Source: Pseudomonas marvdashtae (lineage in GTDB: Bacteria > Pseudomonadota > Gammaproteobacteria > Pseudomonadales > Pseudomonadaceae). From it: DNA of 64,000 bases. The position numbers and the translations under genes are program-made. Under the pieces are notes generated by a model. The model saw only the letters and a program-made list of their open reading frames with translations, searched no databases and was not told the DNA's origin. This document shows positions 1 to 64,000 of the stretch, one piece after another. The stretch is from the NCBI RefSeq assembly GCF_014268655.2, contig NZ_JABWQX020000001.1:2944001-3008000 (forward strand), read 5' to 3'. Positions within the stretch are counted from its first letter, which is position 1. Each line of letters starts with the position of its first letter.

Positions 1-1395
1 CTGGTCCTGGCACTGAGTGCCTGCGCCGTGGGCCCGGACTACAAGGAGCCAGAAACGGAGGCGGCGAATATCACCACCGCCACCGACGGCGCCGCCGGCC
101 AGAAAAACTTCGACCGCGCGCGCTTCGAAGGCATCTGGTGGCAGCAGTTCGACGACCCGACCCTCAACGCGTTGGTGACCCGCTCCCTGGAAGGCAACCG
201 CGAGTTGCGCGTGGCCTTCGCCCGTCTGCGGGCCGCCCGTGCGATTCGCGATGACGCCAGCAATGACGCCATGCCGACCATCACCAGCCGTGCCAGCAGC
301 GAGTTGGGCAAGGGGCAGAACCCGATGGGCCAGACCGATGATCGGGTCAACAGCGAGCGCTACGACCTGGGCCTGGATATGGCCTGGGAGCTGGACTTGT
401 TCGGTCGCATCCGGCGTAACCTGGAGGCCACCGACGCCGACCAGCAGGCCACCGAAGCCGACCTCTACCAGTTGCAGGTGACGATGATCGCCGAACTGGT
501 GGATGCCTACGGCCAACTGCGCGGCGCCCAGCTTCGGGAGAAGATTGCCCTGGCGAACCTGGACAACCAGCAGGCGTCACGCAAGATCACCGAAAGCCTG
601 CGCGATGCCGGCGTCGGCGATCAACTCGATGTGGTCCGTGCCGATGCTCGGCTGGCCGCAGTGGAAGCCAGCGTGCCGCAACTGCAAGCCGAACAGGCCC
701 GCCAGCGCAACCGCATCGCGACATTGCTGGGCGAGCGGCCGGACAAGCTGAGCGTGGACCTGAGCCCCAAACAGTTGCCGGCCATTGCCAAGGCCCTGCC
801 GATTGGCGACCCCGGTCAACTGCTGCAACGCCGCCCGGACGTGCTCAGCGCCGAGCGTCAGTTGGCAGCCGCCACGGCACGCATCGGCGTGGCCAAGGCC
901 GACCTGTTCCCACGGGTCAGCCTCAGCGGCTTCCTCGGCTTTACCGCTGGACGCGGTTCGCAGATCGGCTCTTCGGCGGCCAATGCCTGGGCACTGGGTC
1001 CGAGCATTACCTGGGCAGCTTTCGACTTGGGCAGCGTGCGGGCTCGCCTGCGCGGTGCCAGCGCCGAGGCGGATGGCGCCCTGGCGAACTACGAGCAACA
1101 AGTGCTGCTGGCCTTGGAAGAATCGGAAAATGCTTTCAGCGACTACGGCAAGCGCCAGCAACGGCTGATCTCGCTGATCCGCCAGAGCGAATCGAGCCGC
1201 GCGGCCGCCAACCTCGCCGAAATTCGCTACCGCGAAGGCACGGAGGATTTCCTCGTGCTCCTCGACGCCCAACGTGAGCGCCTGGCTGCGGAAGATAGCC
1301 AGGCCCAGGCCGAAGTCGACCTGTATCGCGGCATCGTCGCGATCTACAAGGCCCTCGGCGGCGGCTGGCAACCGGAAACCGTCGCCCGCAACTGA
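1..1395 (+). CDS. RND efflux outer-membrane factor lipoprotein (5'-truncated)
   Basis: This is the outer-membrane channel of a tripartite RND multidrug efflux pump (OprM/TtgC/NodT family). The reading frame is open from base 1 and begins inside the signal peptide: the first residues read LVLALSAC, a lipobox, so the mature protein starts at that Cys and is lipid-anchored. The start codon lies just before the window. The body contains two OEP repeats of long amphipathic helices, with family motifs such as LGLDMAWELDLFGR, LLQRRPDV and AKADLFPRVSLSG. The C-terminal half ends in LGGGW, as usual for this family. The partner membrane-fusion protein and RND pump would be expected upstream, outside the window. 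A strong terminator follows. Confidence 0.93.
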   Translation: MVLALSACAVGPDYKEPETEAANITTATDGAAGQKNFDRARFEGIWWQQFDDPTLNALVTRSLEGNRELRVAFARLRAARAIRDDASNDAMPTITSRASSELGKGQNPMGQTDDRVNSERYDLGLDMAWELDLFGRIRRNLEATDADQQATEADLYQLQVTMIAELVDAYGQLRGAQLREKIALANLDNQQASRKITESLRDAGVGDQLDVVRADARLAAVEASVPQLQAEQARQRNRIATLLGERPDKLSVDLSPKQLPAIAKALPIGDPGQLLQRRPDVLSAERQLAAATARIGVAKADLFPRVSLSGFLGFTAGRGSQIGSSAANAWALGPSITWAAFDLGSVRARLRGASAEADGALANYEQQVLLALEESENAFSDYGKRQQRLISLIRQSESSRAAANLAEIRYREGTEDFLVLLDAQRERLAAEDSQAQAEVDLYRGIVAIYKALGGGWQPETVARN

Positions 1396-1446
1396 CCAGC
1401 CGGCTCAACCGAGCTCCTTTGGTTGGCCGCAACCAGCCAAATTTTT

Positions 1447-1480
1447 GCCCCGCCTCCCATCTGGACGCGGGGCTTTTTTT
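1447..1480 (+). terminator. Rho-independent terminator after the efflux channel gene
   Basis: A perfect 7-bp stem (GCCCCGC at 1447-1453, GCGGGGC at 1467-1473) is followed by seven T residues. It ends the efflux operon about 50 bp after the stop codon. Confidence 0.9.
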
Positions 1481-1587
1481 GGTCGATCGCCGATACGTTT
1501 CGTGCGCGGATAGCCACAAGGTTTGACTAAGGTCGCGGCCTGACCGAAGCTTGCGACATTTCACGCTCCTGGTTATGGATTACCTGC

Positions 1588-2643
1588 ATGCCCTCGCCTC
1601 GCCGCTACCTGCTCCTCAGTCTTGCCGTTGTGTTGGCGATCGGTCTTGTCGCGATATGGCAGCGCGGTACGACGCCGCAGATTCCCGAGGCTATCAAGCG
1701 CGGTTACAGCGAAGCCCTGGAACAAGCACGCAATGGCCAGCCCGGCGCCGCGCGGATGTTGTATCAGCAATTGGGACGTCCGGACCTGTCGCCCAAGCGT
1801 CGGGTATGGCTGCACGCGGAACTGCCCAACTACCCCAGCCCCCAAGCCCTGAAACTGGCACAGGCGGACCTGCAAAGCGAAGCGCCAGAAGTGCGGCGAG
1901 CGGCCATCGGCAGTATCGTCGGGCTGGTGCCGAACGCCCATCGCAGCCTGTTGCTCGGCCCGCTGCTGGATGACAACGAGCCAAGCGTCCGATTCGCTGC
2001 GGTGGATGCGCTGCTGGGGTCTTCGCCGGATGAACTGGGCCTGTATTTCGCAGCGATGCAGATCGCTGTCGATACCTGGAAACAGGTGTTGAACGACGGG
2101 CCACCGACTACCGAATCGCTTTATCAACTCGCCCGCCTGTATTTGCACAACGCCGAGCTGAAAAAAGCCCAGCAGGCACTTGAACAGGCGCTGCGCCTGC
2201 AACCGGACAACCTGCCGGCGCTGGTCATGCAGGTCGACGTGCTGGACAAGCAAGGCCAGGCTGAAGCCGCACGACAATTGCTCGCCCGCCAGTTGCAAAC
2301 CCAGCCGGCATCCGCCTATCTGCAACATGCGCTGGGCATGTGGCTACTGCAACACGGCCAGAGCGAATACGCGGTGCTCGGCCTGGCAAAAGCCGTGGAG
2401 CTGGAGCCTGAGAACAGGCATTACCGTTATGACCTGGCAACCACGTTGCACGCCGAGCAGGAAGTGGAAGCCGCGCAGAAACAGCTGCAGGAAATCGTCC
2501 AGCGCTACCCCGCCGACCGCAAGGCACGTGTGCTGCTGATCAACTATTGGAAAGAGACTGGACAGTTGCAGAATGTCCAAATCCTGCTGGCCCAATTGGA
2601 ACAACTGAACCCCGACGACCCGGCGCTGCAGCAAGGGCTCTAG
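1588..2643 (+). CDS. Membrane-anchored tetratricopeptide-repeat protein
   Basis: The product is 351 residues with an N-terminal hydrophobic segment (about residues 6-23) that could be a membrane anchor or uncleaved signal. A central stretch (about 90-150) resembles HEAT-like helical repeats (EVRRAAIGSIVGLV, PSVRFAAVDALLG). Then come several TPR units from about residue 170 to the end, with the spacing W/Y-L-G/A-Y-A-P typical of the fold (LYLHNAELKKAQQALEQALRLQPD; LGLAKAVELEPENRHYRYDLA). TPR proteins act as scaffolds, but I recognise no specific partner. It stands alone: a terminator precedes it and the KaiC-like gene begins 150 bp later. The start at 1588 gives the anchor directly. Exact role unknown. 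Confidence 0.7.
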   Translation: MPSPRRYLLLSLAVVLAIGLVAIWQRGTTPQIPEAIKRGYSEALEQARNGQPGAARMLYQQLGRPDLSPKRRVWLHAELPNYPSPQALKLAQADLQSEAPEVRRAAIGSIVGLVPNAHRSLLLGPLLDDNEPSVRFAAVDALLGSSPDELGLYFAAMQIAVDTWKQVLNDGPPTTESLYQLARLYLHNAELKKAQQALEQALRLQPDNLPALVMQVDVLDKQGQAEAARQLLARQLQTQPASAYLQHALGMWLLQHGQSEYAVLGLAKAVELEPENRHYRYDLATTLHAEQEVEAAQKQLQEIVQRYPADRKARVLLINYWKETGQLQNVQILLAQLEQLNPDDPALQQGL

Positions 2644-2795
2644 GCCAATCGACGCGAGCCGAAAGTTGCGCAGCAGTGCGCGTTTTGTCAAAGAAAGCGG
2701 AACCGCCATCACTGCCAAAGGTCAAGTGTTCAGGCAGTTCATTTCAGGCGATACCCCGCCTACTGCCCACTCCCCTAGTCATGAGAGGGTTATTT

Positions 2796-4298
2796 TTGAT
2801 TACATCTAACGAGTCGATCAGCGCAAAAGCCGCCACCGGTATCGAGGGACTGGACGACATCCTTTCCGGTGGTTTGTCTCGGGGTCATGTGTTCCTCCTG
2901 GAGGGCGAACCGGGTACCGGTAAAACCACGGTTGCGTTGCACTTCCTGATGGCCGGCGCCCAGGCCGGCGAGCGCTCGTTGTACATCACGCTATCGGAAA
3001 CCGAGCGTGAACTGCGCCAGGGCGCAGCCTCCCACGGGTGGACACTGGATGAAAACATCCATATTTTCGAACTGACCCCGCCCGAGAGCCTGCTCAATGC
3101 CGAGCACCAGCAAAGCCTGCTGTATTCCTCGGACCTGGAGTTGGGCGAAGCTACCCGGCAGATCTTCGAAGTGGTCGAGCGATTCAAGCCGACCCGAGTC
3201 GTGCTCGACAGCCTCTCCGAGATCCGCCTGCTGGCGCAAAGCTCCCTGCGCTATCGCCGCCAGATCCTTGCGATCAAACACTATTTCGTGCGTTACGACG
3301 CCACGGTATTACTGCTGGACGATCTCACCACCGAATCCTTGGACAAAACCGTGCACAGCGTGGCCCACGGCGTTATCCGCCTTGAGGAATTGACCCCCAG
3401 CTACGGCGCAGAGCGGCGCCGGCTTCGGGTGGTCAAGTATCGCGGGCAGAAATACCGAGGCGGTTACCACGACTTCACCATCATGAGCGACGGCTTGCAT
3501 GTCTTCCCTCGCCTGGTGGCTGCCGAGCACCGTGGCCAGTACCTGCGCCAGCAACTGTCCAGCGGCATCGCGGAAATGGACGCCCTGCTGGGCGGTGGCA
3601 TCGAGACCGGCTCCAGCACGCTGATCCTTGGCCCGGCCGGTACCGGTAAATCCCTGATTGCGTTGATCTTCGCGGCAGCCGCCGTGCGACGTGGCGAAAA
3701 AGCTGCGCTGTTCATCTTCGATGAAGAAATGGGCTTGCTGTTCGAACGCATGAGACACATCGGGATTGATTTGAGTGCGCTGCAAGAAACCGGGAACCTG
3801 CTGATCGAACAGGTGGACGCTGCGGAACTGTCGCCCGGCGAGTTCTCCCACCGCGTGCGTCGCTGCGTCGACGAGGGCGACATCAAGACGGTCGTGATCG
3901 ATAGCATCAACGGCTACCAGGCCGCCATGCCGGAAGAAAACGCCCTGGTCCTGCACATGCATGAACTGTTGCTCTACCTCAATCGCAAGGGCGCGGCAAC
4001 GTTCATGACCGTTGCGCAGCACGGTCTGGTGGGCGACATGCAGGCGCCGGTGGACATTACCTACCTGGCCGACACCGTTATCCTGCTGCGTTATTTCGAG
4101 GCGCTGGGCAAGGTTCGCCGAGCGATATCCATTATCAAGAAACGCACCGGCAGCCATGAATCCACTATCCGTGAGTACCGCATCAGCAAGAAGAGCATGA
4201 CCATTGGCCAACCATTGGAGGCTTTCCAGGGCGTGTTGCGTGGCGTACCGACTTATATGGGGTCGGACAACCCGCTGCTCGAGGATGCCCCCCAGTGA
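2796..4298 (+). CDS. KaiC-like double RecA-fold ATPase
   Basis: The product is a tandem KaiC-domain ATPase of about 500 residues. Both halves carry Walker A loops: GEPGTGKTT at about residues 37-45 and GPAGTGKS at about 279-286. Each half begins with the KaiC entry motif (GIEGLDDILSGGL; GIAEMDALLGGGI). I place the start at TTG 2796 because GAGAGGG lies 7 bp upstream and the protein then begins in register with the family (ITSNESISAKA). An in-frame ATG at 2781 is the alternative, and longer extensions are unlikely. The kinase gene downstream overlaps it by 4 bp (GTGA). No kaiA or kaiB is present, so a clock role is not implied. In non-cyanobacteria such proteins are thought to act in stress or signalling. 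Confidence 0.88.
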   Translation: MITSNESISAKAATGIEGLDDILSGGLSRGHVFLLEGEPGTGKTTVALHFLMAGAQAGERSLYITLSETERELRQGAASHGWTLDENIHIFELTPPESLLNAEHQQSLLYSSDLELGEATRQIFEVVERFKPTRVVLDSLSEIRLLAQSSLRYRRQILAIKHYFVRYDATVLLLDDLTTESLDKTVHSVAHGVIRLEELTPSYGAERRRLRVVKYRGQKYRGGYHDFTIMSDGLHVFPRLVAAEHRGQYLRQQLSSGIAEMDALLGGGIETGSSTLILGPAGTGKSLIALIFAAAAVRRGEKAALFIFDEEMGLLFERMRHIGIDLSALQETGNLLIEQVDAAELSPGEFSHRVRRCVDEGDIKTVVIDSINGYQAAMPEENALVLHMHELLLYLNRKGAATFMTVAQHGLVGDMQAPVDITYLADTVILLRYFEALGKVRRAISIIKKRTGSHESTIREYRISKKSMTIGQPLEAFQGVLRGVPTYMGSDNPLLEDAPQ

Positions 4299-5965
4299 CT
4301 TCGGCGACGCCACTGTCCGAGCGGGCGCTGATTCTCGCGCCGCTGGGACGGGACAGCCAGATTGCCCTGATGATTCTCAACGAAGCCGGTTTCGGCGGAG
4401 TCGTTTGCAGCCATTTGGGTCGTTTGTGCGAAGAACTGGAGCATGGGGCGGGCGTGCTGGTAGTGTCCTCCGAAGCCCTGGTGGGGCCAGATATGGAAAC
4501 GCTGTTCCAGCACATCGAACAGCAACCGGCCTGGTCCGACCTGCCCATCGTCCTGCTGACTCACCACGGTGGCCCCGAGCACAACCCGGTCGCTCGCATC
4601 GGCGCACAATTGGGCAACGTGACGTTCCTGGAACGGCCCTTCCACCCGGTAACGCTCGTCAGCCTGGTGACCACCGCGCTGCGTGGACGCCGAAGGCAAT
4701 ATGAAGCACGGGACCGCCTGATCGACCTCAGCAACAGCGAACTGCGCCTGCAAAATACCCTCGAAACCCTTGAACTACAGGTCGAGGAGCGCACCGCCCA
4801 ACTGCGTCATAACGAAGAAGCCCTGCGCCAATCACAGAAAATGGAAGCGGTCGGACAGCTCACCGGCGGCATCGCCCATGACTTCAACAACATGCTCACC
4901 GGCATCATCGGCAGCCTCGAACTGCTGCGCCGACGCCTGGCCCGCGGCCGTACCGAAGACCTCGACAGTCTGATCGACCTGGGGGTGACGTCGGCCAATC
5001 GGGCGGCAGGCCTGACGCATCGGTTGCTGGCCTTCTCACGCCGGCAATCGCTGGACTCCAAGGCCGTGCAAATGAACACCCTGGTGTTGTCCATGGGCGA
5101 GTTGCTGCAACGCAGCCTCAACGAGAGTATCCGCCTGGACATGCAGCTGGACGATCAGCTCTGGATCGCCGAAGCCGACCCCAACCAACTGGAAAGCGCC
5201 CTGCTCAATCTGGTGCTCAACGCCCGGGACGCCATGCCCGATGGCGGGAAACTGGTGGTGCAGACCTTCAATCAATACCTGGACACCGGTTTCACCGACG
5301 CCTACACCAACCTGGAGCCCGGTGACTACGTGGTGCTGAGCGTGCAAGACAGTGGTTGCGGGATGCCTGAAGCGGTGATCAACCGAGCGTTCGACCCCTT
5401 CTTCACCACCAAACCCATCGGCCAGGGCACCGGCCTGGGTCTTTCGATGATCTATGGTTTCAGTAAGCAGTCGCGGGGCCATGTGACCATCGACAGCGAG
5501 GTCGGCAAAGGCACCACGGTGAACCTTTACCTGCCGCGCTTCGTGGGCGAAGAAATACACGAACCGTCGGCCGTTGCCCAACAGGCCCCTTATGCACAGG
5601 ATGGCGAAACCGTGCTGATCGTCGAAGATGATCCAGCGGTGCGGGTATTGGTCTGTGCGGTGCTGAGCGAGTTGGGCTATGCCTTCGTCGAGGCCGGCGA
5701 CGCCAACGGCGCGATGCCGATCCTGCAATCGAGCCAGCGCATCGACCTGTTGATCAGCGACGTGGGCCTTCCTGGGATGAACGGGCGGCAACTGGCGGAA
5801 ATCGGCCGGCAGATCCGCCCGGATCTCAAGGTACTGTTCATCACCGGGTACGCCGAACACGCAGCCGTGCGCGGTGGCTTCCTGGACCCTGGCATGCAAA
5901 TGATCACCAAGCCGTTCACGTTTGATCTATTGACGGCGAAGGTGCGGGAAATGATCAAGGTTTAG
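4295..5965 (+). CDS. Hybrid sensor histidine kinase with C-terminal receiver domain
   Basis: The kinase has 556 residues and starts at a GTG overlapping the stop of the KaiC-like gene (GTGA), so the two are translationally coupled. Residues 1-128 look like a degenerate receiver fold ([10 protein letters not shown]..., LPIVLLT, ERPF) lacking an obvious phospho-acceptor Asp. A coiled coil (about 135-185) leads to HisKA with phospho-His at residue 195 (GGIAHDFNN). HATPase_c follows, with N box [14 protein letters not shown]1 DSGCGMP and G2 GTGLGLSM. The last 125 residues are a full receiver ([29 protein letters not shown]). There is no transmembrane segment, so sensing is cytoplasmic. Coupling to a KaiC-like ATPase suggests the two work together. 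Substrate and signal unknown. Confidence 0.9.
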
Positions 5966-5999
5966 AAGACGCAATATCTTGAATGCAGATCGCACTGAT

Positions 6000-6039
6000 G
6001 GATAGCTGTAAGAGTTGACAGTTATCCGGACGGTTTTTT
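6000..6039 (+). terminator. Possible weak terminator after the kinase operon
   Basis: A 10-bp stem with one G-U pair (6000-6009 with 6018-6027) is followed, after six bases, by a run of six T at 6034-6039. The gap before the T run makes it a weak candidate. Confidence 0.35.
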
Positions 6040-6109
6040 CCTGATTAGATCTTTAACGCACAGCCCTGGAGAACCCTCCAAGGCATGAATAATGCGTTTG
6101 AGGTGGATC

Positions 6110-7009
6110 ATGAAAAAAAAAATTGGCATATGGGCGTTGCTGATCGCATTGACAGGTGGTGCCGTAGAGTTTGCTTCCGCATCGGATTGGCGCCGCTCGG
6201 GTGGCCAAGTGGCAGTCGAACTGAATCAACGATACAACGATCTTCGGGATGATTGCGGCTCCGCTACAAGGCCGAGCTTTCTTTGCTCTGGTGTAATGTT
6301 GCGTGCGGCAAAAGGCGGATCCAATTACTTCGCTTGGAATCCAAGTCCATACTCGCAAGGTAGCGGCGGGGTTTCGTTTTCCTTCCTGAGAAAGGATGTG
6401 AAATTCCAGGGGTTGGTTTATGGGCAACGCAGCGGTTACATTTTTTATCCGGACTTGATCAGGGATCCCGACACTCTCCACGTAAAGGTCCTATGCGCCT
6501 TCCCTATGGACGGAGCAACCAACAATCGGGAGAAGCCCGGCTGTGGCGCTTACCCTTTCACTGATGCTACCCAACGCCATCAAAGTCAACGTTGCCAGAC
6601 ACTGGGCATCACTACCGCAGAGCAATGGGTACAGAACCGGGATGCCCACGGTGCATGGTGCGGTTTTGACGTCGATAACCGAACGAACAATGCCAGCGCG
6701 AGATCCTTTGCAGAGACCATTCGAGCCCACAACCTCGCCGGTTTTTTCGAGGGAAACTATGCCTATATCGAGCTCATCCTCGCCACGTGGCCACAGTTGA
6801 ACAACCCCGCTTCGGTTCCCATTGAGGCTTTTTTTTATACCGAAGGCGGACTGGAAGACGCCCAGCGAGACCAATGGGCCCATTACATTCAATCCGGAGG
6901 AATGGTGGTGGTGCCGATTATCAGGCTGACACTACCGGCGACACCTTCTGACGATGCAGTGTTCAGTTACATAGGCATCGAGCAGAGAATATTGAGTGGG
7001 TACCCCTGA
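6110..7009 (+). CDS. Secreted halovibrin (HvnA)-like protein
   Basis: The product is 299 residues with a clear signal peptide (MKKKIGIWALLIALTGG...ASA, cleaved near residue 25). The start at ATG 6110 is chosen over 6092 because GAGGTGG lies 3-4 bp upstream and the Lys-rich signal begins there. The mature part resembles halovibrins, the secreted NAD-glycohydrolase/ADP-ribosyltransferase-like proteins known from Vibrio fischeri and annotated in many Pseudomonas. Shared motifs include NQRYNDLRDDCGS, FLCSGVMLRA, AWNPSP, GGVSFSFLRKD and IEAFFYT. Six Cys residues could form disulfides. It stands alone between two signalling loci and its GC content looks lower than its neighbours', hinting at later acquisition. 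Enzymatic activity is inferred from the family only. Confidence 0.68.
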   Translation: MKKKIGIWALLIALTGGAVEFASASDWRRSGGQVAVELNQRYNDLRDDCGSATRPSFLCSGVMLRAAKGGSNYFAWNPSPYSQGSGGVSFSFLRKDVKFQGLVYGQRSGYIFYPDLIRDPDTLHVKVLCAFPMDGATNNREKPGCGAYPFTDATQRHQSQRCQTLGITTAEQWVQNRDAHGAWCGFDVDNRTNNASARSFAETIRAHNLAGFFEGNYAYIELILATWPQLNNPASVPIEAFFYTEGGLEDAQRDQWAHYIQSGGMVVVPIIRLTLPATPSDDAVFSYIGIEQRILSGYP

Positions 7010-7020
7010 AGTGTTTGAAG

Positions 7021-7398
7021 TCAGGACAACATTTTTTGCATGATTTTCTGCAGCACATCCAAGTCAAACGGCTTGTCCAGGATCGGCGCCTTGCGGGTGA
7101 TCGGGCTGTCGGTCTCGCGCACTTCCTGGGCGTAACCGCTGATGAAGATGACCTTCAGGTCAGGACGCAACCTCACCGCCGGCTCGGCGATCTGCACGCC
7201 GGAAATGCCGCCGGGCAGGCGGAAGTCGGTAATCATCATGTCCAGATGGGGCTTGCTCGCGAGGATCTCGAACGCCTGCTCACCGTTTTCGGCCTGCAGC
7301 ACGCGATAGCCTTCGCCGGACAGGTAAGCCGACAGCACCATCAGGATCGAGGGGTCATCCTCGACGATCAGAACAACGTCTTGCGCATCTTCACTCAT
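7021..7398 (-). CDS. Single-domain response regulator (receiver only)
   Basis: A 125-residue stand-alone receiver domain. Acidic pocket EDD is at residues 13-15, the phospho-acceptor Asp is at about 58 (MITDFRLPGG), followed by the conserved Thr/Ser (FISGYA) and Lys (LDKPFD). There is no output domain. The start is ATG 7398 (MSEDAQDV), preceded by AAAGG. The upstream extension to 7446 only adds shadow sequence of the kinase gene, whose end overlaps this gene by 8 bp. It is the last gene of the cheR-cheB-kinase operon and probably receives phosphate from the kinase just upstream, like DivK/CheY-type relays. Partner assignment is inference. Confidence 0.85.
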   Translation of the reverse strand: MSEDAQDVVLIVEDDPSILMVLSAYLSGEGYRVLQAENGEQAFEILASKPHLDMMITDFRLPGGISGVQIAEPAVRLRPDLKVIFISGYAQEVRETDSPITRKAPILDKPFDLDVLQKIMQKMLS

Positions 7399-8665
7399 GA
7401 GAAGCCTTTGTTGGATCAATAGCTGCTGATACGACCCTGGGGTCACTCAGAGGTTGCGTCCGTTCGCCAGTTTTCTGAAAAGGCAGACAAACGCGAAACA
7501 ACGCCCCTTCGTTGAGGCGGCTATCGACCGTGATGCTGCCGCCATGGGCGGTAACGATCTGTTCGGAGATGAACAAGCCCAACCCAAGGCCCGCCGTGGC
7601 GGCCTTGGAGGAAACCCGCTCGAATTGCTGGAAGACGCGCCTCTGATTCTCTTCGCTGATACCGATGCCCTGGTCCTGGACTTCGACGCAAGCATGGTCG
7701 GGCGTCTTGTAGACCCGCACGTCAATTGGACTCTTGCTGCCATAGCGCAGCGCATTCGTCAGCAGATTCGACACCACCTGCTCGATGCGGAACTCATCCC
7801 AGTGCCCTTCTACCAACGGTTCGGCCGTGCAGCTCAGCGTGCATTCGGCGGCAGCGATCTGCGGCTGGAAGTTGCGCAGCAGGTTCTGCACCAGCGCCGT
7901 CAGGTTGAAGCGGGTCGGACGAATGGACAGCTTGCCGGTTCGAATGCGAGAGACGTCCAGCATGTCCTCGATCAAGCGGATCAGGCTTTTGATCTGGCGT
8001 TCATCGCGCTCCACCATCGCCTTCACCTTATCCAAGGTGAACGCCGCTGCGTTGTCCCGCGCCAGGTGCATCTTGCGCAGCTGCGTTTCGAGGATCAAGC
8101 CATTGAGCGGCGTACGCACCTCATGGGCGACGATCGACATGAAGTCGTCACGCATGCGCACCGCCTGCTCGAGCTCGCTGCGGGTGGCTTGCAACTCCTT
8201 GAGCAACTGCTCCTGCTCCCGACGGCTTTGCTCGAGGGCAATCACTTGTTCCTTCATTGCCTTGCGCTGGCGATAGAGCTCGACGAACACGTTGACCTTG
8301 CTTTTGACCGCGTGGGTGTCCAGCGGCTTGTGCAAGAAATCCACCGCGCCATTTTCATAACCGGTGAACGCGTAATTGCGCTCGCGGCCGGCGGCACTGA
8401 CGAAAATAATGGGAATGCTGCGGGTCTTTTCCGTGCCGCGCATCAGCTCGGCCAGTTCGAACCCGTTCATGCCCGGCATCTGCACATCGATGATTGCCAA
8501 GGCAAAGTCATGCTGCAAGAGCAGGGACAGCGCTTCATCGGCCGATAACGCCTTGAAGACTTGGCGGTCGTCGCGCTTGATCAGCGCTTCCAGGGCCAAC
8601 AGATTCTCAGGCAGATCGTCGACGATCAGCAGTTTGGCTTGAATATCTCTTGGCATGTGGTTCAT
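7391..8665 (-). CDS. Receiver-histidine kinase hybrid (REC-HisKA-HATPase)
   Basis: The 424-residue protein has an N-terminal receiver (KLLIVDD at about 11-17, phospho-Asp 60 in IIDVQMPG, Lys in HKPLD). A coiled coil (about 125-172) leads to HisKA with phospho-His 181 (SIVAHEVRTPLNG), then HATPase_c (N box LLTNALRYG, G1 DQGIGIS, G2 GLGLGLFI). It has no membrane segment or sensory domain, so it is a cytoplasmic relay kinase controlled through its own receiver. The start at 8665 overlaps the cheB stop (ATGA), and its own end overlaps the response-regulator gene by 8 bp. It probably sits in the middle of the phosphorelay that begins with the large kinase at the head of this operon. Confidence 0.9.
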   Translation of the reverse strand: MNHMPRDIQAKLLIVDDLPENLLALEALIKRDDRQVFKALSADEALSLLLQHDFALAIIDVQMPGMNGFELAELMRGTEKTRSIPIIFVSAAGRERNYAFTGYENGAVDFLHKPLDTHAVKSKVNVFVELYRQRKAMKEQVIALEQSRREQEQLLKELQATRSELEQAVRMRDDFMSIVAHEVRTPLNGLILETQLRKMHLARDNAAAFTLDKVKAMVERDERQIKSLIRLIEDMLDVSRIRTGKLSIRPTRFNLTALVQNLLRNFQPQIAAAECTLSCTAEPLVEGHWDEFRIEQVVSNLLTNALRYGSKSPIDVRVYKTPDHACVEVQDQGIGISEENQRRVFQQFERVSSKAATAGLGLGLFISEQIVTAHGGSITVDSRLNEGALFRVCLPFQKTGERTQPLSDPRVVSAAIDPTKASHE

Positions 8666-9249
8666 TCCAGCCCGGCCAGCAACTGGCCGATGCCCTGCAA
8701 AGTTAGGATGTGGTCGGGCTCATGCAAGCTGAGCGCCGCTTCGGGCATGGTGCAAACCTGCGCCTCTTCCGGGTCCTGGACAATCGTAAGGCCGCCCTGT
8801 GCCTTGACCTTCGCCAGGCCGCGGGCCCCGTCGCTGTTCGCGCCGGTCAGCACCACCGCCAGCAGGTCGGGGCCGTAGACATCGGCCGCCGACTCGAACA
8901 ACACATCGATTGACGGTCGCGAATGGTGCACCGGGTCCTCCAGGCTCAATGACAGGCTGCGGTCAGCTTCGACCGACAAGTGATAACCAGGCGTCGCGAC
9001 ATACAAGGTTCCCGGGCTGATGTCCTGCTTGTCCTGGGCTTCCTCCACCGGTACCGCTAGGCGATGACGGAATACCTGGGCCAGCTGGCTATTGCGCTCG
9101 TCGGGCAAATGCAACACCACCAGGATGGGCACGCGAAAGCCCCTGCGCAGCGGGCTGAAAATTTTAAGCAGCGCTTCGACGCCCCCGGCGGATGCGCCGA
9201 CGACGATGGCCTCGATCAGGGGCCTGGATCTGTCCGTCACTGGATTCAT
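8662..9249 (-). CDS. CheB-type methylesterase catalytic domain protein
   Basis: The 195-residue protein is only the CheB C-terminal esterase domain, without the receiver domain that normally gates CheB. The catalytic triad is visible: Ser20 in VVGASAGG, His47 in VVLHLP, and an Asp in LTGANSDGARG. The family normally demethylates glutamyl-methyl esters on chemoreceptors and can deamidate Gln. It overlaps cheR upstream and the kinase downstream by ATGA junctions. No chemoreceptor, CheA or CheW is nearby. Stand-alone CheB/CheR pairs in Pseudomonas sensory clusters may modify non-chemotaxis partners; which protein is modified here is unknown. Confidence 0.88.
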   Translation of the reverse strand: MNPVTDRSRPLIEAIVVGASAGGVEALLKIFSPLRRGFRVPILVVLHLPDERNSQLAQVFRHRLAVPVEEAQDKQDISPGTLYVATPGYHLSVEADRSLSLSLEDPVHHSRPSIDVLFESAADVYGPDLLAVVLTGANSDGARGLAKVKAQGGLTIVQDPEEAQVCTMPEAALSLHEPDHILTLQGIGQLLAGLE

Positions 9250-10061
9250 AGCTTGCGATAGATCCGTTCCTGTTTGACCAACGGTTCGAACTGCTTGCCA
9301 AATGCCGAAAAGTCGAGTGTTTCCTTGCTCCCCAGTACCAGGAAGCCACGATGGCAGAGGGACTCGTGAAAAAGGCCAAAGGCGCGATCTTGCAACTTCT
9401 TATTGAAATAAATCAATACGTTACGACATGAAATCAACTGCGTTTCGGAAAAAACACTGTCGGTCGCAAGGCTGTGATCGGCGAAGGTCACGTTCTGGCA
9501 CAGGGTTTTATCGAACATGGCGTAATCGTAGGCGGCGGTGTAGTAATCGGCAAACGAACGTCGCCCCCCGGCAAGCTGGTAATTCTGGGTGTAGGCCCTG
9601 ACGTTTTCCAGGGAAAAAATGCCCTGCTTGGCTTTTTCCAAAGAGCGCGGATTGATGTCCGTGGCGTAAATGAGCGTGCGGTCCAGCAGGCCCTCTTCGC
9701 GCAGCAGGATCGCCATGGAATAGACCTCTTCGCCGGTGCTGCAACCGGCGATCCAGATCTTGATCGACGGGTAGGTCTTGAGCAACGGCACGACTTCTTC
9801 GCGTATCGCCAGGAAATGTCCGGGATCGCGAAACATCTCGCTGACGGGAATCGTCAGCAGTTGCAGCAACTGCATGAACGCGCCCGGATCGTGCAGCACC
9901 CGCTCTTGCAAGGCAGAGATGGTCTTGCAATCGAACTGGCTCAACGCATGCAAGACCCGGCGCTTGATCGAAGCGCCAGAGTAATCGCGAAAATCATAGC
10001 TGTACTTCAGGTAGATCGCTTCGATCAATAAACGAAGTTCAATGTCGGTGTTACGTTCCAC
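9246..10061 (-). CDS. CheR-type SAM-dependent glutamate methyltransferase
   Basis: The 271-residue protein carries the CheR N-terminal all-alpha domain (about 8-65) and the SAM-binding domain (WIAGCSTGEEVYSMAI, LIYATDINPRSLEKA, ISCRNVLIYF), ending in a CheR-like tail (YRKL). The family adds methyl groups from S-adenosylmethionine to receptor glutamates. I chose GTG 10061 because it overlaps the stop codon of the upstream kinase (TAGTG) and matches the family start (VERNTDIELRLL). The longer 10088 start runs inside the kinase. The gene lies in a tightly overlapped operon with cheB, which suggests an adaptation-like methylation cycle tied to this phosphorelay. Its target is not visible in the window. 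Confidence 0.9.
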   Translation of the reverse strand: MERNTDIELRLLIEAIYLKYSYDFRDYSGASIKRRVLHALSQFDCKTISALQERVLHDPGAFMQLLQLLTIPVSEMFRDPGHFLAIREEVVPLLKTYPSIKIWIAGCSTGEEVYSMAILLREEGLLDRTLIYATDINPRSLEKAKQGIFSLENVRAYTQNYQLAGGRRSFADYYTAAYDYAMFDKTLCQNVTFADHSLATDSVFSETQLISCRNVLIYFNKKLQDRAFGLFHESLCHRGFLVLGSKETLDFSAFGKQFEPLVKQERIYRKL

Positions 10062-13000
10062 TAAATTCTTTCCATATTGGGTAACCACACGCGAATCAGT
10101 GAAAACAGGCGATCCAGGTCGATCGGCTTGGCCAGGTAGTCGTTGGAGCCCGCCGCCAGGCAGCGTTCCTGGTCATCCTTCATGGCCTTGGCCGTCACGG
10201 CGATGATCGGCAGTTTGCGCCAGCGTGGATCCTTGCGGATCAGCGCGGTAGCTTCAAAGCCATCCATCTCGGGCATCATCACATCCATCAGTACCAAATC
10301 GATGTCTTCTACCTCGTTCAGGCGCTCGATCGCCTCGTATCCGTTACGGCCAATGACCACGACCGCTCCTTTTGCCTCGAGGGCGCTGGTCAGGGCAAAA
10401 ATGTTGCGCACGTCGTCGTCCACCAGCAGCACTTTGCGGCCTTCGAACACCTTGTCCCGGCTGCGGGCTGTCTGGAGCATGCGCTGTCTTTCATGGGACA
10501 ACCGGGATTCGACTTTGTGCAGAAAGAGTGTCACCTCGTCCAGCAGGCGCTCCGGCGAGCGAGCGCCCTTGATGATGATCGAGCGCGAATATTTGCGCAG
10601 CTCGGCTTCTTCATCGCGGGTCAAGTTGCGCCCGGTGTAGACAATCACTGGCGGGAACGAACAGATCTCCTCGCTGGACATGCGCTTGAGCAGGTCGTTG
10701 CCGAGCATGTCCGGCAACTTGAGGTCGATGATCATGCAGTCGTAGACGTTGGTGCGCAGCAGTTCCAGGGCTTGCTGCGCCAGGCCGACGGCGGTGATTT
10801 CGATGTCATCGTCGCCGATCAGGCGGGTAATGCTGTCGCGCTGCAGGTCATCGTCTTCCACCAGCAGCACCCGCTTGACCTTCTGGGTCAGCTTGGCTTC
10901 CAGGCGGGCGAAGACATCCTTGAGCTCTTCCCGGGTCGTCGGCTTGACGGCATAACCGATGGCCCCCATGTGCATGGCCGCTTCGACGCGGTCTTCGACG
11001 GAGATGATGTGCACCGGAATGTGCCGGGTCTGGGCTTGTTCCTTGAGGCGCTGCAACACGGTCAACCCGGAGTGATCCGGCAGGCGCATGTCCAACAGGA
11101 TCGCGTCGGGACTCAGTTGCAGGGCCAGGTCAAAGCCCTCGTCGGCGCCATGGGCCACCAGGCATTGGTAACCGAGTTCGTGGGCGAGGTCGAACAGGAT
11201 CCGGGCGAACTTGGGTTCGTCTTCAATGACCAGGATGCAGCGGGTCTCGAAAGGCGCCTTGTCGCGGTCGTCCGCGAATTGCGGGACTGGCGGGTCCACC
11301 TCAGCGACCAAGGATACCGGTTTCGGCACATGGGCTGGCGCTGGCGCGGTCGTCGCTGGGGCGAACATCCTTGGCTCAACGGGGTTCTCGCCGGGCTCGA
11401 TATAACGCCCGGGCAATACCAGGGTGAATACGCTGCCCTGCCCCGGCTCGCTGACAACCGAGATCGAACCACCAAGCAAGGCTGCTAGGTCCCGGGAAAT
11501 CGACAGGCCCAACCCGGTGCCGCCATAGCGGCGATTGGTGGTGCCATCAGCCTGGCGGAACGCCTCGAAAATACTCTGCTGCTGGTCGGCCGCAATGCCA
11601 ATTCCCGAATCACGCACCATGAACGCGATACCCGAACCCGGCTGGCCGGTCACCGAAAGCATGACAGAACCCTGCTCGGTGAACTTCACCGCGTTGGACA
11701 GCAAGTTCTTGAGCACTTGCTCAAGACGCTGGCGATCGGTGTACAGCATCGGCGGCGCGTCCGGCATTATCTGCACGTCAAACGCCAGGCCCTTTTCAGC
11801 CGTCAGCGGCTTGAACATATCCTGGAGCCCTTCCACCAGGCGCGGCACACTGGTGTTTTCCGGGCGCACTTCGAGTTTCCCGGCCTCCACCTTGGAAATG
11901 TCGAGGATGTCGTTGATCAGGTTCAGCAGGTCATTGCCAGCGGAATAAATCGATTCGGCGAACTTGACCTGTTCCTCACTGAGGTTGTTGTGCGGGTTCT
12001 CCGCCAGCAGTTTGGAGAGGATCAGCGAACTGTTGAGCGGCGTGCGCAGCTCATGGGACATGTTGGCCAGAAATTCGGATTTGTACTTGCTTGAACGCTG
12101 CAGCTCTTCGGCGCGCTCCTGCAACTGGATCTGCGCCAGGTTCAGCTCGCTGTTTTTCTGGTCCATGGCGTCGCGCTGCTCGGCCAATTGCTCGTTGGTC
12201 TGCTCCAGCTCCTGTTGCTGGGCTTCCAGGTGAGCCTGGGATTCCTTGAGGATGCGTGACTGCTCCTCAAGCTCCTCGTTGGCGGTCTTGAGCTCTTCCT
12301 GCTGCACTTGCAGCTCTTCGTTCAATTGCTGTGTCTCGGCCAGCACTTCCTGTAGACGCTGGCGATAACGGGCCGCTTCGATGGACGTGCCGATGTTGCC
12401 GGCAATCAGTTCCAGCAGTTCAAGATCGCGCTCGGTCAGTGGCCGCAGGAAACCCAGCTCAATGACCCCATTGATCCGATCGTCGTCACGGGTGGGCACC
12501 ACCAACACGCTGTTGGGCAGACCTTGGCCGAGCCCGGAGCTGACCTTGAGATAGTCGTTCGGCACATCATCCAGGCGAATCAGACGGCCTTGCCGCACGG
12601 CCTGTCCAACGATGCCTTCGCCGTCGATGATCACTTGCTCCTGTTCGTCGTCCTCCCGGGACATGCCGTAGGTGGCAACGCGCCTGAGAGTGGCGTTTTC
12701 TTCCCGGGCATAAAGCACGGCAACCACCGTGCCCATATATTGGGCGCAGAACTGCAGGATGTTGCGCCCCAACAGATTCAGGCTCAGCTGGCCAAGGACC
12801 TGTTCGGCCAACTGCGTCTGGCCATTGCGCAACCAGGCCTGTTTCTCCAGGCGCAAGGCACTTTGCTGCTGCACTTTCAGGCTGGCGCTGTAATTCCCGG
12901 ACAAGGTCAGCAGGTCGCGGCGACCGACGTAAGCCAGCAATCCACTTATCGCGGCGACGAGCAGCAAATAAAGGGCAATGCTCCAGATCGTGGTGGTGCG

Positions 13001-13540
13001 CACCTGGTCGTTGCGCTCAGCGCGCAATTGCTGCTCGGTTTCGACGACGTCCTCGAACGTCTTGCGTATCTCATCCGTCAGCCGCTTGCCACGCCCGGCC
13101 TTGAGCGCGCCCCGGTAATCGCCACTGCTGCGCTGCAGGTCGATCATGCTCTGAGCGTAATTGGCCCACTCCACTTGCAGCGCTTGGATCCTGTGCAAAC
13201 GATCGGTCTGCACCGGGTTGTCAGCTGTCAGTTCCAACAATGTGTCCAGCGCCACGGCGATCCTGGGCTTGGCAACTTCATAAGGGTCGAGAAAATGCTC
13301 GTCGCCGCTCAACAGATAGCCGCGCATGCCGGTTTCCAGGTCGACACTCAGCTTGAGCGCTTCATTGGCGTTATTGATCACCCGGTCGGTGTGGCCGACC
13401 CACTGGATCACCGACAGCAGGTAAGTGATCAGCACTATGAAAAACACGGCGCTGAGGGCGCCCATGCCTAAAGGCAGACTGATGTTGCGGGCCAGGAGCT
13501 TGCGAAAACTTTGCTCGTCAACCGAAGACGAAGGAGTCAT
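10061..13540 (-). CDS. Large hybrid sensor kinase: CHASE3-GAF-HisKA-HATPase-3xREC
   Basis: The 1159-residue kinase heads the five-gene operon. After an N-terminal transmembrane segment (about 20-42) comes a periplasmic CHASE3 sensor (about 45-180, with TGMRGYLLSGDEHFLDPY), a second membrane helix (about 185-205), a GAF domain (about 245-390) and a long Glu/Gln-rich coiled coil (about 390-480). HisKA follows with phospho-His near residue 496 (FLANMSHELRTPLNS), then HATPase_c, and three receiver domains starting near residues 765, 890 and 1035, each with a DMRLP/DLKLP/DVMMP-type phospho-Asp. The start is ATG 13540 (MTPSSSVDEQ), since upstream codons look non-coding. CHASE3 plus GAF suggests both periplasmic and cytosolic inputs; ligands unknown. 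A divergent response regulator lies 258 bp away. Confidence 0.92.
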   Translation of the reverse strand: MTPSSSVDEQSFRKLLARNISLPLGMGALSAVFFIVLITYLLSVIQWVGHTDRVINNANEALKLSVDLETGMRGYLLSGDEHFLDPYEVAKPRIAVALDTLLELTADNPVQTDRLHRIQALQVEWANYAQSMIDLQRSSGDYRGALKAGRGKRLTDEIRKTFEDVVETEQQLRAERNDQVRTTTIWSIALYLLLVAAISGLLAYVGRRDLLTLSGNYSASLKVQQQSALRLEKQAWLRNGQTQLAEQVLGQLSLNLLGRNILQFCAQYMGTVVAVLYAREENATLRRVATYGMSREDDEQEQVIIDGEGIVGQAVRQGRLIRLDDVPNDYLKVSSGLGQGLPNSVLVVPTRDDDRINGVIELGFLRPLTERDLELLELIAGNIGTSIEAARYRQRLQEVLAETQQLNEELQVQQEELKTANEELEEQSRILKESQAHLEAQQQELEQTNEQLAEQRDAMDQKNSELNLAQIQLQERAEELQRSSKYKSEFLANMSHELRTPLNSSLILSKLLAENPHNNLSEEQVKFAESIYSAGNDLLNLINDILDISKVEAGKLEVRPENTSVPRLVEGLQDMFKPLTAEKGLAFDVQIMPDAPPMLYTDRQRLEQVLKNLLSNAVKFTEQGSVMLSVTGQPGSGIAFMVRDSGIGIAADQQQSIFEAFRQADGTTNRRYGGTGLGLSISRDLAALLGGSISVVSEPGQGSVFTLVLPGRYIEPGENPVEPRMFAPATTAPAPAHVPKPVSLVAEVDPPVPQFADDRDKAPFETRCILVIEDEPKFARILFDLAHELGYQCLVAHGADEGFDLALQLSPDAILLDMRLPDHSGLTVLQRLKEQAQTRHIPVHIISVEDRVEAAMHMGAIGYAVKPTTREELKDVFARLEAKLTQKVKRVLLVEDDDLQRDSITRLIGDDDIEITAVGLAQQALELLRTNVYDCMIIDLKLPDMLGNDLLKRMSSEEICSFPPVIVYTGRNLTRDEEAELRKYSRSIIIKGARSPERLLDEVTLFLHKVESRLSHERQRMLQTARSRDKVFEGRKVLLVDDDVRNIFALTSALEAKGAVVVIGRNGYEAIERLNEVEDIDLVLMDVMMPEMDGFEATALIRKDPRWRKLPIIAVTAKAMKDDQERCLAAGSNDYLAKPIDLDRLFSLIRVWLPNMERI

Positions 13541-13798
13541 GGAAAAAGGCCTTGGTGGACAGTTGAAAGTCATGGAGTGTGCCCAAAAACCTGGGCTGGA
13601 TCCACATTTCTGACAATTCAAGGACGCAAATCCCATGGCGACAGACCAGGGTTGTAAGGATGCGACTATCCTTGTCAGCTCTTGTACTATAGATCCTTTC
13701 TTGTACAGGTTCGGGAACTTGTGGCGTCTCGAAACTTACTCATGCATACGGCTACTTTTGCCGCGGCCCTACCGATTCCATCTTTCGAGAAGTCTATT

Positions 13799-14170
13799 AT
13801 GTCCGTCCCCGCTCCTGACACCCCCTCCACCATCTTGGTAGTCGAAGACGACGACATCGTGCGCATGTTGATTGTCGATGTACTGGAAGAGCTGGAGTAC
13901 AAGGTGCTGGAGGCGGATGGCTGCGAACAGGCATTGGCTTTTCTGCGCAACGACACACAGTCCATCGCCCTGATGATGACGGACGTCGGCCTGCCGGTCA
14001 TGGACGGTCGTGAATTGGCGAAACAGGCCCGCATCCTACGCCCCGAGCTACCGATCCTGTTCGCCAGCGGTTACGCCGAGAGCATCGATGTGCCTGAAGG
14101 CATGTCGGTGATCGGCAAGCCCTTCTCCATTGACCAGTTGCGCGACAAGGTCAAAAGCATTCTTTCTTGA
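13799..14170 (+). CDS. Single-domain response regulator (divergent from the large kinase)
   Basis: A 123-residue receiver-only protein. Acidic residues EDDD are at 16-19, phospho-Asp is at 62 (MMTDVGLPVMDGR), the switch Ser is in FASGYAE and the Lys in IGKPFS. The start at ATG 13799 gives the usual short N-terminus before TILVVEDD, and an AG-rich stretch (CGAGAAG) precedes it. The earlier in-frame codon at 13682 is unlikely. It is transcribed away from the large hybrid kinase, which has three receivers but no output domain, so this small protein is a plausible phosphorylation partner. It has no DNA-binding domain and would act by protein contact. Confidence 0.87.
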   Translation: MSVPAPDTPSTILVVEDDDIVRMLIVDVLEELEYKVLEADGCEQALAFLRNDTQSIALMMTDVGLPVMDGRELAKQARILRPELPILFASGYAESIDVPEGMSVIGKPFSIDQLRDKVKSILS

Positions 14171-14244
14171 GCCTGGGCCCGTTCTTGGTCACTATCGGCG
14201 CCCCGCGCGCCGACTGCGCCTGATCGCACCAAGGAATGCCCGTC

Positions 14245-15537
14245 ATGTCTCACCCCATCGCCACCAAGGTCCTGGTTATCGGCTATGTCTGGCCCGAGCC
14301 ACGCTCATCGGCGGCCGGCGGGCATGTCATGCAGCTACTGGAAGCGTTTCTCGACGAAGGCTGGGAGATTACCTTCAGCAGCCCGGCCAAGCCCGGCGAA
14401 AACCGCGCCGACCTGCTCGCCTTGGGCATACGCGAAGTGCCGATCGAGCTCAATAACAGCAGCTTTGATACCTTCATAACCGAGTGTGCGCCGGACATCG
14501 TCCTGTTCGACCAGTTCATGATGGAAGAACAGTTCGGCTGGAGGGTCGAAAAACACTGCCCCGACGCCCTGCGTGTCTTGGAAACGTCCGACCTGCAAAG
14601 CCTGCGTCACGCCCGGCATCAACGCCTGAAGGATCGCTTGAAGGCCGACGAGTCGTCCCAGGATTTCAGCGACCTTTTCGCTCCGGCGCTGCGCGAGGAA
14701 TTCGAGCTGATGGCCGACACCGACCTGGCCAAGCGGGAAATCGCCGCCCTGTACCGTTGCGACCTGAACCTGATGGTGTCTGAGGTCGAGATCGAACTGC
14801 TGGTGGAACACTTCAAGGTGCCCCGCGAATTGTTGCTCTGGTGCCCATTGATGCTGGATCTGCCCGACAAACCCGGCGCGCCCTTCGAAGACCGGGCGCA
14901 TTTTCTCAGCATTGGCAACTTCCGTCATGCACCGAACTGGGACGCCGTGCTCTGGATGAAGAATGCCGTCTGGCCACTGATTCGCCAGCGAATGCCCGGC
15001 GCGCAACTGCATCTCTATGGCGCCTACACCCCGCCCAAGGCGGCGGCGCTGCATAATCCGGCGCAGGGATTCCACATCATGAACTGGGCGGAAGATGCCT
15101 TGCAGGTCATGTCGGCGGCACGCATCTGCCTGGCGCCATTGCGTTTCGGCGCAGGCATCAAGGGCAAACTGATCGAAGCCATGCTGTGCGGAACGCCCAG
15201 CGTCACCACCCCCATTGGCGCCGAGGCCATGCACGGCGGCATGCCTTGGCCCGGGGCAATTGCGCAGAGTGCTGAAGACATCGCCGATGCCGCGGTGCAG
15301 TTGTACAGCGACTCGACGCGTTGGGCCGCTGCCCAGGATGCGGGGCTGGCTTTGCTCGCGGAGCGTTTTCGCAGAAAGGTCCACGGCCCGGCGTTGATTG
15401 ACAGCATCAAGGCCTGCCGCGCCGATCTTGTGCGGCGACGCCGGGACAACTTCACCGGCAGCATGCTCCGTCATCATCAACACAAGAGCACCCAGTACAT
15501 GGCCCAGTGGATCGAGGAAAAAAATCGCAGCAGTTGA
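14245..15537 (+). CDS. Glycosyltransferase (GT-B fold, group 1-like)
   Basis: The 430-residue protein looks like a two-Rossmann GT-B glycosyltransferase. The N-terminal half opens with VLVIGYVWPEPRSSAAGGHVMQLL, a donor/acceptor loop typical of group-1 enzymes. The C-terminal half carries FGAGIKGKLIEAMLCGTPSV followed by TPIGAEAM, the nucleotide-sugar binding region with its conserved Glu residues. The start is ATG 14245, with AAGGA nine bases upstream; ATG 14236 is the alternative but sits on top of that site. It follows the response regulator by about 75 bp and may be co-transcribed. Sugar donor and acceptor cannot be read from the sequence; a surface glycan or protein glycosylation role is possible. 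Confidence 0.82.
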   Translation: MSHPIATKVLVIGYVWPEPRSSAAGGHVMQLLEAFLDEGWEITFSSPAKPGENRADLLALGIREVPIELNNSSFDTFITECAPDIVLFDQFMMEEQFGWRVEKHCPDALRVLETSDLQSLRHARHQRLKDRLKADESSQDFSDLFAPALREEFELMADTDLAKREIAALYRCDLNLMVSEVEIELLVEHFKVPRELLLWCPLMLDLPDKPGAPFEDRAHFLSIGNFRHAPNWDAVLWMKNAVWPLIRQRMPGAQLHLYGAYTPPKAAALHNPAQGFHIMNWAEDALQVMSAARICLAPLRFGAGIKGKLIEAMLCGTPSVTTPIGAEAMHGGMPWPGAIAQSAEDIADAAVQLYSDSTRWAAAQDAGLALLAERFRRKVHGPALIDSIKACRADLVRRRRDNFTGSMLRHHQHKSTQYMAQWIEEKNRSS

Positions 15538-15630
15538 TGGCCGGCGGCTTCAAGCAACCGGCGACGGGGCTGGAACCTGCCGGGCTTAGGGGGCATTATC
15601 AGCGGCGATAACAACAAAAGCGCCAGGCAC

Positions 15631-16536
15631 ATGACCCGAACAGCGAGAGTCACCGACCCCTCCTACGAGTTGATGGACGACCACAACGGGCTGTCCATCA
15701 TCTATCGCCAGCACGGTTTCCCCTGCCCGCTGGTGCGCTGGCATTTCCACAAGGAATACGAGCTGCACCTGATCGTCGCCAGTTCGGGCAAGGTCTTCAT
15801 CGGCGACTACATCGGCAATTTTTCCCCGCAGTCCCTGTTCCTCACCGGCCCCAATCTGCCCCATAACTGGATCAGCCAGGTGGCCGAGGACGAAGTGGTG
15901 CCCAAGCGCGACATGCTGGTGAACTTCACCGATGAGCTGTTCGAAAGCGGCAATCAGGTGTTTGCCGAGCTGAAGACCCTCGCCCCGCTGCTCGAACGCG
16001 CCCAACACGGCATCGAGTTTCGTTGCAAGCGCACCATCCGCCAGGCCATGACCTTGATGCAACGCATCGCCGACGCCCACGGCATGAGCCGACTGGGCTA
16101 TTTTTTCATCCTGATGGAGTTGCTGGCGGCCTGCGATGATTACCAATTGCTGTCCGGCGCCACCACTCCACAAGCGGCGGACGAACACAGCATCGACCGC
16201 ACCAACCGCGCGGTGGATTACATCTTCGCCCACTACGCCCGGGAATTGCCCCTGGAAGAAGTCGCCGAGCACCTGGGCATGAAACCCACCTATTTCAGCC
16301 GCGTCTTCAAGCAAGCCACCGGCCGTTGCTTCATCGAATTCGTCAATCGACTGCGCATCAGCAAATCCTGCGAACTGCTGGCCGACGGTGACAAACCGGT
16401 GACCGATGTGTGTTTCGAGTCGGGCTTCAACAATATTTCCAACTTCAACCGACGCTTCCAGCAACTCAAGGGCATGACCCCCTCACACTACCGGCGGCTG
16501 GCGGTGCAGCGGCTGACCGAGCAGAACCAGGGTTGA
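15631..16536 (+). CDS. mtlR: AraC-family activator of the mannitol operon
   Basis: The 301-residue protein has an N-terminal cupin-like sensing domain (WHFHKEYELHLIVASSGKVFIGDY) and a C-terminal AraC/XylS domain with two helix-turn-helix motifs (about 200-290; LEEVAEHLGMKPTYFSRVFKQATG and VTDVCFESGFNNISNFNRRF). In P. fluorescens the gene directly before mtlE encodes MtlR, which activates the operon in response to mannitol, sorbitol and arabitol. Position and sequence fit that assignment. No clear ribosome site precedes ATG 15631, but this start matches the family length. A REPIN and a 180-bp promoter region separate it from mtlE. Confidence 0.88.
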   Translation: MTRTARVTDPSYELMDDHNGLSIIYRQHGFPCPLVRWHFHKEYELHLIVASSGKVFIGDYIGNFSPQSLFLTGPNLPHNWISQVAEDEVVPKRDMLVNFTDELFESGNQVFAELKTLAPLLERAQHGIEFRCKRTIRQAMTLMQRIADAHGMSRLGYFFILMELLAACDDYQLLSGATTPQAADEHSIDRTNRAVDYIFAHYARELPLEEVAEHLGMKPTYFSRVFKQATGRCFIEFVNRLRISKSCELLADGDKPVTDVCFESGFNNISNFNRRFQQLKGMTPSHYRRLAVQRLTEQNQG

Positions 16537-16538
16537 CC

Positions 16539-16662
16539 TGTGGCGAGGGGATTTATCCCCGCTGGGCTGCGCAGCAGCCCCATATATGTCTGCTACTGGT
16601 TTGTATCAGACAGGACTCGGGGGCCGCTTCGCGCCCCAGCGGGGATAAATCCCCTCGCCACA
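16539..16662. repeat. REPIN (inverted pair of REP elements) between mtlR and mtlE
   Basis: Two REP arms form a long palindrome: TGTGGCGAGGGGATTTATCC at 16539-16558 and its reverse complement ending at 16662. A less conserved GC-rich and central spacer lies between them. Such REPINs are mobilised in trans by RAYT transposases and can form hairpins that end or stabilise transcripts. Confidence 0.9.
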
Positions 16663-16789
16663 AATGAATTCCCCGCCAGAAATTTTCTTCAGTGCAAAAA
16701 AGTATCAGTAAAAGTGCGACGGATGATTTGTCACGCCGTCCATAGAGGGCTGTAATCAGCGCACATTCTTCCCCTCATCCGGAAGACAC

Positions 16790-16801
16790 AAAAACAATAA
16801 C
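16790..16801 (+). promoter_or_regulatory. Candidate Hfq/Crc catabolite-repression site in the mtlE leader
   Basis: AAAAACAATAAC is four consecutive AAN triplets, the A-rich pattern bound by Hfq/Crc in Pseudomonas. It lies about 27 bp upstream of the mtlE ribosome binding site (AAAAGGAG, 16828-16835), inside the probable 5' leader. Mannitol use is a secondary carbon pathway, which fits catabolite repression. The distance from the start codon is greater than in many known sites. Confidence 0.45.
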
Positions 16802-16841
16802 TGTCCTTCTGCAGCCCGTGGGCGCGGAAAAGGAGTGCGCG

Positions 16842-18152
16842 ATGAAACCTTCGGTAAAAGCTCTGCTTGTCTCCACCTGCATGACCCTCAGCAGCGTCAG
16901 TTTCGGCGCGCAAACCCTCACCATTGCCACCGTCAACAACAGCGACATGATCCGCATGCAAAAGCTCTCGAAAACCTTCGAGGCCGAGCACCCGGACATC
17001 ACGCTGAACTGGGTGGTGCTTGAAGAAAACGTGCTGCGTCAACGCCTGACCACCGACATCGCCACCCAAGGCGGGCAGTTCGACGTGCTGACCATCGGCA
17101 TGTACGAAGCTGCACTCTGGGGCGCCAAGGGCTGGCTGGAACCGATGAAGGATTTGCCGGCCTCCTACGACCTGGAAGACGTTTTCCCTTCGGTGCGCGA
17201 TGGATTGTCGGTCAAGGGTTCGCTGTACGCCCTGCCGTTCTACGCTGAAAGCTCGATCACCTATTACCGCACCGACCTGTTCAAGAACGCCGGGCTGACC
17301 ATGCCCGAACACCCAACCTGGACCCAGATCGGTGAGTTCGCAGGAAAGCTCACCGACAAATCCAAGGAACAATATGGCCTTTGCCTGCGGGGCAAAGCCG
17401 GTTGGGGCGAGAACATGGCGCTCATTACCACCCTGGCCAACGGTTATGGCGCGCGCTGGTTCGATGAGAAGTGGCAGCCCGAATTCAATGGCCCCGAGTG
17501 GAAAGACGCGCTGAACTTCTACGTCGACAACATGAAGAAATCCGGCCCGCCGGGCGCTTCCAGCAACGGTTTCAATGAAAACCTGGCGCTGTTCAACAGC
17601 GGCAAATGCGCGATCTGGGTCGATGCCAGCGTCGCCGGTTCGTTCGTCACCGACAAGACCCAGAGCAAGGTTGCCGACAACGTTGGATTCACCTTCGCCC
17701 CCCACGAAAAAACCGACAAGGGCAGCTCGTGGATGTACTCCTGGTCGCTGGCCATCCCGACCAGCTCCAAAGCCAAGGAAGCGGCCAAGGTCTTTACCAC
17801 TTGGGCGACGTCCAAGGAGTACGGCCAATTGGTCGCCAAGACCGACGGCATCGCCAACGTACCGCCAGGAACCCGCGCCTCGACCTACAGCGACGAGTAC
17901 ATGAAGGCCGCGCCGTTTGCCAAGGTGACGCTGGAGTCGTTGAAGGTCGCCGATCCGAAGGCGCCAACGCTCAAGCCCGTGCCCTACATCGGCATTCAGT
18001 TGGTGACCATTCCCGAATTCCAAGCCATCGGCACCCAGGTAGGCAAGTTTTTCTCGGGCGCACTGACCGGGCAGCAGACCGTGGACCAGGCGTTGACCGC
18101 AGCGCAGTCCACCACCGAGCGGGAAATGAAGCGCGCCGGGTATCCCAAATAA
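16842..18152 (+). CDS. mtlE: Mannitol/polyol ABC transporter, periplasmic binding protein
   Basis: The 436-residue protein has a Sec signal peptide (MKPSVKALLVSTCMTLSSVSFGA, cleaved near residue 23). The rest is a family-1 solute-binding protein, beginning QTLTIATVNNSDMIRMQKLSKTFE and containing FDVLTIGMYE and FYAESSITYYRTDLF. ATG 16842 is preceded by a strong AAAAGGAG. It is the first gene of mtlEFGKDYZ, the P. fluorescens operon for uptake and catabolism of mannitol, sorbitol and arabitol. A single REP hairpin follows its stop codon before mtlF, which could protect the upstream mRNA and give more binding protein than permease. Ligand range is taken from the characterised operon. Confidence 0.9.
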   Translation: MKPSVKALLVSTCMTLSSVSFGAQTLTIATVNNSDMIRMQKLSKTFEAEHPDITLNWVVLEENVLRQRLTTDIATQGGQFDVLTIGMYEAALWGAKGWLEPMKDLPASYDLEDVFPSVRDGLSVKGSLYALPFYAESSITYYRTDLFKNAGLTMPEHPTWTQIGEFAGKLTDKSKEQYGLCLRGKAGWGENMALITTLANGYGARWFDEKWQPEFNGPEWKDALNFYVDNMKKSGPPGASSNGFNENLALFNSGKCAIWVDASVAGSFVTDKTQSKVADNVGFTFAPHEKTDKGSSWMYSWSLAIPTSSKAKEAAKVFTTWATSKEYGQLVAKTDGIANVPPGTRASTYSDEYMKAAPFAKVTLESLKVADPKAPTLKPVPYIGIQLVTIPEFQAIGTQVGKFFSGALTGQQTVDQALTAAQSTTEREMKRAGYPK

Positions 18153-18172
18153 AAAGCTTGTAGACATCCATT

Positions 18173-18202
18173 TGTGGCGAGAGAGCTTGCTCCCTCGCCA
18201 CA
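18173..18202. repeat. Single REP hairpin between mtlE and mtlF
   Basis: TGTGGCGAGAGAGCTTGCTCCCTCGCCACA is an almost perfect self-complementary hairpin (TGTGGCGAG...CTCGCCACA). It sits 20 bp after the mtlE stop and about 28 bp before mtlF, inside the operon. It may work as a 3' stabiliser or partial attenuator. Confidence 0.88.
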
Positions 18203-18230
18203 GGGAATGCGTGCATAACGAGTGATCGAC

Positions 18231-19163
18231 ATGAATACCTCGACAACGACAGTCAAAGCCCCCCTCGAAATAGCCCCGCCGGCACGCAAGGCCCGTGTGG
18301 CAAACCCCGGCTGGTTCCTGGTCAGCCCTTCGGTCGCCTTGTTGCTGCTGTGGATGATCGTGCCGCTGGGCATGACCGTCTACTTCTCGATGATCCGCTA
18401 CAACCTGCTCTACCCCGGCGAAAACCAATTCGTCGGGCTGGAGAACTTCACTTACTTCCTGACCGACTCGGGCTTCATGCCCGGCGCCACCAACACCCTG
18501 CTGCTGGTGGGCAGCGTGTTGTTGATCAGTATCGTGCTGGGTGTGTTGATCAGCGCGCTGCTGGAAGCCAGCGAGTTTTTCGGCCGTGGGATCGTGCGGG
18601 TATTGCTGATCTCGCCGTTCTTTATCATGCCGACCGTGGGCGCGTTGATCTGGAAGAACCTGATTTTCCACCCGGTCTCCGGAATCCTCGCCTCGGTCTG
18701 GAAACTGTTCGGCGCGCAGCCGGTGGACTGGCTGGCGCATTACCCGCTGCTGTCGATCATCATCATCGTGTCGTGGCAATGGCTGCCCTTCGCGATCCTG
18801 ATCCTGATGACCGCCATGCAGTCCCTCGACCAGGAACAGAAGGAAGCCGCCCGCCTGGACGGTGCCGGCCCGATCGCGATCTTCTGGCACCTGACCCTGC
18901 CGCACCTGGCGCGTCCTATCGCCGTGGTGCTGATGATCGAGACGATTTTCCTGCTGTCGGTGTTCGCCGAGATCTTCACCACCACCAACGGTGGCCCCGG
19001 CTACGCATCGACCAACCTCGCCTACCTGATCTACAACCAGGCGTTGGTGCAGTTCGACGTCGGCATGGCGTCGGCCGGTGGTTTGATCGCCGTGGTGATC
19101 GCCAACATCGCCGCCATCATCCTCGTGCGGATGATCGGCAAAAACCTCACCGACAAAAACTGA
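18231..19163 (+). CDS. mtlF: Mannitol ABC transporter permease
   Basis: A 310-residue inner-membrane permease of the MalF type with about six membrane helices (first at about residues 27-48) and a MetI-like domain. The cytoplasmic EAA loop reads EAARLDGAGPIAIFWHLTLP, the docking site for the ATPase MtlK. ATG 18231 is preceded by a weak AACGAG. An in-frame upstream GTG gives only three more residues. It pairs with MtlG to form the membrane channel and follows mtlE across a REP hairpin. Confidence 0.9.
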   Translation: MNTSTTTVKAPLEIAPPARKARVANPGWFLVSPSVALLLLWMIVPLGMTVYFSMIRYNLLYPGENQFVGLENFTYFLTDSGFMPGATNTLLLVGSVLLISIVLGVLISALLEASEFFGRGIVRVLLISPFFIMPTVGALIWKNLIFHPVSGILASVWKLFGAQPVDWLAHYPLLSIIIIVSWQWLPFAILILMTAMQSLDQEQKEAARLDGAGPIAIFWHLTLPHLARPIAVVLMIETIFLLSVFAEIFTTTNGGPGYASTNLAYLIYNQALVQFDVGMASAGGLIAVVIANIAAIILVRMIGKNLTDKN

Positions 19164-19173
19164 GGCCGTCGCC

Positions 19174-20004
19174 ATGACTCTTCAACAATCCCGTCGCCTG
19201 CAGAGCCTGCTGCTGGGCACGCTGGCCTGGGCCATCGCGATCCTGATCTTCTTTCCGATCTTCTGGATGGTGCTGACCAGCTTCAAGACCGAAATCGATG
19301 CGTTTGCCACGCCGCCGCAATTCATCTTCATGCCGACGCTGGAGAACTACCTGCACATCAACGAGCGCAGCAACTACTTCAGCTTCGCCTGGAACTCGGT
19401 GGTGATTTCCTTCAGCGCCACTGCCCTTTGCCTGTTGATCGCGGTGCCGGCGGCCTACTCCATGGCGTTCTACGAAACCCAGCGCACCAAGGGCACGCTG
19501 CTGTGGATGCTCTCCACCAAAATGCTGCCACCGGTGGGCGTGCTGATGCCGATCTATTTGCTGGCCAAGAGCTTTGGCCTGCTGGACACGCGCATTGCGC
19601 TGATCATCATCTACACGCTGATCAACCTGCCGATCGTGGTCTGGATGATTTACACCTACTTCAAGGACATTCCCCGCGACATCCTCGAAGCCGCGCGCCT
19701 GGATGGCGCCACGCTCTGGCAGGAGATGGTCCGCGTGCTGCTGCCGATCGCCAAGGGCGGCCTGGCGTCCACCGTGCTGTTGTCGCTGATTCTGTGCTGG
19801 AACGAGGCGTTCTGGTCACTGAACCTCACCTCATCCAAAGCCGCGCCGCTGACAGCGCTGATTGCCTCTTACTCCAGTCCGGAAGGTTTGTTCTGGGCCA
19901 AATTGTCGGCCGTCTCGACCCTGGCCTGCGCGCCGATCCTGATCTTCGGCTGGATCAGCCAGAAACAGCTGGTGCGCGGTTTGTCCTTCGGCGCGGTGAA
20001 GTAA
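19174..20004 (+). CDS. mtlG: Mannitol ABC transporter permease
   Basis: The second permease has 276 residues and is MalG-like. It has six membrane helices, starting with a helix at about residues 11-33 (LLLGTLAWAIAILIFFPIFWMVLTSFK). The EAA loop is EAARLDGATLWQEMVRVLLP. The start at ATG 19174 follows mtlF by 10 bp with GAGG upstream, so the two are probably translated together. It forms the heterodimeric channel with MtlF, fed by MtlE and driven by MtlK. Confidence 0.9.
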   Translation: MTLQQSRRLQSLLLGTLAWAIAILIFFPIFWMVLTSFKTEIDAFATPPQFIFMPTLENYLHINERSNYFSFAWNSVVISFSATALCLLIAVPAAYSMAFYETQRTKGTLLWMLSTKMLPPVGVLMPIYLLAKSFGLLDTRIALIIIYTLINLPIVVWMIYTYFKDIPRDILEAARLDGATLWQEMVRVLLPIAKGGLASTVLLSLILCWNEAFWSLNLTSSKAAPLTALIASYSSPEGLFWAKLSAVSTLACAPILIFGWISQKQLVRGLSFGAVK

Positions 20005-20043
20005 CGCGCCCTACACAGTCATCAGAAGCGGAGGCCCATCATC

Positions 20044-21147
20044 ATGGCCAACCTGAAAATCAAGAATCTGCAAAAAGGCTTCGAAGGCTTCTCCATCATC
20101 AAGGGCATCGACCTTGAAGTGAACGACCGCGAGTTCGTGGTCTTTGTCGGCCCGTCCGGCTGTGGCAAATCCACCTTGCTGCGCCTGATTGCCGGCCTCG
20201 AAGAAGTCAGCGACGGCACCATCGAACTGGACGGCCGGGACATCACCGAAGTCAGCCCGGCCAAGCGCGACCTGGCGATGGTGTTCCAGACCTATGCCCT
20301 GTACCCGCACATGAGCGTGCGCAAGAACATGTCCTTCGCGCTGGACCTGGCCGGCGTGCCCAAGGCCGAGGTCGAGAAGAAGGTCAACGAAGCGGCGCGC
20401 ATCCTCGAACTGGGGCCGATGCTGGAGCGCAAGCCCAAGCAATTGTCCGGCGGCCAGCGCCAACGCGTGGCGATTGGCCGAGCCATCGTGCGCAACCCGA
20501 AAATTTTTCTGTTCGACGAACCGCTGTCCAACCTCGACGCCGCCCTGCGCGTGCAAATGCGCCTGGAACTGGCCCGCCTGCACAAAGAGCTGCAGGCGAC
20601 GATGATCTACGTGACCCACGACCAGGTTGAAGCCATGACCCTGGCCGACAAAGTGGTGGTGCTCAACGGCGGACGCATCGAGCAGGTCGGCTCGCCGCTG
20701 GACCTGTATCACCAGCCAGCCAACCTCTTCGTGGCCGGGTTCCTCGGCACGCCAAAAATGGGTTTCCTCAAGGGCAAGGTCACCGCACTGGACGGCCGGG
20801 GTTGCGAAGTCCTGCTGGACGCCGGGACGCGGATCAGCCTGCCGTTGAGTGGTGCCAACCTGAGCGTTGGCGGCGCAGTAACTTTGGGCATTCGCCCGGA
20901 ACACCTGAACCTGGCGCAACCGGGCGATTGCACGCTGCGAGTCACCGCCGATGTCAGCGAGCGGCTGGGCAGCGACACCTTCTGCCACGTCGTCACCGCG
21001 TCCGGCGAAGCCTTGACGATGCGAGTGCGCGGCGACTTGGCGAGCCGCTTTGGCGAGCAACTGGATCTGCACCTGGACGCCGAACACTGCCATTTATTCG
21101 ATGCCGAAGGCGTAGCGGTCACCCGCGCGCTACGCGCTGCCGCCTGA
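20044..21147 (+). CDS. mtlK: Mannitol ABC transporter ATP-binding subunit
   Basis: The 367-residue MalK-type ATPase has Walker [10 protein letters not shown] at residues 36-44, signature [14 protein letters not shown], Walker [14 protein letters not shown] and the switch His (YVTHDQ). A C-terminal TOBE/OB domain (about 240-367) is typical of regulatory MalK-like subunits. GGAGG lies before ATG 20044. It energises import through MtlFG, and its TOBE domain may respond to regulation as in other MalK proteins, though no such control is visible here. mtlD begins 16 bp downstream. Confidence 0.92.
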
Positions 21148-21163
21148 TTGCCGAGATTTTGTG

Positions 21164-22645
21164 ATGAAACTCAACCGACAGAACCTGCACAACCTCAAGC
21201 CCGAGGTCGCCCTGCCCGCCTATAACCTGAGCGACCGTCGCCAGGGCATCGCCCACATCGGCGTCGGCGGTTTCCACCGTGCGCACCAGGCCTATTACAC
21301 CGATGCGCTGATGAACACCGGCGAAGGCCTTGACTGGGCTATTTGTGGCGTGGGCCTGCGGGCCGAAGACCGCCGCGCCCGGGACGACCTGGCCGGCCAG
21401 GATTACCTGTTCACCCTCTACGAACTGGGCGACACCGATGACACCGAAGTGCGCGTGATCGGCGCAATCGCCGACATGCTGCTGGCCGAAGACGGTGCAC
21501 GTGCGCTGATCGACAAACTGGCCGACCCGCAGATCCGCATTGTCTCGTTGACCATCACCGAGGGCGGTTACTGCATCGACGACAGCAACGGCGAGTTCAT
21601 GGCCCACCTGCCGCAGATCCAGCACGACCTGGCCCATCCGAACCAGCCGACCACGGTGTTCGGCTTCCTCTGCGCGGCCCTGGCCAAGCGCCGCGCCTTG
21701 GGGACGCCGGCGTTCACGCTGATGTCCTGCGACAACCTGCCCCACAACGGCGCGGTTACCCGCAAGGCGCTGCTGGCCTTCGCCGCCCTGCGTGACCCTG
21801 AGCTGGGACGGTGGATCGACCAGAACGTAAGCTTCCCCAACGCCATGGTTGATCGGATCACGCCGATGACCAGCAGCGCCCATCGTTTGCAGCTGCATGA
21901 CGAACATGGCATCGATGACGCCTGGCCGGTGGTCTGCGAACCCTTTGTGCAGTGGGTGCTGGAAGACAAATTCGTCAGCGGTCGCCCGGCCTGGGAGAAG
22001 GTCGGGGTGCAGTTCACCGATGACGTTTCGCCCTATGAAGAGATGAAGATCAAGCTGCTCAACGGTAGCCACCTCGCCTTGACCTACCTGGGATTTCTCA
22101 AGGGCTATCGCTTCGTCCATGAAACCATGAACGACCCGCTGTTCGTGCGCTACATGCGCGCCTACATGGACCTGGATGTGACACCGCAACTGGCGCCGGT
22201 ACCGGGCATCGACCTGGACGAATACAAGAATACCCTGGTGGAGCGCTTCTCCAACCAAGCCATCGCCGACCAGTTGGAGCGGGTCTGTTCGGACGGCTCC
22301 TCGAAGTTTCCGAAATTCACCGTGCCGACCATCAACCGCTTGATCGCCGACGGCGCCGAAACCCGCCGCGCCGCGCTGGTGGTGGCGGCCTGGGCGGTGT
22401 ATCTGAAGGGCGTGGACGAGAACGGCGTGAGCTATTCGATTCCCGACCCACGAGCGGCGTTCTGCCAGGCGCTGGTCGCCGACGACGTGCTGGTGACCCA
22501 GCGGGTGCTGCAAGTTGAAGAAATTTTTGGCACGGCGATTCCCCGTTCGCCTGAATTCGTGGCAGCCTTCGAATGGTGCTGCAACAGCTTGCGCGAGCAT
22601 GGGGTGACGCGAACACTTGAGCGAATCCTCGCTGACGCGGACTGA
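21164..22645 (+). CDS. mtlD: Mannitol 2-dehydrogenase
   Basis: The 493-residue enzyme oxidises D-mannitol to D-fructose (and D-arabitol to D-xylulose) with NAD. It closely matches the well-studied P. fluorescens long-chain polyol dehydrogenase in length and sequence. The NAD loop is IGVGGFHRAHQA (32-43). The catalytic Lys and its partners lie in KIKLLNGSH, corresponding to Lys295, Asn300 and His303 of that enzyme. I chose ATG 21164, which gives MKLNRQN as in the known protein; the GTG three bases earlier is an alternative. Zinc is not needed in this family. Products go to MtlZ (fructose) or MtlY (xylulose). Confidence 0.95.
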   Translation: MKLNRQNLHNLKPEVALPAYNLSDRRQGIAHIGVGGFHRAHQAYYTDALMNTGEGLDWAICGVGLRAEDRRARDDLAGQDYLFTLYELGDTDDTEVRVIGAIADMLLAEDGARALIDKLADPQIRIVSLTITEGGYCIDDSNGEFMAHLPQIQHDLAHPNQPTTVFGFLCAALAKRRALGTPAFTLMSCDNLPHNGAVTRKALLAFAALRDPELGRWIDQNVSFPNAMVDRITPMTSSAHRLQLHDEHGIDDAWPVVCEPFVQWVLEDKFVSGRPAWEKVGVQFTDDVSPYEEMKIKLLNGSHLALTYLGFLKGYRFVHETMNDPLFVRYMRAYMDLDVTPQLAPVPGIDLDEYKNTLVERFSNQAIADQLERVCSDGSSKFPKFTVPTINRLIADGAETRRAALVVAAWAVYLKGVDENGVSYSIPDPRAAFCQALVADDVLVTQRVLQVEEIFGTAIPRSPEFVAAFEWCCNSLREHGVTRTLERILADAD

Positions 22646-22664
22646 CTCGACGCAGTCCGCCTTT

Positions 22665-22790
22665 TGTGGCGAGGGGATTTATCCCCGCAGGGGCGCGAAG
22701 CGGCCCCCAACGTACTGTCTGATACACCGCAGTAGCAGATGCACCTGGGGGCCGCTTCGCGCCCCTGCGGGGATAAATCCCCTCGCCACA
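22665..22790. repeat. REPIN between mtlD and mtlY
   Basis: An inverted REP pair: TGTGGCGAGGGGATTTATCC from 22665 and its reverse complement ending at 22790, around a GC-rich inner palindrome (GGGGCGCGAAGCGGCCCCC / GGGGGCCGCTTCGCGCCCC) and a short loop. A partial third arm (CCCTCGCCACG) follows at about 22799-22809. It interrupts the mtl operon before the kinase genes. Confidence 0.92.
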
Positions 22791-22845
22791 GGTAATTCCC
22801 TCGCCACGCAGGTTTTGTGTTTTGTTCTTTGATCCGAGGATTTCC

Positions 22846-24333
22846 ATGGCAAACCAACAACTGTTCCTGGGCATCGATTGCGGCACCCAAGGCACCAAGG
22901 CGCTGATCCTCGATGCGATCAGCGGCCAGGTACTCGGCCAGGGCGCCGCAGCCCACAGCATGATCAGCGGCGCCAACGGCCGTCGCGAACAAGACACCCA
23001 GCAATGGCTCGACGCGTTCACCCAGGCCACTCGGCAGGCATTGTCGGCCGCCGGCGTGGATGGCCAGGCGATCCTCGGCATCGGCGTATCCGGCCAGCAA
23101 CACGGCTTGGTCCTACTTGACGACCAGGGCCAGGTCCTGCGCCCGGCCAAGCTGTGGTGCGACACCGAGACGACCGCGGAAAACGATCGACTCCTGGCGC
23201 ACCTCGGCGGTGAAAGTGGCTCCCTGGAGCGTCTCGGCGTGGTGATCGCTCCGGGATATACGGTTTCCAAATTGCTTTGGACCCAAGAACAGCACCCGCA
23301 AGTTTTCGAGCGGATCGCCAGCGTCCTGCTGCCCCACGACTTTCTCAATTACTGGCTGACCGGCCGCCATTGCAGCGAATATGGCGATGCCTCGGGCACC
23401 GGCTATTTCAACGTGCGCAGCCGCCAATGGGACACGGAGCTGCTGCGACATATCGACCCCAGCGGAGGCCTGCAGTCGGCCTTGCCGGAATTGATCGAGG
23501 CCCATCAGCCGGTCGGCAGGATCCTGCCGCAGATTGCCGCACACCTTGGCTTGAACCCCGAGGCCGTGGTGGCCAGCGGTGGCGGAGACAATATGATGGG
23601 CGCGATCGGCACGGGCAATATCCAGCCCGGCGTGATCACCATGAGCCTCGGCTCCTCCGGCACGGTGTATGCCTATGCGGCGGAGCCCGTGGTCAGCCCG
23701 CAGGCGTCGGTGGCAACTTTCTGTTCTTCCAGCGGCGGCTGGCTACCGCTGATCTGCACCATGAACCTGACCAACGCCACCGGGGCGCTGCGTGAGCTGC
23801 TGGACTTGGACATCGACACGTTCAATACCTTGGTCACCCAAGCGCCAATCGGTGCCGAAGGCGCCTGCATGCTGCCGTTCCTCAACGGCGAACGAGTCCC
23901 CGCCCTGCCGAACGCCACCGGCAGTCTGCTGGGCCTGACAACCACCAACCTGACCCGGGCCAATCTGTGCCGCGCCGTGGTCGAAGGCACGACCTTCGGC
24001 CTGCGGTACGGCCTTGACCTACTCAGGGCCAATGGACTCGAGGCGCAGAGCATTCGCCTGATCGGCGGCGGTTCGAAGAGCCCGGTCTGGCGGCAGATCG
24101 TCGCCGACATCATGGACACCACGGTCATCTGCACCGAACAGAGCGAAGCGGCTGCCCTGGGCGGGGCGATCCAGGCGGCCTGGTGCCATGGCGGCGCGCA
24201 AGAACAGTTGGCTGAACTGTGCCAGCGTTGCGTCAAGCTCGACCCGGCCAGCGAAACCCGGCCCGTCGCCGAACAGGTCGCGGCGTCCCAACAAGCTTAT
24301 GAACTTTATCGGCAACACGTCGCAACCCTTTGA
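22846..24333 (+). CDS. mtlY: Xylulokinase
   Basis: The 495-residue FGGY-family carbohydrate kinase is of the xylulokinase type: phosphate-1 motif FLGIDCGTQGTKALILD near the N-terminus, GVSGQQHGLVLLD, and the C-terminal signature RLIGGGSKSPVWRQIVADIM. It phosphorylates D-xylulose, made from arabitol by MtlD, to xylulose 5-phosphate for the pentose pathway. ATG 22846 follows CGAGGA. It is separated from mtlD by a REPIN but keeps operon order, and mtlZ begins 12 bp after it. Confidence 0.92.
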   Translation: MANQQLFLGIDCGTQGTKALILDAISGQVLGQGAAAHSMISGANGRREQDTQQWLDAFTQATRQALSAAGVDGQAILGIGVSGQQHGLVLLDDQGQVLRPAKLWCDTETTAENDRLLAHLGGESGSLERLGVVIAPGYTVSKLLWTQEQHPQVFERIASVLLPHDFLNYWLTGRHCSEYGDASGTGYFNVRSRQWDTELLRHIDPSGGLQSALPELIEAHQPVGRILPQIAAHLGLNPEAVVASGGGDNMMGAIGTGNIQPGVITMSLGSSGTVYAYAAEPVVSPQASVATFCSSSGGWLPLICTMNLTNATGALRELLDLDIDTFNTLVTQAPIGAEGACMLPFLNGERVPALPNATGSLLGLTTTNLTRANLCRAVVEGTTFGLRYGLDLLRANGLEAQSIRLIGGGSKSPVWRQIVADIMDTTVICTEQSEAAALGGAIQAAWCHGGAQEQLAELCQRCVKLDPASETRPVAEQVAASQQAYELYRQHVATL

Positions 24334-24345
24334 GAGCAGGCAACT

Positions 24346-25284
24346 ATGTATCTGGTGTGTGGTGAAGCGCTGTTTGATCTGTTCAGCGCAAACGAAGCGG
24401 GAGCTCCGGCGTCCCAAGTGAATTTCAAGGCAATTGCCGGCGGCTCGCCGTTCAACGTGGCGGTAGGGTTACGCCGCCTGGGTGTTGAATCGGCGTTGTT
24501 TGCCGGGCTGTCCACGGACTACCTCGGCCAACGCTTGCGACAGGTATTGACCGACGAAGGCGTCAGCACGCAATTCACCCATGACTTCGACGCCCCCACT
24601 ACCCTGGCGATGGTCGCCGTAGGGGCCAACGGCTCGCCGCACTACAGCTTTCGCGGTGAGGGTTGCGCGGATCGGCAGTTGAGCATGGCGCATCTGCCGA
24701 CGCTGAGCCCGCAGGTGCGTGGCTTGCATGTCGGCTCATTTTCCCTGGTGGTGCAGCCAGTCGCCGACACGCTGCTGGCGCTGGTGCAACGCGAAAGCGG
24801 CAAGCGCCTGATCAGCCTGGACCCGAATGTACGGCTCAATCCGCAACCGGACATCGAGTTGTGGCGTTCGCGAATCGCCACGTTGGTGCAGTATGCCGAC
24901 CTGATCAAAGTCAGTGATGAAGACCTTGGCCTGCTCTACCCCGACCGAGACCCGCATGAAGTGATCAGCGGTTGGCTGGAACATCGTTGCCAACTGGCAT
25001 TTCTGACCCGTGGCGGTGACGGCGCGACGGTGTTCAGCCGTCATCATGGCATCTGGTCGCTTGCTGCCTGTCCGGTCAAGATCGCCGATACCGTAGGCGC
25101 GGGCGATACATTCCAGGCGGCACTGATCGCCTGGCTGACTGAGCAGCAGTTGGATTGTGTGGAGGGCTTGAATTCGCTGACCGCGAAACAGATCAGCCAG
25201 ATGCTCGATTTCGCCATGCGCGCCGCTGCGCTGACCTGCGGCAAAACCGGCCCCGACCTGCCTTACCGGCGGCAACTGGACTAG
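24346..25284 (+). CDS. mtlZ: Fructokinase (PfkB family)
   Basis: The 312-residue ribokinase-family sugar kinase has the N-terminal GG motif GGSPFNVAVGLRRLG and the C-terminal ATP/anion-hole motif DTVGAGDTFQAALIAWL with the catalytic Asp. It phosphorylates fructose, the product of mannitol oxidation, to fructose 6-phosphate. ATG 24346 follows GAGAG. It closes the mtlEFGKDYZ operon, so mannitol is carried from uptake to a glycolytic intermediate within one transcription unit. Confidence 0.92.
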   Translation: MYLVCGEALFDLFSANEAGAPASQVNFKAIAGGSPFNVAVGLRRLGVESALFAGLSTDYLGQRLRQVLTDEGVSTQFTHDFDAPTTLAMVAVGANGSPHYSFRGEGCADRQLSMAHLPTLSPQVRGLHVGSFSLVVQPVADTLLALVQRESGKRLISLDPNVRLNPQPDIELWRSRIATLVQYADLIKVSDEDLGLLYPDRDPHEVISGWLEHRCQLAFLTRGGDGATVFSRHHGIWSLAACPVKIADTVGAGDTFQAALIAWLTEQQLDCVEGLNSLTAKQISQMLDFAMRAAALTCGKTGPDLPYRRQLD

Positions 25285-25357
25285 CAACCAGCAAAAGCTG
25301 CACGCCGGGTTCGAACGATGTCGGACCCGGTCGTCAGGCTGGTAGGACGAGGAGTGA

Positions 25358-25651
25358 TTAGCGGCCGCTCATCCGATGTTGCTGATGGAAATAGTTACCT
25401 GACGCGTGATTTGCAGAAGCGCGCCCGTGGTCTAGCTCGGTGCGCAGTTCGGCGATCAGATCATTGATGGCGCGGCAGCCGGTGAGCTTGGTGGCATCGA
25501 TGTCGGTCTTGACCAGTGCTACACGATCGGTTTCATGGTCGTCGTAAATCTTCACCGTCATCGACAAATCCTGTGACAAGGTGCATTGCGAGCGTTTCGG
25601 CAGCAGGCTGCTTTCAATGATGTTTCGCATTTCGAGGGCAGATAAAAACAT
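25358..25651 (-). CDS. DUF1652 family protein
   Basis: A 97-residue protein matching the DUF1652 pattern common in Pseudomonas: FLSALEMRNIIESSLLPKRSQCT at the start, then SMTVKIYD and RAINDLIAELRTEL. No function is established for the family. ATG 25651 is preceded by GGAGAG at good distance, and the longer ORF start at 25690 is not supported. The gene converges on mtlZ. It is cytoplasmic, with no signal or membrane segment. Confidence 0.8.
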   Translation of the reverse strand: MFLSALEMRNIIESSLLPKRSQCTLSQDLSMTVKIYDDHETDRVALVKTDIDATKLTGCRAINDLIAELRTELDHGRASANHASGNYFHQQHRMSGR

Positions 25652-26034
25652 GGCAACTCTCTCCTGTTGAGGCAGCCAACTTATGTTCACGACGGCGGTA
25701 TTTTCGTCCGATTGTTCCCTTCGGACTGGACTTCAAATGCCTTACCGTTCGTTCATTTTGGCGTTTTCTGGTGTTGGAGCCCATTCAATCGGACTCGGGT
25801 ATCAACCCGCAAAAAACATGCCTGTACCTGGGTACATCCAGCCTGTTACAAATCAATCACTTAGCGAGAAAATCAAGCGAAACGGTCATGCAGAATGCAA
25901 GGAAGCGGTGTTTCTCTCATGCAAACTGCAATTACCCGTTCGGCTTGCCAAGCTCAGAGTAGCCACTATTTCGACTTCATGGGCGGGCATCCGTCGGTTG
26001 CTCAAAAAAACTGGGACGCGCCGGGCAATCTCTA
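25652..26034. other. Intergenic region with no supported gene
   Basis: About 380 bp between the DUF1652 gene (transcribed leftwards) and the 3' end of the threonine dehydratase. Several short plus-strand ORFs exist here, but they lack ribosome sites and recognisable sequence. Base composition looks less GC-rich than the flanks. The promoter of the DUF1652 gene must lie in its left part. I see no repeat or RNA structure I can support. Confidence 0.5.
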
Positions 26035-27039
26035 TCAGACGGCCACGGCCGCGCGTTCAGCGACGTGGCGCAAGCTGTCGAAGTTGATATTGGCGCCCGA
26101 GTCGATGGCCACCAGCGTCTGGCCTTGCGCGCCGCTGTCAGTCACGTACTGCTTGATACCCGCCACCGCCAAGGCGCCCGATGGCTCGGTGATCGAGCGC
26201 GTGTCGTCGTAGATGTCCCGGATCGCCGCGCAGAGCTGGTCGTTGGTGACGGTTATCACTTCATCGACACAGAATCGGCAGATATCGAAGCCATGGGCAC
26301 CGATCTGTGCCACGGCCACGCCATCGGCAAAGGTGCCCACGCTGGGCAGCGTCACGCGTTCACCAGCAGCCAACGCCGCTTTAAGGCAGGCGGAGTGTTC
26401 GGACTCGACGCCGATGATGCGTATTTCCGGGCGCAGGTATTTGACGTACGCCGCGATTCCGGCGATCAGCCCGCCGCCGCCGACCGGAACGAAAATGGCG
26501 TCCAGCGGACCTGGATGCTCGCGCAGGATCTCCATCGCGACCGTCCCCTGCCCAGCGATGACTTGCGGGTCGTCAAACGGCGAGACGAACTCTCGTCCGG
26601 TTTCCTGGGCCAGCTTCAAGGCGAATTCCAGAGCGAACGGAAAACTCTCACCGTGCAACAACGCCTCGGCACCCCGGCTGCGCACGCCCAGTACCTTGAG
26701 CTGCGGCGTGGTGCTGGGCATGACAATGCAAGCGGAAATTCCCAACTCCCGAGCAGCCAGCGCTACGCCTTGGGCATGATTACCTGCCGAAGCCGTGATC
26801 ACGCCACGGCTGCGTTGCTCCGGGGTCAGTTGTGCCAATTTGTTGTAGGCGCCGCGAATCTTGAAGGAAAAGGTCGGCTGCAAGTCCTCGCGCTTGAGCA
26901 GGATCCGGTTTCCCAGGGCCTGCGACAGCGCTGGAGCCGCTTGCAACGGCGTGGCCACCGCCAGTTCATACACCGGCGCGGCCAGAATCTTCTTGACGTA
27001 GTGCTCCAGCAGGGCTTGCTCGGCGCGGGTCGGGGTCAT
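26035..27039 (-). CDS. Threonine dehydratase, short form without regulatory domain
   Basis: The 334-residue PLP enzyme deaminates L-threonine to 2-oxobutanoate, the first step towards isoleucine. PLP Lys60 is in TFSFKIRGAYNK and the phosphate loop is VGGGGLIAG. The sequence follows biosynthetic IlvA closely but ends at INFDSLRHVAERAAVAV, where the C-terminal ACT-like regulatory domains of full IlvA (about 500 residues) would begin. It is therefore probably insensitive to isoleucine feedback at the protein level. AGGAG precedes ATG 27039. Upstream lies a leader peptide and terminator, suggesting control by attenuation instead. A catabolic or stress role is an alternative. Confidence 0.85.
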   Translation of the reverse strand: MTPTRAEQALLEHYVKKILAAPVYELAVATPLQAAPALSQALGNRILLKREDLQPTFSFKIRGAYNKLAQLTPEQRSRGVITASAGNHAQGVALAARELGISACIVMPSTTPQLKVLGVRSRGAEALLHGESFPFALEFALKLAQETGREFVSPFDDPQVIAGQGTVAMEILREHPGPLDAIFVPVGGGGLIAGIAAYVKYLRPEIRIIGVESEHSACLKAALAAGERVTLPSVGTFADGVAVAQIGAHGFDICRFCVDEVITVTNDQLCAAIRDIYDDTRSITEPSGALAVAGIKQYVTDSGAQGQTLVAIDSGANINFDSLRHVAERAAVAV

Positions 27040-27075
27040 GGCGGTCTCCTGGTTCGAATGAAGCCCTGGAGACAG

Positions 27076-27104
27076 AAAGAAAAAACCCGCCTCTAGGGCG
27101 GGTT
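27076..27104 (-). terminator. Attenuator terminator before the threonine dehydratase gene
   Basis: Read on the minus strand, an 8-bp stem (AACCCGCC / GGCGGGTT, 27084-27091 with 27097-27104) is followed by six U and a U/C-rich tail. It lies between the leader-peptide stop (27120) and the structural gene start (27039), the standard position for a transcription attenuator. Confidence 0.85.
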
Positions 27105-27119
27105 GGGTGCAGCCGTCAG

Positions 27120-27185
27120 CTAGCCCGCCAAATAAGGAATGGCGGTAATAATGCTTGGCTGGCTGCGCAGTACGGTGGAATTCAT
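27120..27185 (-). CDS. Leader peptide of the threonine dehydratase attenuator
   Basis: A 21-codon ORF starts at ATG 27185 and stops with TAG at 27122-27120, sixteen bases before the terminator stem. The peptide begins MNSTV and contains the run SIITAI, giving three Ile and one Thr within five codons. Ile and Thr are the end product and the substrate of the downstream enzyme. In classical attenuators, ribosome stalling at scarce-amino-acid codons prevents the terminator from forming. I have not folded the alternative antiterminator. Confidence 0.7.
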   Translation of the reverse strand: MNSTVLRSQPSIITAIPYLAG

Positions 27186-27263
27186 GGCTGGACGTTAGCC
27201 GCGCGCGCAGGGCAAGTCAATGGAAATCCCGGCCCGGCTACCCGAACCTCATTGGATTCACCG

Positions 27264-28412
27264 TCATTTAAGCCCGACCTTGTACAACGCACCGTCGCCC
27301 TCATCCGTCAGCACATACAGGAAGCCATCCGGGCCCTGGCGAACGTCACGGATTCGTTCGCCAAGATCACCCAGCAAGCGTTCCTCATGGACGACCTTGT
27401 CGCCTTCGAACTCCAGACGGATCAAGTCCTTGGAAACCAGCCCGCCGATAAAGACGTTACGTTGCCAAGCCTTGAATCGGTCGCTGTCATAGAACGCCAT
27501 CCCGCTGAGACCTGGCGACAGCTGCCAGACGTGGTGCGGGCCCTCGGTGCCTTCGGCAGTCTTGCCCTGGGCTTCGGGAATTGGCGCGCCGGAGTAATTG
27601 TCGCCATGGGTCGCCAGGGGCCAGCCATAGTTCTTGCCACGTTCGATGATATTCAACTCATCGCCGCCCTTGGGCCCGTGCTCGTTCTCCCACAGCGTAC
27701 CGTGCCAAGGGTTCAACGCCGCGCCCTGGGGATTGCGAATGCCGTAGGACCAGATTTCGGGCCGGACATTTTTCTGGCCAACGAAAGGATTGTCGTCCGG
27801 CACCTTGCCGTCGGGGTAGATACGCACGATCTTGCCTTGCAGCTTGTCCAGGTCCTGGGCGGTCGGGCGGTCGTTGTTTTCCCCCAGGGTGATGAACAGG
27901 TAGCCGTCCCGGTCGAACACCAGGCGCGAGCCGAAATGGTTGCCCGTGGAAAGCTTGGGTTGCTGGCGGAAGATCACATTGAAGTCTTCCAGACTCTTGA
28001 AGTCTTCGGACAATTGCCCGCGCCCGACGGCGGTGCCGGCCTTGCCGTCCTTACCCGCCTCGGCATAGGAAAGGTAAACCGTGCGGTCCCGCTTGAAGTC
28101 CGGCGACAGCACAACGTCCAGCAAGCCGCCCTGGCTCCGAGCCCAAACATCCGGCACGCCGCTCAGCGGTGCTGAAAGCTTGCCGTCCGGGCTGACCCGC
28201 CGCAGGTTGCCCGATCGCTCCGTCACCAGCATTCCCTGCTGATCCGGCAGGAACGCCACGGACCAGGGGTGCTCGAGTCCGCGGGTCACCGTTGTCACTT
28301 CGACCGTGCCCTCCTCGCTTTTCATTTGCTGGGGCTGCGCGGCAGAGACCGGCGTGGCAAGGATTAGAACAGCGCTGGCGCAAAAGGCCGCCAGGAGTGT
28401 TTTACGGATCAT
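27264..28412 (-). CDS. PQQ-dependent soluble sugar dehydrogenase (GdhB/YliI family)
   Basis: The 382-residue periplasmic protein has a signal peptide (MIRKTLLAAFCASAVLILATPVSA). The rest is a six-bladed beta-propeller of the glucose/sorbosone dehydrogenase family: EHPWSVAFLPDQQGMLVTERSG near the start, QGGLLDVVLSPDF, GENNDRPTAQD, and WENEHGPKGGDELNIIERGKNYGWP, which holds cofactor and metal ligands. Relatives oxidise aldose sugars with PQQ. ATG 28412 is preceded by AGGAAG. It is monocistronic between the leader region and a divergent-looking small secreted protein. The substrate is not known. Confidence 0.85.
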   Translation of the reverse strand: MIRKTLLAAFCASAVLILATPVSAAQPQQMKSEEGTVEVTTVTRGLEHPWSVAFLPDQQGMLVTERSGNLRRVSPDGKLSAPLSGVPDVWARSQGGLLDVVLSPDFKRDRTVYLSYAEAGKDGKAGTAVGRGQLSEDFKSLEDFNVIFRQQPKLSTGNHFGSRLVFDRDGYLFITLGENNDRPTAQDLDKLQGKIVRIYPDGKVPDDNPFVGQKNVRPEIWSYGIRNPQGAALNPWHGTLWENEHGPKGGDELNIIERGKNYGWPLATHGDNYSGAPIPEAQGKTAEGTEGPHHVWQLSPGLSGMAFYDSDRFKAWQRNVFIGGLVSKDLIRLEFEGDKVVHEERLLGDLGERIRDVRQGPDGFLYVLTDEGDGALYKVGLK

Positions 28413-28447
28413 GCACACTTCCTTCTGTGGTATGAAAAAAGACCGAT

Positions 28448-28789
28448 CTAGCGATTCCCGTTATTGCTGTTTCTGGGCGGCGTGGGCGCCTCGATCGTCG
28501 GCCGCGCAGAACCCGATGGCTGCCCGGAGCGCGGGTAGCCGTTACCGATGCCGCCGTTTTCCAGGGTCGGTGGCCGGGGAACGGGCACGGTCGGGTTGTT
28601 GCCAATGCCCGGCACGTTGGGCTGGGTGCCCTGCATGCTGTTGGGATTGGCCCGGCGTGTCGGGCTGTTATAGGGATTGTTATTGCCCGGCAGATTCTGC
28701 GCCACGATCACCGAGCCCTGGTCGAAGGACGTGGCCTGGGCAGTAGCCGTCAGCAATAGCGCAATGGTGGCAATCATCAGCCTGTTCAT
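28448..28789 (-). CDS. Small secreted Pro/Asn-rich protein
   Basis: A 113-residue protein with a clear signal peptide (MNRLMIATIALLLTATAQA). The mature part is low-complexity, rich in Pro, Asn, Gly and Ser (LPGNNNPYNSPTRRANPNS; PGIGNNPTVPVPRPPTLENG), and probably disordered. There are no cysteines or known domain. AAGAGG lies before ATG 28789. It lies about 35 bp upstream of the sugar dehydrogenase on the same strand, so the two may share a transcript. Function unknown. Confidence 0.7.
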   Translation of the reverse strand: MNRLMIATIALLLTATAQATSFDQGSVIVAQNLPGNNNPYNSPTRRANPNSMQGTQPNVPGIGNNPTVPVPRPPTLENGGIGNGYPRSGQPSGSARPTIEAPTPPRNSNNGNR

Positions 28790-29002
28790 TGGAATACCTC
28801 TTGGATTCAGGCATATCGAAAACACGCTACGCCGCAGGTTCGCGGTTGTTAAGCGAAATGTCCGCGCGAAGATGTAACCAGGCATCTCTGGAACGCCCGT
28901 TCCGCTGGCGCGATGGCCGCGGCCAGCCGGCGCGCGGGGGAAACTTTTGCTGGCGCCCGGAGGTCACCAGAGAGACTCATTTACCGGCAAGGAAAATCCA
29001 CC

Positions 29003-29893
29003 ATGGCACGGGCAATCTGGAAAGGCGCAATCAGTTTCGGGCTGGTCCACATTCCCGTGGCGCTGGTATCGGCCACCGCGTCCCAAGGCGTGGATTTCGA
29101 CTGGCTGGACAAGCGCAGCATGGACCCGGTGGGCTACAAGCGCGTCAATAAGGTCACCGGCAAGGAAGTGACCAAGGACGACATCGTCAAAGGTGTGCAA
29201 TACCAGAAAGGTCAATACGTGCTGATCAGCGAAGATGAAATCCGCGCCGCCCACCCAAAATCCACCCAGACCATCGACATCTTTTCCTTCGTCGACAGCG
29301 AAAAAATCCCCCTGCAGAACATCGACAAGCCCTATTTCCTGGCGCCTGACAAGCGCGGCGGCAAGGTCTATGCCTTGTTGCGCGAAACCCTGATCAAGAC
29401 CAACAAAGTGGCGCTGGCCCATGTGGTGTTGCATACCCGCCAGCACTTGGCGGCCCTCATGCCTTTGGAGTCGGCTCTGGTGCTGGTGATGCTGCGCTGG
29501 CCCGCCGAGGTGCGCGAGCTCGACGTGCTGGAGCTGGGCGACGAAGTGACGAGCCCGACGCTGGCCAAGGGCGAGCTGGAGATGGCCAAGCGCCTCGTGG
29601 AAGACATGAGTGGCGACTGGGAACCCCAGGAGTACCGCGACAGTTTCGAGGACAAGATCATGGAACTGGTGGAGAAGAAGGCCAACGAGGGCCGGCTCGA
29701 AGCGGTGGAAACCGACCCTGGCGAGGAACAGCGCAAGACCGCCGATGTCATCGACCTTACCGAACTGCTCAAGCGCAGCCTGGGCGGCAAGGGCAAGGCG
29801 CCGGACAAACCCGCCGAGAAGCCCGCGGCCAAATCCACCAAGACCCGCAAGCCCGCTCCCGCTAAAAAAGCCACCAAGGCCTCCCGGGGCTAA
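29003..29893 (+). CDS. ku: Ku DNA end-binding protein for non-homologous end joining
   Basis: The 296-residue protein matches bacterial Ku: MARAIWKGAISFGLVHIPVAL at the start and a Ku core up to about residue 255 (VALAHVVLHTRQHLAALMPLESALVLVMLRWP). A Lys/Pro/Ala-rich tail follows (KPAAKSTKTRKPAPAKKATKAS), as seen in DNA-binding extensions of soil-bacterial Ku. It forms a homodimeric ring on double-strand ends and recruits LigD, encoded 33 bp downstream. ATG 29003 is preceded by AAGGAAAA. Stationary-phase expression is typical but not visible here. Confidence 0.94.
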   Translation: MARAIWKGAISFGLVHIPVALVSATASQGVDFDWLDKRSMDPVGYKRVNKVTGKEVTKDDIVKGVQYQKGQYVLISEDEIRAAHPKSTQTIDIFSFVDSEKIPLQNIDKPYFLAPDKRGGKVYALLRETLIKTNKVALAHVVLHTRQHLAALMPLESALVLVMLRWPAEVRELDVLELGDEVTSPTLAKGELEMAKRLVEDMSGDWEPQEYRDSFEDKIMELVEKKANEGRLEAVETDPGEEQRKTADVIDLTELLKRSLGGKGKAPDKPAEKPAAKSTKTRKPAPAKKATKASRG

Positions 29894-29926
29894 CCCCGAG
29901 GCGCCAGCAACACAAGGGAATCTGTC

Positions 29927-31897
29927 ATGGCCAAGGCCGAGAGTGAATATGCCCGTCTGTCCGATGCCGCGCTGGACCCAGCATCAGCTCCCCAGCCCCC
30001 CGGGAAAACCGCGCTGCCCGATCGACTGTTGCCGCAGCTGGCGACACCGGTCGAGCAACCGCCGGCCGGCGAATGGCGCTACGAAGTCAAGTTCGACGGT
30101 TATCGGCTGCTGGCCCGCATCGAAGGTGGCGAAGTTCGTTTGTTCAACCGTAATCAGCTGGACTGGACCGACCGGCTGAAACTGCATGCCGATGCGCTGG
30201 CCGAATTAAATCTGGATAACAGCTGGCTCGACGGCGAGCTGGTGCTGCTCGATGACACCGGTCACTCCGATTTCGCGGCGCTGCGTCAAGCCTTCGAAAT
30301 CGGCCGCACGGTAGACATGGTCTATTTCCTCTTCGACGCGCCTTTTCTCAACGGCGCGGACCTGCGCCAGGCGCCTGTCGAAGAACGCCGCGCCGCCTTG
30401 AAAAAAGCCCTCAGCAATAATGGGAACAAGCGCGTGCGCTTCTCCGAGGCGTTCTCCGCCAGCCAGGGCGATATATTTGAAAGTGCCAACGCGCTCGCGC
30501 TCGACGGCGTGGTCGGCAAGCGCCTGGGCAGCCCGTATGAATCGCGACGCAGCCCCGACTGGGTGAAACTCAAGTGCCGATTGCGCCAGGCCTTCGTCAT
30601 CGTCGGTTTCACCCGCCCCCAAGGCAAGCGTCACGGCTTTGGCGCGCTGTTGCTGGCGGTCAATGGGCCATCGGGTTTGGTTTACGCCGGTCGAGTCAGC
30701 AGCGGGTTCAGCCAATCGCACATCAAGCAGTTACATGAGCAACTGTGCACGTTGGAGCGTGACGCTTCGCCGCTGGCGGAACCGCTCAACGGCACGCGTA
30801 GCCGCAGCGTGAAATGGGTCGAGCCGACCCAGGTCTGTGACGTCGAGTTCACCGAATGGACTCGGGACGGCTTGGTCAACCAGGCGGTCTTCCTTGGATT
30901 GCCCCACGACAGGCCCTCGGGCACGATCATCCGCGAGCAACCGATGCCGATAAAAGCCGAGCCGACGAAACCCAAGTACCGCGGTAAAACCCGCACCGTG
31001 GAAGTCGCCGGGGTAAAGATCACCCATCCCGAACGCGTCATCGACAGCGTCAGCGGTGTGCACAAAGACGAGCTGGCCCGATATTACGCGGACATCGCTC
31101 CGTGGATCCTGCCGCACCTCAAGCAGCGGCCAGTGGCCCTGCTGCGCGCGCCGGACGGGATTGGCGAAGAGCAGTTCTTCCAGAAACACGCCGATCGCCT
31201 GGAGATTCCCCACATCAAACAGCTCGACCCAGCGCTGGATCCTGGCCATGCCGCGCTGATGGAAATCGACGACGTCCCATCCCTGGTCAGCGCGGCGCAG
31301 ATGGGTACGGTGGAATTGCACACCTGGACCGCGACCCATGACCGGATCGAGTCGCCGGACCTGTTCGTCCTCGACCTTGACCCCGACCCGTCGCTGCCCT
31401 GGAGCGCCATGATCGAAGCCACCCGCATGACCCTGTCATTGCTCGACGAGCTGGGTTTGCAGGCGTTCCTCAAGACCAGCGGCGGCAAGGGCATGCACAT
31501 CATCGTGCCGTTGGCGCGCAATGAAGGCTGGGACGTGACCAAGGCGTTCGCCAAGGCCATCTCGCAATTCATGACCCGGCAGATGCCCAAGCAGATCACC
31601 GCAACCATGGGACCAAAGAACAGGGTCGGCAAGATCTTCCTCGACTACCTGCGCAACTCGCGCGGCGCCAGTACGGTGGTCGCTTACTCAGTGCGCGCGC
31701 GGCCAGGGCTGCCGGTGTCGGTGCCCATAGCGCGGGCGGAGCTGGACGGCTTGCGTAACGCCCAGCAATGGGACATCTACACCGCCCTGGAGCGGGCCAA
31801 GGGCTTGGGCGCCGATCCGTGGGAAGGCTACAGCCATCGCCAACGAATCACGGCGAGGATGTGGGAACAGCTGGACGCGCAGAAACCCGGGGACTGA
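29927..31897 (+). CDS. ligD: LigD-type DNA ligase/polymerase lacking the N-terminal phosphoesterase domain
   Basis: This NHEJ enzyme has 656 residues against about 840 for the P. aeruginosa LigD, in which domains run PE-LIG-POL. Here the ligase domain begins near residue 30, with the nucleotidyl-transfer Lys at 55 (EVKFDGYR), DGELVLLD, DGVVGKR and WVKLK. The primase-like polymerase domain (about 370-650) has the metal Asp pair in LFVLDLDPDPS and SGGKGMHIIVPL. The roughly 180-residue PE domain, which trims 3' ends, is missing. The first residues (MAKAESEYAR) resemble the usual start of the PE domain, suggesting an in-frame deletion. AAGGGAA precedes the ATG, and ku is just upstream. Confidence 0.92.
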   Translation: MAKAESEYARLSDAALDPASAPQPPGKTALPDRLLPQLATPVEQPPAGEWRYEVKFDGYRLLARIEGGEVRLFNRNQLDWTDRLKLHADALAELNLDNSWLDGELVLLDDTGHSDFAALRQAFEIGRTVDMVYFLFDAPFLNGADLRQAPVEERRAALKKALSNNGNKRVRFSEAFSASQGDIFESANALALDGVVGKRLGSPYESRRSPDWVKLKCRLRQAFVIVGFTRPQGKRHGFGALLLAVNGPSGLVYAGRVSSGFSQSHIKQLHEQLCTLERDASPLAEPLNGTRSRSVKWVEPTQVCDVEFTEWTRDGLVNQAVFLGLPHDRPSGTIIREQPMPIKAEPTKPKYRGKTRTVEVAGVKITHPERVIDSVSGVHKDELARYYADIAPWILPHLKQRPVALLRAPDGIGEEQFFQKHADRLEIPHIKQLDPALDPGHAALMEIDDVPSLVSAAQMGTVELHTWTATHDRIESPDLFVLDLDPDPSLPWSAMIEATRMTLSLLDELGLQAFLKTSGGKGMHIIVPLARNEGWDVTKAFAKAISQFMTRQMPKQITATMGPKNRVGKIFLDYLRNSRGASTVVAYSVRARPGLPVSVPIARAELDGLRNAQQWDIYTALERAKGLGADPWEGYSHRQRITARMWEQLDAQKPGD

Positions 31898-31901
31898 ACC
31901 A

Positions 31902-32804
31902 TCAGATCCAGATGAACAGCGCCAGCAAACCACCGAAGAACGCCCATTTCTGCAGGTAATAGAGCGTGCGGTTGCGCTTCTTCAGGGCTTTGCCTTGCAG
32001 GCGAATCTTGTAGAGCCTGGAAAACGCTCGATTCAGCGCACCGGTCTTGTCGCTGGCCGCATCGTTGGGCGCGCCGGCAGCCGCCATCACGGTACGGCTG
32101 AACCAGCGGTTGAAGGCAGTGGCCCAACGAAATTTCATCGGCCGCTCCACGTCGCAGAACAAGATGATGCGATTGTGTGGCGTAGTGTTCTCGGCGTAAT
32201 GAATGAACGTTTCGTCGAACATCACCGCCTCGCCGTCGCGCCAATGGTAATGCTCGCCGTCGACGTTGATGTAGCAGCCGGCCTCGTTGGGCGTTTCCAG
32301 GCCCAGGTGATAACGATAGGACCCGGCATACGGATCGCGATGACGCACCAGCTTCGAGCCTGGCGGAAGTTCGGCGAACATCGCCGCCTTGATCGAGCCG
32401 ATGCTCTGCACCAGTTCAGTGGTGCGCGGGCAGAGCTTCATCGCCGAGGGATGGCTGTCGCCGTACCATTTCAGGTAGAAGCGCTTCCAGCCGGTCTTGA
32501 AGAAAGAGTTGAAGCCCACATCGTCATACTGATTGGAACGCTTGATCTCCCCCGCCCGCAGCAGGTTCTGGCCTTCGGCGCGGATTTCTTCCCAATGGGC
32601 TTGCAATGGACTCAGGTCGGGGAACTGCTCCGGGCTCAGGAATGGCTTGTTGGGCAGCTTCGAGCACAGGTACAGCAGGCAGTTGATCGGCGCGAGAAAG
32701 GACGAGTGATCGCTCAACTGGCGCCCGAGCTTGTGCCGTACGCGCCCACGCAGGTGCACATAGCCAATGGAAAGGAGGTAGATCGCGACAATGATGAGCT
32801 TCAC
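31902..32804 (-). CDS. lpxO: Lipid A hydroxylase LpxO (Fe(II)/2-oxoglutarate dioxygenase)
   Basis: The 300-residue enzyme of the aspartyl/asparaginyl beta-hydroxylase fold adds a 2-hydroxyl to lipid A secondary acyl chains at the inner membrane. Iron ligands His155 and Asp157 (VRHRDPY) and His202 (FIHYAENTTPHNR) are present. An N-terminal membrane helix (about 2-17, LIIVAIYLLSIGYVHLRG) and a C-terminal hydrophobic tail fit LpxO. The start is GTG 32804, which aligns with the family N-terminus (KLIIVAIY), although no strong ribosome site is seen. It converges on ligD with a 4-bp gap. Confidence 0.87.
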   Translation of the reverse strand: MKLIIVAIYLLSIGYVHLRGRVRHKLGRQLSDHSSFLAPINCLLYLCSKLPNKPFLSPEQFPDLSPLQAHWEEIRAEGQNLLRAGEIKRSNQYDDVGFNSFFKTGWKRFYLKWYGDSHPSAMKLCPRTTELVQSIGSIKAAMFAELPPGSKLVRHRDPYAGSYRYHLGLETPNEAGCYINVDGEHYHWRDGEAVMFDETFIHYAENTTPHNRIILFCDVERPMKFRWATAFNRWFSRTVMAAAGAPNDAASDKTGALNRAFSRLYKIRLQGKALKKRNRTLYYLQKWAFFGGLLALFIWI

Positions 32805-33205
32805 GGGATCGGTCTGGTCCAGGAGTGAACAGGCTGCTGCTCCTGGCCAGCCAAGCGGCAATGGAGAGCGTCGAGTGTGATGGCGATTTAGCCACAATTT
32901 GTAACTGAAGGTTATCCCTCAGTTGTGAAAAACTGTCTTGCCTGGGTAACACCCTATCGTTAATGCGGCCAGATCAGTACAATCGCCGCCAAATATCACG
33001 CGCCCCCTTGGCCGATACCGGAAAACCCGACTTCGGCGCAACTCCACTCGGTCCAGGCGCTCCGTATGCAGCTGTCCTCTTATGCCGGATGGACCCTTGC
33101 GCTTGCGACCGCGAAGCCTCTAGCGCGGTGCGGATCGGCGCAAACAGGTACTGAACAGGTACTGCCGCACCCTTAGCTACTCTGAATGTTCCGCAGGATA
33201 AACCT
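32805..33205. other. Intergenic region between lpxO and ybiT with a short tandem repeat
   Basis: About 400 bp divergent between lpxO (left) and ybiT (right) with no convincing gene; antisense and short ORFs here lack ribosome sites. It contains an 11-bp perfect tandem duplication AACAGGTACTG (33143-33153 and 33154-33164), ending 41 bp before the ybiT start codon. Promoters of both genes should lie here, but I cannot assign -35/-10 boxes with confidence. Confidence 0.5.
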
Positions 33206-34795
33206 TTGATCTCTACAGCTAACATCACGATGCAGTTCGGCGCCAAGCCGCTGTTCGAAAACGTCTCTGTCAAATTCGGCGCGGGCAACCGCTACGGCCT
33301 GATCGGCGCCAACGGTTGCGGCAAGTCGACCTTCATGAAAATCCTCGGCGGCGACCTCGAGCCGTCCGGCGGCCAGGTCATGCTCGAGCCGAACGTGCGC
33401 CTGGGTAAACTTCGCCAGGATCAGTTCGCCTACGAAGAATTCACCGTGATCGATACCGTGATCATGGGCCACGAGGAACTGTGGAAGGTCAAGGCCGAGC
33501 GCGACCGCATCTACTCGCTGCCGGAAATGACCGAAGAAGACGGCATGGCCGTGGCCGAGCTGGAAACCGAGTTCGCCGAAATGGACGGCTACACCGCCGA
33601 ATCCCGTGCTGGCGAATTGCTGCTGGGCCTGGGTATCGGCATCGAACAGCATTTCGGCCCGATGAGCGAAGTCTCGCCGGGCTGGAAGCTGCGCGTGCTG
33701 CTGGCCCAGGCGCTGTTCTCCGATCCGGAAGTGCTGTTGCTGGACGAACCGACCAACCACCTGGATATCAACACCATCCGCTGGCTGGAAAACGTGCTGA
33801 CCCAGCGTTCGAGCCTGATGATCATCATCTCCCACGACCGTCACTTCCTGAACAGCGTCTGCACCCACATGGCGGACCTGGATTACGGCGAGCTGCGCCT
33901 GTTCCCGGGCAACTACGACGAGTACATGACCGTGGCGACCCAGTCCCGCGAGCAATTGCTGTCGGACAACGCCAAGAAGAAAGCGCAGATTTCCGAACTC
34001 CAGTCGTTCGTCAGCCGCTTCTCGGCCAACGCCTCGAAAGCCAAGCAGGCCACCTCCCGCGCCAAGCAGATCGACAAGATCCAACTGGCCGAGGTCAAGC
34101 CTTCGAGCCGTGTCAGCCCGTTCATTCGCTTCGAGCAAACCAAGAAACTGCACCGCCAGGCGGTCATCGTCGAGCGCATGGCCAAGGGCTTTGACGGCAA
34201 GCCGCTGTTCAAGGACTTCAGCTTCACCGTCGAAGCCGGCGAGCGCGTGGCGATCATCGGCCCGAACGGTATCGGCAAGACCACGTTGCTGCGCACCCTG
34301 GTCAATGAACTGAAACCCGATGCCGGTACCGTGAAGTGGACCGACGCCGCCGAACTGGGCTACTACGCCCAGGACCATGCCCACGACTTCGAAGATGACG
34401 TCAATCTGTTCGACTGGATGGGCCAGTGGACTCAGGGTGGCGAACAACTGGTTCGCGGCACCCTCGGCCGGATGCTGTTTTCCAACGACGAGATCCTCAA
34501 GTCGGTCAAGGTCATCTCCGGTGGTGAACAGGGCCGCATGCTGTTTGGCAAGCTGATCCTGCAGAAGCCGAACGTGCTCATCATGGACGAACCGACCAAC
34601 CACTTGGACATGGAATCCATCGAAGCGCTGAACCTGGCGCTGGAGAACTATCCGGGTACGCTGATCTTCGTCAGCCACGACCGAGAGTTCGTCTCGTCCC
34701 TGGCCACGCGGATCATCGAGCTGAGCGCCGACGGCGTGGTCGACTTCAGCGGCACCTATGACGATTACCTGCGCAGCCAGGGTGTGCTGTTCTAA
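33206..34795 (+). CDS. ybiT: ABC-F translation factor YbiT
   Basis: The 529-residue cytoplasmic protein has two ATPase domains and no membrane part: Walker [10 protein letters not shown] (about 34-42) and GPNGIGKTT (about 351-359), Walker [12 protein letters not shown] and [11 protein letters not shown]. Between them lies the linker with Lys/Ala-rich helices ([33 protein letters not shown]) that reaches the ribosomal E site in ABC-F proteins. It matches E. coli YbiT over its whole length. The start is TTG 33206, giving [11 protein letters not shown] as in relatives, with AGGATAA upstream. A terminator follows. Confidence 0.93.
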
Positions 34796-34835
34796 GGGCA
34801 GCTTCGAGCTGTAAGCTTCAAGCGGCAAGTGAAAG

Positions 34836-34861
34836 GCCCTGTCCATGTGACAGGGCTTTTT
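34836..34861 (+). terminator. Rho-independent terminator after ybiT
   Basis: A perfect 8-bp stem (GCCCTGTC at 34836-34843 with GACAGGGC at 34849-34856) is followed by five T. It lies about 40 bp after the ybiT stop. Confidence 0.88.
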
Positions 34862-34987
34862 GTATTGCTAGGGTAAGAAACTGTTGTGTGCTCCATTGCG
34901 TTCGCGAGGCTATTAGTTAGCCTGCTTTCTTTTCTCCCCTCCTCGCGCCATGATGAAGCTCTCCTGCCGCTGCCCGCGAACGAGCCC

Positions 34988-36181
34988 ATGCCCACGCCCC
35001 CATCAGCTCCCAGTTCCCTGTCGATCACCCTGCAGATCGTCTCCATCGTTTTCTATACCTTCATTGCCTTTCTCTGCATCGGCCTGCCGATTGCCGTGTT
35101 GCCTGGCTATGTCCATGACCAACTGGGCTTCAGCGCGGTGGTGGCCGGGCTGACCATCGGTTCCCAATACCTGGCGACGCTGCTCAGTCGCCCCATGGCT
35201 GGACGGCTGTCGGACAGCATTGGCACGAAGCGGGCAATCGTCTACGGTTTGCTGGGAATTTTGCTCAGCGGCGTGCTGACGCTGATCTCAACGGTGCTGC
35301 AGGACTTTCCTCTGCCAAGCCTGTTGATCCTGATTGCCGGCCGGTTATTGCTAGGTGTCGCCCAAGGGCTGATCGGCGTCGGTACGATCAGTTGGTGCAT
35401 GGGCCAAGTCGGTGTGGAACACACGGCCCGTTCGATTTCCTGGAACGGCATCGCTTCCTACGGCGCAATCGCTATCGGCGCCCCGCTGGGGGTGGTGATG
35501 GTCGATGGGTTGGGTTTCGCCAGCCTGGGCATCGCCTTGTCACTGCTTGCTGGCATGGCGTTGTTGCTGATTCGTAACAAGCCGTCGGTACCGGTCGTTC
35601 GTGGCGAGCGCCTGCCCTTCTGGGCGGTGTTCGGGCGCATTTCACCGTTTGGCGCCAGCCTGTGCCTGGCTTCGATCGGCTACGGCACACTCACCACCTT
35701 CATCACCCTCTTCTATCTCAGCCGCGGCTGGACCGGCGCGGCGTGGTGCCTGACGGTGTTTGGCGTGTGCTTCATCCTGGCACGGTTGTTGTTCATTTCC
35801 AGCATCGCCCGCTTCGGTGGCTTCAGTTCGGCCATTGTCTGCATGAGCATCGAAACCCTGGGGCTGGTGTTGCTTTGGCTGGCGCCGTCGACTGCGTTTG
35901 CCTTGGTCGGCGCGGGACTCGCCGGCTTCGGACTGTCGCTGGTGTACCCGGCGCTGGGCGTGGAGGCGATCAAGCAGGTGCCCAACAGCAGCCGGGGCGC
36001 CGGACTGAGCGCCTACGCGGTGTTCTTTGACTTGGCGCTGGCAATCGCCGGTCCGTTGATGGGCGCGGTGGCGTTGAACCTGGGCTACTCGTCGATCTTC
36101 TTCTTTGCAGCCTTGCTGTCAATCTTCGGGCTGGGGCTGGCGTTGCTGCTGCGACGGCGAGCGGAAAGAGTCGATCACTGA
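34988..36181 (+). CDS. MFS transporter (YhhS/YfcJ-like)
   Basis: The 397-residue membrane protein has twelve predicted helices. The major-facilitator loop 2-3 motif is seen as SRPMAGRLSDSIGTKRAI, and further segments include LLLGVAQGLIGVGTISWCMGQVG. This arrangement resembles the YhhS/YfcJ subfamily of E. coli; substrates there are poorly defined. ATG 34988 is preferred to the upstream GTG 34886 because the hydrophobic part starts soon after it, though the ribosome site is weak. Its end overlaps the convergent hydrolase gene by 7 bp. Confidence 0.8.
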   Translation: MPTPPSAPSSLSITLQIVSIVFYTFIAFLCIGLPIAVLPGYVHDQLGFSAVVAGLTIGSQYLATLLSRPMAGRLSDSIGTKRAIVYGLLGILLSGVLTLISTVLQDFPLPSLLILIAGRLLLGVAQGLIGVGTISWCMGQVGVEHTARSISWNGIASYGAIAIGAPLGVVMVDGLGFASLGIALSLLAGMALLLIRNKPSVPVVRGERLPFWAVFGRISPFGASLCLASIGYGTLTTFITLFYLSRGWTGAAWCLTVFGVCFILARLLFISSIARFGGFSSAIVCMSIETLGLVLLWLAPSTAFALVGAGLAGFGLSLVYPALGVEAIKQVPNSSRGAGLSAYAVFFDLALAIAGPLMGAVALNLGYSSIFFFAALLSIFGLGLALLLRRRAERVDH

Positions 36182-37212
36182 TCGGCGGTCCTCAGGCCGG
36201 CCCGGGTCGGCTTGCCCAGTGCCTGGCTGAAAAAGCGGCTGGCCTCGGAGATCATCGTGCGGTGGATGTCCTTGCGGTCGACGCCATCGGCATCGGTGCA
36301 CAGCGCCGGCATCGCCGCGATCTGCTCGTCCGTGCAAGGCGCCATGAAGACAAAGTGCCCTGCCCCGGCCAACGTCTTGAAATCCGGCGCGGTGGGCAGC
36401 TTGCGAGCCAGCGCCGCGGCATTCTTGTCGAAGGCCACCAGCTTGTCGCCGTCACCGCTATAAAGCAGCACCGGCACATGGACGTCGGCCAGCGTGTGCC
36501 GACCGAACTTCAAACTCAACGGCGCCATCAGCAATAACGCACGGACCCTCGGGTCGGCCACCGGCGACAAGTCGTCGCGGTCGACGATCAATTCGCCCTG
36601 GGTGTTGCAGGCGTCACGGTCATCCGGGCGTTCCTGGCAGTAGCGGCGCAAGCGATTGAGATCCGGGGTGGCGCCGGAAAGGATCAAGGCGGTTTCGCCA
36701 CCGGCGGAATAACCGATGACACCGACCTGCCCCGCGTTGACGTAAGGCGAGAGCATCGGATCGTTCAATGTCGCGGTGATCGCTTCGGAGATCTGGATCG
36801 GCCGCCCATACAGATTGCTCAAGGTGCCGAGCCGACTGTGGTCCTGGGCGTTGTCGCCGGGATGAATCACCGCCACCACGACAAACCCCTTGCGCGCCAG
36901 CGACGTGGCCAGGTCATGCAGTGCCAGCGGCGTGCCGGTATTGCCGTGGGACAGCATCAGCAGCGGGAAACGGCCGATGGCGATCTGCGCGTTGGGCGCG
37001 GCGTCGATCTGGTAGCCGCCCAACGCGCTGGATTGTTCCCCGGCAATCGACGGATAGAACGCGATGGCATGCATCGGCTGGTGATCCAGCGGATCGAGAA
37101 AACTCAGCTCGTGAAAACCGGCGCTCCAATGCGGATGTGGCGCCGGCGCGGCCTGCACCGAACCGAACCCGCTCAACCCACAAAGCAACAGCGCTGCACC
37201 AAGACGTATCAT
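36175..37212 (-). CDS. Secreted alpha/beta-hydrolase (dienelactone hydrolase-like)
   Basis: The 345-residue protein has a signal peptide (MIRLGAALLLCGLSGFGSVQA). The alpha/beta-hydrolase core shows FPLLMLSHGNTGTPLALHDLATSLA (oxyanion region), a nucleophile elbow GYSAGG with its Ser, and a late His in AGAGHFVFMAPC. It resembles the DLH/PAF-acetylhydrolase-like esterases of Pseudomonas, so a periplasmic esterase is likely; substrate unknown. The start at ATG 37212 gives the signal directly. It is convergent with the MFS gene (7-bp overlap). Confidence 0.82.
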   Translation of the reverse strand: MIRLGAALLLCGLSGFGSVQAAPAPHPHWSAGFHELSFLDPLDHQPMHAIAFYPSIAGEQSSALGGYQIDAAPNAQIAIGRFPLLMLSHGNTGTPLALHDLATSLARKGFVVVAVIHPGDNAQDHSRLGTLSNLYGRPIQISEAITATLNDPMLSPYVNAGQVGVIGYSAGGETALILSGATPDLNRLRRYCQERPDDRDACNTQGELIVDRDDLSPVADPRVRALLLMAPLSLKFGRHTLADVHVPVLLYSGDGDKLVAFDKNAAALARKLPTAPDFKTLAGAGHFVFMAPCTDEQIAAMPALCTDADGVDRKDIHRTMISEASRFFSQALGKPTRAGLRTADQ

Positions 37213-37396
37213 CGAATTTTCCACCTTCACCCACCGATCGGGAGCCCATTGGCTCACGGTTCCGGTCGTGCATGATCTACGCCATGAATCCCGGCGCCGA
37301 ATGCAGGAAAAACCCCGCATCCCAGCCATCCATTGACGACGAGAATACAGGGTTTTGCGAAGGTTGCCCGCAGAGCTTGGTGGCTTTACGCAAGCC

Positions 37397-38005
37397 TTAC
37401 GCGGCGGCGAATTGCTGGCTGATCTGCAGCGTGGCTTGGCTCATGCCCTTGGCGCGCATGTCGTCGCCTTTGGCCAGGCCTTCAGCACGGACGAATTCAA
37501 TGTCGGTAATGCCAAGAAAGCCGAACATGTGCTTGAGATAGTCTTCGTGGCCCACGCCACTCGGCTGTCCGGCATGCAGGCCGCCGGCGGTGGAAACGAT
37601 CACCAGTTTCTTGCCGCCGCATAGACCTTCAAAGCCTGCATCGCCGTAGCGGAACGTTTGGCCAGCCACTGCGATACGGTCGATCCACGCCTTAAGCTGG
37701 GTCGGGATGGTGAAGTTGTACATGGGTGCGGCGATGACCAGCGCGTCTGCTGCCTGGAACTCGGCCATCGTTTCTGCGCTGAGCTCAGCCTCGTACTTGA
37801 GCGCGGCATCGCGCAGTTCGGCGCTGGTGCCGGCGGCGACCAGGGTTTGCGCGGAGAAGTGGCTGATGGCATCGGTGGCGAGGTCACGGTAGCTGACCGT
37901 CATGCCCGGCTCGGCGGCTTTCCAGGCCTGCACCAGTTCACGGCTCAATTGGCGCGAAGCCGAGTTGTCGCCAAGGATGCTCGAATCGATATGCAACAGT
38001 TTCAT
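37397..38005 (-). CDS. azoR: FMN-dependent NADH:quinone/azo reductase
   Basis: The 202-residue flavodoxin-fold enzyme matches Azo[22 protein letters not shown] at the N-terminus, [19 protein letters not shown] (FMN loop) and [13 protein letters not shown]...[14 protein letters not shown]. It reduces quinones and azo compounds with NADH and helps in electrophile stress. ATG 38005 is preceded by GGAGAG. It is divergent from a LysR regulator, with a palindrome in the 130-bp gap, so LysR-controlled induction is likely. Confidence 0.92.
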
Positions 38006-38058
38006 GTGAATGCTCTCCTGAGTGAGGATCGCAACCAGGCGATCAAGTGCGAACAATC

Positions 38059-38077
38059 CTATCGGTGAAACCAATAG
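38059..38077. promoter_or_regulatory. Candidate LysR-type operator between azoR and the LysR gene
   Basis: CTATCGGT-GAA-ACCAATAG is a near-perfect 8+3+8 palindrome with one mismatched pair. A neighbouring CCGATA (38078-38083) also pairs with TATCGG at 38060-38065. It lies midway between divergent starts 38005 and 38136, where LysR regulators usually bind. Confidence 0.55.
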
Positions 38078-38135
38078 CCGATAAGACCGCAAGAATGCGA
38101 TAGTTCGTCCCACACACAGGACAATCGAAGTCAAT

Positions 38136-39044
38136 ATGCAAGACCTCAACGATCTGTACTACTTCGCCAAGGTGGTCGAAGCCGGTGGCTTCGCGGCCGC
38201 CGGACGCTTGCTGGGCATCCCCAAGTCGCGCCTGTCACGGCGTATCGCCGAGTTGGAAGAGCGCCTCGGCGCCCGCCTGCTGCAACGCACCACTCGCCAG
38301 TTGAAGCTGACGGCAGTGGGCGAACGCTACCTGAGCCATTGCCAGGCCATGTTGCTCGAAGCCGAGATGGCCGACGAGGCGGTGGCGAGCATGTCCAGCG
38401 AACCCCGTGGGCGATTGCGAGTGTCGAGCCCGGTGGGGCTGGCTCATCAATTCCTGCCCGTGATCATCGAAACCTTCCTGGCGAAATTTCCCTTGGTCCA
38501 GCTGGAAATGACCCTGCTCAATCGGCGCGTGGACCTGATCGGCGAAGGCATCGACGTGGCGTTGCGCGTGCGCGACGTAGGCGACGAAGACCCGCTGCTG
38601 ATGACCCGCCGCCTGCGCCAGGCCCGACTGACGCTGGTCGCCAGCCCGGCATTCGTCGAAGGACGGCGAATCGAAACCCCGGACGACCTCAAGCAACTGC
38701 CGGTGCTAGGGGCACTGGACGCCGATCGACTGGTTCATCTGCGCCTGCTCGACCGCAGTGGGCAAAGTACCGAACTGGCCCTGGAAGCCCGCCTGGGCAT
38801 CGATGATTTCATCGTGCGCCGCGCCTGCGCCCTCGCCGGCCTGGGCATTACTTTGCTGCCGAGCATGTATTGCGAGCAGGAGTTGCTTGACGGCAGGTTA
38901 GTGGAGTTGCTGCCTGGATGGTCATCGCCCGATGGCTGGCTCCTGGCAGTCTATCCTCACCGGCGCGGTATGCTGCCGGCGGTGCGCGCCTGGATCGATC
39001 ATCTGGTGGCGGCTTTTGAACAATGCGGGGACAAAACGATATGA
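38136..39044 (+). CDS. LysR-family transcriptional regulator
   Basis: The 302-residue protein has an N-terminal winged helix-turn-helix ([36 protein letters not shown], about 18-55). The substrate-binding-like domain (about 90-295) includes [28 protein letters not shown]. Divergence from azoR suggests it controls that reductase, probably in response to a quinone or electrophile; this is inference from gene order. Its stop overlaps the start of the YjbR-like gene (ATGA), so the two are co-translated. Confidence 0.9.
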
Positions 39045-39391
39045 GTTTGAGCGAAGAGGACGTCGCACGATTTTGCCTGGGCTTGCCAGGCGCCAGGGAA
39101 GATTACAAATGGGGCGGCGTGCGAGTGTTCTCCGTGGCCGCAAACAAAATGTTCGCCCTGCAAAACCTGCGGGGCGACTCATTGGCGTTCAAGGTCGACA
39201 AGGACCTGTTCCTCGGTCATTGCGACCGCCCGGGCATTCGCCCGGCGCCTTATCTGGCGCGTGCGCAATGGGTCATCATGCAGGTCCCCTACCCGCTGGG
39301 GGCCGACGAGTTGCGTGATTTGTTGCAACGCTCTCATCAACTGGTGGTCAGCAAGTTGCCCAAGCGCACGCAGGTTGGGTTGCTGATGTAG
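39041..39391 (+). CDS. MmcQ/YjbR family protein
   Basis: A 116-residue protein of the MmcQ/YjbR fold (CyaY-like DNA-binding fold). Family features include the start FCLGLPGAREDYKWGG, VFSVAANKMFALQ, LAFKVDKDLF and the ending SHQLVVSKLPKR. No biochemical role is established. ATG 39041 overlaps the LysR stop by 4 bp, with GGGGA upstream, and gives the normal family length. Confidence 0.85.
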   Translation: MSLSEEDVARFCLGLPGAREDYKWGGVRVFSVAANKMFALQNLRGDSLAFKVDKDLFLGHCDRPGIRPAPYLARAQWVIMQVPYPLGADELRDLLQRSHQLVVSKLPKRTQVGLLM

Positions 39392-39407
39392 ACGCTCGCG
39401 GCGGTCA

Positions 39408-39878
39408 TCACACCGTCGCCAGCCCCTTTCCGGCCCGCTCCAGATTGCGCCAGAGCCACGGTGGCAAGACGTCCGGGTCGAGGCTGTCGATCAGGTTCTT
39501 CAGCGCCAGGCCCAGTTCGGTGTCGCCTTCGATGACCAGTCGCCTGCGGAAGAACAAGGTGTCGGGATCTTCCTGACGGCTGGCCAATAGCAGGAATTCG
39601 CGCCAATTGCCGCTGATGCTGACCTGGGCGTCGGCCCGCTCGGCGATGCGCAGCCCATCGTGGGCCAGTGTCAGGTACCAGCACAACTTCAGGTCCGATA
39701 CCCGCAGGCACAGCCAGCGCCCGTGCAGCACGTCGAAACCGCCATCGCGCAGCGGTTCGGCCAAGCAACGGTTGAGCGCCTGCTGCAAGGCCAGGCGTTG
39801 GACCAGGAACGGCACCTTGCCCGCCAGCGGCAACAAGCGGTCGGCGCCCTTGAGAAGCCATTTTTTCGGACTCAACAC
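39408..39878 (-). CDS. ubiT: UbiT, SCP2-domain lipid-binding factor for anaerobic ubiquinone synthesis
   Basis: The 156-residue protein carries an SCP2 sterol-carrier domain (about 40-145; WYLTLAHDGLRIAERADAQVSISGNWREFLLLASRQEDPDTLFF) that binds ubiquinone precursors. UbiT with UbiU and UbiV makes ubiquinone without oxygen in E. coli and Pseudomonas. I chose GTG 39878, with GGAGG just upstream, giving LSPKKWLLKGADRLL. It overlaps ubiV by 7 bp. The order ubiU-ubiV-ubiT next to moeA-moaB is the same as PA3913-PA3911 with PA3914/3915 in P. aeruginosa. Confidence 0.88.
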   Translation of the reverse strand: MLSPKKWLLKGADRLLPLAGKVPFLVQRLALQQALNRCLAEPLRDGGFDVLHGRWLCLRVSDLKLCWYLTLAHDGLRIAERADAQVSISGNWREFLLLASRQEDPDTLFFRRRLVIEGDTELGLALKNLIDSLDPDVLPPWLWRNLERAGKGLATV

Positions 39879-40762
39879 AGGCCCGCCTCCTCGACTTTCA
39901 TCATGCCAGCGTGGCCGTGCCAGTATCCGTTGCAACCATCGACGAACAGCGGTGGCGCTTCGCCCTGACGGACCTTGTCGAAGGCTCTGACCACCTCGTC
40001 CATGCCCTGTGCCCTCGGACTCAGGCGCAGCACATCGGCGCCACTTGCCAGCAGCGCGTTGTAATCGGCCAACAGGTTCGTCACCTCGCCGGACATCGTC
40101 TGAATGCCGTTCAAGGTGAACAACAATTGTCCTTCCTGGCTGCTCAGCGCCAGTCCGTCGGGGTAGTTGATGCAACAGAACTGGCAGTCGTCCTTGGGCC
40201 GGTTTTCGGCCCGGGCGGTAAAGCAGCGCGCCGAATAGGCCAAGGGCAGATGGCCGTAGGCGAAGATTTCCACCTCGGGCACATTCCGATCCATCTCACG
40301 CACCTGTTCCAGCACATCGCCGATCAGCGCCGCCGAACATTCCACCGGCGGCACCCAGCGGATCATGCCGCAGTCGAGCAACTGCGCCAGGGCGTGGCCG
40401 TTGTACAGATTCAACGCCGGCCCGCCGACAAAGGGCAGCTTGCGCTCGGCCATGAACTGCACCGCGCCCATGTCGTTGGCTTCCACCAGCAACTCGCCGT
40501 TGTCACACAGGCGCCGCAGCGAGGACAGTTCCGAGGCCGCTTCGATCAGCGTCAAACTCGACAACACAATCTGCGCCTGGCTGCACTGTTGCAGCTCACG
40601 GCCCAAGCCCAGCCATTGGTCCAGGGAGAATGCCCGACGCTTCGAACAGACGGTTTCCCCCAGGTAAATCACATCCAGCGGCAAGGCCGACATCTCGGCG
40701 TAGAAATTTCCCAGTTGCGCTTTGTCCCAATAGAACAGGACCGGTCCCAGGCTGAGTTTCAT
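39872..40762 (-). CDS. ubiV: UbiV, [4Fe-4S] U32-family protein for O2-independent ubiquinone hydroxylation
   Basis: The 296-residue peptidase-U32-like protein carries cysteines at residues 39 (GETVCSKRR), 180 (YSARCFTAR), 193 and 197 (DDCQFCCINY). These match the four cluster-ligating cysteines known for E. coli UbiV. With UbiU it hydroxylates the ubiquinone ring anaerobically, using a donor such as prephenate. ATG 40762 is preceded by GAGGGAGG. It overlaps ubiT, and the ubiU stop is 10 bp upstream, so the three genes form one operon. Confidence 0.93.
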   Translation of the reverse strand: MKLSLGPVLFYWDKAQLGNFYAEMSALPLDVIYLGETVCSKRRAFSLDQWLGLGRELQQCSQAQIVLSSLTLIEAASELSSLRRLCDNGELLVEANDMGAVQFMAERKLPFVGGPALNLYNGHALAQLLDCGMIRWVPPVECSAALIGDVLEQVREMDRNVPEVEIFAYGHLPLAYSARCFTARAENRPKDDCQFCCINYPDGLALSSQEGQLLFTLNGIQTMSGEVTNLLADYNALLASGADVLRLSPRAQGMDEVVRAFDKVRQGEAPPLFVDGCNGYWHGHAGMMKVEEAGLC

Positions 40763-40772
40763 CTGGCCTCCC

Positions 40773-41768
40773 TCATTGCCATGAACGGTGGTAGGCACCC
40801 AATGTGGTCTGGCTGCCCTCGGACAGACCGGCCAACACCTGGCGCCATTCTTCGCGAACCCGGAACCGCTGGGGCGCGGCCTGGTGCGCATCCAGCGCGG
40901 CGCGCCAGACCCGGGTCACTTGCTCGACGTAGGCCGGGCTGCGCTGGCGACCTTCGATCTTCACCGCCTCGACGCCGATGGCCGCCAGTTCCGGCAGCAG
41001 GTCCAGCGTGTCGAGGCTGGTGGGTTCTTCCAGCGCATGGAAGCGCTTGCCGCCCACCAGGAAACGACCCTTGCACAGGGTCGGGTAGCCGGCCGGTTCT
41101 TCGGGGGTGTAGCGGTCGATCAGCACCTCGCTCAAGCGCGCGCTCAGCCCTTGGGCGTCCTCGCTCCAGCGCACCGCTTTGGCCGGCGAGCAGACGCCAC
41201 AGAGGTTCGGCGATTCGCCGGTCACGTAGGAAGACAAGTGGCAGCGACCTTCGGCCATGATGCACAGGCTGCCAAAACCGAAGACTTCGATCGGCACCGG
41301 ACTGCCCGCCGCCACTTGCCGCACCTGGGCCAGGGACAGCACCCGTGGCAGCACGGCGCGGCGGATGCCGTAGCGCTGGGCGTAAAACGCCAGGGCCGCC
41401 GCGTGGGTCGCCGAGCCTTGTACCGAGAGGTGCAGCGCCAGCCGTGGGTGTCGTTGGCTGGCGTAGCCGAGCACGCCGGGGTCCGCGGCGATGAGCGCAT
41501 CCACGCCGAAATCGGCGGCGCGATCCACCGCGCGCTGCCAGCGCTCCCAGCCCTTGGGTTGCGGATATGTATTGACCGCCACGTAGAGTTTGCGTTGACG
41601 CTGGCGGATGTGCGCGACCGCCGCGTCGAACTGTTTGTCATCCATGTTCAACCCGGCGAAATGCCGGGCATTGGTGTCATCGCGAAAGCCGACATAGACG
41701 GCATCGGCGCCTTGGCGCACCGCCGCTTTGAGGGCTGGCAGATTCCCTGCCGGGCAAACCAGTTGCAT
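40773..41768 (-). CDS. ubiU: UbiU, [4Fe-4S] U32-family partner of UbiV
   Basis: The 331-residue U32-family protein has Cys169 (GSLCIM), Cys176 (GRCHLSS), Cys193 (LCGVCSPA) and Cys232 (PTLCKGRF). These are the same positions as the four cluster ligands of E. coli UbiU. It opens the ubiUVT operon, which supplies ubiquinone for nitrate and nitrite respiration when oxygen-dependent hydroxylases cannot work. An ANR/Dnr-type box lies 61 bp upstream, fitting anaerobic induction. Confidence 0.94.
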   Translation of the reverse strand: MQLVCPAGNLPALKAAVRQGADAVYVGFRDDTNARHFAGLNMDDKQFDAAVAHIRQRQRKLYVAVNTYPQPKGWERWQRAVDRAADFGVDALIAADPGVLGYASQRHPRLALHLSVQGSATHAAALAFYAQRYGIRRAVLPRVLSLAQVRQVAAGSPVPIEVFGFGSLCIMAEGRCHLSSYVTGESPNLCGVCSPAKAVRWSEDAQGLSARLSEVLIDRYTPEEPAGYPTLCKGRFLVGGKRFHALEEPTSLDTLDLLPELAAIGVEAVKIEGRQRSPAYVEQVTRVWRAALDAHQAAPQRFRVREEWRQVLAGLSEGSQTTLGAYHRSWQ

Positions 41769-41828
41769 GGGGCATCCTCATCAGAAAACGCAAGCGCCGC
41801 CAGTCTAGCCAGCCCGGCGGCGGTGACC

Positions 41829-41842
41829 TTGACGGCGGTCAA
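41829..41842 (-). promoter_or_regulatory. ANR/Dnr box upstream of ubiUVT
   Basis: On the minus strand TTGACCGCCGTCAA matches TTGAT-N4-ATCAA at 8 of 10 positions, symmetrically. TAGACT at 41802-41807 sits about 31 bp downstream of its centre, the class II spacing of FNR-type promoters. It lies between the moeA stop and the ubiU start. Confidence 0.65.
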
Positions 41843-41848
41843 TTGCCG

Positions 41849-43084
41849 TCAATGCATCAGGCTCGCGAACGGCAAGTACATCACCTGGTCGTGCTTGTGC
41901 ACTTGCGCCTCACGCTCCACCACCGCCAGCCCATCGGCCCAGCACGCGGCCGTCAGCATCGCCGAGCTTTGCTGGGGATGCAGTTCGACGCACAGGTGTC
42001 CGTCCGCACCGGGGACCAACCTGGCCCGCAGGTACTGCCGACGACGGTTGCGCTTGAGCCAGTCAAATCCGGCGGGCACCTGCAACGGCACGGGCAACAC
42101 GTCGCTCATGCCCTGGGCGCGGAACAGGAACGGGCGCAGGACGATCAACGCGGTGATCAGCGCCGCCGAGGGGTTGCCCGGCAGGCCGATCCACGGCTTG
42201 CCTTCAACGTCACCGAACGCCAGGGGTTTGCCCGGCTGGATTGCCAGGCGCCAGAGGTCGATACGGCCCAAGGCCTCGATGGCGCGCTTGAGATGGTCTT
42301 CCTCGCCCACCGATACGCCGCCCGAGGTGATCAGCACGTCGCATTCGGCTGCGGCCAGGCGCAACGCTTGTTGACTGGCCAACAGCTGGTCAGGCATGAC
42401 ACCAAGGTCGTGAACCTCAAAGCCCCACCCGCGCAACAACGCCGCCAGGCTATGACGGTTGCTGTTGTAGATCTGCCCCGGCGCCAGTGGCTCGCCCGGT
42501 TCACGCAACTCGTCACCGCTGCTGAGCAAGCCCACCTGCAACGGACGAAAAATTTCCACCCGGGCGATGCCAGCGCCGGCCAACAGCCCCAGCTCCTGGG
42601 CACGCAAGCGAGTGCCGGCGCCGAGCAGGCGATCGCCCCGGCGCAGCTCTTCGCCTTCCTCGCGAACATGGTCGCCGCGATTGGCCGCCGGCAGCCAGAT
42701 ACGGCCGTCATCGACCCGGCAGCTTTCCTGCGGCACGACCGTGTCGGCGCCCGGCGGCAACGGCGCACCGGTAAAGATACGCACGGCCTGCCCCGCCTGG
42801 AGTGGCTCGCCCGGCCCATCGCCTGCGGCGATCCTTCCGGCCAACGCCAGGTATCCACCGCCAGCAGGCAGGTCAGCGGCCCGCACGGCGTAGCCGTCCA
42901 TCGCACTGTTGTCCCAAGCCGGCAGGTTCATGGGACACAAGACATCGCTGGCTAGCACCCGCGCCAAGGCCTGATCCAAAAGCACCCGTTGCACCGGCGG
43001 TGGCGGCGGCGCCTGGTCAAGCAGATGCCGGATCGCTTCGTCCACCGGCGTCAACACGCCGCTGTCACACACACCGCCGCTCAT
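41849..43084 (-). CDS. moeA: Molybdopterin molybdenumtransferase
   Basis: The 411-residue MoeA inserts molybdate into adenylylated molybdopterin, the last common step of molybdenum cofactor synthesis. Features seen: AWDNSAMDGYAVRAADLP (domain III entry), RIFTGAPLPPGADTVVPQE, the MPT-binding SGGVSVGEEDHLKRAIE and GLPGNPSAA. I chose ATG 43084, which overlaps the moaB stop by ATGA. Moco serves the respiratory nitrate reductase, probably encoded outside the window. Confidence 0.93.
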   Translation of the reverse strand: MSGGVCDSGVLTPVDEAIRHLLDQAPPPPPVQRVLLDQALARVLASDVLCPMNLPAWDNSAMDGYAVRAADLPAGGGYLALAGRIAAGDGPGEPLQAGQAVRIFTGAPLPPGADTVVPQESCRVDDGRIWLPAANRGDHVREEGEELRRGDRLLGAGTRLRAQELGLLAGAGIARVEIFRPLQVGLLSSGDELREPGEPLAPGQIYNSNRHSLAALLRGWGFEVHDLGVMPDQLLASQQALRLAAAECDVLITSGGVSVGEEDHLKRAIEALGRIDLWRLAIQPGKPLAFGDVEGKPWIGLPGNPSAALITALIVLRPFLFRAQGMSDVLPVPLQVPAGFDWLKRNRRRQYLRARLVPGADGHLCVELHPQQSSAMLTAACWADGLAVVEREAQVHKHDQVMYLPFASLMH

Positions 43085-43635
43085 GCGCGTGTCTCGCAGG
43101 CTGTCGGAGCTACACCGTCCTGCGGCTTGAGGTGCGGGGTGAAATTGCATGGCCCGGTGCGGCTGTCCAATTGCCCGGCCAGGATCTGCTCCCAACCGGT
43201 CCGGCACGCGCCCGGCGAGCCCGGCAGGCAACACACCAGCACACCGTTGCTCACGCCCGCCATGGCACGGGACTGCAGGGTGGACATGCCGATCTCGGCC
43301 AACGACACCTGGCGGAACAGTTCGCCGAAGCCATCGACATGCTTGTCGAGCAATGGCGCCACCGCTTGTGGCGTGTTGTCGCGCGGGGTGAAGCCGGTGC
43401 CGCCAGTCATCAGCACCACCTGCACCTTGGGGTCGGCGATCCACTGCGAAACCCGCGCGCGGATCTGATAGATGTCGTCCTTCACCAGCCCTCGGTCGAT
43501 CAGCACATGGCCGGCGGTTTGCAGCAGATCCGCCAGGGTCTGGCCCGAGGTGTCGGTGTCGAAGGTTCGAGTATCGCTGATGGTCAGCACCGCAATGTTC
43601 AGCGGTTGGAAAAGGCGTTGCGTCAGATGGGCCAT
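43081..43635 (-). CDS. moaB: Molybdopterin adenylyltransferase-like MoaB
   Basis: The 184-residue MoaB/MogA-family protein has the MPT-binding region VVLMTGGTGFTPRDNTPQAV and ISDTRTFDTDTSGQTLADLL. It activates molybdopterin by adenylation before MoeA acts. It is translationally coupled to moeA (ATGA). In P. aeruginosa the matching pair is moeA1-moaB1 beside the ubiUVT homologues. Confidence 0.92.
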   Translation of the reverse strand: MAHLTQRLFQPLNIAVLTISDTRTFDTDTSGQTLADLLQTAGHVLIDRGLVKDDIYQIRARVSQWIADPKVQVVLMTGGTGFTPRDNTPQAVAPLLDKHVDGFGELFRQVSLAEIGMSTLQSRAMAGVSNGVLVCCLPGSPGACRTGWEQILAGQLDSRTGPCNFTPHLKPQDGVAPTACETRA

Positions 43636-43725
43636 GATCAGCCGTCCTGTCAGAAAAAAGATGGCCCAGCCTGAACCGCAATCGGTGCCGGGCCTATTCC
43701 TCCATGGAGGTACCTCCCTCGGCGC

Positions 43726-44373
43726 TCAGGGCGCCAGGCGGCTGCGCTGCCAAAGGCCGTCGTGCAGCCGATAGTCGAGACGGTCATGCAGGCGGTCAGC
43801 GCGGCCCTGCCAGAATTCAAGTCGCTCAGGCCGCAGGCAATAGCCGCCCCAATGTTCGGGACGCGGAACCGGTTGCCCGGCGAAACGCTGCCCGACTTGC
43901 GCCAGCAAAGCCTCCAGCGCGGCGCGATTGTCCAGCGCACGGCTTTGCGGCGAAGCCCAGGCCCCCAGGCGACTGGCGACGGAGCGGGAATGGAAGTAGG
44001 CGTCCGACAGCGTCGGGTCAAGCTTATGGACCTGCCCTTCGACGCGCACCTGTCGCTCAAGGCCCGGCCAGAAAAACGTCATGGCGGCCCAAGGATGGGT
44101 CGCCAGATCCTGCCCCTTGCCGCTGTCGTAGTTGCCGAAGAACGAGAAGCCTTCTTCGCCAAACCCCTTGAGCAACAGGATCCGGCAATGCGGTCGCCCC
44201 TGCTCGTCCACCGTCGCCAGGGCCATGCTGTTGGCTTCCACCGGAGGGCTTTCGGTCTCGCGGGCCTGTTGCATCCAGAGACTGAACAGGGTCAGCGGAT
44301 TCTCCGGAGCCTGGGCTTCGTCCAGCCCGTCACGGGTGTACTGGCGGCGCATGTTGGCCAGGGAAAGGGGCAT
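43726..44373 (-). CDS. pdxH: Pyridoxine/pyridoxamine 5'-phosphate oxidase
   Basis: The 215-residue FMN flavoprotein makes pyridoxal 5'-phosphate. Family motifs: [23 protein letters not shown], the FMN-binding [47 protein letters not shown] and the C-terminal [14 protein letters not shown] 44373 (MPLSLANM) gives the normal length. It is the only gene in this stretch not tied to anaerobic respiration. The window shows no clear operon partner. Confidence 0.94.
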
Positions 44374-44487
44374 GACCGATGTCTCCACTGTGGGTTTGGC
44401 CCCAGTGTGGTATCGACAGCGTTGGCTCGCCTTGATCGTTGTCAATGCCGGTTGTTGCATCGAGGCCGCAACACGGTTTCGCTGGCG

Positions 44488-46008
44488 CTACTTGAGCCCC
44501 AACCGCCGCGCCAGTTTATGCAGGTTGCTTGGGTCGATTTCCAACAGCCGCGCGGCCCCCGCCCAGTTCTGGCCGCAGCGCTCCAAGGCCTTGAAGATGG
44601 CTTGCCGCTGGCAGTCGTCGACCGTCGCACTCAAGGGCCGCAACGGGACCTCAAGCGATTCCTGCGGCGCGCAGACCGTGGCCGTGCTGGCATTGACGTC
44701 CAAGTCGAGCACTTGCGGCTCCAGGGTCATGATCAGGCTGCGACTGGCGCCACGGCTCAGTTGTTTCAACGCCGCTCGGCTGATCACGTGCTCCAGCTCC
44801 CGCACGTTACCGGGCCAGGTGTAGGCCAGCAGCGCCTGCTCGGCGGCCGGCGACAGGCGTAGCCCGCGCAAGCCCAATCGCGTGCGGTTAAGTTCGAGAA
44901 AGTGACCGGCCAATATCAACACATCGTGGCCGCGCTCGCGCAGCGGCGGGATTGGCACTGGATAGACCGATAATCGGTGGTACAGATCGGCCCGAAACAG
45001 CCCGTCGCGAATGCTGTCGGGCAGGTGCCGGTTGGTCGCGGCGATGATCCGTACGTCAACGTGCAACGGCTTGTCCGCCCCCAGGCGCTGGATCTCTCCG
45101 TTCTGCAAGGTACGGAGCAACTTGGCTTGCACGGTCAACGGCAACTCGCCGACTTCATCGAGAAACAGCGTGCCACCGTTGGCCGCGTCGAAGCGCCCGG
45201 CGCGGTCGGTCGTCGCTCCGGAAAACGCGCCTTTGACGTGGCCGAACAATTCACTTTCGGCCAGGGACTCGGGTAACGCCGCGCAATTGACCTGCACCAA
45301 AGGCTTGTGCCCGCGTCGGGAAAGACGATGCAAGCGTCGGGCAAACAACTCTTTGCCAACGCCGGTCTCGCCCAGCAACAGCACCGGCAGTTCGGAATCA
45401 GCCAAGACGTCCAGTTCGTTGAGCAACTGCTGCAAGCCCTCGCTGCGCCCGAGGATTTCGCCCTCCACGGCCGGCAGGCGCAGGTCCGTCTGGTCGCTGC
45501 GCGACGCCCGCAGGCTGCGGTTCTCCTGCTCCAGCCGGGTGACCCGCACCGCCGCCTCGATCTGCAAGGTACAGCGCTTGAGTTCCTCCCGGGCGCGGCT
45601 GTCGAAGGTGCCGGCGTGCAATGCATCCAGGGTGATCGCGCCCCACAGGCTTCCTTCCACATAGAGGCTCACACCCATGCAATCGTGCACCGGCAACGGC
45701 TCGCCGACGTGGTGATCGAGCAGGCCGTCGTAAGGGTCCGGCAGGCGGCTGTCGGGTTCGAACCAGGTCGGCTCACGCGATGCCATGATCGCCGCCAGAC
45801 GCGGATGCTGGGCGATCACGAACCGACGGCCCAGCGCTTCGTGCACCAGGCCCACGGTCGCCACGGGCCGGAGGCTGTCGTCGTCGAGACGCAGCAAACC
45901 GACGGCGCCACTGTTGAAATATTCGCGCAGGGTCTGCACCAGGCGCTGCAATCGCACGGCATTGGGCAGCTCGACAATCAGGTCGGCGGCCAGGCTTTCA
46001 CGCAGCAT
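44488..46008 (-). CDS. norR: NO-responsive sigma54-dependent activator NorR
   Basis: The 506-residue enhancer-binding protein has an N-terminal GAF sensor (about 1-165). Residues matching the E. coli NorR iron site are present: Asp91 and Asp94 in LPDPYDG, His108 and Cys110 in VHDC. The AAA+ domain has Walker A GETGVGKE at 213-220 and a sigma54-contact loop GAFSGA (a GAFTGA variant). The C-terminal Fis-type helix-turn-helix ends NWAGAARLLEIDPSNLHKLARRLG. NO binding to the GAF iron relieves inhibition of the ATPase. It is divergent from a ytfE-type gene. The intergenic region holds three GGT-N7-ACC sites and a sigma54 promoter, and one site abuts its own start codon, suggesting autoregulation. 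Confidence 0.93.
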   Translation of the reverse strand: MLRESLAADLIVELPNAVRLQRLVQTLREYFNSGAVGLLRLDDDSLRPVATVGLVHEALGRRFVIAQHPRLAAIMASREPTWFEPDSRLPDPYDGLLDHHVGEPLPVHDCMGVSLYVEGSLWGAITLDALHAGTFDSRAREELKRCTLQIEAAVRVTRLEQENRSLRASRSDQTDLRLPAVEGEILGRSEGLQQLLNELDVLADSELPVLLLGETGVGKELFARRLHRLSRRGHKPLVQVNCAALPESLAESELFGHVKGAFSGATTDRAGRFDAANGGTLFLDEVGELPLTVQAKLLRTLQNGEIQRLGADKPLHVDVRIIAATNRHLPDSIRDGLFRADLYHRLSVYPVPIPPLRERGHDVLILAGHFLELNRTRLGLRGLRLSPAAEQALLAYTWPGNVRELEHVISRAALKQLSRGASRSLIMTLEPQVLDLDVNASTATVCAPQESLEVPLRPLSATVDDCQRQAIFKALERCGQNWAGAARLLEIDPSNLHKLARRLGLK

Positions 46009-46065
46009 GGTAGTGATGACCCTCCAGGGTTCGTTTGACCCCTCGCAGCCAAGGTGAAAATCACC
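46009..46065. promoter_or_regulatory. Three NorR-type enhancer sites (GGT-N7-ACC) between norR and ytfE
   Basis: Three exact GGT-N7-ACC motifs lie at 46009-46021 (GGTAGTGATGACC), 46028-46040 (GGTTCGTTTGACC) and 46053-46065 (GGTGAAAATCACC, within the palindrome AAGGTGAAAATCACCTT). This is the known NorR target form in Ralstonia. E. coli NorR also uses three sites. Confidence 0.82.
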
Positions 46066-46106
46066 TTGTCATGAATTTATCTATTTACTTTCAAGCAGTT
46101 GAACCC

Positions 46107-46122
46107 TGGCACGGCGACTGCA
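46107..46122 (+). promoter_or_regulatory. Sigma54 promoter of the ytfE-type gene
   Basis: TGGCACGGCGACTGCA matches the -24/-12 consensus TGGCACG-N4-TTGCA with one mismatch (GG-N10-GC spacing). It lies 41 bp after the last NorR site and about 47 bp before the start codon. Confidence 0.82.
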
Positions 46123-46168
46123 ATGCCCGTTCATCTGTCCCTTCCGGGATTCAACCCAAGGAAACATG

Positions 46169-46843
46169 ATGAGCCTCGACCTGCTTGAACAAAGCCTCGG
46201 CCAACTGGCCTGCGACATTCCGGGCGCTACCCGGACTTTTCATCACTACAACCTCGACTTCTGTTGCGGCGGACAAAAGACCCTGCGCGAAGCCGCGCTG
46301 GGCAAAGGTCTGAACCCCCTGCTGATCGCCGACGCCCTGCGCACCCTGCAAGCGGCTGGCGAGCTGGGCCACGACTGGCGCAACGAGCCTCAGTCGCGGT
46401 TGATCGCCCACATCCTCGAACGCTACCACGCCCGCCACCGCGAACAACTGCCAGAACTGATCCGCCTGGCCCGGCGTGTCGAGCGGGTGCATGGCGCACG
46501 GCCCAGTTGCCCCAACGGTTTGGCCGACCATTTGGCAGACCTGTACCAGGAGCTTGAAGGCCACATGCTCAAGGAAGAACAAGTGCTGTTCCCGATGTTG
46601 CAACAGGGCCTGGGCGAGCGAGCCTCGGCGCCGATCCAGGTGCTGCGCTACGAACACGACCAGCACGGTGAAGCCTTGGAAACCATGCTCGCCCTCACCG
46701 ACCAGATCACCCCACCGGCCGACGCCTGCAACACCTGGCGCGCGCTGTATCGCGGGCTGGTGGAGCTGCGGGATGACCTGATGCAGCATATTCATCTGGA
46801 AAACAATGTGCTGTTTGTCAATGCGATGAAGCCGGTGCATTGA
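46169..46843 (+). CDS. ytfE: Di-iron iron-sulfur cluster repair protein (YtfE/RIC/DnrN)
   Basis: The 224-residue protein has the ScdA N-terminal motif FHHYNLDFCCGG (Cys32, Cys33) and a hemerythrin-like four-helix bundle carrying His/Glu ligands (HILERYHARHREQLPEL, LEGHMLKEEQVLFPML, HDQHGEALETM, HIHLENNVLFVNAM). Such proteins repair iron-sulfur clusters damaged by NO and are typical NorR targets; Ralstonia NorA is the parallel. Of two adjacent ATGs, 46169 is better spaced from AAGGA than 46166. Three NorR sites and a sigma54 promoter sit directly upstream. Confidence 0.92.
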   Translation: MSLDLLEQSLGQLACDIPGATRTFHHYNLDFCCGGQKTLREAALGKGLNPLLIADALRTLQAAGELGHDWRNEPQSRLIAHILERYHARHREQLPELIRLARRVERVHGARPSCPNGLADHLADLYQELEGHMLKEEQVLFPMLQQGLGERASAPIQVLRYEHDQHGEALETMLALTDQITPPADACNTWRALYRGLVELRDDLMQHIHLENNVLFVNAMKPVH

Positions 46844-46890
46844 TTGAAAACTCCGCAGCCGTACCGGTTGCGGTGTTCAAGACCAGGTGT

Positions 46891-47328
46891 TCAAAACTGC
46901 CAGTAGAACATCCCCTTCGCCAACACCACGATCAGTAGCATGTGCCCGAGGATACTACGCCGCAGCCAACAGGCCCGGTTCGGCGTCAACCGTCCGCGCT
47001 TGAGCCAATAGGCCAGCCAGACGTAATGCCCGACGATGCTCAGGGCCAACAGGATCTTGAAACTCAGTAGCAGGCCGAAACTGCTGTCCAGCGGCTGCGC
47101 CAAGGCGCCGCGATGGTGCCAGGCCAGGCCGATGCCGGCGCTGTACAGCACGAGCACGACGCCATGCAGTACGTGCCGTGAACGCTTGGCGATCGCTTGG
47201 TCGGCAGCCTCGCGGGTGCCCTGCGCCAGCGGCCGGCGAGCGGCCTGCCAGATGATCACCTCGAAGAACAGCGTGCCAATGAAGGCGATGGCCGCCAATA
47301 GATGCGCGACCAGCAAAACCCCGTACAT
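46891..47328 (-). CDS. CopD-like four-helix membrane protein
   Basis: The 145-residue integral membrane protein has about four helices and conserved-looking His residues (VAHLLAAIAFIGTLFFEV, HVLHGVVLVLYSAGIGLAWHH, VGHYVWLAYWL), recalling CopD/DUF2269-type heme or metal membrane proteins. It follows nnrS by 25 bp on the same strand, so both belong to one operon of NO-related membrane proteins. No function is proven. The start at ATG 47328 puts the first helix at once. Confidence 0.75.
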   Translation of the reverse strand: MYGVLLVAHLLAAIAFIGTLFFEVIIWQAARRPLAQGTREAADQAIAKRSRHVLHGVVLVLYSAGIGLAWHHRGALAQPLDSSFGLLLSFKILLALSIVGHYVWLAYWLKRGRLTPNRACWLRRSILGHMLLIVVLAKGMFYWQF

Positions 47329-47353
47329 TATCGATCATCTCCGTGCGGCCGAT

Positions 47354-48544
47354 TCATCCAGGATGCCCATCCACCCGCGCCTGCAGCAACATCGGGCCAT
47401 AGCGCCAGGCGTACAGGCCAAACGCCAATAACCAGCAAAGGCCCGCCAGCCAAAGCGCGGGCATCGGCAAGAGCAACACCAGTAGCACTCGACTGAAACA
47501 CGCCAGGTTCAACAAGATGAAGGCCAGCGTCATGCCCGTCGGCGGTTCGAGTGGACGCCCGGTATGGCCGAGACTGACGCGGGCGATCATCGCCAGGATC
47601 AGCCCGGCCATGGCGCCGATGGTCAAGGCATGCACCGCCAGGCTCGGGTTCAGCGGCGCGCCGAAGTGCCACAGCGCCATACCCAGGCACGCCACGGCCA
47701 GCCAAGCGTAGGCCAGGTGCAACGACCACAACAGCGGCACCCGCCACAGCCCGCGATCATGCCAGCGCACCAGTCGAATCCCGTGCCCCACCGCCAACGC
47801 GGTGAACAACAGGCCGACCCAGACGCTGACCGACAATGCCGGACCGAAGGCATACAACAACGCCACCAGCGCCGAACCCGCCAGCAACAGGCGGTCGAGC
47901 CACGGCCAAGGGGCCACGCCTTCGACCCGACCGAGGCCACGCTGGGTAAAGAACGGAATCACCCGCCCGCCAATCAACCCCATCATCGCCGCTACCAGCC
48001 ACAGGCCGGTGAGCACGCTTTGACGCTGCAGGCCTTCGTCGTGTTGTACCAGGCCGTACACCGACAAGCCATCGGCGGCGGCCAACAGCAGCAATACCAG
48101 CACGATCGGGTAATTGCGTTTCTGCCGCACGCGCCACAACGTCAGGCCCATCAGTGCTGCCACAGCCAAGGCAAAACCCATTTCCAACGCCATCAGCAAA
48201 GGCCAGGGCGCATCGGTCAGCCAGGCCAGCCGCGCGCCCATCCACAGCAACGCCAATGCGGCCAAGCGCTTGCCGCTGAGCCCGGGGCTGCCCGTCCAGG
48301 TCTGCACCGCCGTCAGCAGGAATCCGGCGATGATCGCCAGGCCGAAACCGAACAACAATTCATGACGGTGCCAGGCCAGCCAGCCGCCGGCCGGTTGCCA
48401 ATTGCCCAACCGTCCGCTGAACGCCGCCAGCCAAAAGGGAACCGCCAGCAACGCGAGCACGCAGCCGCCGAGAAAGAACGGCCGAAACGCCAGGCGCCAC
48501 AACGGCGCGATGGCCATGGCCTTGCGACGATCAAGCACTTGCAT
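47354..48544 (-). CDS. nnrS: NnrS family heme/copper membrane protein
   Basis: The 396-residue protein has about twelve membrane helices and matches NnrS: APLWRLAFRPFFLGGCVLALL near the N-terminus, WHRHELLFGFGLAIIAGFLLTAVQTWTG, GGRVIPFFTQRGLG and HALTIGAMAGLILAMIARVSLGHTGR. NnrS proteins bind heme and copper and lessen nitrosative stress in denitrifiers. ATG 48544 is chosen with GAGGAG upstream; GTG 48550 is less likely. A possible Dnr-type box lies about 85 bp upstream. Confidence 0.9.
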   Translation of the reverse strand: MQVLDRRKAMAIAPLWRLAFRPFFLGGCVLALLAVPFWLAAFSGRLGNWQPAGGWLAWHRHELLFGFGLAIIAGFLLTAVQTWTGSPGLSGKRLAALALLWMGARLAWLTDAPWPLLMALEMGFALAVAALMGLTLWRVRQKRNYPIVLVLLLLAAADGLSVYGLVQHDEGLQRQSVLTGLWLVAAMMGLIGGRVIPFFTQRGLGRVEGVAPWPWLDRLLLAGSALVALLYAFGPALSVSVWVGLLFTALAVGHGIRLVRWHDRGLWRVPLLWSLHLAYAWLAVACLGMALWHFGAPLNPSLAVHALTIGAMAGLILAMIARVSLGHTGRPLEPPTGMTLAFILLNLACFSRVLLVLLLPMPALWLAGLCWLLAFGLYAWRYGPMLLQARVDGHPG

Positions 48545-48627
48545 ACACAACTCCTCTGTCCCCGCTGGACCTCTGCGAGGTACGACAAATCAGGATTCCA
48601 ATGATGGGCTATCGACGCAAGCGGGCC

Positions 48628-48641
48628 TTGTCTCAGATCAA
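48628..48641 (-). promoter_or_regulatory. Possible ANR/Dnr box upstream of nnrS
   Basis: TTGTCTCAGATCAA (plus-strand reading) keeps 8 of 10 consensus bases of TTGAT-N4-ATCAA: one half-site is perfect and the other weak. No convincing -10 is visible at the expected distance. Confidence 0.35.
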
Positions 48642-48694
48642 GCCAGCTCGTTAGCGACGCTCACCTCGAACAGGCACTTGCAAGGGGCTTGCCG

Positions 48695-48723
48695 TTGTGG
48701 GAGCAGAGCTTGCTCGCGATGAA
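48695..48723. repeat. REP-like element (TTGTGGGAGCAGAGCTTGCTC type)
   Basis: A short repeat of the common Pseudomonas form TGTGGGAGC-AGAGCTTGCTCGCGA, able to form a small hairpin (GAGC..GCTC). It lies directly left of a second palindromic repeat. Confidence 0.6.
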
Positions 48724-48736
48724 CGATAACGCGGTC

Positions 48737-48849
48737 CGATCGTTCCCACGCTCTGCGTGGGAATGCCGCTTCGGACGCTCCGCGTTCGGCTGCGGAATGG
48801 ACGCAGAGCGTCCCTGGCTGCATCCCCACGCGGAGCGTGGGAACGATCA
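48737..48849. repeat. Palindromic intergenic repeat (CGTTCCCACGCTC family)
   Basis: The left part CGATCGTTCCCACGCTCTGC and the right part GCGGAGCGTGGGAACGATC are inverted copies, with two inner palindromes (GGACGCTC...; GACGCAGAGCGTCC). This is another repeat class seen between Pseudomonas genes. It separates the nnrS promoter from the NorR sites before dnr. Confidence 0.8.
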
Positions 48850-48854
48850 AATAG

Positions 48855-48912
48855 GGTGCTTATAACCCTTTCGTGGTTGTTTTTACCCTAAAACATTCGG
48901 GTCATTTTTACC
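48855..48912. promoter_or_regulatory. Three NorR-type enhancer sites (GGT-N7-ACC) upstream of dnr
   Basis: Exact GGT-N7-ACC motifs lie at 48855-48867 (GGTGCTTATAACC), 48875-48887 (GGTTGTTTTTACC) and 48900-48912 (GGTCATTTTTACC). Start-to-start spacings are 20 and 25 bp, nearly the same as the 19 and 25 bp of the norR-ytfE array. Confidence 0.8.
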
Positions 48913-48952
48913 CTTCCAGTCTCAACGCCCCACAAATCAAAGCTCCCAGGCC

Positions 48953-48968
48953 TGGCCCGGCTCTTGCT
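48953..48968 (+). promoter_or_regulatory. Sigma54 promoter of the dnr operon
   Basis: TGGCCCGGCTCTTGCT matches TGGCACG-N4-TTGCT with one mismatch and correct GG-N10-GC spacing. It starts 41 bp after the last NorR-type site, the same distance as at ytfE. Predicted transcription start is near 48979, about 25 bp before the small ORF at 49004. Confidence 0.78.
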
Positions 48969-49003
48969 CAGGCACGGCATTACCTTCAATTGTCGGGGTC
49001 CCC

Positions 49004-49093
49004 ATGAAATCCGCCGTGTTGCCGTTTACCTGGTTCGTCCTGCTCTCTTGCGTCGTGGCAATTGCCAGCGGCTTGTCCCTGAGCCTGGTCTGA
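49004..49093 (+). CDS. 29-residue single-helix membrane peptide upstream of dnr
   Basis: A short ORF (ATG 49004, TGA 49091-49093) encodes a peptide starting MKSAVLPFTWF and almost wholly hydrophobic to the end (VLLSCVVAIASGLSLSLV), so it would form one membrane helix. GGGG at 48995-48998 is a possible ribosome site five bases before the ATG. It begins about 25 bp after the predicted sigma54 start point and ends 37 bp before dnr, so it would be the first gene of that transcript. I do not recognise a family. It could be a small membrane protein of NO metabolism or a translated leader. Confidence 0.45.
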   Translation: MKSAVLPFTWFVLLSCVVAIASGLSLSLV

Positions 49094-49102
49094 TCCCGAT
49101 CA
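49091..49102. promoter_or_regulatory. FNR-type core palindrome just before dnr
   Basis: TGATCCCGATCA holds both TGAT/ATCA half-site cores with the right 4-bp spacer. It overlaps the small ORF stop codon and is only 28 bp before the dnr ATG, too close to act as a normal activator site for dnr. Autoregulation by Dnr or ANR is possible, or it may be chance. Confidence 0.35.
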
Positions 49103-49130
49103 CTTCTTCGTTAAAACAAGGATTCACGCC

Positions 49131-49814
49131 ATGGTGCTCCACCGTGTCCATCACCAGATTCTGCGCAGCCATCATCTGTTCGAGCCGCTGAACGAAGAGC
49201 AGCTTGACGAGCTGATGAGCCACAGCCAACTGTTGAGTATCGACAAGGGCGACCCACTGTTTCGCCAGGGCGAGCCGGCCCAGGCGTTTTACTTCGTGAT
49301 TTCCGGCGCGGTGAAAATCTACCGCTTGACCCCGGACGGCCAGGAAAAAGTCTTCGAGGTGATTGGCGAGCGCCAGACCTTCGCCGAAGCCATGATGCTG
49401 ATGGACACGCCCAATTACGTCGCGTCCGCCGAAGCCGTCGGCCCGACCCAGCTGTACCGCTTGTCCAACGCCACGTACATGCGCCTGTTGCAAAGCAACA
49501 GCCGACTGACCTTCGCGCTACTCGGCAAGCTATGCGTTCGCCTGCATCAACGGGTCAACGAGATTGAAACCCTGTCGCTGAAGAACGCCACCCACCGGGT
49601 GGTGCGCTATCTGCTGACGCAATTGGTGCGCCTGCAAACCGTCGACAGCCAGTTCGAATTGCCGATGGCCAAGCAATTGATCGCCGGGCACCTGTCCATC
49701 CAGCCGGAAACCTTCTCGCGGATCATCCGACGCCTGATCGATGAGAAAATCATCACCCAGGACGGTCGCCAGATCGCCATTCTCGATCGCCTGCGACTGG
49801 AACAGTTCGAATGA
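49131..49814 (+). CDS. dnr: NO-responsive CRP/FNR-family regulator Dnr
   Basis: The 227-residue regulator has a cyclic-nucleotide-like beta barrel (about 15-120; FYFVISGAVKIYRLTPDGQEKVFEVI), a dimer helix and a Crp-type winged helix (about 165-225) with recognition helix LSIQPETFSRIIRRLIDE. It lacks the N-terminal cysteines of ANR, as expected for heme-dependent Dnr, which senses NO and activates nir and nor genes through ANR-like boxes. ATG 49131 follows AAGGA. Upstream are three NorR sites and a sigma54 promoter. It overlaps dnrP by 4 bp. Confidence 0.93.
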   Translation: MVLHRVHHQILRSHHLFEPLNEEQLDELMSHSQLLSIDKGDPLFRQGEPAQAFYFVISGAVKIYRLTPDGQEKVFEVIGERQTFAEAMMLMDTPNYVASAEAVGPTQLYRLSNATYMRLLQSNSRLTFALLGKLCVRLHQRVNEIETLSLKNATHRVVRYLLTQLVRLQTVDSQFELPMAKQLIAGHLSIQPETFSRIIRRLIDEKIITQDGRQIAILDRLRLEQFE

Positions 49815-49999
49815 GCTGCCTGTATTGCCAACATGCCAACCCCGTCGATGCAAGCGAGTGCAGCCAATGCGGCATGCCCCTGCCGTTCGAGGCCGCAATG
49901 GCCGGCGAACGCCGGCTGCGGCGTTTCACCTGGTTCTGCGTCGGGCTGACGCTCTTCTGCATCGTCATGTTCTTCTGGTTGCCTCGCAGCATCGCCTGA
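49811..49999 (+). CDS. dnrP: DnrP-like zinc-ribbon membrane protein
   Basis: The 62-residue protein has an N-terminal zinc ribbon (CLYCQHANPVDASECSQCG; four Cys at 3, 6, 17 and 20) and one C-terminal membrane helix (about 38-58). Proteins of this size and place are called DnrP in denitrifying Pseudomonas, with no proven function. Its ATG overlaps the dnr stop (ATGA), so it is made together with the regulator. It converges on norD with a 4-bp gap. Confidence 0.78.
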   Translation: MSCLYCQHANPVDASECSQCGMPLPFEAAMAGERRLRRFTWFCVGLTLFCIVMFFWLPRSIA

Positions 50000-50003
50000 T
50001 TCC

Positions 50004-51842
50004 TCAATCCTGAGTCAACTGTCGGTACAACTGCGGCAAGCGCAGCGGCAGTTGCTCGGGCTGGCGAATCAGGGTGTAGCCGTTGGCGCCGAACATGTAC
50101 GGCAGGTAGTCCCCCGCTTCCCGGTCGATGGTAATGCAGAACGGTGTCAGCCCTTGGCGCCGGGCTTCCAGCACGGCCTGGCGGGTGTCCTCGACGCCGT
50201 AGCGGCCTTCGTAGAGGTCCAGGTCATTGGGTTTGCCGTCACTGATCAACAGCAACAGTTTTCGCCGCCGCTTGCACCCGGCCATACGTTGGGTGGCTTG
50301 GCGGATCGCGGCGCCCATGCGCGTGTAATAACCGGGCTTGAGGCCCTGGATCCGGCCGCGGGTCTGGTCGTCGTAGCGCTGGTTGAATGCCTTGAGCTCG
50401 TGCATCCGCACGCTCTGGCGGCGCAGGGAAGAAAACCCGTACAAGGCGAAATCATCCCCCAGCACAGACAGTGTTTCAGCGAACAGCAACAGACTGTCTC
50501 GGATCACATCGATGACCCGGTGCTCATCATTGAGGTGGGCATCGGTGGACATCGACAGGTCGGCCAGCAGCAGGCAGGCCAAGTCTCGGCGGGTCTGACG
50601 CTGGTCCAGGAACAGGCCGCGTTCGCTGCACTGCCCGTGTTGGCGCTCGACGTGAAAGTCCAGCCAGGCTTGCAGGTCCAGCTCCGAGCCTTGGGTCTGC
50701 TGGCGCAGCCATTGGCGATCGTTGCGCAGGTGCTCGAACTGGCGGCGCAAACGCTGGGCCGGTCCGCGCAGGCGTAACGGCAGTGGCTGGGGTTCGCAGT
50801 CGCGGGGAACATAGGTCTGCACGCTGACGAAATCCGCTTGCAAGCGTTGTTGGCGATAGTCCCACTCCGGCAGGCGAATGCCCTCGCCCAGCGGCAGGTC
50901 ATCGACATCGGCCGGCGGCAGGTCCAGGTGCAGTTTCAGGCCGCCGCCCTTGCGCAAACGGGTCCGGGAAAGGGTCAGCTGATCGAGGTCTTCGGCGACG
51001 CGGGCGGCGTCCGGGTCTTCGCTGTCGTCCGACCAGCGATCCAGGTCCACGTGCTCGGTCCAACTGAACAGATTTTCCAGGCGCACGATCAGCAGGCCAC
51101 CGTCGCGGCTGACGTCATCGATGCGCTCGGCGCGCTTGCGTCCACCTTGTTGCTCACCTGGCGGCGTCGCCAGGTATTGCTCCGACTCCTCCAGGTCCGC
51201 CGCCTGGGGAAGGGCCAGGTTTCGGGGCGGATACAGCCATAACGGCAACGGCCAGGCTGCCCGTTCGCTGCGCGGGAAATGCTCGACACTGCCCGGCTCG
51301 CGTAGCGCCTGGCACAAGGCTCGTTCCAGCGCGGCTTCGGCCGGAGCCAGCGATTCAGGATCGGGGCGCAGCGACAGGTGCGCTTCCACCAGTCGCCGGT
51401 AGCGCGGGCGCAGCGCCGGGTAGCGCTTCAACACCGCCAGGGTCCAGCGCTGATTGTCGCGGCCCCAATGGGTCATCGGCCCCGACTGCGCGGCCAGCAA
51501 CGCCAGCCAGCGATACAGCTCCTCGTTCAGCCCCACATTGGGAAACGCCGCCAGACTCGCCGGCAAGCGCAGATTGTCGCCGTCGCACCATGCCAGCGGT
51601 ACTTGTTTGCAGGTGCCGGCGATCTGCTGCAAGAGGTTGCGGCGCACTAGCAGCTCGCGGTCGCTGGCCGCTTCCACGCCCTGGTGACGAGCACCGCCAG
51701 TGGCGCGAAACAGCACTTGCAGCGAGCGTTGCCGGGACACCAACTCGACCCGCGCCTCGGGAAAATCGGCACTGGCCCGGCGCGTGATGAACCGGTGCCA
51801 GACACTGCCGACCCATTCTTCCAGCTCCAGGGTGAATGCCAT
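50004..51842 (-). CDS. norD: NorD, von Willebrand A-domain protein for NO reductase activation
   Basis: The 612-residue protein has a C-terminal vWA domain (about 420-605) with a MIDAS metal site DLSMST plus a downstream Thr/Asp region (LLLISDGKPNDLDLYEGRYG). With the MoxR ATPase NirQ/NorQ, NorD activates cytochrome-c NO reductase, probably by inserting the non-heme iron. The start is ATG 51842 with GAGGAAAT upstream; the longer open frame to 52007 only reads through a REPIN. It is the third gene of norCBD but is separated from norB by that REPIN. Confidence 0.92.
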   Translation of the reverse strand: MAFTLELEEWVGSVWHRFITRRASADFPEARVELVSRQRSLQVLFRATGGARHQGVEAASDRELLVRRNLLQQIAGTCKQVPLAWCDGDNLRLPASLAAFPNVGLNEELYRWLALLAAQSGPMTHWGRDNQRWTLAVLKRYPALRPRYRRLVEAHLSLRPDPESLAPAEAALERALCQALREPGSVEHFPRSERAAWPLPLWLYPPRNLALPQAADLEESEQYLATPPGEQQGGRKRAERIDDVSRDGGLLIVRLENLFSWTEHVDLDRWSDDSEDPDAARVAEDLDQLTLSRTRLRKGGGLKLHLDLPPADVDDLPLGEGIRLPEWDYRQQRLQADFVSVQTYVPRDCEPQPLPLRLRGPAQRLRRQFEHLRNDRQWLRQQTQGSELDLQAWLDFHVERQHGQCSERGLFLDQRQTRRDLACLLLADLSMSTDAHLNDEHRVIDVIRDSLLLFAETLSVLGDDFALYGFSSLRRQSVRMHELKAFNQRYDDQTRGRIQGLKPGYYTRMGAAIRQATQRMAGCKRRRKLLLLISDGKPNDLDLYEGRYGVEDTRQAVLEARRQGLTPFCITIDREAGDYLPYMFGANGYTLIRQPEQLPLRLPQLYRQLTQD

Positions 51843-51869
51843 GGTTATTTCCTCTTGAGCCGAACCCAT

Positions 51870-52008
51870 TGTGGCGAGGGGATTTAGCGAAACGTCGCAC
51901 CGCCCCGCTGGGGCGCGAAGCGGCCCCCTACATCCTGTCTGATACACCGCAGTAGCAGACATTTTGGGGCTGCTTCGCAGCCCAGCGGGGATAAATCCCC
52001 TCGCCACA
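51870..52008. repeat. REPIN with an altered left arm between norB and norD
   Basis: The right arm (GGGGATAAATCCCCTCGCCA, ending at 52008) is canonical. The left arm reads TGTGGCGAGGGGATTTA and then GCGAAACGTCGCACCG before CCCCGCTGG, where other copies have just one T, so a 16-base segment replaces one base. The core loop matches the mtlD-mtlY copy (CTGTCTGATACACCGCAG). Confidence 0.88.
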
Positions 52009-52037
52009 AATGGGTCCGGATTAACAACTGTGATGAC

Positions 52038-53468
<1,431 letters not shown>

Positions 53469-53909
53469 TCAGCCCTCCTTGTTTGGCGGCCAGCCATTGG
53501 TGTTGATTTTCGAGCTCCATTTGAGGAACTCGGCGATGTCGTCGACTTCCTGCTCGCTCAGGTTGAACTGCGGCATGGCCCGCCGGCCCGGAACGTTCAG
53601 CGGCTGCATTTTCATCCAGGCTTGCAGGAACGGCTTGAAGGCTTCGTCGCCCCCGCGCCGGTTCACCACGTTGCCCAGCTCCGGCGCAAAATACGCGCCC
53701 TCGCCCAGCAGGGTGTGGCAGCCGATGCAGTTGTTGCGCTCCCAGACGCCCTTGCCGCGTATCACCGATTCCGTCAGTTGCGCCTGGTTGCTGCGCTCCG
53801 GAAAGGTCTGTTCCGTGTGGTAGGTCAGGGCCAGGAATATCAGGAAAAAGAAGATGCTTCCCCCGAAGTAAATATTCCTGGCCATGCCTTTGGTGAAGGT
53901 ATCTGACAT
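53469..53909 (-). CDS. norC: Nitric oxide reductase cytochrome c subunit
   Basis: The 146-residue membrane-anchored cytochrome c has one helix (about 13-30) and heme motif CIGCH (Cys61, Cys64, His65). The later Met in RRAMPQF is the likely axial ligand. It passes electrons from c-type cytochromes to NorB. ATG 53909 matches the known N-terminus (MSDTFTKGMARNIYFGG). A perfect ANR/Dnr box and a TAGAAT -10 lie upstream. Confidence 0.96.
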   Translation of the reverse strand: MSDTFTKGMARNIYFGGSIFFFLIFLALTYHTEQTFPERSNQAQLTESVIRGKGVWERNNCIGCHTLLGEGAYFAPELGNVVNRRGGDEAFKPFLQAWMKMQPLNVPGRRAMPQFNLSEQEVDDIAEFLKWSSKINTNGWPPNKEG

Positions 53910-53937
53910 GGTCACTTCCTCATTGCTTGGCGTGACC

Positions 53938-53980
53938 ATTCTAGGAACTGAGGGGTCGGAAACCGCTTGATGGCGATCAA
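53938..53980 (-). promoter_or_regulatory. norCB(D) promoter with perfect ANR/Dnr box
   Basis: TTGATCGCCATCAA at 53980-53967 is a perfect TTGAT-N4-ATCAA box. A TAGAAT -10 lies at 53943-53938, about 33 bp from the box centre, so the box sits near -41.5 as in class II FNR promoters. The norC start follows about 29 bp after the -10. Confidence 0.9.
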
Positions 53981-54040
53981 GAATCTCCGATGGTTTTGGT
54001 GGGTTGTTCAATGGGCACCGCGATGATGGAGAACGGCTCT

Positions 54041-54172
54041 TGTGGCGAGGGAGCTTGCTCCCGCTGGGTTGCGAAGCAGCCCTAAAACCTGCTGGCGCGG
54101 TGCATCAGATGGATTGAGTTGCTGCAATTGGGGCTGCTGCGCAGCCCAGCGGGAGCAAGCTCCCTCGCCACG
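54041..54172. repeat. REPIN between norC promoter and norF
   Basis: Inverted REP arms TGTGGCGAGGGAGCTTGCTC (54041-54060) and its mirror ending CCCTCGCCACG at 54172. An inner pair (GGGTTGCGAAGCAGCCC / GGGCTGCTGCGCAGCCC) is imperfect. It lies after the end of nirQ-norE-norF and may serve as their terminator. Confidence 0.88.
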
Positions 54173-54188
54173 GGGGTTGCGTCGGGAT

Positions 54189-54446
54189 TCAGAGGGCAGA
54201 TGAGATGACGATCCCGATCACAACCGCCAGCACCACCGCCCAACTCAACACCAACCGCCGCCACAATCGCGGCGCATGGCGCAGTTCCATGAAGCCGTCG
54301 GCGATCAGCCAGGCCTTGGCCACCGCGACCGCCAGGATGGCGATTGACACCAGCCCGCTGGTGGCGACCTGGCCCAGCGCAACGGTGCCAGTGCTCAGCA
54401 CCGCAAGCGTTATCCAACAGGCGATCAAGACATGGGAAGCCGACAT
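54189..54446 (-). CDS. norF: NorF-like small membrane protein (cytochrome oxidase subunit IV family)
   Basis: The 85-residue protein has three predicted helices with family sequence VLSTGTVALGQVATSGLVSIAILAVAVAKAWLIADGFMELRHAP, resembling cytochrome oxidase subunit IV/NorF. It supports NO reductase activity in other denitrifiers. I chose ATG 54446 with GCAGGTG close upstream; GTG 54452 adds two residues. It is the last gene of nirQ-norE-norF. Confidence 0.8.
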   Translation of the reverse strand: MSASHVLIACWITLAVLSTGTVALGQVATSGLVSIAILAVAVAKAWLIADGFMELRHAPRLWRRLVLSWAVVLAVVIGIVISSAL

Positions 54447-54458
54447 GTGCACCTGCGC

Positions 54459-55043
54459 TCAACCGAGAATGTAGACAACCGGAAACAGCAACACCCACAC
54501 CAGATCCACCATGTGCCAATACAGCACGCCGGACTCCAGGCCACTGCTTTGCCGAGTACCATAGCGCCGACGCCGGCAACCTTCGGCCAGCCACGCGAGG
54601 ATCACCATGCCCAGCAGCACATGAAGGAAATGGAACGCGGTGAGAATCCAGTACAAGGTGAAGAAGGTGTTGTGCTCCATGCCCAGGCCGTTCGCCAGCA
54701 GATGGGCATACTCAGTGAGCTTGATCGCCACATAACCGCAGGCAAGCAACAACGCCCCACACAACAACAGCGCGGCTCGACGCGGCCGGTCCTGCCTGAC
54801 TTTCTCTTGGGCCAGTGCGGCGAACAGGCCGGCGGTCAGCAGGCTGAGGGTCATCGCCAGGCCCGTGGACCGGTCCAGCAACTGCCGGCCTTCGCTGAAC
54901 ATCTGCGGGTGTAACACCTGGGCAACGGTGAACGCCAGGATCAGCAAGGCGAATACCGACAGTTCGGCGAGGATGAAAAACCACATCGCCAGATCCCCGG
55001 GCAACCGCCGGGACACGCCAGCGGTTTCAGCCGAAGTGGACAT
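54459..55043 (-). CDS. norE: NorE-like protein (cytochrome c oxidase subunit III family)
   Basis: The 194-residue five-helix membrane protein is of the heme-copper oxidase subunit III family: LPGDLAMWFFILAELSVFALLILAF, then FTLYWILTAFHFLHVLLGMVILAWL and YWHMVDLVWVLLFPVVYILG. It has been called NirO or NorE and helps NO reductase function. Start ATG 55043 is chosen; ATG 55052 adds three residues. The gene overlaps the nirQ end, so translation is coupled. Confidence 0.85.
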   Translation of the reverse strand: MSTSAETAGVSRRLPGDLAMWFFILAELSVFALLILAFTVAQVLHPQMFSEGRQLLDRSTGLAMTLSLLTAGLFAALAQEKVRQDRPRRAALLLCGALLLACGYVAIKLTEYAHLLANGLGMEHNTFFTLYWILTAFHFLHVLLGMVILAWLAEGCRRRRYGTRQSSGLESGVLYWHMVDLVWVLLFPVVYILG

Positions 55044-55830
55044 CGACCACATCCATCAACGCGGCAACGGTCTGCGGGTCGTCGCTCAAGGGTTCGGCCA
55101 GACACCCAAGGCAGGCTTGGCGCGGGTCCATGCCGGCACCGATCATGCGCGCGGTGAAAATCAGCAAACGGGTGGACGCGACTTCTTCCAAGTCATGCTG
55201 ATCGAGCCGGCGCAGCGCTTGCCCCAGTCGCACCACCTGGGCGGCCAGAGCCATATCGACCCCAGCCTCGCGGGCGACGATCCGCTCTTCATCGGCAATC
55301 GCCGGATAACCAAAGCGCATCGCCACGAAACGTTGCCGCGTGCTGGGTTTCATGCCTTTGAGCAGGTTCTGGTAGCCGGGGTTATACGACACCACCAGCA
55401 TAAACGACGGCGGTGCCTGCAATACCTCGCCGGTGCGCTCCAGATACAACTGCCGACGGTCGTCCGCCAGTGGGTGCAGCACCACCGCTGTGTCCTGACG
55501 CGCCTCGACCACTTCATCCAGATAACAAATGCCGCCCTCGCGCACTGCCCGGGTCAAGGGCCCGTCCTGCCACCAGGTGCCCTGGGCGCCGATCAAGTGA
55601 CGGCCCACCAGGTCGGCGGCGCTCAGGTCGTCGTGGCAGGCCACGGTGTACAGCGGCAGTTTCAGCCGATGGGCCATGTACTGGACGAAACGGGTCTTGC
55701 CGCAACCGGTCGGCCCCTTGATCAGCACTGGCATGCCGTGATGCCAGGCCTGCTCGAACATCGCCTGCTCGTTGTCCTGGGGTTGATAGAAAGGTTCGTC
55801 CGGACGTGGGGCGGTAGAGATAGCGTTCAT
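55027..55830 (-). CDS. nirQ: MoxR-type AAA+ ATPase NirQ (NorQ)
   Basis: The 267-residue AAA+ ATPase has Walker A GPTGCGKT (39-46) and Walker B ICYLDEVVEA (101-110). It works with NorD to activate NO reductase. It is divergent from nirS, and a shared ANR/Dnr box lies between them, as in P. aeruginosa. norE begins before its stop codon. Confidence 0.94.
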   Translation of the reverse strand: MNAISTAPRPDEPFYQPQDNEQAMFEQAWHHGMPVLIKGPTGCGKTRFVQYMAHRLKLPLYTVACHDDLSAADLVGRHLIGAQGTWWQDGPLTRAVREGGICYLDEVVEARQDTAVVLHPLADDRRQLYLERTGEVLQAPPSFMLVVSYNPGYQNLLKGMKPSTRQRFVAMRFGYPAIADEERIVAREAGVDMALAAQVVRLGQALRRLDQHDLEEVASTRLLIFTARMIGAGMDPRQACLGCLAEPLSDDPQTVAALMDVVDVHFG

Positions 55831-55912
55831 GGAAAGACCTGCTCAGACAACTCGATTGCCCATCACGCTACGAGGCCCTGCGACAACCTGGCAAGGCTTG
55901 CGGCCGGCAAAC

Positions 55913-55926
55913 TTGATCGCCGTCAA
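55913..55926. promoter_or_regulatory. ANR/Dnr box between nirQ and nirS
   Basis: TTGATCGCCGTCAA matches the TTGAT-N4-ATCAA consensus at 9 of 10 bases. For nirS a CATAGC element near 55947-55952 is at class II distance. The box is 83 bp from the nirQ start, so it may also serve that gene. Confidence 0.8.
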
Positions 55927-55934
55927 GCGGTTAA

Positions 55935-57707
<1,773 letters not shown>

Positions 57708-57731
57708 GCCCCATCAATAAGAGGAAAAACC

Positions 57732-58040
57732 ATGAAGCCTATTCTGATCGCACTGGCCTTGACCGCCGCCTACAGCCTGCCGGCGTTGGCACAGGACGGC
57801 CCGACGCTGTTCAAGAGTAAACCTTGCGCGGCCTGCCATTCCATCGACACCAAGGTGGTGGGTCCGGCGCTCAAGGACGTCGCGGCGAAAAACGCCGGCG
57901 TCGCTGGGGCCGAGGCGGTACTGGCCAAACACATCAAGGAAGGCACGCAAGGCAACTGGGGGCCGATGCCGATGCCAGCCAACCCGGTGACGGAAGAGGA
58001 AGCCAATATCCTGGCTGCGTGGGTCTTGACCCTCAAGTAA
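57732..58040 (+). CDS. nirM: Cytochrome c551, electron donor to NirS
   Basis: The 102-residue precursor has a signal peptide cleaved at ALA-QDG (20/21), giving an 82-residue mature cytochrome, the usual size. Heme ligands are CAACH (Cys32, Cys35, His36) and Met81 of the precursor (Met61 mature) in GPMPMPAN. It lies 24 bp after nirS. A single REP hairpin follows before nirC. Confidence 0.96.
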
Positions 58041-58050
58041 TCACATGACC

Positions 58051-58080
58051 CGTGGCGAGGGAGCTTGCTCCCTCGCCACG
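58051..58080. repeat. Single REP hairpin between nirM and nirC
   Basis: CGTGGCGAGGGAGCTTGCTCCCTCGCCACG is a perfect 30-base palindrome. It lies 10 bp after the nirM stop and 31 bp before nirC, and could stabilise the abundant nirSM part of the transcript relative to the cofactor genes downstream. Confidence 0.92.
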
Positions 58081-58111
58081 AAAGCGGTGCAATTTCATTC
58101 AGGAGGACGTC

Positions 58112-58441
58112 ATGGAACGACACAGCTTCACCACCTCGATCACTGCCCTCCTCCTGCTTATCCCCGCCTGCGCGCTGGCCACTCCCGATCATCAGCGCCA
58201 GGCCCAGCTTCAACATCTTCTGGACCAGGACTGCGGTGCCTGCCACGGCCTGTACCTGACCGGAGGCCTCGGCCCGCCGCTGACCCGCGAAGCCCTGGCG
58301 GGAAAATCCCGCGACAGCCTCATCGCCACCGTCACCCTGGGCCGCCCCGGCAGTGCCATGCCCGGCTGGGCAGCGCTGTTGCCCCCCGACGACATCCGTT
58401 GGCTGGTGGACCGGCTCCTTCAAGGAAAACCTGCCTCATGA
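58112..58441 (+). CDS. nirC: NirC, c-type cytochrome of the nir operon
   Basis: The 109-residue periplasmic cytochrome has a signal peptide (ending ALA at about 23) and heme motif CGACH (Cys41, Cys44, His45). GSAMPGW holds the probable axial Met. In P. aeruginosa NirC is an electron donor that can act in heme d1 formation or NirS reduction. ATG 58112 follows AGGAGG. Its stop overlaps the nirF start (ATGA). Confidence 0.93.
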   Translation: MERHSFTTSITALLLLIPACALATPDHQRQAQLQHLLDQDCGACHGLYLTGGLGPPLTREALAGKSRDSLIATVTLGRPGSAMPGWAALLPPDDIRWLVDRLLQGKPAS

Positions 58442-59613
58442 TTCGCTCCCTGCTTTCTTCTCTGGCCATCGCCCTGTCGCTGGTCGCTTGCACGCAGGCA
58501 CCACTGCGCGGCACCGGCGACTTGGGCGTGGTGGTGGAACGCGCCACCGGCAGCCTGCAGATCATCGAAAGCGACACCCGCTCCACACTTGCCCGCGTGG
58601 AGGGCCTGGGCGATTTGTCCCACGCCTCGGTGGTGTTCTCCAGGGATCAACGCTACGCCTTCGTATTCGGCCGCGATGGTGGCTTGAGCAAAGTCGATCT
58701 GCTGACGGCCCGCATCGACCGACGCATCATCCAGGGCGGCAACAGCATCGGCGGGGCGATCAGCCAGGACGGCAAGCTGATCGCCGTTTCCAACTACGAG
58801 CCCGGCGGCGTCAAGGTGTTCGATGCCCGGACTCTGGAACAAGTGGCTGACATTCCCGCTACGCCCCTGCCGGATGCGGGTAAACGCTCACGTGTCGTGG
58901 GACTGGTGGACGCGCCGGGCCAGCGCTTCGTGTTCAGCCTGTTCGACACCGGCGAAATCTGGACGGCTGACTTCAGTAACGGCGTCGTACCGCAAATCGA
59001 ACGCTTCACCGGCATCGGCCAACAACCCTATGACGCGCTGATCACCCCGGACGGGCGCTATTACATGGCCGGGCTGTTTGGCGAAGACGGCATGGCGCAG
59101 CTCGATCTCTGGCATCCGGAACGCGGCGTGAAACGGGTACTGGGGCATTATGGACGCGGCCAGGCCAGGTTGCCGGTGTACAAGATGCCGCATCTGGAAG
59201 GCTGGGCCATGGCTGATCAGCAAGCGTTCGTGCCCGCCGTCGGCCATCACCAAGTGCTGGTGATGGACACCACCTGGCAGCAAGTCGATGCCATCGCCGT
59301 CGCCGGCCAGCCGGTCTTTGTCACGGCGCGACCGGATGGACGCCAGCTCTGGGTCAACTTCGCCTACCCCGACAACGACCGCGTGCAGGTCATCGACACC
59401 CAGACCCACGCCATCGTCGCCGACCTGCGGCCAGGGGTTGGCGTGCTGCACATGGAGTTCACCGCACGCGGCGATCAATTGTGGTTGTCCGTACGCGATG
59501 GCGGCGAGGTGCAGGCCTGGGATCCCTACCGGCTCGAACGGCTCACTGCGTTACCGTCCCTGAGCCCCAGCGGGATTTTTTTCAGCAGCCGTGCGCACAA
59601 GGCGGGCTACTGA
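58438..59613 (+). CDS. nirF: NirF, heme d1 biosynthesis propeller lipoprotein
   Basis: The 391-residue protein has a lipoprotein signal with Cys18 (SLVACTQ), then a d1-like beta-propeller related to NirS (ISQDGKLIAVSNYEPGGVKVFDARTL; PDGRYYMAGLFGEDGMAQLDLW). NirF dehydrogenates or handles a late d1 precursor in the periplasm. The start at ATG 58438 is set by the overlap with nirC; the longer open frame from 58045 is spurious. Confidence 0.94.
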   Translation: MIRSLLSSLAIALSLVACTQAPLRGTGDLGVVVERATGSLQIIESDTRSTLARVEGLGDLSHASVVFSRDQRYAFVFGRDGGLSKVDLLTARIDRRIIQGGNSIGGAISQDGKLIAVSNYEPGGVKVFDARTLEQVADIPATPLPDAGKRSRVVGLVDAPGQRFVFSLFDTGEIWTADFSNGVVPQIERFTGIGQQPYDALITPDGRYYMAGLFGEDGMAQLDLWHPERGVKRVLGHYGRGQARLPVYKMPHLEGWAMADQQAFVPAVGHHQVLVMDTTWQQVDAIAVAGQPVFVTARPDGRQLWVNFAYPDNDRVQVIDTQTHAIVADLRPGVGVLHMEFTARGDQLWLSVRDGGEVQAWDPYRLERLTALPSLSPSGIFFSSRAHKAGY

Positions 59614-59614
59614 C

Positions 59615-60073
59615 ATGACCCAAAGCCCGCTTGCCCGTCGCCTGATCGATCGATTCCAGCATGGCATGCCGGTGTGCGCCGAGCCCTATCGGGTCATGGC
59701 CCAGACCCTGGGTTGCAGCGAGGCGCAGGTCCTGGAATGCCTCCAGCATCTGCAACTGGCCGGCACCTTGTCGCGCGTCGGCCCGGTGTTCGAACACACC
59801 CGGGCCGGCGCAAGCACCCTCGCCGCCTTCGCCGTACCGCAGGAGCGATTGCAACAGGTGGCGGAACGCGTCAACCAGTACCCGGAAGTCAATCACAACT
59901 ACGCACGCGAACATCGCTACAACCTCTGGTTCGTGCTGACCGGCCCAACCCGTGCTCACCTGGACAGCATCCTCCAGGAACTGGAGCAGGACACCGGCCT
60001 CACGCCGCTGGATTTGCCCATGCTCACCGCCTACCGCATCGACCTGGGCTTTGCCCTGGAGGCCACCCCATGA
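59615..60073 (+). CDS. nirD: NirD, siroheme decarboxylase subunit (AsnC/Lrp-like)
   Basis: The 152-residue Lrp/AsnC-type protein has an N-terminal winged helix and a C-terminal alpha/beta domain ([21 protein letters not shown]). With NirL, NirG and NirH it decarboxylates siroheme to didecarboxysiroheme on the way to heme d1. It is not a DNA-binding regulator in this role. ATG 59615 is 2 bp after nirF. Its stop overlaps nirL (ATGA). Confidence 0.93.
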
Positions 60074-60582
60074 ACACCGCCCTGACCGAGTCTCAATCCC
60101 TGGCGCTGCGCCGCCTGCTGGAAACCGGCTTGCCCCTGACCCCGCGCCCGTTCCAGGCCTTGGCCGAACAGATCGAAGCCAGCGAGCCTCTGGTGCTGGA
60201 GCAAATGCGCCAATGGAACGAACAGGGTCTGTTTCGCCGCGTCGGCCTCGTGGTCAACCACCGGGCGTTGGGGTTTTCCGCCAACGCCATGCTGGTGCTG
60301 GACGTGCCGGACGCCCTGGTCGATGAAGTCGGGCGACGCCTGGGCCAAGCCCCTGGCATCAGCCTGTGTTATCAACGACCACGGCGCCTGCCGCAGTGGC
60401 AATACAACCTGTTCTGCATGATCCACGGGCGCCAGCGGGACCGTGTCGAGGCCCAGGTCCAAGCGCTGCTCCAGGAACATCTGCTGGACGACCTGCCCCA
60501 TCAGTTGCTGTTCAGTACCCATCTGTTCAAGCAGTGCGGTGGACGCTTCGCCGCACCTGCCGGAGCCGCCATTGATGGATGA
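60070..60582 (+). CDS. nirL: NirL, siroheme decarboxylase subunit
   Basis: The 170-residue AsnC-like protein is a paralogue of NirD/G/H ([62 protein letters not shown]). It acts with the other three in siroheme side-chain decarboxylation. It is coupled to nirD by ATGA and overlaps nirG by 8 bp. Confidence 0.91.
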
Positions 60583-61018
60583 CCTCGACCGGCGCCTGAT
60601 CAACCGCCTGCAACTGGGCCTGCCGCTGGTGCGCCAGCCCTGGGAACACTTGGCCGGCGAACTGGAAAGCAGCAGTGCTGAATTGCTCGACCGTCTGCAC
60701 GAATTGCTCAACGACGGCGTCCTTACCCGATTCGGCCCGATGTTCGATATCGAGCGTTTGGGCGGCGCTTTCACCCTGGCCGCCCTGGCGGTGCCGGAAC
60801 CGCGTTTCGACACCATCGCCGACCTGCTCGCCGACATGCCCGAAGTGGCCCACAACTACCGCCGCGAGCACGCCTGGAACATGTGGTTCGTACTCGCTTG
60901 CCCCAGCGAACAGGCGATTGCCGAGACCCTGCTGCGCATCGAGCGCCTGACCGGCCTGGTGCCGCTGAACCTGCCCAAGGAGGAGACCTACCATGTCGGT
61001 TTGTATTTCCCGGTCTGA
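60575..61018 (+). CDS. nirG: NirG, siroheme decarboxylase subunit
   Basis: The 147-residue AsnC-like protein is most like NirD ([49 protein letters not shown]). ATG 60575 lies inside the nirL end. Order D-L-G-H follows P. aeruginosa. Part of the didecarboxysiroheme step in heme d1 synthesis. Confidence 0.92.
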
Positions 61019-61514
61019 AACGTTGCCCCTGGAGCAAACGCCGTTGGCCCTGCGCCTGGTCGAACTGACCCAGGCCGGCCTGCCGCTGCTCGAAGATCCC
61101 TGGGCCTGGCTGGCCGAGCAATTGGGCCTGAGCGTCGAGTCCACTCTAGACCTGCTCAAGCGCCTGCAGGCCGAAGGGGCGATCCGCCGCATCGCCGCGG
61201 TGCCCAATCACTATCGCCTGGGCTACCGCCACAACGGCATGACGGTCTGGGACGTGGCTGACGCCGACATGCCGCGCCTGGGTGCGCTGTTGGGCGCGCA
61301 GCCCTTCGTCAGTCATTGCTACCGCCGACCGCGCCGGCCCGGCTGGCGCTACAACCTGTTCGCCATGGTGCATGGCCGCAGCCGCGAGGAAATCGACAGT
61401 TACCGCGATCACTTGCGCTACCTGCTGGGGGAGGCCTGCGCCGCCGACGACATGCTGGTGAGCAGCCGCATCCTGAAAAAAACCGGCCTGCGCCTGTCGC
61501 CCCCCTCGCGCTGA
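60993..61514 (+). CDS. nirH: NirH, siroheme decarboxylase subunit
   Basis: The 173-residue AsnC-like protein is most like NirL (AIRRIAAVPNHYRLGYRHNGMTVWDVADADM; SHCYRRPRRPGWRYNLFAMVHGRS). ATG 60993 is preceded by AAGGAGG inside the end of nirG, giving a 26-bp overlap. It completes the NirDLGH set. Confidence 0.92.
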   Translation: MSVCISRSETLPLEQTPLALRLVELTQAGLPLLEDPWAWLAEQLGLSVESTLDLLKRLQAEGAIRRIAAVPNHYRLGYRHNGMTVWDVADADMPRLGALLGAQPFVSHCYRRPRRPGWRYNLFAMVHGRSREEIDSYRDHLRYLLGEACAADDMLVSSRILKKTGLRLSPPSR

Positions 61515-61542
61515 ACCGGCACATCGATCGAAGGAGCGTTGT

Positions 61543-62727
61543 ATGTTAAGGATCAGCCATTACCTGCGTGCACTGGCCGGGCAATGCCCCGCCCCACGCG
61601 TCGCGCCGCCGGGCAGCAGTCGCCCGCCGGTGGTGATCTGGAACCTGCTCAGGCGTTGCAACCTGACCTGCAAGCACTGCTACGCGACGTCGGCCGACAG
61701 TGTTTTTCGCGATGAACTGGACACCGCCGCAGCGCTCCAGGTCATCGATGACCTGCATGACGCCGGGGTACGTGTGTTGATCCTGTCTGGCGGCGAACCA
61801 TTACTGCGCGAAGACCTGTTCCAGCTCAACGCCCATGCCCGCGCCAAAGGTTTCTTTATTGCCCTGTCCACCAACGGCACGCTGATCGACGCCTCGAACA
61901 TAGAGCAGATAACGGCGGCGAATTTCGACTACGTCGGCATCAGTATCGACGGCCTGGAAACGACTCACGATCAATTCCGCCAGCTCAAGGGCAGTTTCGC
62001 CCGTTCCATGGCGGCCATCCGGCTCTGCCGCGAGCGAGGGATCCGGGTCGGGCTGCGTACCACCCTCACTCAGCAGAACCATCCCCAGTTGCCTCGGTTG
62101 CTGGACCTGATGGATGAATACGATGTGCAGAAATTCTATCTGTCGCATCTGAACTACAGCGGTCGCGGCAGGCGCAGTCGCAAGCTCGATGCCCAGCAGC
62201 AGATGAGTCGCGAGGCGATGACGTTGATCTTCGAGCGCGCGTGGGCGGACGTCGAGCAAGGGCGCGACAGCGATTTCGTCAGCGGCAACAACGATGCCGA
62301 CGCGATCCTGTTGCTGCAGTGGGTATCCCGGCGCCTCCCTCAGCAATACCCCGCACTGGAGCAGATGCTACGGGCCTGGGGCGGCAACGCTTCGGGCAGC
62401 GGCATCGCCAACATCGACAATACCGGTGAGGTCCACCCCGACACGTACTGGTGGCAGCACTCGGTGGGAAACGTGCGCCGAACGCCCTTCAAGGCACTCT
62501 GGCTGGAGCACCCCGACGCCCTTCTCTTGAAGCTGCGCGAACATCCACGCGCCGTGGGTGGACGCTGCGGCCAGTGCCGTTGGTTGAGTATCTGCAACGG
62601 CAACACCCGCACCCGCGCCTGGGCCGATGGCGATTTGTGGGGCCAGGACCCGGGGTGTCACCTGAGCGATGACGAAATCGGCTTGCAGGCGATTCCCAAC
62701 GTTGCGCTGTACCCATTAGCCCGATAA
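61543..62727 (+). CDS. nirJ: NirJ, radical SAM enzyme of heme d1 synthesis
   Basis: The 394-residue radical-SAM protein has the cluster motif CNLTCKHC (Cys39, Cys43, Cys46). A C-terminal SPASM-like region has several Cys (RCGQCRWLSICNGN; CHLSDDE) for a second cluster. It removes propionate side chains from didecarboxysiroheme to form the oxo groups of heme d1. GAAGGAGC precedes ATG 61543. Confidence 0.95.
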   Translation: MLRISHYLRALAGQCPAPRVAPPGSSRPPVVIWNLLRRCNLTCKHCYATSADSVFRDELDTAAALQVIDDLHDAGVRVLILSGGEPLLREDLFQLNAHARAKGFFIALSTNGTLIDASNIEQITAANFDYVGISIDGLETTHDQFRQLKGSFARSMAAIRLCRERGIRVGLRTTLTQQNHPQLPRLLDLMDEYDVQKFYLSHLNYSGRGRRSRKLDAQQQMSREAMTLIFERAWADVEQGRDSDFVSGNNDADAILLLQWVSRRLPQQYPALEQMLRAWGGNASGSGIANIDNTGEVHPDTYWWQHSVGNVRRTPFKALWLEHPDALLLKLREHPRAVGGRCGQCRWLSICNGNTRTRAWADGDLWGQDPGCHLSDDEIGLQAIPNVALYPLAR

Positions 62728-62764
62728 CCCGACGGCGAATCTGATGACGAAACAAGGAAGCCCT

Positions 62765-63607
62765 ATGCCTGCCTCCATCGCTTTGCCCGCTGCCCTGCAA
62801 TCACCGTTCAGACCGGGTGAAGTCGCCCTGGTCGGCGCAGGCCCCGGCGATCCGGGCCTGCTGACGCTACGCGCCTGGAGCCTGCTGATGCAGGCTGACG
62901 CGGTGGTCTACGACCGCTTGATCAGCCAACAACTGCTGGGCCTGGTCCCACTGACGTGCGCCCGGCATTACGTCGGCAAAGCCGCCGGTTGCCATAGTCT
63001 GCCGCAGGCGCAGATCAACGAGCTGTTGGCCGACCTCGCGGACCAGGGCCAACGGGTGGTCCGTCTCAAGGGCGGCGACCCGTTCATTTTTGGCCGGGGC
63101 GCCGAAGAGCTGGAATATCTTTTATTCCGGGGAATCGATTGCCAGGTGGTGCCTGGCATCACCGCCGCGGCCGGGTGCAGTGCCTACGCCGGTATTCCGC
63201 TGACCCATCGCGACCTGGTCAATTCCTGTCGTTTCATCACCGGCCACTTGCAGCGCGAAGGCGAGTTGGACCTGCCGTGGCGAAGCCTGGCCGACGACAG
63301 CCAGACGCTGGTGTTCTACATGGGGTTGTCGAACCTGGGCCTCATCGCCGAGCGGTTGGTGGAGGCCGGGCTGCCGGCCGATACCCCTGCGGCGTTGATC
63401 AGCAACGGCACGCGCCCCGACCAGCAGGTGCTGCGAGGCACGCTTTCACATCTGCCGGAGATGGCTCGGGGATGCGCCGAGGGCCTGCCGACATTGACGG
63501 TGATCGGCAAGGTGGTCGGTTTGTTTGCCCATCAGCCAGTACAGCATCCGGCACGTATTCATCCGCTGCCACAGCCGACAACCCACGCCTCGAAGGTGGC
63601 GTCATGA
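62765..63607 (+). CDS. nirE: NirE, uroporphyrinogen-III C-methyltransferase
   Basis: The 280-residue SUMT-type enzyme methylates uroporphyrinogen III twice with SAM to precorrin-2, the first committed step to heme d1. Motifs: VALVGAGPGDPGLLTLRA (20-37), VRLKGGDPFIFGRGAEE and PGITAAAGCSAYAGIPLTHR. I chose ATG 62765 after AAGGAAG; ATG 62744 would place that site inside the gene. Its stop overlaps nirN (ATGA). Confidence 0.93.
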   Translation: MPASIALPAALQSPFRPGEVALVGAGPGDPGLLTLRAWSLLMQADAVVYDRLISQQLLGLVPLTCARHYVGKAAGCHSLPQAQINELLADLADQGQRVVRLKGGDPFIFGRGAEELEYLLFRGIDCQVVPGITAAAGCSAYAGIPLTHRDLVNSCRFITGHLQREGELDLPWRSLADDSQTLVFYMGLSNLGLIAERLVEAGLPADTPAALISNGTRPDQQVLRGTLSHLPEMARGCAEGLPTLTVIGKVVGLFAHQPVQHPARIHPLPQPTTHASKVAS

Positions 63608-64000
63608 GAGGTTGGTGGTTCACGTCGCTACTCATGGTCGGCGCGGCTCATGGCGAGGTCATGGACCCGCCGGACCTGGCGTTGGCCGAGCGCAATTATC
63701 AGCAGCATTGCCAGCAATGCCACGGCGTCAATCGCATCGGCGGCGCCGGGCCTGCACTGTTGCCGCAAAGCTTGAGCCGGATCAAACCCGATGAAATCCG
63801 CCGCGTCATTGAAAACGGCCGTCCCGCCAGCCAGATGGCCTCGTTCGGCGGAATGCTGGACGGCGCGCAGATCGATGGCCTGACTCACTATCTCCAGCGC
63901 GCGCCCGCCGTCGAACCGACTTGGAGCGAAGATGACACGCGCCATAGCCATCGCCTGCTGGCGAATGTCGCGAGCTTGCCCACTGCACCTCAGCACAGCG
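63604..64000 (+). CDS. nirN: NirN, heme c/d1 insertion cytochrome (3'-truncated by window end)
   Basis: The reading frame starts at ATG 63604, overlapping the nirE stop, and stays open to the end of the window (132 residues). A signal peptide (to about residue 17) is followed by heme motif CQQCH (Cys36, Cys39, His40) and a cytochrome c domain with RPASQMASFGGML. The continuation should be a d1-binding propeller, as NirN is a NirS-like protein that finishes d1 and hands it to NirS. Confidence 0.88.
   Translation, partial: MRGWWFTSLLMVGAAHGEVMDPPDLALAERNYQQHCQQCHGVNRIGGAGPALLPQSLSRIKPDEIRRVIENGRPASQMASFGGMLDGAQIDGLTHYLQRAPAVEPTWSEDDTRHSHRLLANVASLPTAPQHS

Follow-up and report, generated by a model that had tools for sequence, protein, structure and literature searches.

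Genes and promoter elements at the dnr locus

The window (the whole stretch of 64,000 nucleotides that was analysed) carries, in this order, norR, ytfE/dnrN, a small membrane-protein ORF (orf145) and nnrS on the minus strand, dnr, a small zinc-ribbon gene, and then norD, norB, norC and the nir genes. The dnr product is a Crp/Fnr-family regulator with cNMP_binding (PF00027) and HTH_Crp_2 (PF13545) domains, and norB, norC and nirS lie nearby. norD was named by its position; norC and norB were identified by chains C and B of 3o0r, and nirS by cd1 nitrite reductase structures. The gap between dnr and the divergent nnrS is 580 bp. The features referred to below are as follows, with the strand in brackets (a dot for elements listed without one).

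44488..46008 (-): norR; NF003451, 686.5 bits against a cut-off of 476; GAF and Sigma54_activat (AAA+) domains
46009..46065 (+): three exact GGT-N7-ACC sites before ytfE, starting at 46009, 46028 and 46053
46107..46122 (+): predicted sigma54 promoter of ytfE, TGGCACGGCGACTGCA, part of the second module in the window
46166..46843 (+): ytfE/dnrN, iron-sulfur repair protein; NF008221, 330.5 bits against a cut-off of 254
47354..48550 (-): nnrS; PF05940, 363.2 bits
48628..48641 (.): FNR-like box TTGTCTCAGATCAA, 2 mismatches, lying 325 bp before the sigma54 promoter of dnr
48855..48867 (+): NorR-type site 1, GGT-N7-ACC, exact, 98 bp before the sigma54 element
48875..48887 (+): NorR-type site 2, GGT-N7-ACC, exact
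48900..48912 (+): NorR-type site 3, GGT-N7-ACC, exact, starting 53 bp before the sigma54 element
48953..48968 (+): predicted sigma54 promoter TGGCCCGGCTCTTGCT (-24/-12), 1 mismatch to TGGCACGN4TTGC
49004..49093 (+): 29-codon ORF between the sigma54 promoter and dnr, read as a dnrO remnant
49131..49814 (+): dnr, Crp/Fnr-family regulator; best solved match the DNR protein 3dkw (3.5e-94)
49811..49999 (+): small zinc-ribbon gene overlapping the dnr stop; DZR and Zn_Ribbon matches below cut-off
53967..53980 (.): Dnr/ANR-type box TTGATGGCGATCAA, 0 mismatches, before norC, whose start is placed at 53909
55913..55926 (.): Dnr/ANR-type box TTGATCGCCGTCAA upstream of nirS (56028), 1 mismatch

The zinc-ribbon gene, which we take to be dnrP-like, comes after dnr in 153 of the 155 loci examined. 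The 29-codon ORF has conservation of the coding type (0.913/0.955/0.872 at codon positions 1/2/3 within the clade of 20 genomes that includes that of the window, hereafter the window clade), and its start codon is kept in 20 of 20 aligned rows of that clade. ORFs with similar N-termini precede dnr in relatives, with lengths of 177-195 codons (L146, L149, L154) or 60-64 codons (L142, L143, L145); a dnrO-like ORF is absent in P. donghuensis (L140/L186) and in L151. On this comparison we read the 29-codon ORF as a remnant of dnrO, a gene name that we take to come from P. stutzeri. The alternative of an unrelated leader peptide was set aside in favour of this reading. The ORF possibly encodes a membrane microprotein or serves as a translational leader for dnr.

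Upstream of this ORF the earlier note had placed three GGT-N7-ACC motifs, at 48855, 48875 and 48900, and a sigma54 promoter at 48953-48968. All three motifs are exact, and the promoter, which reads TGGCCCG-GCTC-TTGCT, departs from TGGCACGN4TTGC at one base; the predicted transcript start lies near 48979. The lone motif is common, with 41 occurrences in the window against 12.8 expected from shuffling, so that a single site has little weight and it is the arrangement that matters; the counting of single motifs as evidence was dropped. A module was defined as two or more sites, each with no more than one outer-base mismatch, followed after 30-160 bp by a sigma54 element with up to two mismatches. 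With both strands scanned, the window holds two such modules, at 46107 (ytfE) and 48953 (dnr), compared with 0.15 per shuffled window. A module with three exact sites arose in none of 60 window shuffles, and none came from 5000 shuffles of the local 280 bp at dnr. The two modules have the same geometry within a base: relative to the start of the sigma54 element, the sites begin at -98/-79/-54 before ytfE and at -98/-78/-53 before dnr.

A simple scan of 48551-49131 found neither a sigma70-type promoter nor a terminator. Across the genome, a strict form of the pattern has four matches (dnr and three others) and its reversed control one; this is uninformative on regulon size, because ytfE, with CTGC at -12, escapes the pattern. 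A REP-like palindromic pair (judged by eye) at 48740-48848 adjoins NorR site 1.

Conservation of the module and its joint presence with NorR

Upstream regions of dnr were compared in 93 genomes of the same genus and 52 other genomes of the family. The own-genus set holds the 88 of 398 genomes drawn that have dnr at E<=1e-90 and five more from a family-wide search, which gave 121 matching genomes, 16 of them weak (E 1e-41 to 1e-46) and left out; outside the genus, 52 of the 87 genomes with good dnr matches were included. A scripted search of up to 900 bp upstream located the module in 72 of the 93 and in 1 of the 52. Two of these matches, in G554 (own genus) and G032 (another genus), were reassigned to ytfE (in G554, dnr sits behind ytfE), and G442 and G303 were counted as positive after their sequences had been read, all parts being present with extra REP-like DNA (judged by eye) between site 3 and the promoter. 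After these corrections the module stands directly before dnr or dnrO-dnr in 73/93 own-genus and 0/52 other family genomes. Three exact sites are found in 61 of the 71 direct modules from the script, and fewer in the other 10. Among named records (the best 80 of 157), the module precedes dnr or dnrO-dnr in 68 and ytfE-dnr in two, and is missing in ten. Loci L197, L200 and L201 resemble G442 and G303 in having extra DNA between site 3 and the sigma54 promoter.

A lack of conservation in close relatives, which the earlier note had named as refuting its proposal, was tested for and not observed. Aligning the 20 genomes of the window clade gave a conservation of 0.997 for the 18 GGT/ACC columns, 0.779 for the N7 cores, 0.716-0.724 for the spacers and 1.000 for the -24/-12 bases of the sigma54 element. 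Where relatives carry norR at another place, a dnrO-like ORF of 177-195 or 60-64 codons comes straight after the module and is followed by dnr. The distance from the start of the sigma54 element to the dnr ATG is as short as 72 bp in P. donghuensis (L186), 67 bp in P. wadenswilerensis (L187) and 53 bp in P. rubra (L188). These observations bear on the idea that at dnr the module has lost its function and is only what remains, in decay, of an earlier norR-ytfE-dnrO-dnr operon. The shrinking of dnrO to 29 codons, the extra DNA of the five loci just named and the modules with fewer than three exact sites would fit such decay. However, no columns of the aligned region are better conserved than those of the sites and the promoter, the geometry is kept across the genus, the promoter lies directly before dnr in the three named species, and dnr responds in P. 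donghuensis (see below), which makes a functionless relic extremely improbable.

The presence of the module follows that of NorR. Of the 93 own-genus genomes, 72 have both and 18 have neither, two have NorR only and one the module only, so that 90/93 agree. In the two genomes with NorR and no direct dnr module (G500, G515), a module precedes ytfE-dnr. In one search set of 57 genomes, each of which has the module, a NorR orthologue of 84-100% identity was found throughout (incomplete in G343 and G529). In the other 36, no NorR orthologue was found in G283, G534, G536, G418, G553, G584, G234, G269, G272, G359 and G185, and in G554, G388 and G301 only about residues 175-506 of NorR are left; G179, G236, G309, G345 and G567, where nothing closer than a 63-66% relative was found, were scored as lacking NorR. 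G185 (P. chlororaphis PCL1601, locus L195) keeps the dnr array with each site one base off; no full NorR orthologue was found in its genome, and only norR residues 1-179 match near the dnr locus. The pairing also holds where norR is far from dnr on the same contig (about 1 Mb in G310, 90 kb in G621 and 57 kb in G487). On the dnr tree, NorR and the module each undergo about four changes; four independent pairs gave on average 2.7 in agreement and 1.3 with the module unchanged (median p 0.25). The association is thus tight, but few independent events lie behind it. Outside the genus, G003 and G068 have NorR orthologues (78% identical) and a dnr without the module, and the wiring of NorR to dnr is therefore not universal in the family; for the 52 other-genus genomes, NorR was searched genome-wide in 23, a further 14 show norR beside dnr, and 15 stand outside the count.

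The ytfE module, with up to three mismatches allowed in the sigma54 element, was found in 37/37 readable own-genus loci, in 15/15 loci of group g15 and 1/1 of g16, and in 0/10 of g9/g12. Loci L031-L044, which extend 1.2-1.5 kb upstream, were left out of this reading.

A second candidate for the dnr sites is encoded in the same genome, where a NorR paralogue (52%), taken as FhpR, lies beside hmp. An FhpR-like protein, about 50-54% identical to NorR, occurs in all of the 93 own-genus genomes except G500 and G529, and the presumed FhpR sites before hmp are likewise of the GT-N7-AC form. Use of the dnr sites by this paralogue rather than by NorR is nevertheless very improbable. The hmp sites of the window's genome (L009 3045-3102) read GGT..ACT, GGT..ACT and TGT..ACT; an ACT end is thus seen in 3/3 sites at hmp and 0/3 at dnr, and all six dnr and ytfE sites are GGT..ACC, a comparison that covers one genome and an hmp array assigned by position, since a scan of that genome found no standard sigma54 element beside it. 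The outer base of the site may set paralogue specificity. Moreover, 19/19 own-genus genomes without a full NorR retain an FhpR-like protein, and 18 of them are without the direct dnr module. Since the FhpR-like protein persists where the module is missing, and since the site ends differ, NorR is the better candidate. Taken with the geometry and conservation described above, the dnr operon is very probably transcribed from the sigma54 promoter, activated by NorR on the three GGT-N7-ACC sites.

FNR-like boxes and the ANR alternative

According to passages of PMC8139620 and PMC12403760, the P. aeruginosa cascade runs from ANR to dnr, and nir and nor are then activated by Dnr with NO. An ANR/FNR-type protein is encoded elsewhere in the genome of the window (L003; NF008365, 323.7 bits, cut-off 228), and the FNR-like box TTGTCTCAGATCAA lies upstream of dnr. 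On these grounds the main dnr promoter could still be of the ANR/Dnr type, with the NorR module as a minor or detoxification-only input. We consider this unlikely for the window clade, where the geometry of the -10 elements leads us to read the box as belonging to the nnrS promoter and not to that of dnr.

The box starts 503 bp before dnr. A TANNNT element at 21-22 bp from the box and facing dnr is present in 0/20 genomes of the window clade, against 11/11 relatives without a full NorR in this layout; in three other clades it is present in 3/28, in 8/8 (the clade beside the NorR-deficient genomes) and in 7/10 (the P. donghuensis clade), and the latter two speak for an FNR-type input to dnr there. 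The chance background of the dnr-facing pattern is 1.1%. Facing nnrS, a -10-like NATNAT is found in 20/20 genomes of the window clade, in 0/11 without a full NorR, and in 27/28, 8/8 and 8/10 of the other three clades; both patterns were picked after the FNR-like box sequences had been inspected. The arrangement of the ANR promoter of P. aeruginosa, in which a transcript into dnr begins about 41.5 bp after an FNR-type box, was seen in none of the 20 window-clade genomes. A further candidate, the possible ANR box CTGATCCCGATCAC just before dnr at 49090-49103 (2 mismatches), was rejected: the stop codon of the 29-codon ORF falls within it, the start would lie inside dnr, and part of the clade lacks it.

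Since no recognisable FNR-type promoter faces dnr, no oxygen-sensing (ANR) input to dnr is visible in the window clade. The statement of the earlier note that dnr lacks an upstream ANR box thus holds for this clade and does not extend to other lineages, in which an FNR-type promoter faces dnr beside or instead of that of NorR. A simple story, drawn from these distributions, would have an ancestor with both inputs, from which the window clade lost the FNR input to dnr, and in which the NorR input was lost together with NorR. A wider form of the proposal is that much of the denitrifying Pseudomonas in this genus group has passed control of dnr from an oxygen sensor to NO alone (NO to NorR to dnr, and NO to Dnr to nor and nir), with lineages without a full NorR relying on the FNR-type dnr promoter. 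We put this forward tentatively, and give it slightly less than an even chance.

The proposed NO relay and known systems

In the mechanism proposed here, the sigma54 promoter would drive an operon of the dnrO remnant, dnr and the dnrP-like gene. NorR would bind the three GGT-N7-ACC sites as a tandem array. NO acting on the GAF domain of NorR would free the ATPase, and the sigma54 promoter would be opened and Dnr made. Dnr would need NO again, and would then activate the FNR-type boxes before norCB (TTGATGGCGATCAA) and nirS (TTGATCGCCGTCAA). The comparisons above establish the sites, the promoter, their geometry and conservation, and the joint presence and loss of module and norR; binding of NorR at dnr, the response to NO, a direct requirement for NorR and the need for NO at both tiers are what we infer from knowledge of these protein families.

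Published RNA-seq of P. donghuensis P482 is informative in this respect; the module of this species was read in strain HYS. With tomato root exudate, as given in passages of PMC10256816, log2 changes were 6.36 for ytfE, 6.13 for hmp, 4.99 for nnrS, 4.44 for norC, 4.19 for norD, 4.18 for norB and 3.23 for dnr, and norR fell by 1.67; with maize exudate dnr changed by 0.31. According to the same passages the authors inferred exogenous NO, the nir genes were not induced, and the growth tests were shaken (PMC10256816). The rise of dnr with ytfE fits NorR control of dnr outside denitrification. In P. donghuensis an FNR-like promoter (box with three mismatches) also faces dnr, and Dnr autoactivation could therefore explain the induction as well. 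The central claim of the earlier note, that dnr is under NorR/sigma54 control, is very likely, in view of the ytfE-like geometry, the conservation, the joint presence with norR and the published co-induction of dnr and ytfE. Of the relay that it drew from NO through NorR and Dnr to nir and nor, the step from NorR to dnr is supported; the step to nirS is not, since the nir genes remained uninduced in P482 although dnr, norCBD and nnrS rose, which argues against the relay alone switching on nirS.

The dnrN-dnrO-dnrD arrangement of P. stutzeri is a precedent for an NO input into the dnr operon. In that species NO is said to induce dnrN and dnrO, upstream of dnrD (Vollack and Zumft, 2001), and the effect of RpoN was reportedly indirect, with transcription of nirS and norCB unchanged (Haertig and Zumft, 1998). 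The g15 loci, which are Stutzerimonas-like by inference, have the module before ytfE in 15/15 readable cases; dnr follows ytfE on the same strand, at a distance of about 0.24-0.85 kb. In the window layout, by contrast, nnrS and orf145 on the other strand separate dnr from ytfE, and dnr has its own predicted NorR/sigma54 promoter.

The NorR/sigma54 promoters of norVW, norAB, hmp and dnrN/ytfE, as described in passages of PMC1274295, are alike in having tandem GT-N7-AC repeats, a sigma54 promoter and NO as the signal. These known targets are detoxification genes, whereas dnr is a denitrification regulator. For P. stutzeri, Rodionov et al. (2005) predicted that dnrN and hmp are preceded by NorR sites, and for P. 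aeruginosa they name nnrS; in passages of that paper (PMC1274295) the NorR targets given for Pseudomonas are hmp, dnrN and nnrS and do not include dnr, and the term dnrD is absent from its main text. In the P. aeruginosa cascade, too, dnr is the second step; the first is the oxygen sensor ANR in passages of PMC8139620, and apparently the NO sensor NorR in the window clade. Dinoroseobacter (PMC5398030) and Bradyrhizobium (PMC6710368) likewise place a further regulator above an NO-responsive Crp/Fnr protein, but by the abstract openings of these papers the upper tier is FnrL or FixLJ-FixK2, rather than a sigma54 activator with the ligand of the lower tier. A literature search covering titles, abstract openings and passages found no report of a direct NorR/sigma54 promoter on dnr, of its spread in the genus or of its exchange with an FNR-type promoter, and it turned up no binding or mutant experiment. 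NorR promoters and an NO-responsive Dnr are known; what appears to be new is their wiring at dnr.

The usual picture of how Pseudomonas controls denitrification is drawn mostly from P. aeruginosa, in which ANR turns on dnr. If dnr is driven by NorR and sigma54 in most denitrifying species of the genus group, the trigger of N2O-producing respiration in them would be NO, sensed twice, and expression of dnr would remain low until NorR, RpoN and an initial pulse of NO were all at hand. The expected timing of nitrite reduction, and the cells expected to begin it, would change accordingly. In the wider form of the proposal, one ligand would gate two tiers with positive feedback, so that all-or-none entry into denitrification from cell to cell would be possible, and NO supplied from outside, as by plants, would prepare NO reductase but leave nitrite reductase off. 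The close relatives with a NorR-type, an FNR-type or both kinds of dnr promoter amount to a natural promoter swap in which the effect could be measured.

A minor observation concerns norR itself. Its match is limited to about residues 175-506 in L131, L242 (P. marginalis ICMP 3553_3), L250 (P. veronii), L135, L257 (P. rhodesiae) and L122; in these loci the GAF domain was not found, and the AAA+ and C-terminal parts remain. The ytfE site array is retained in L122, L131, L135, L242 and L250. A NorR without its sensor might be constitutively active.
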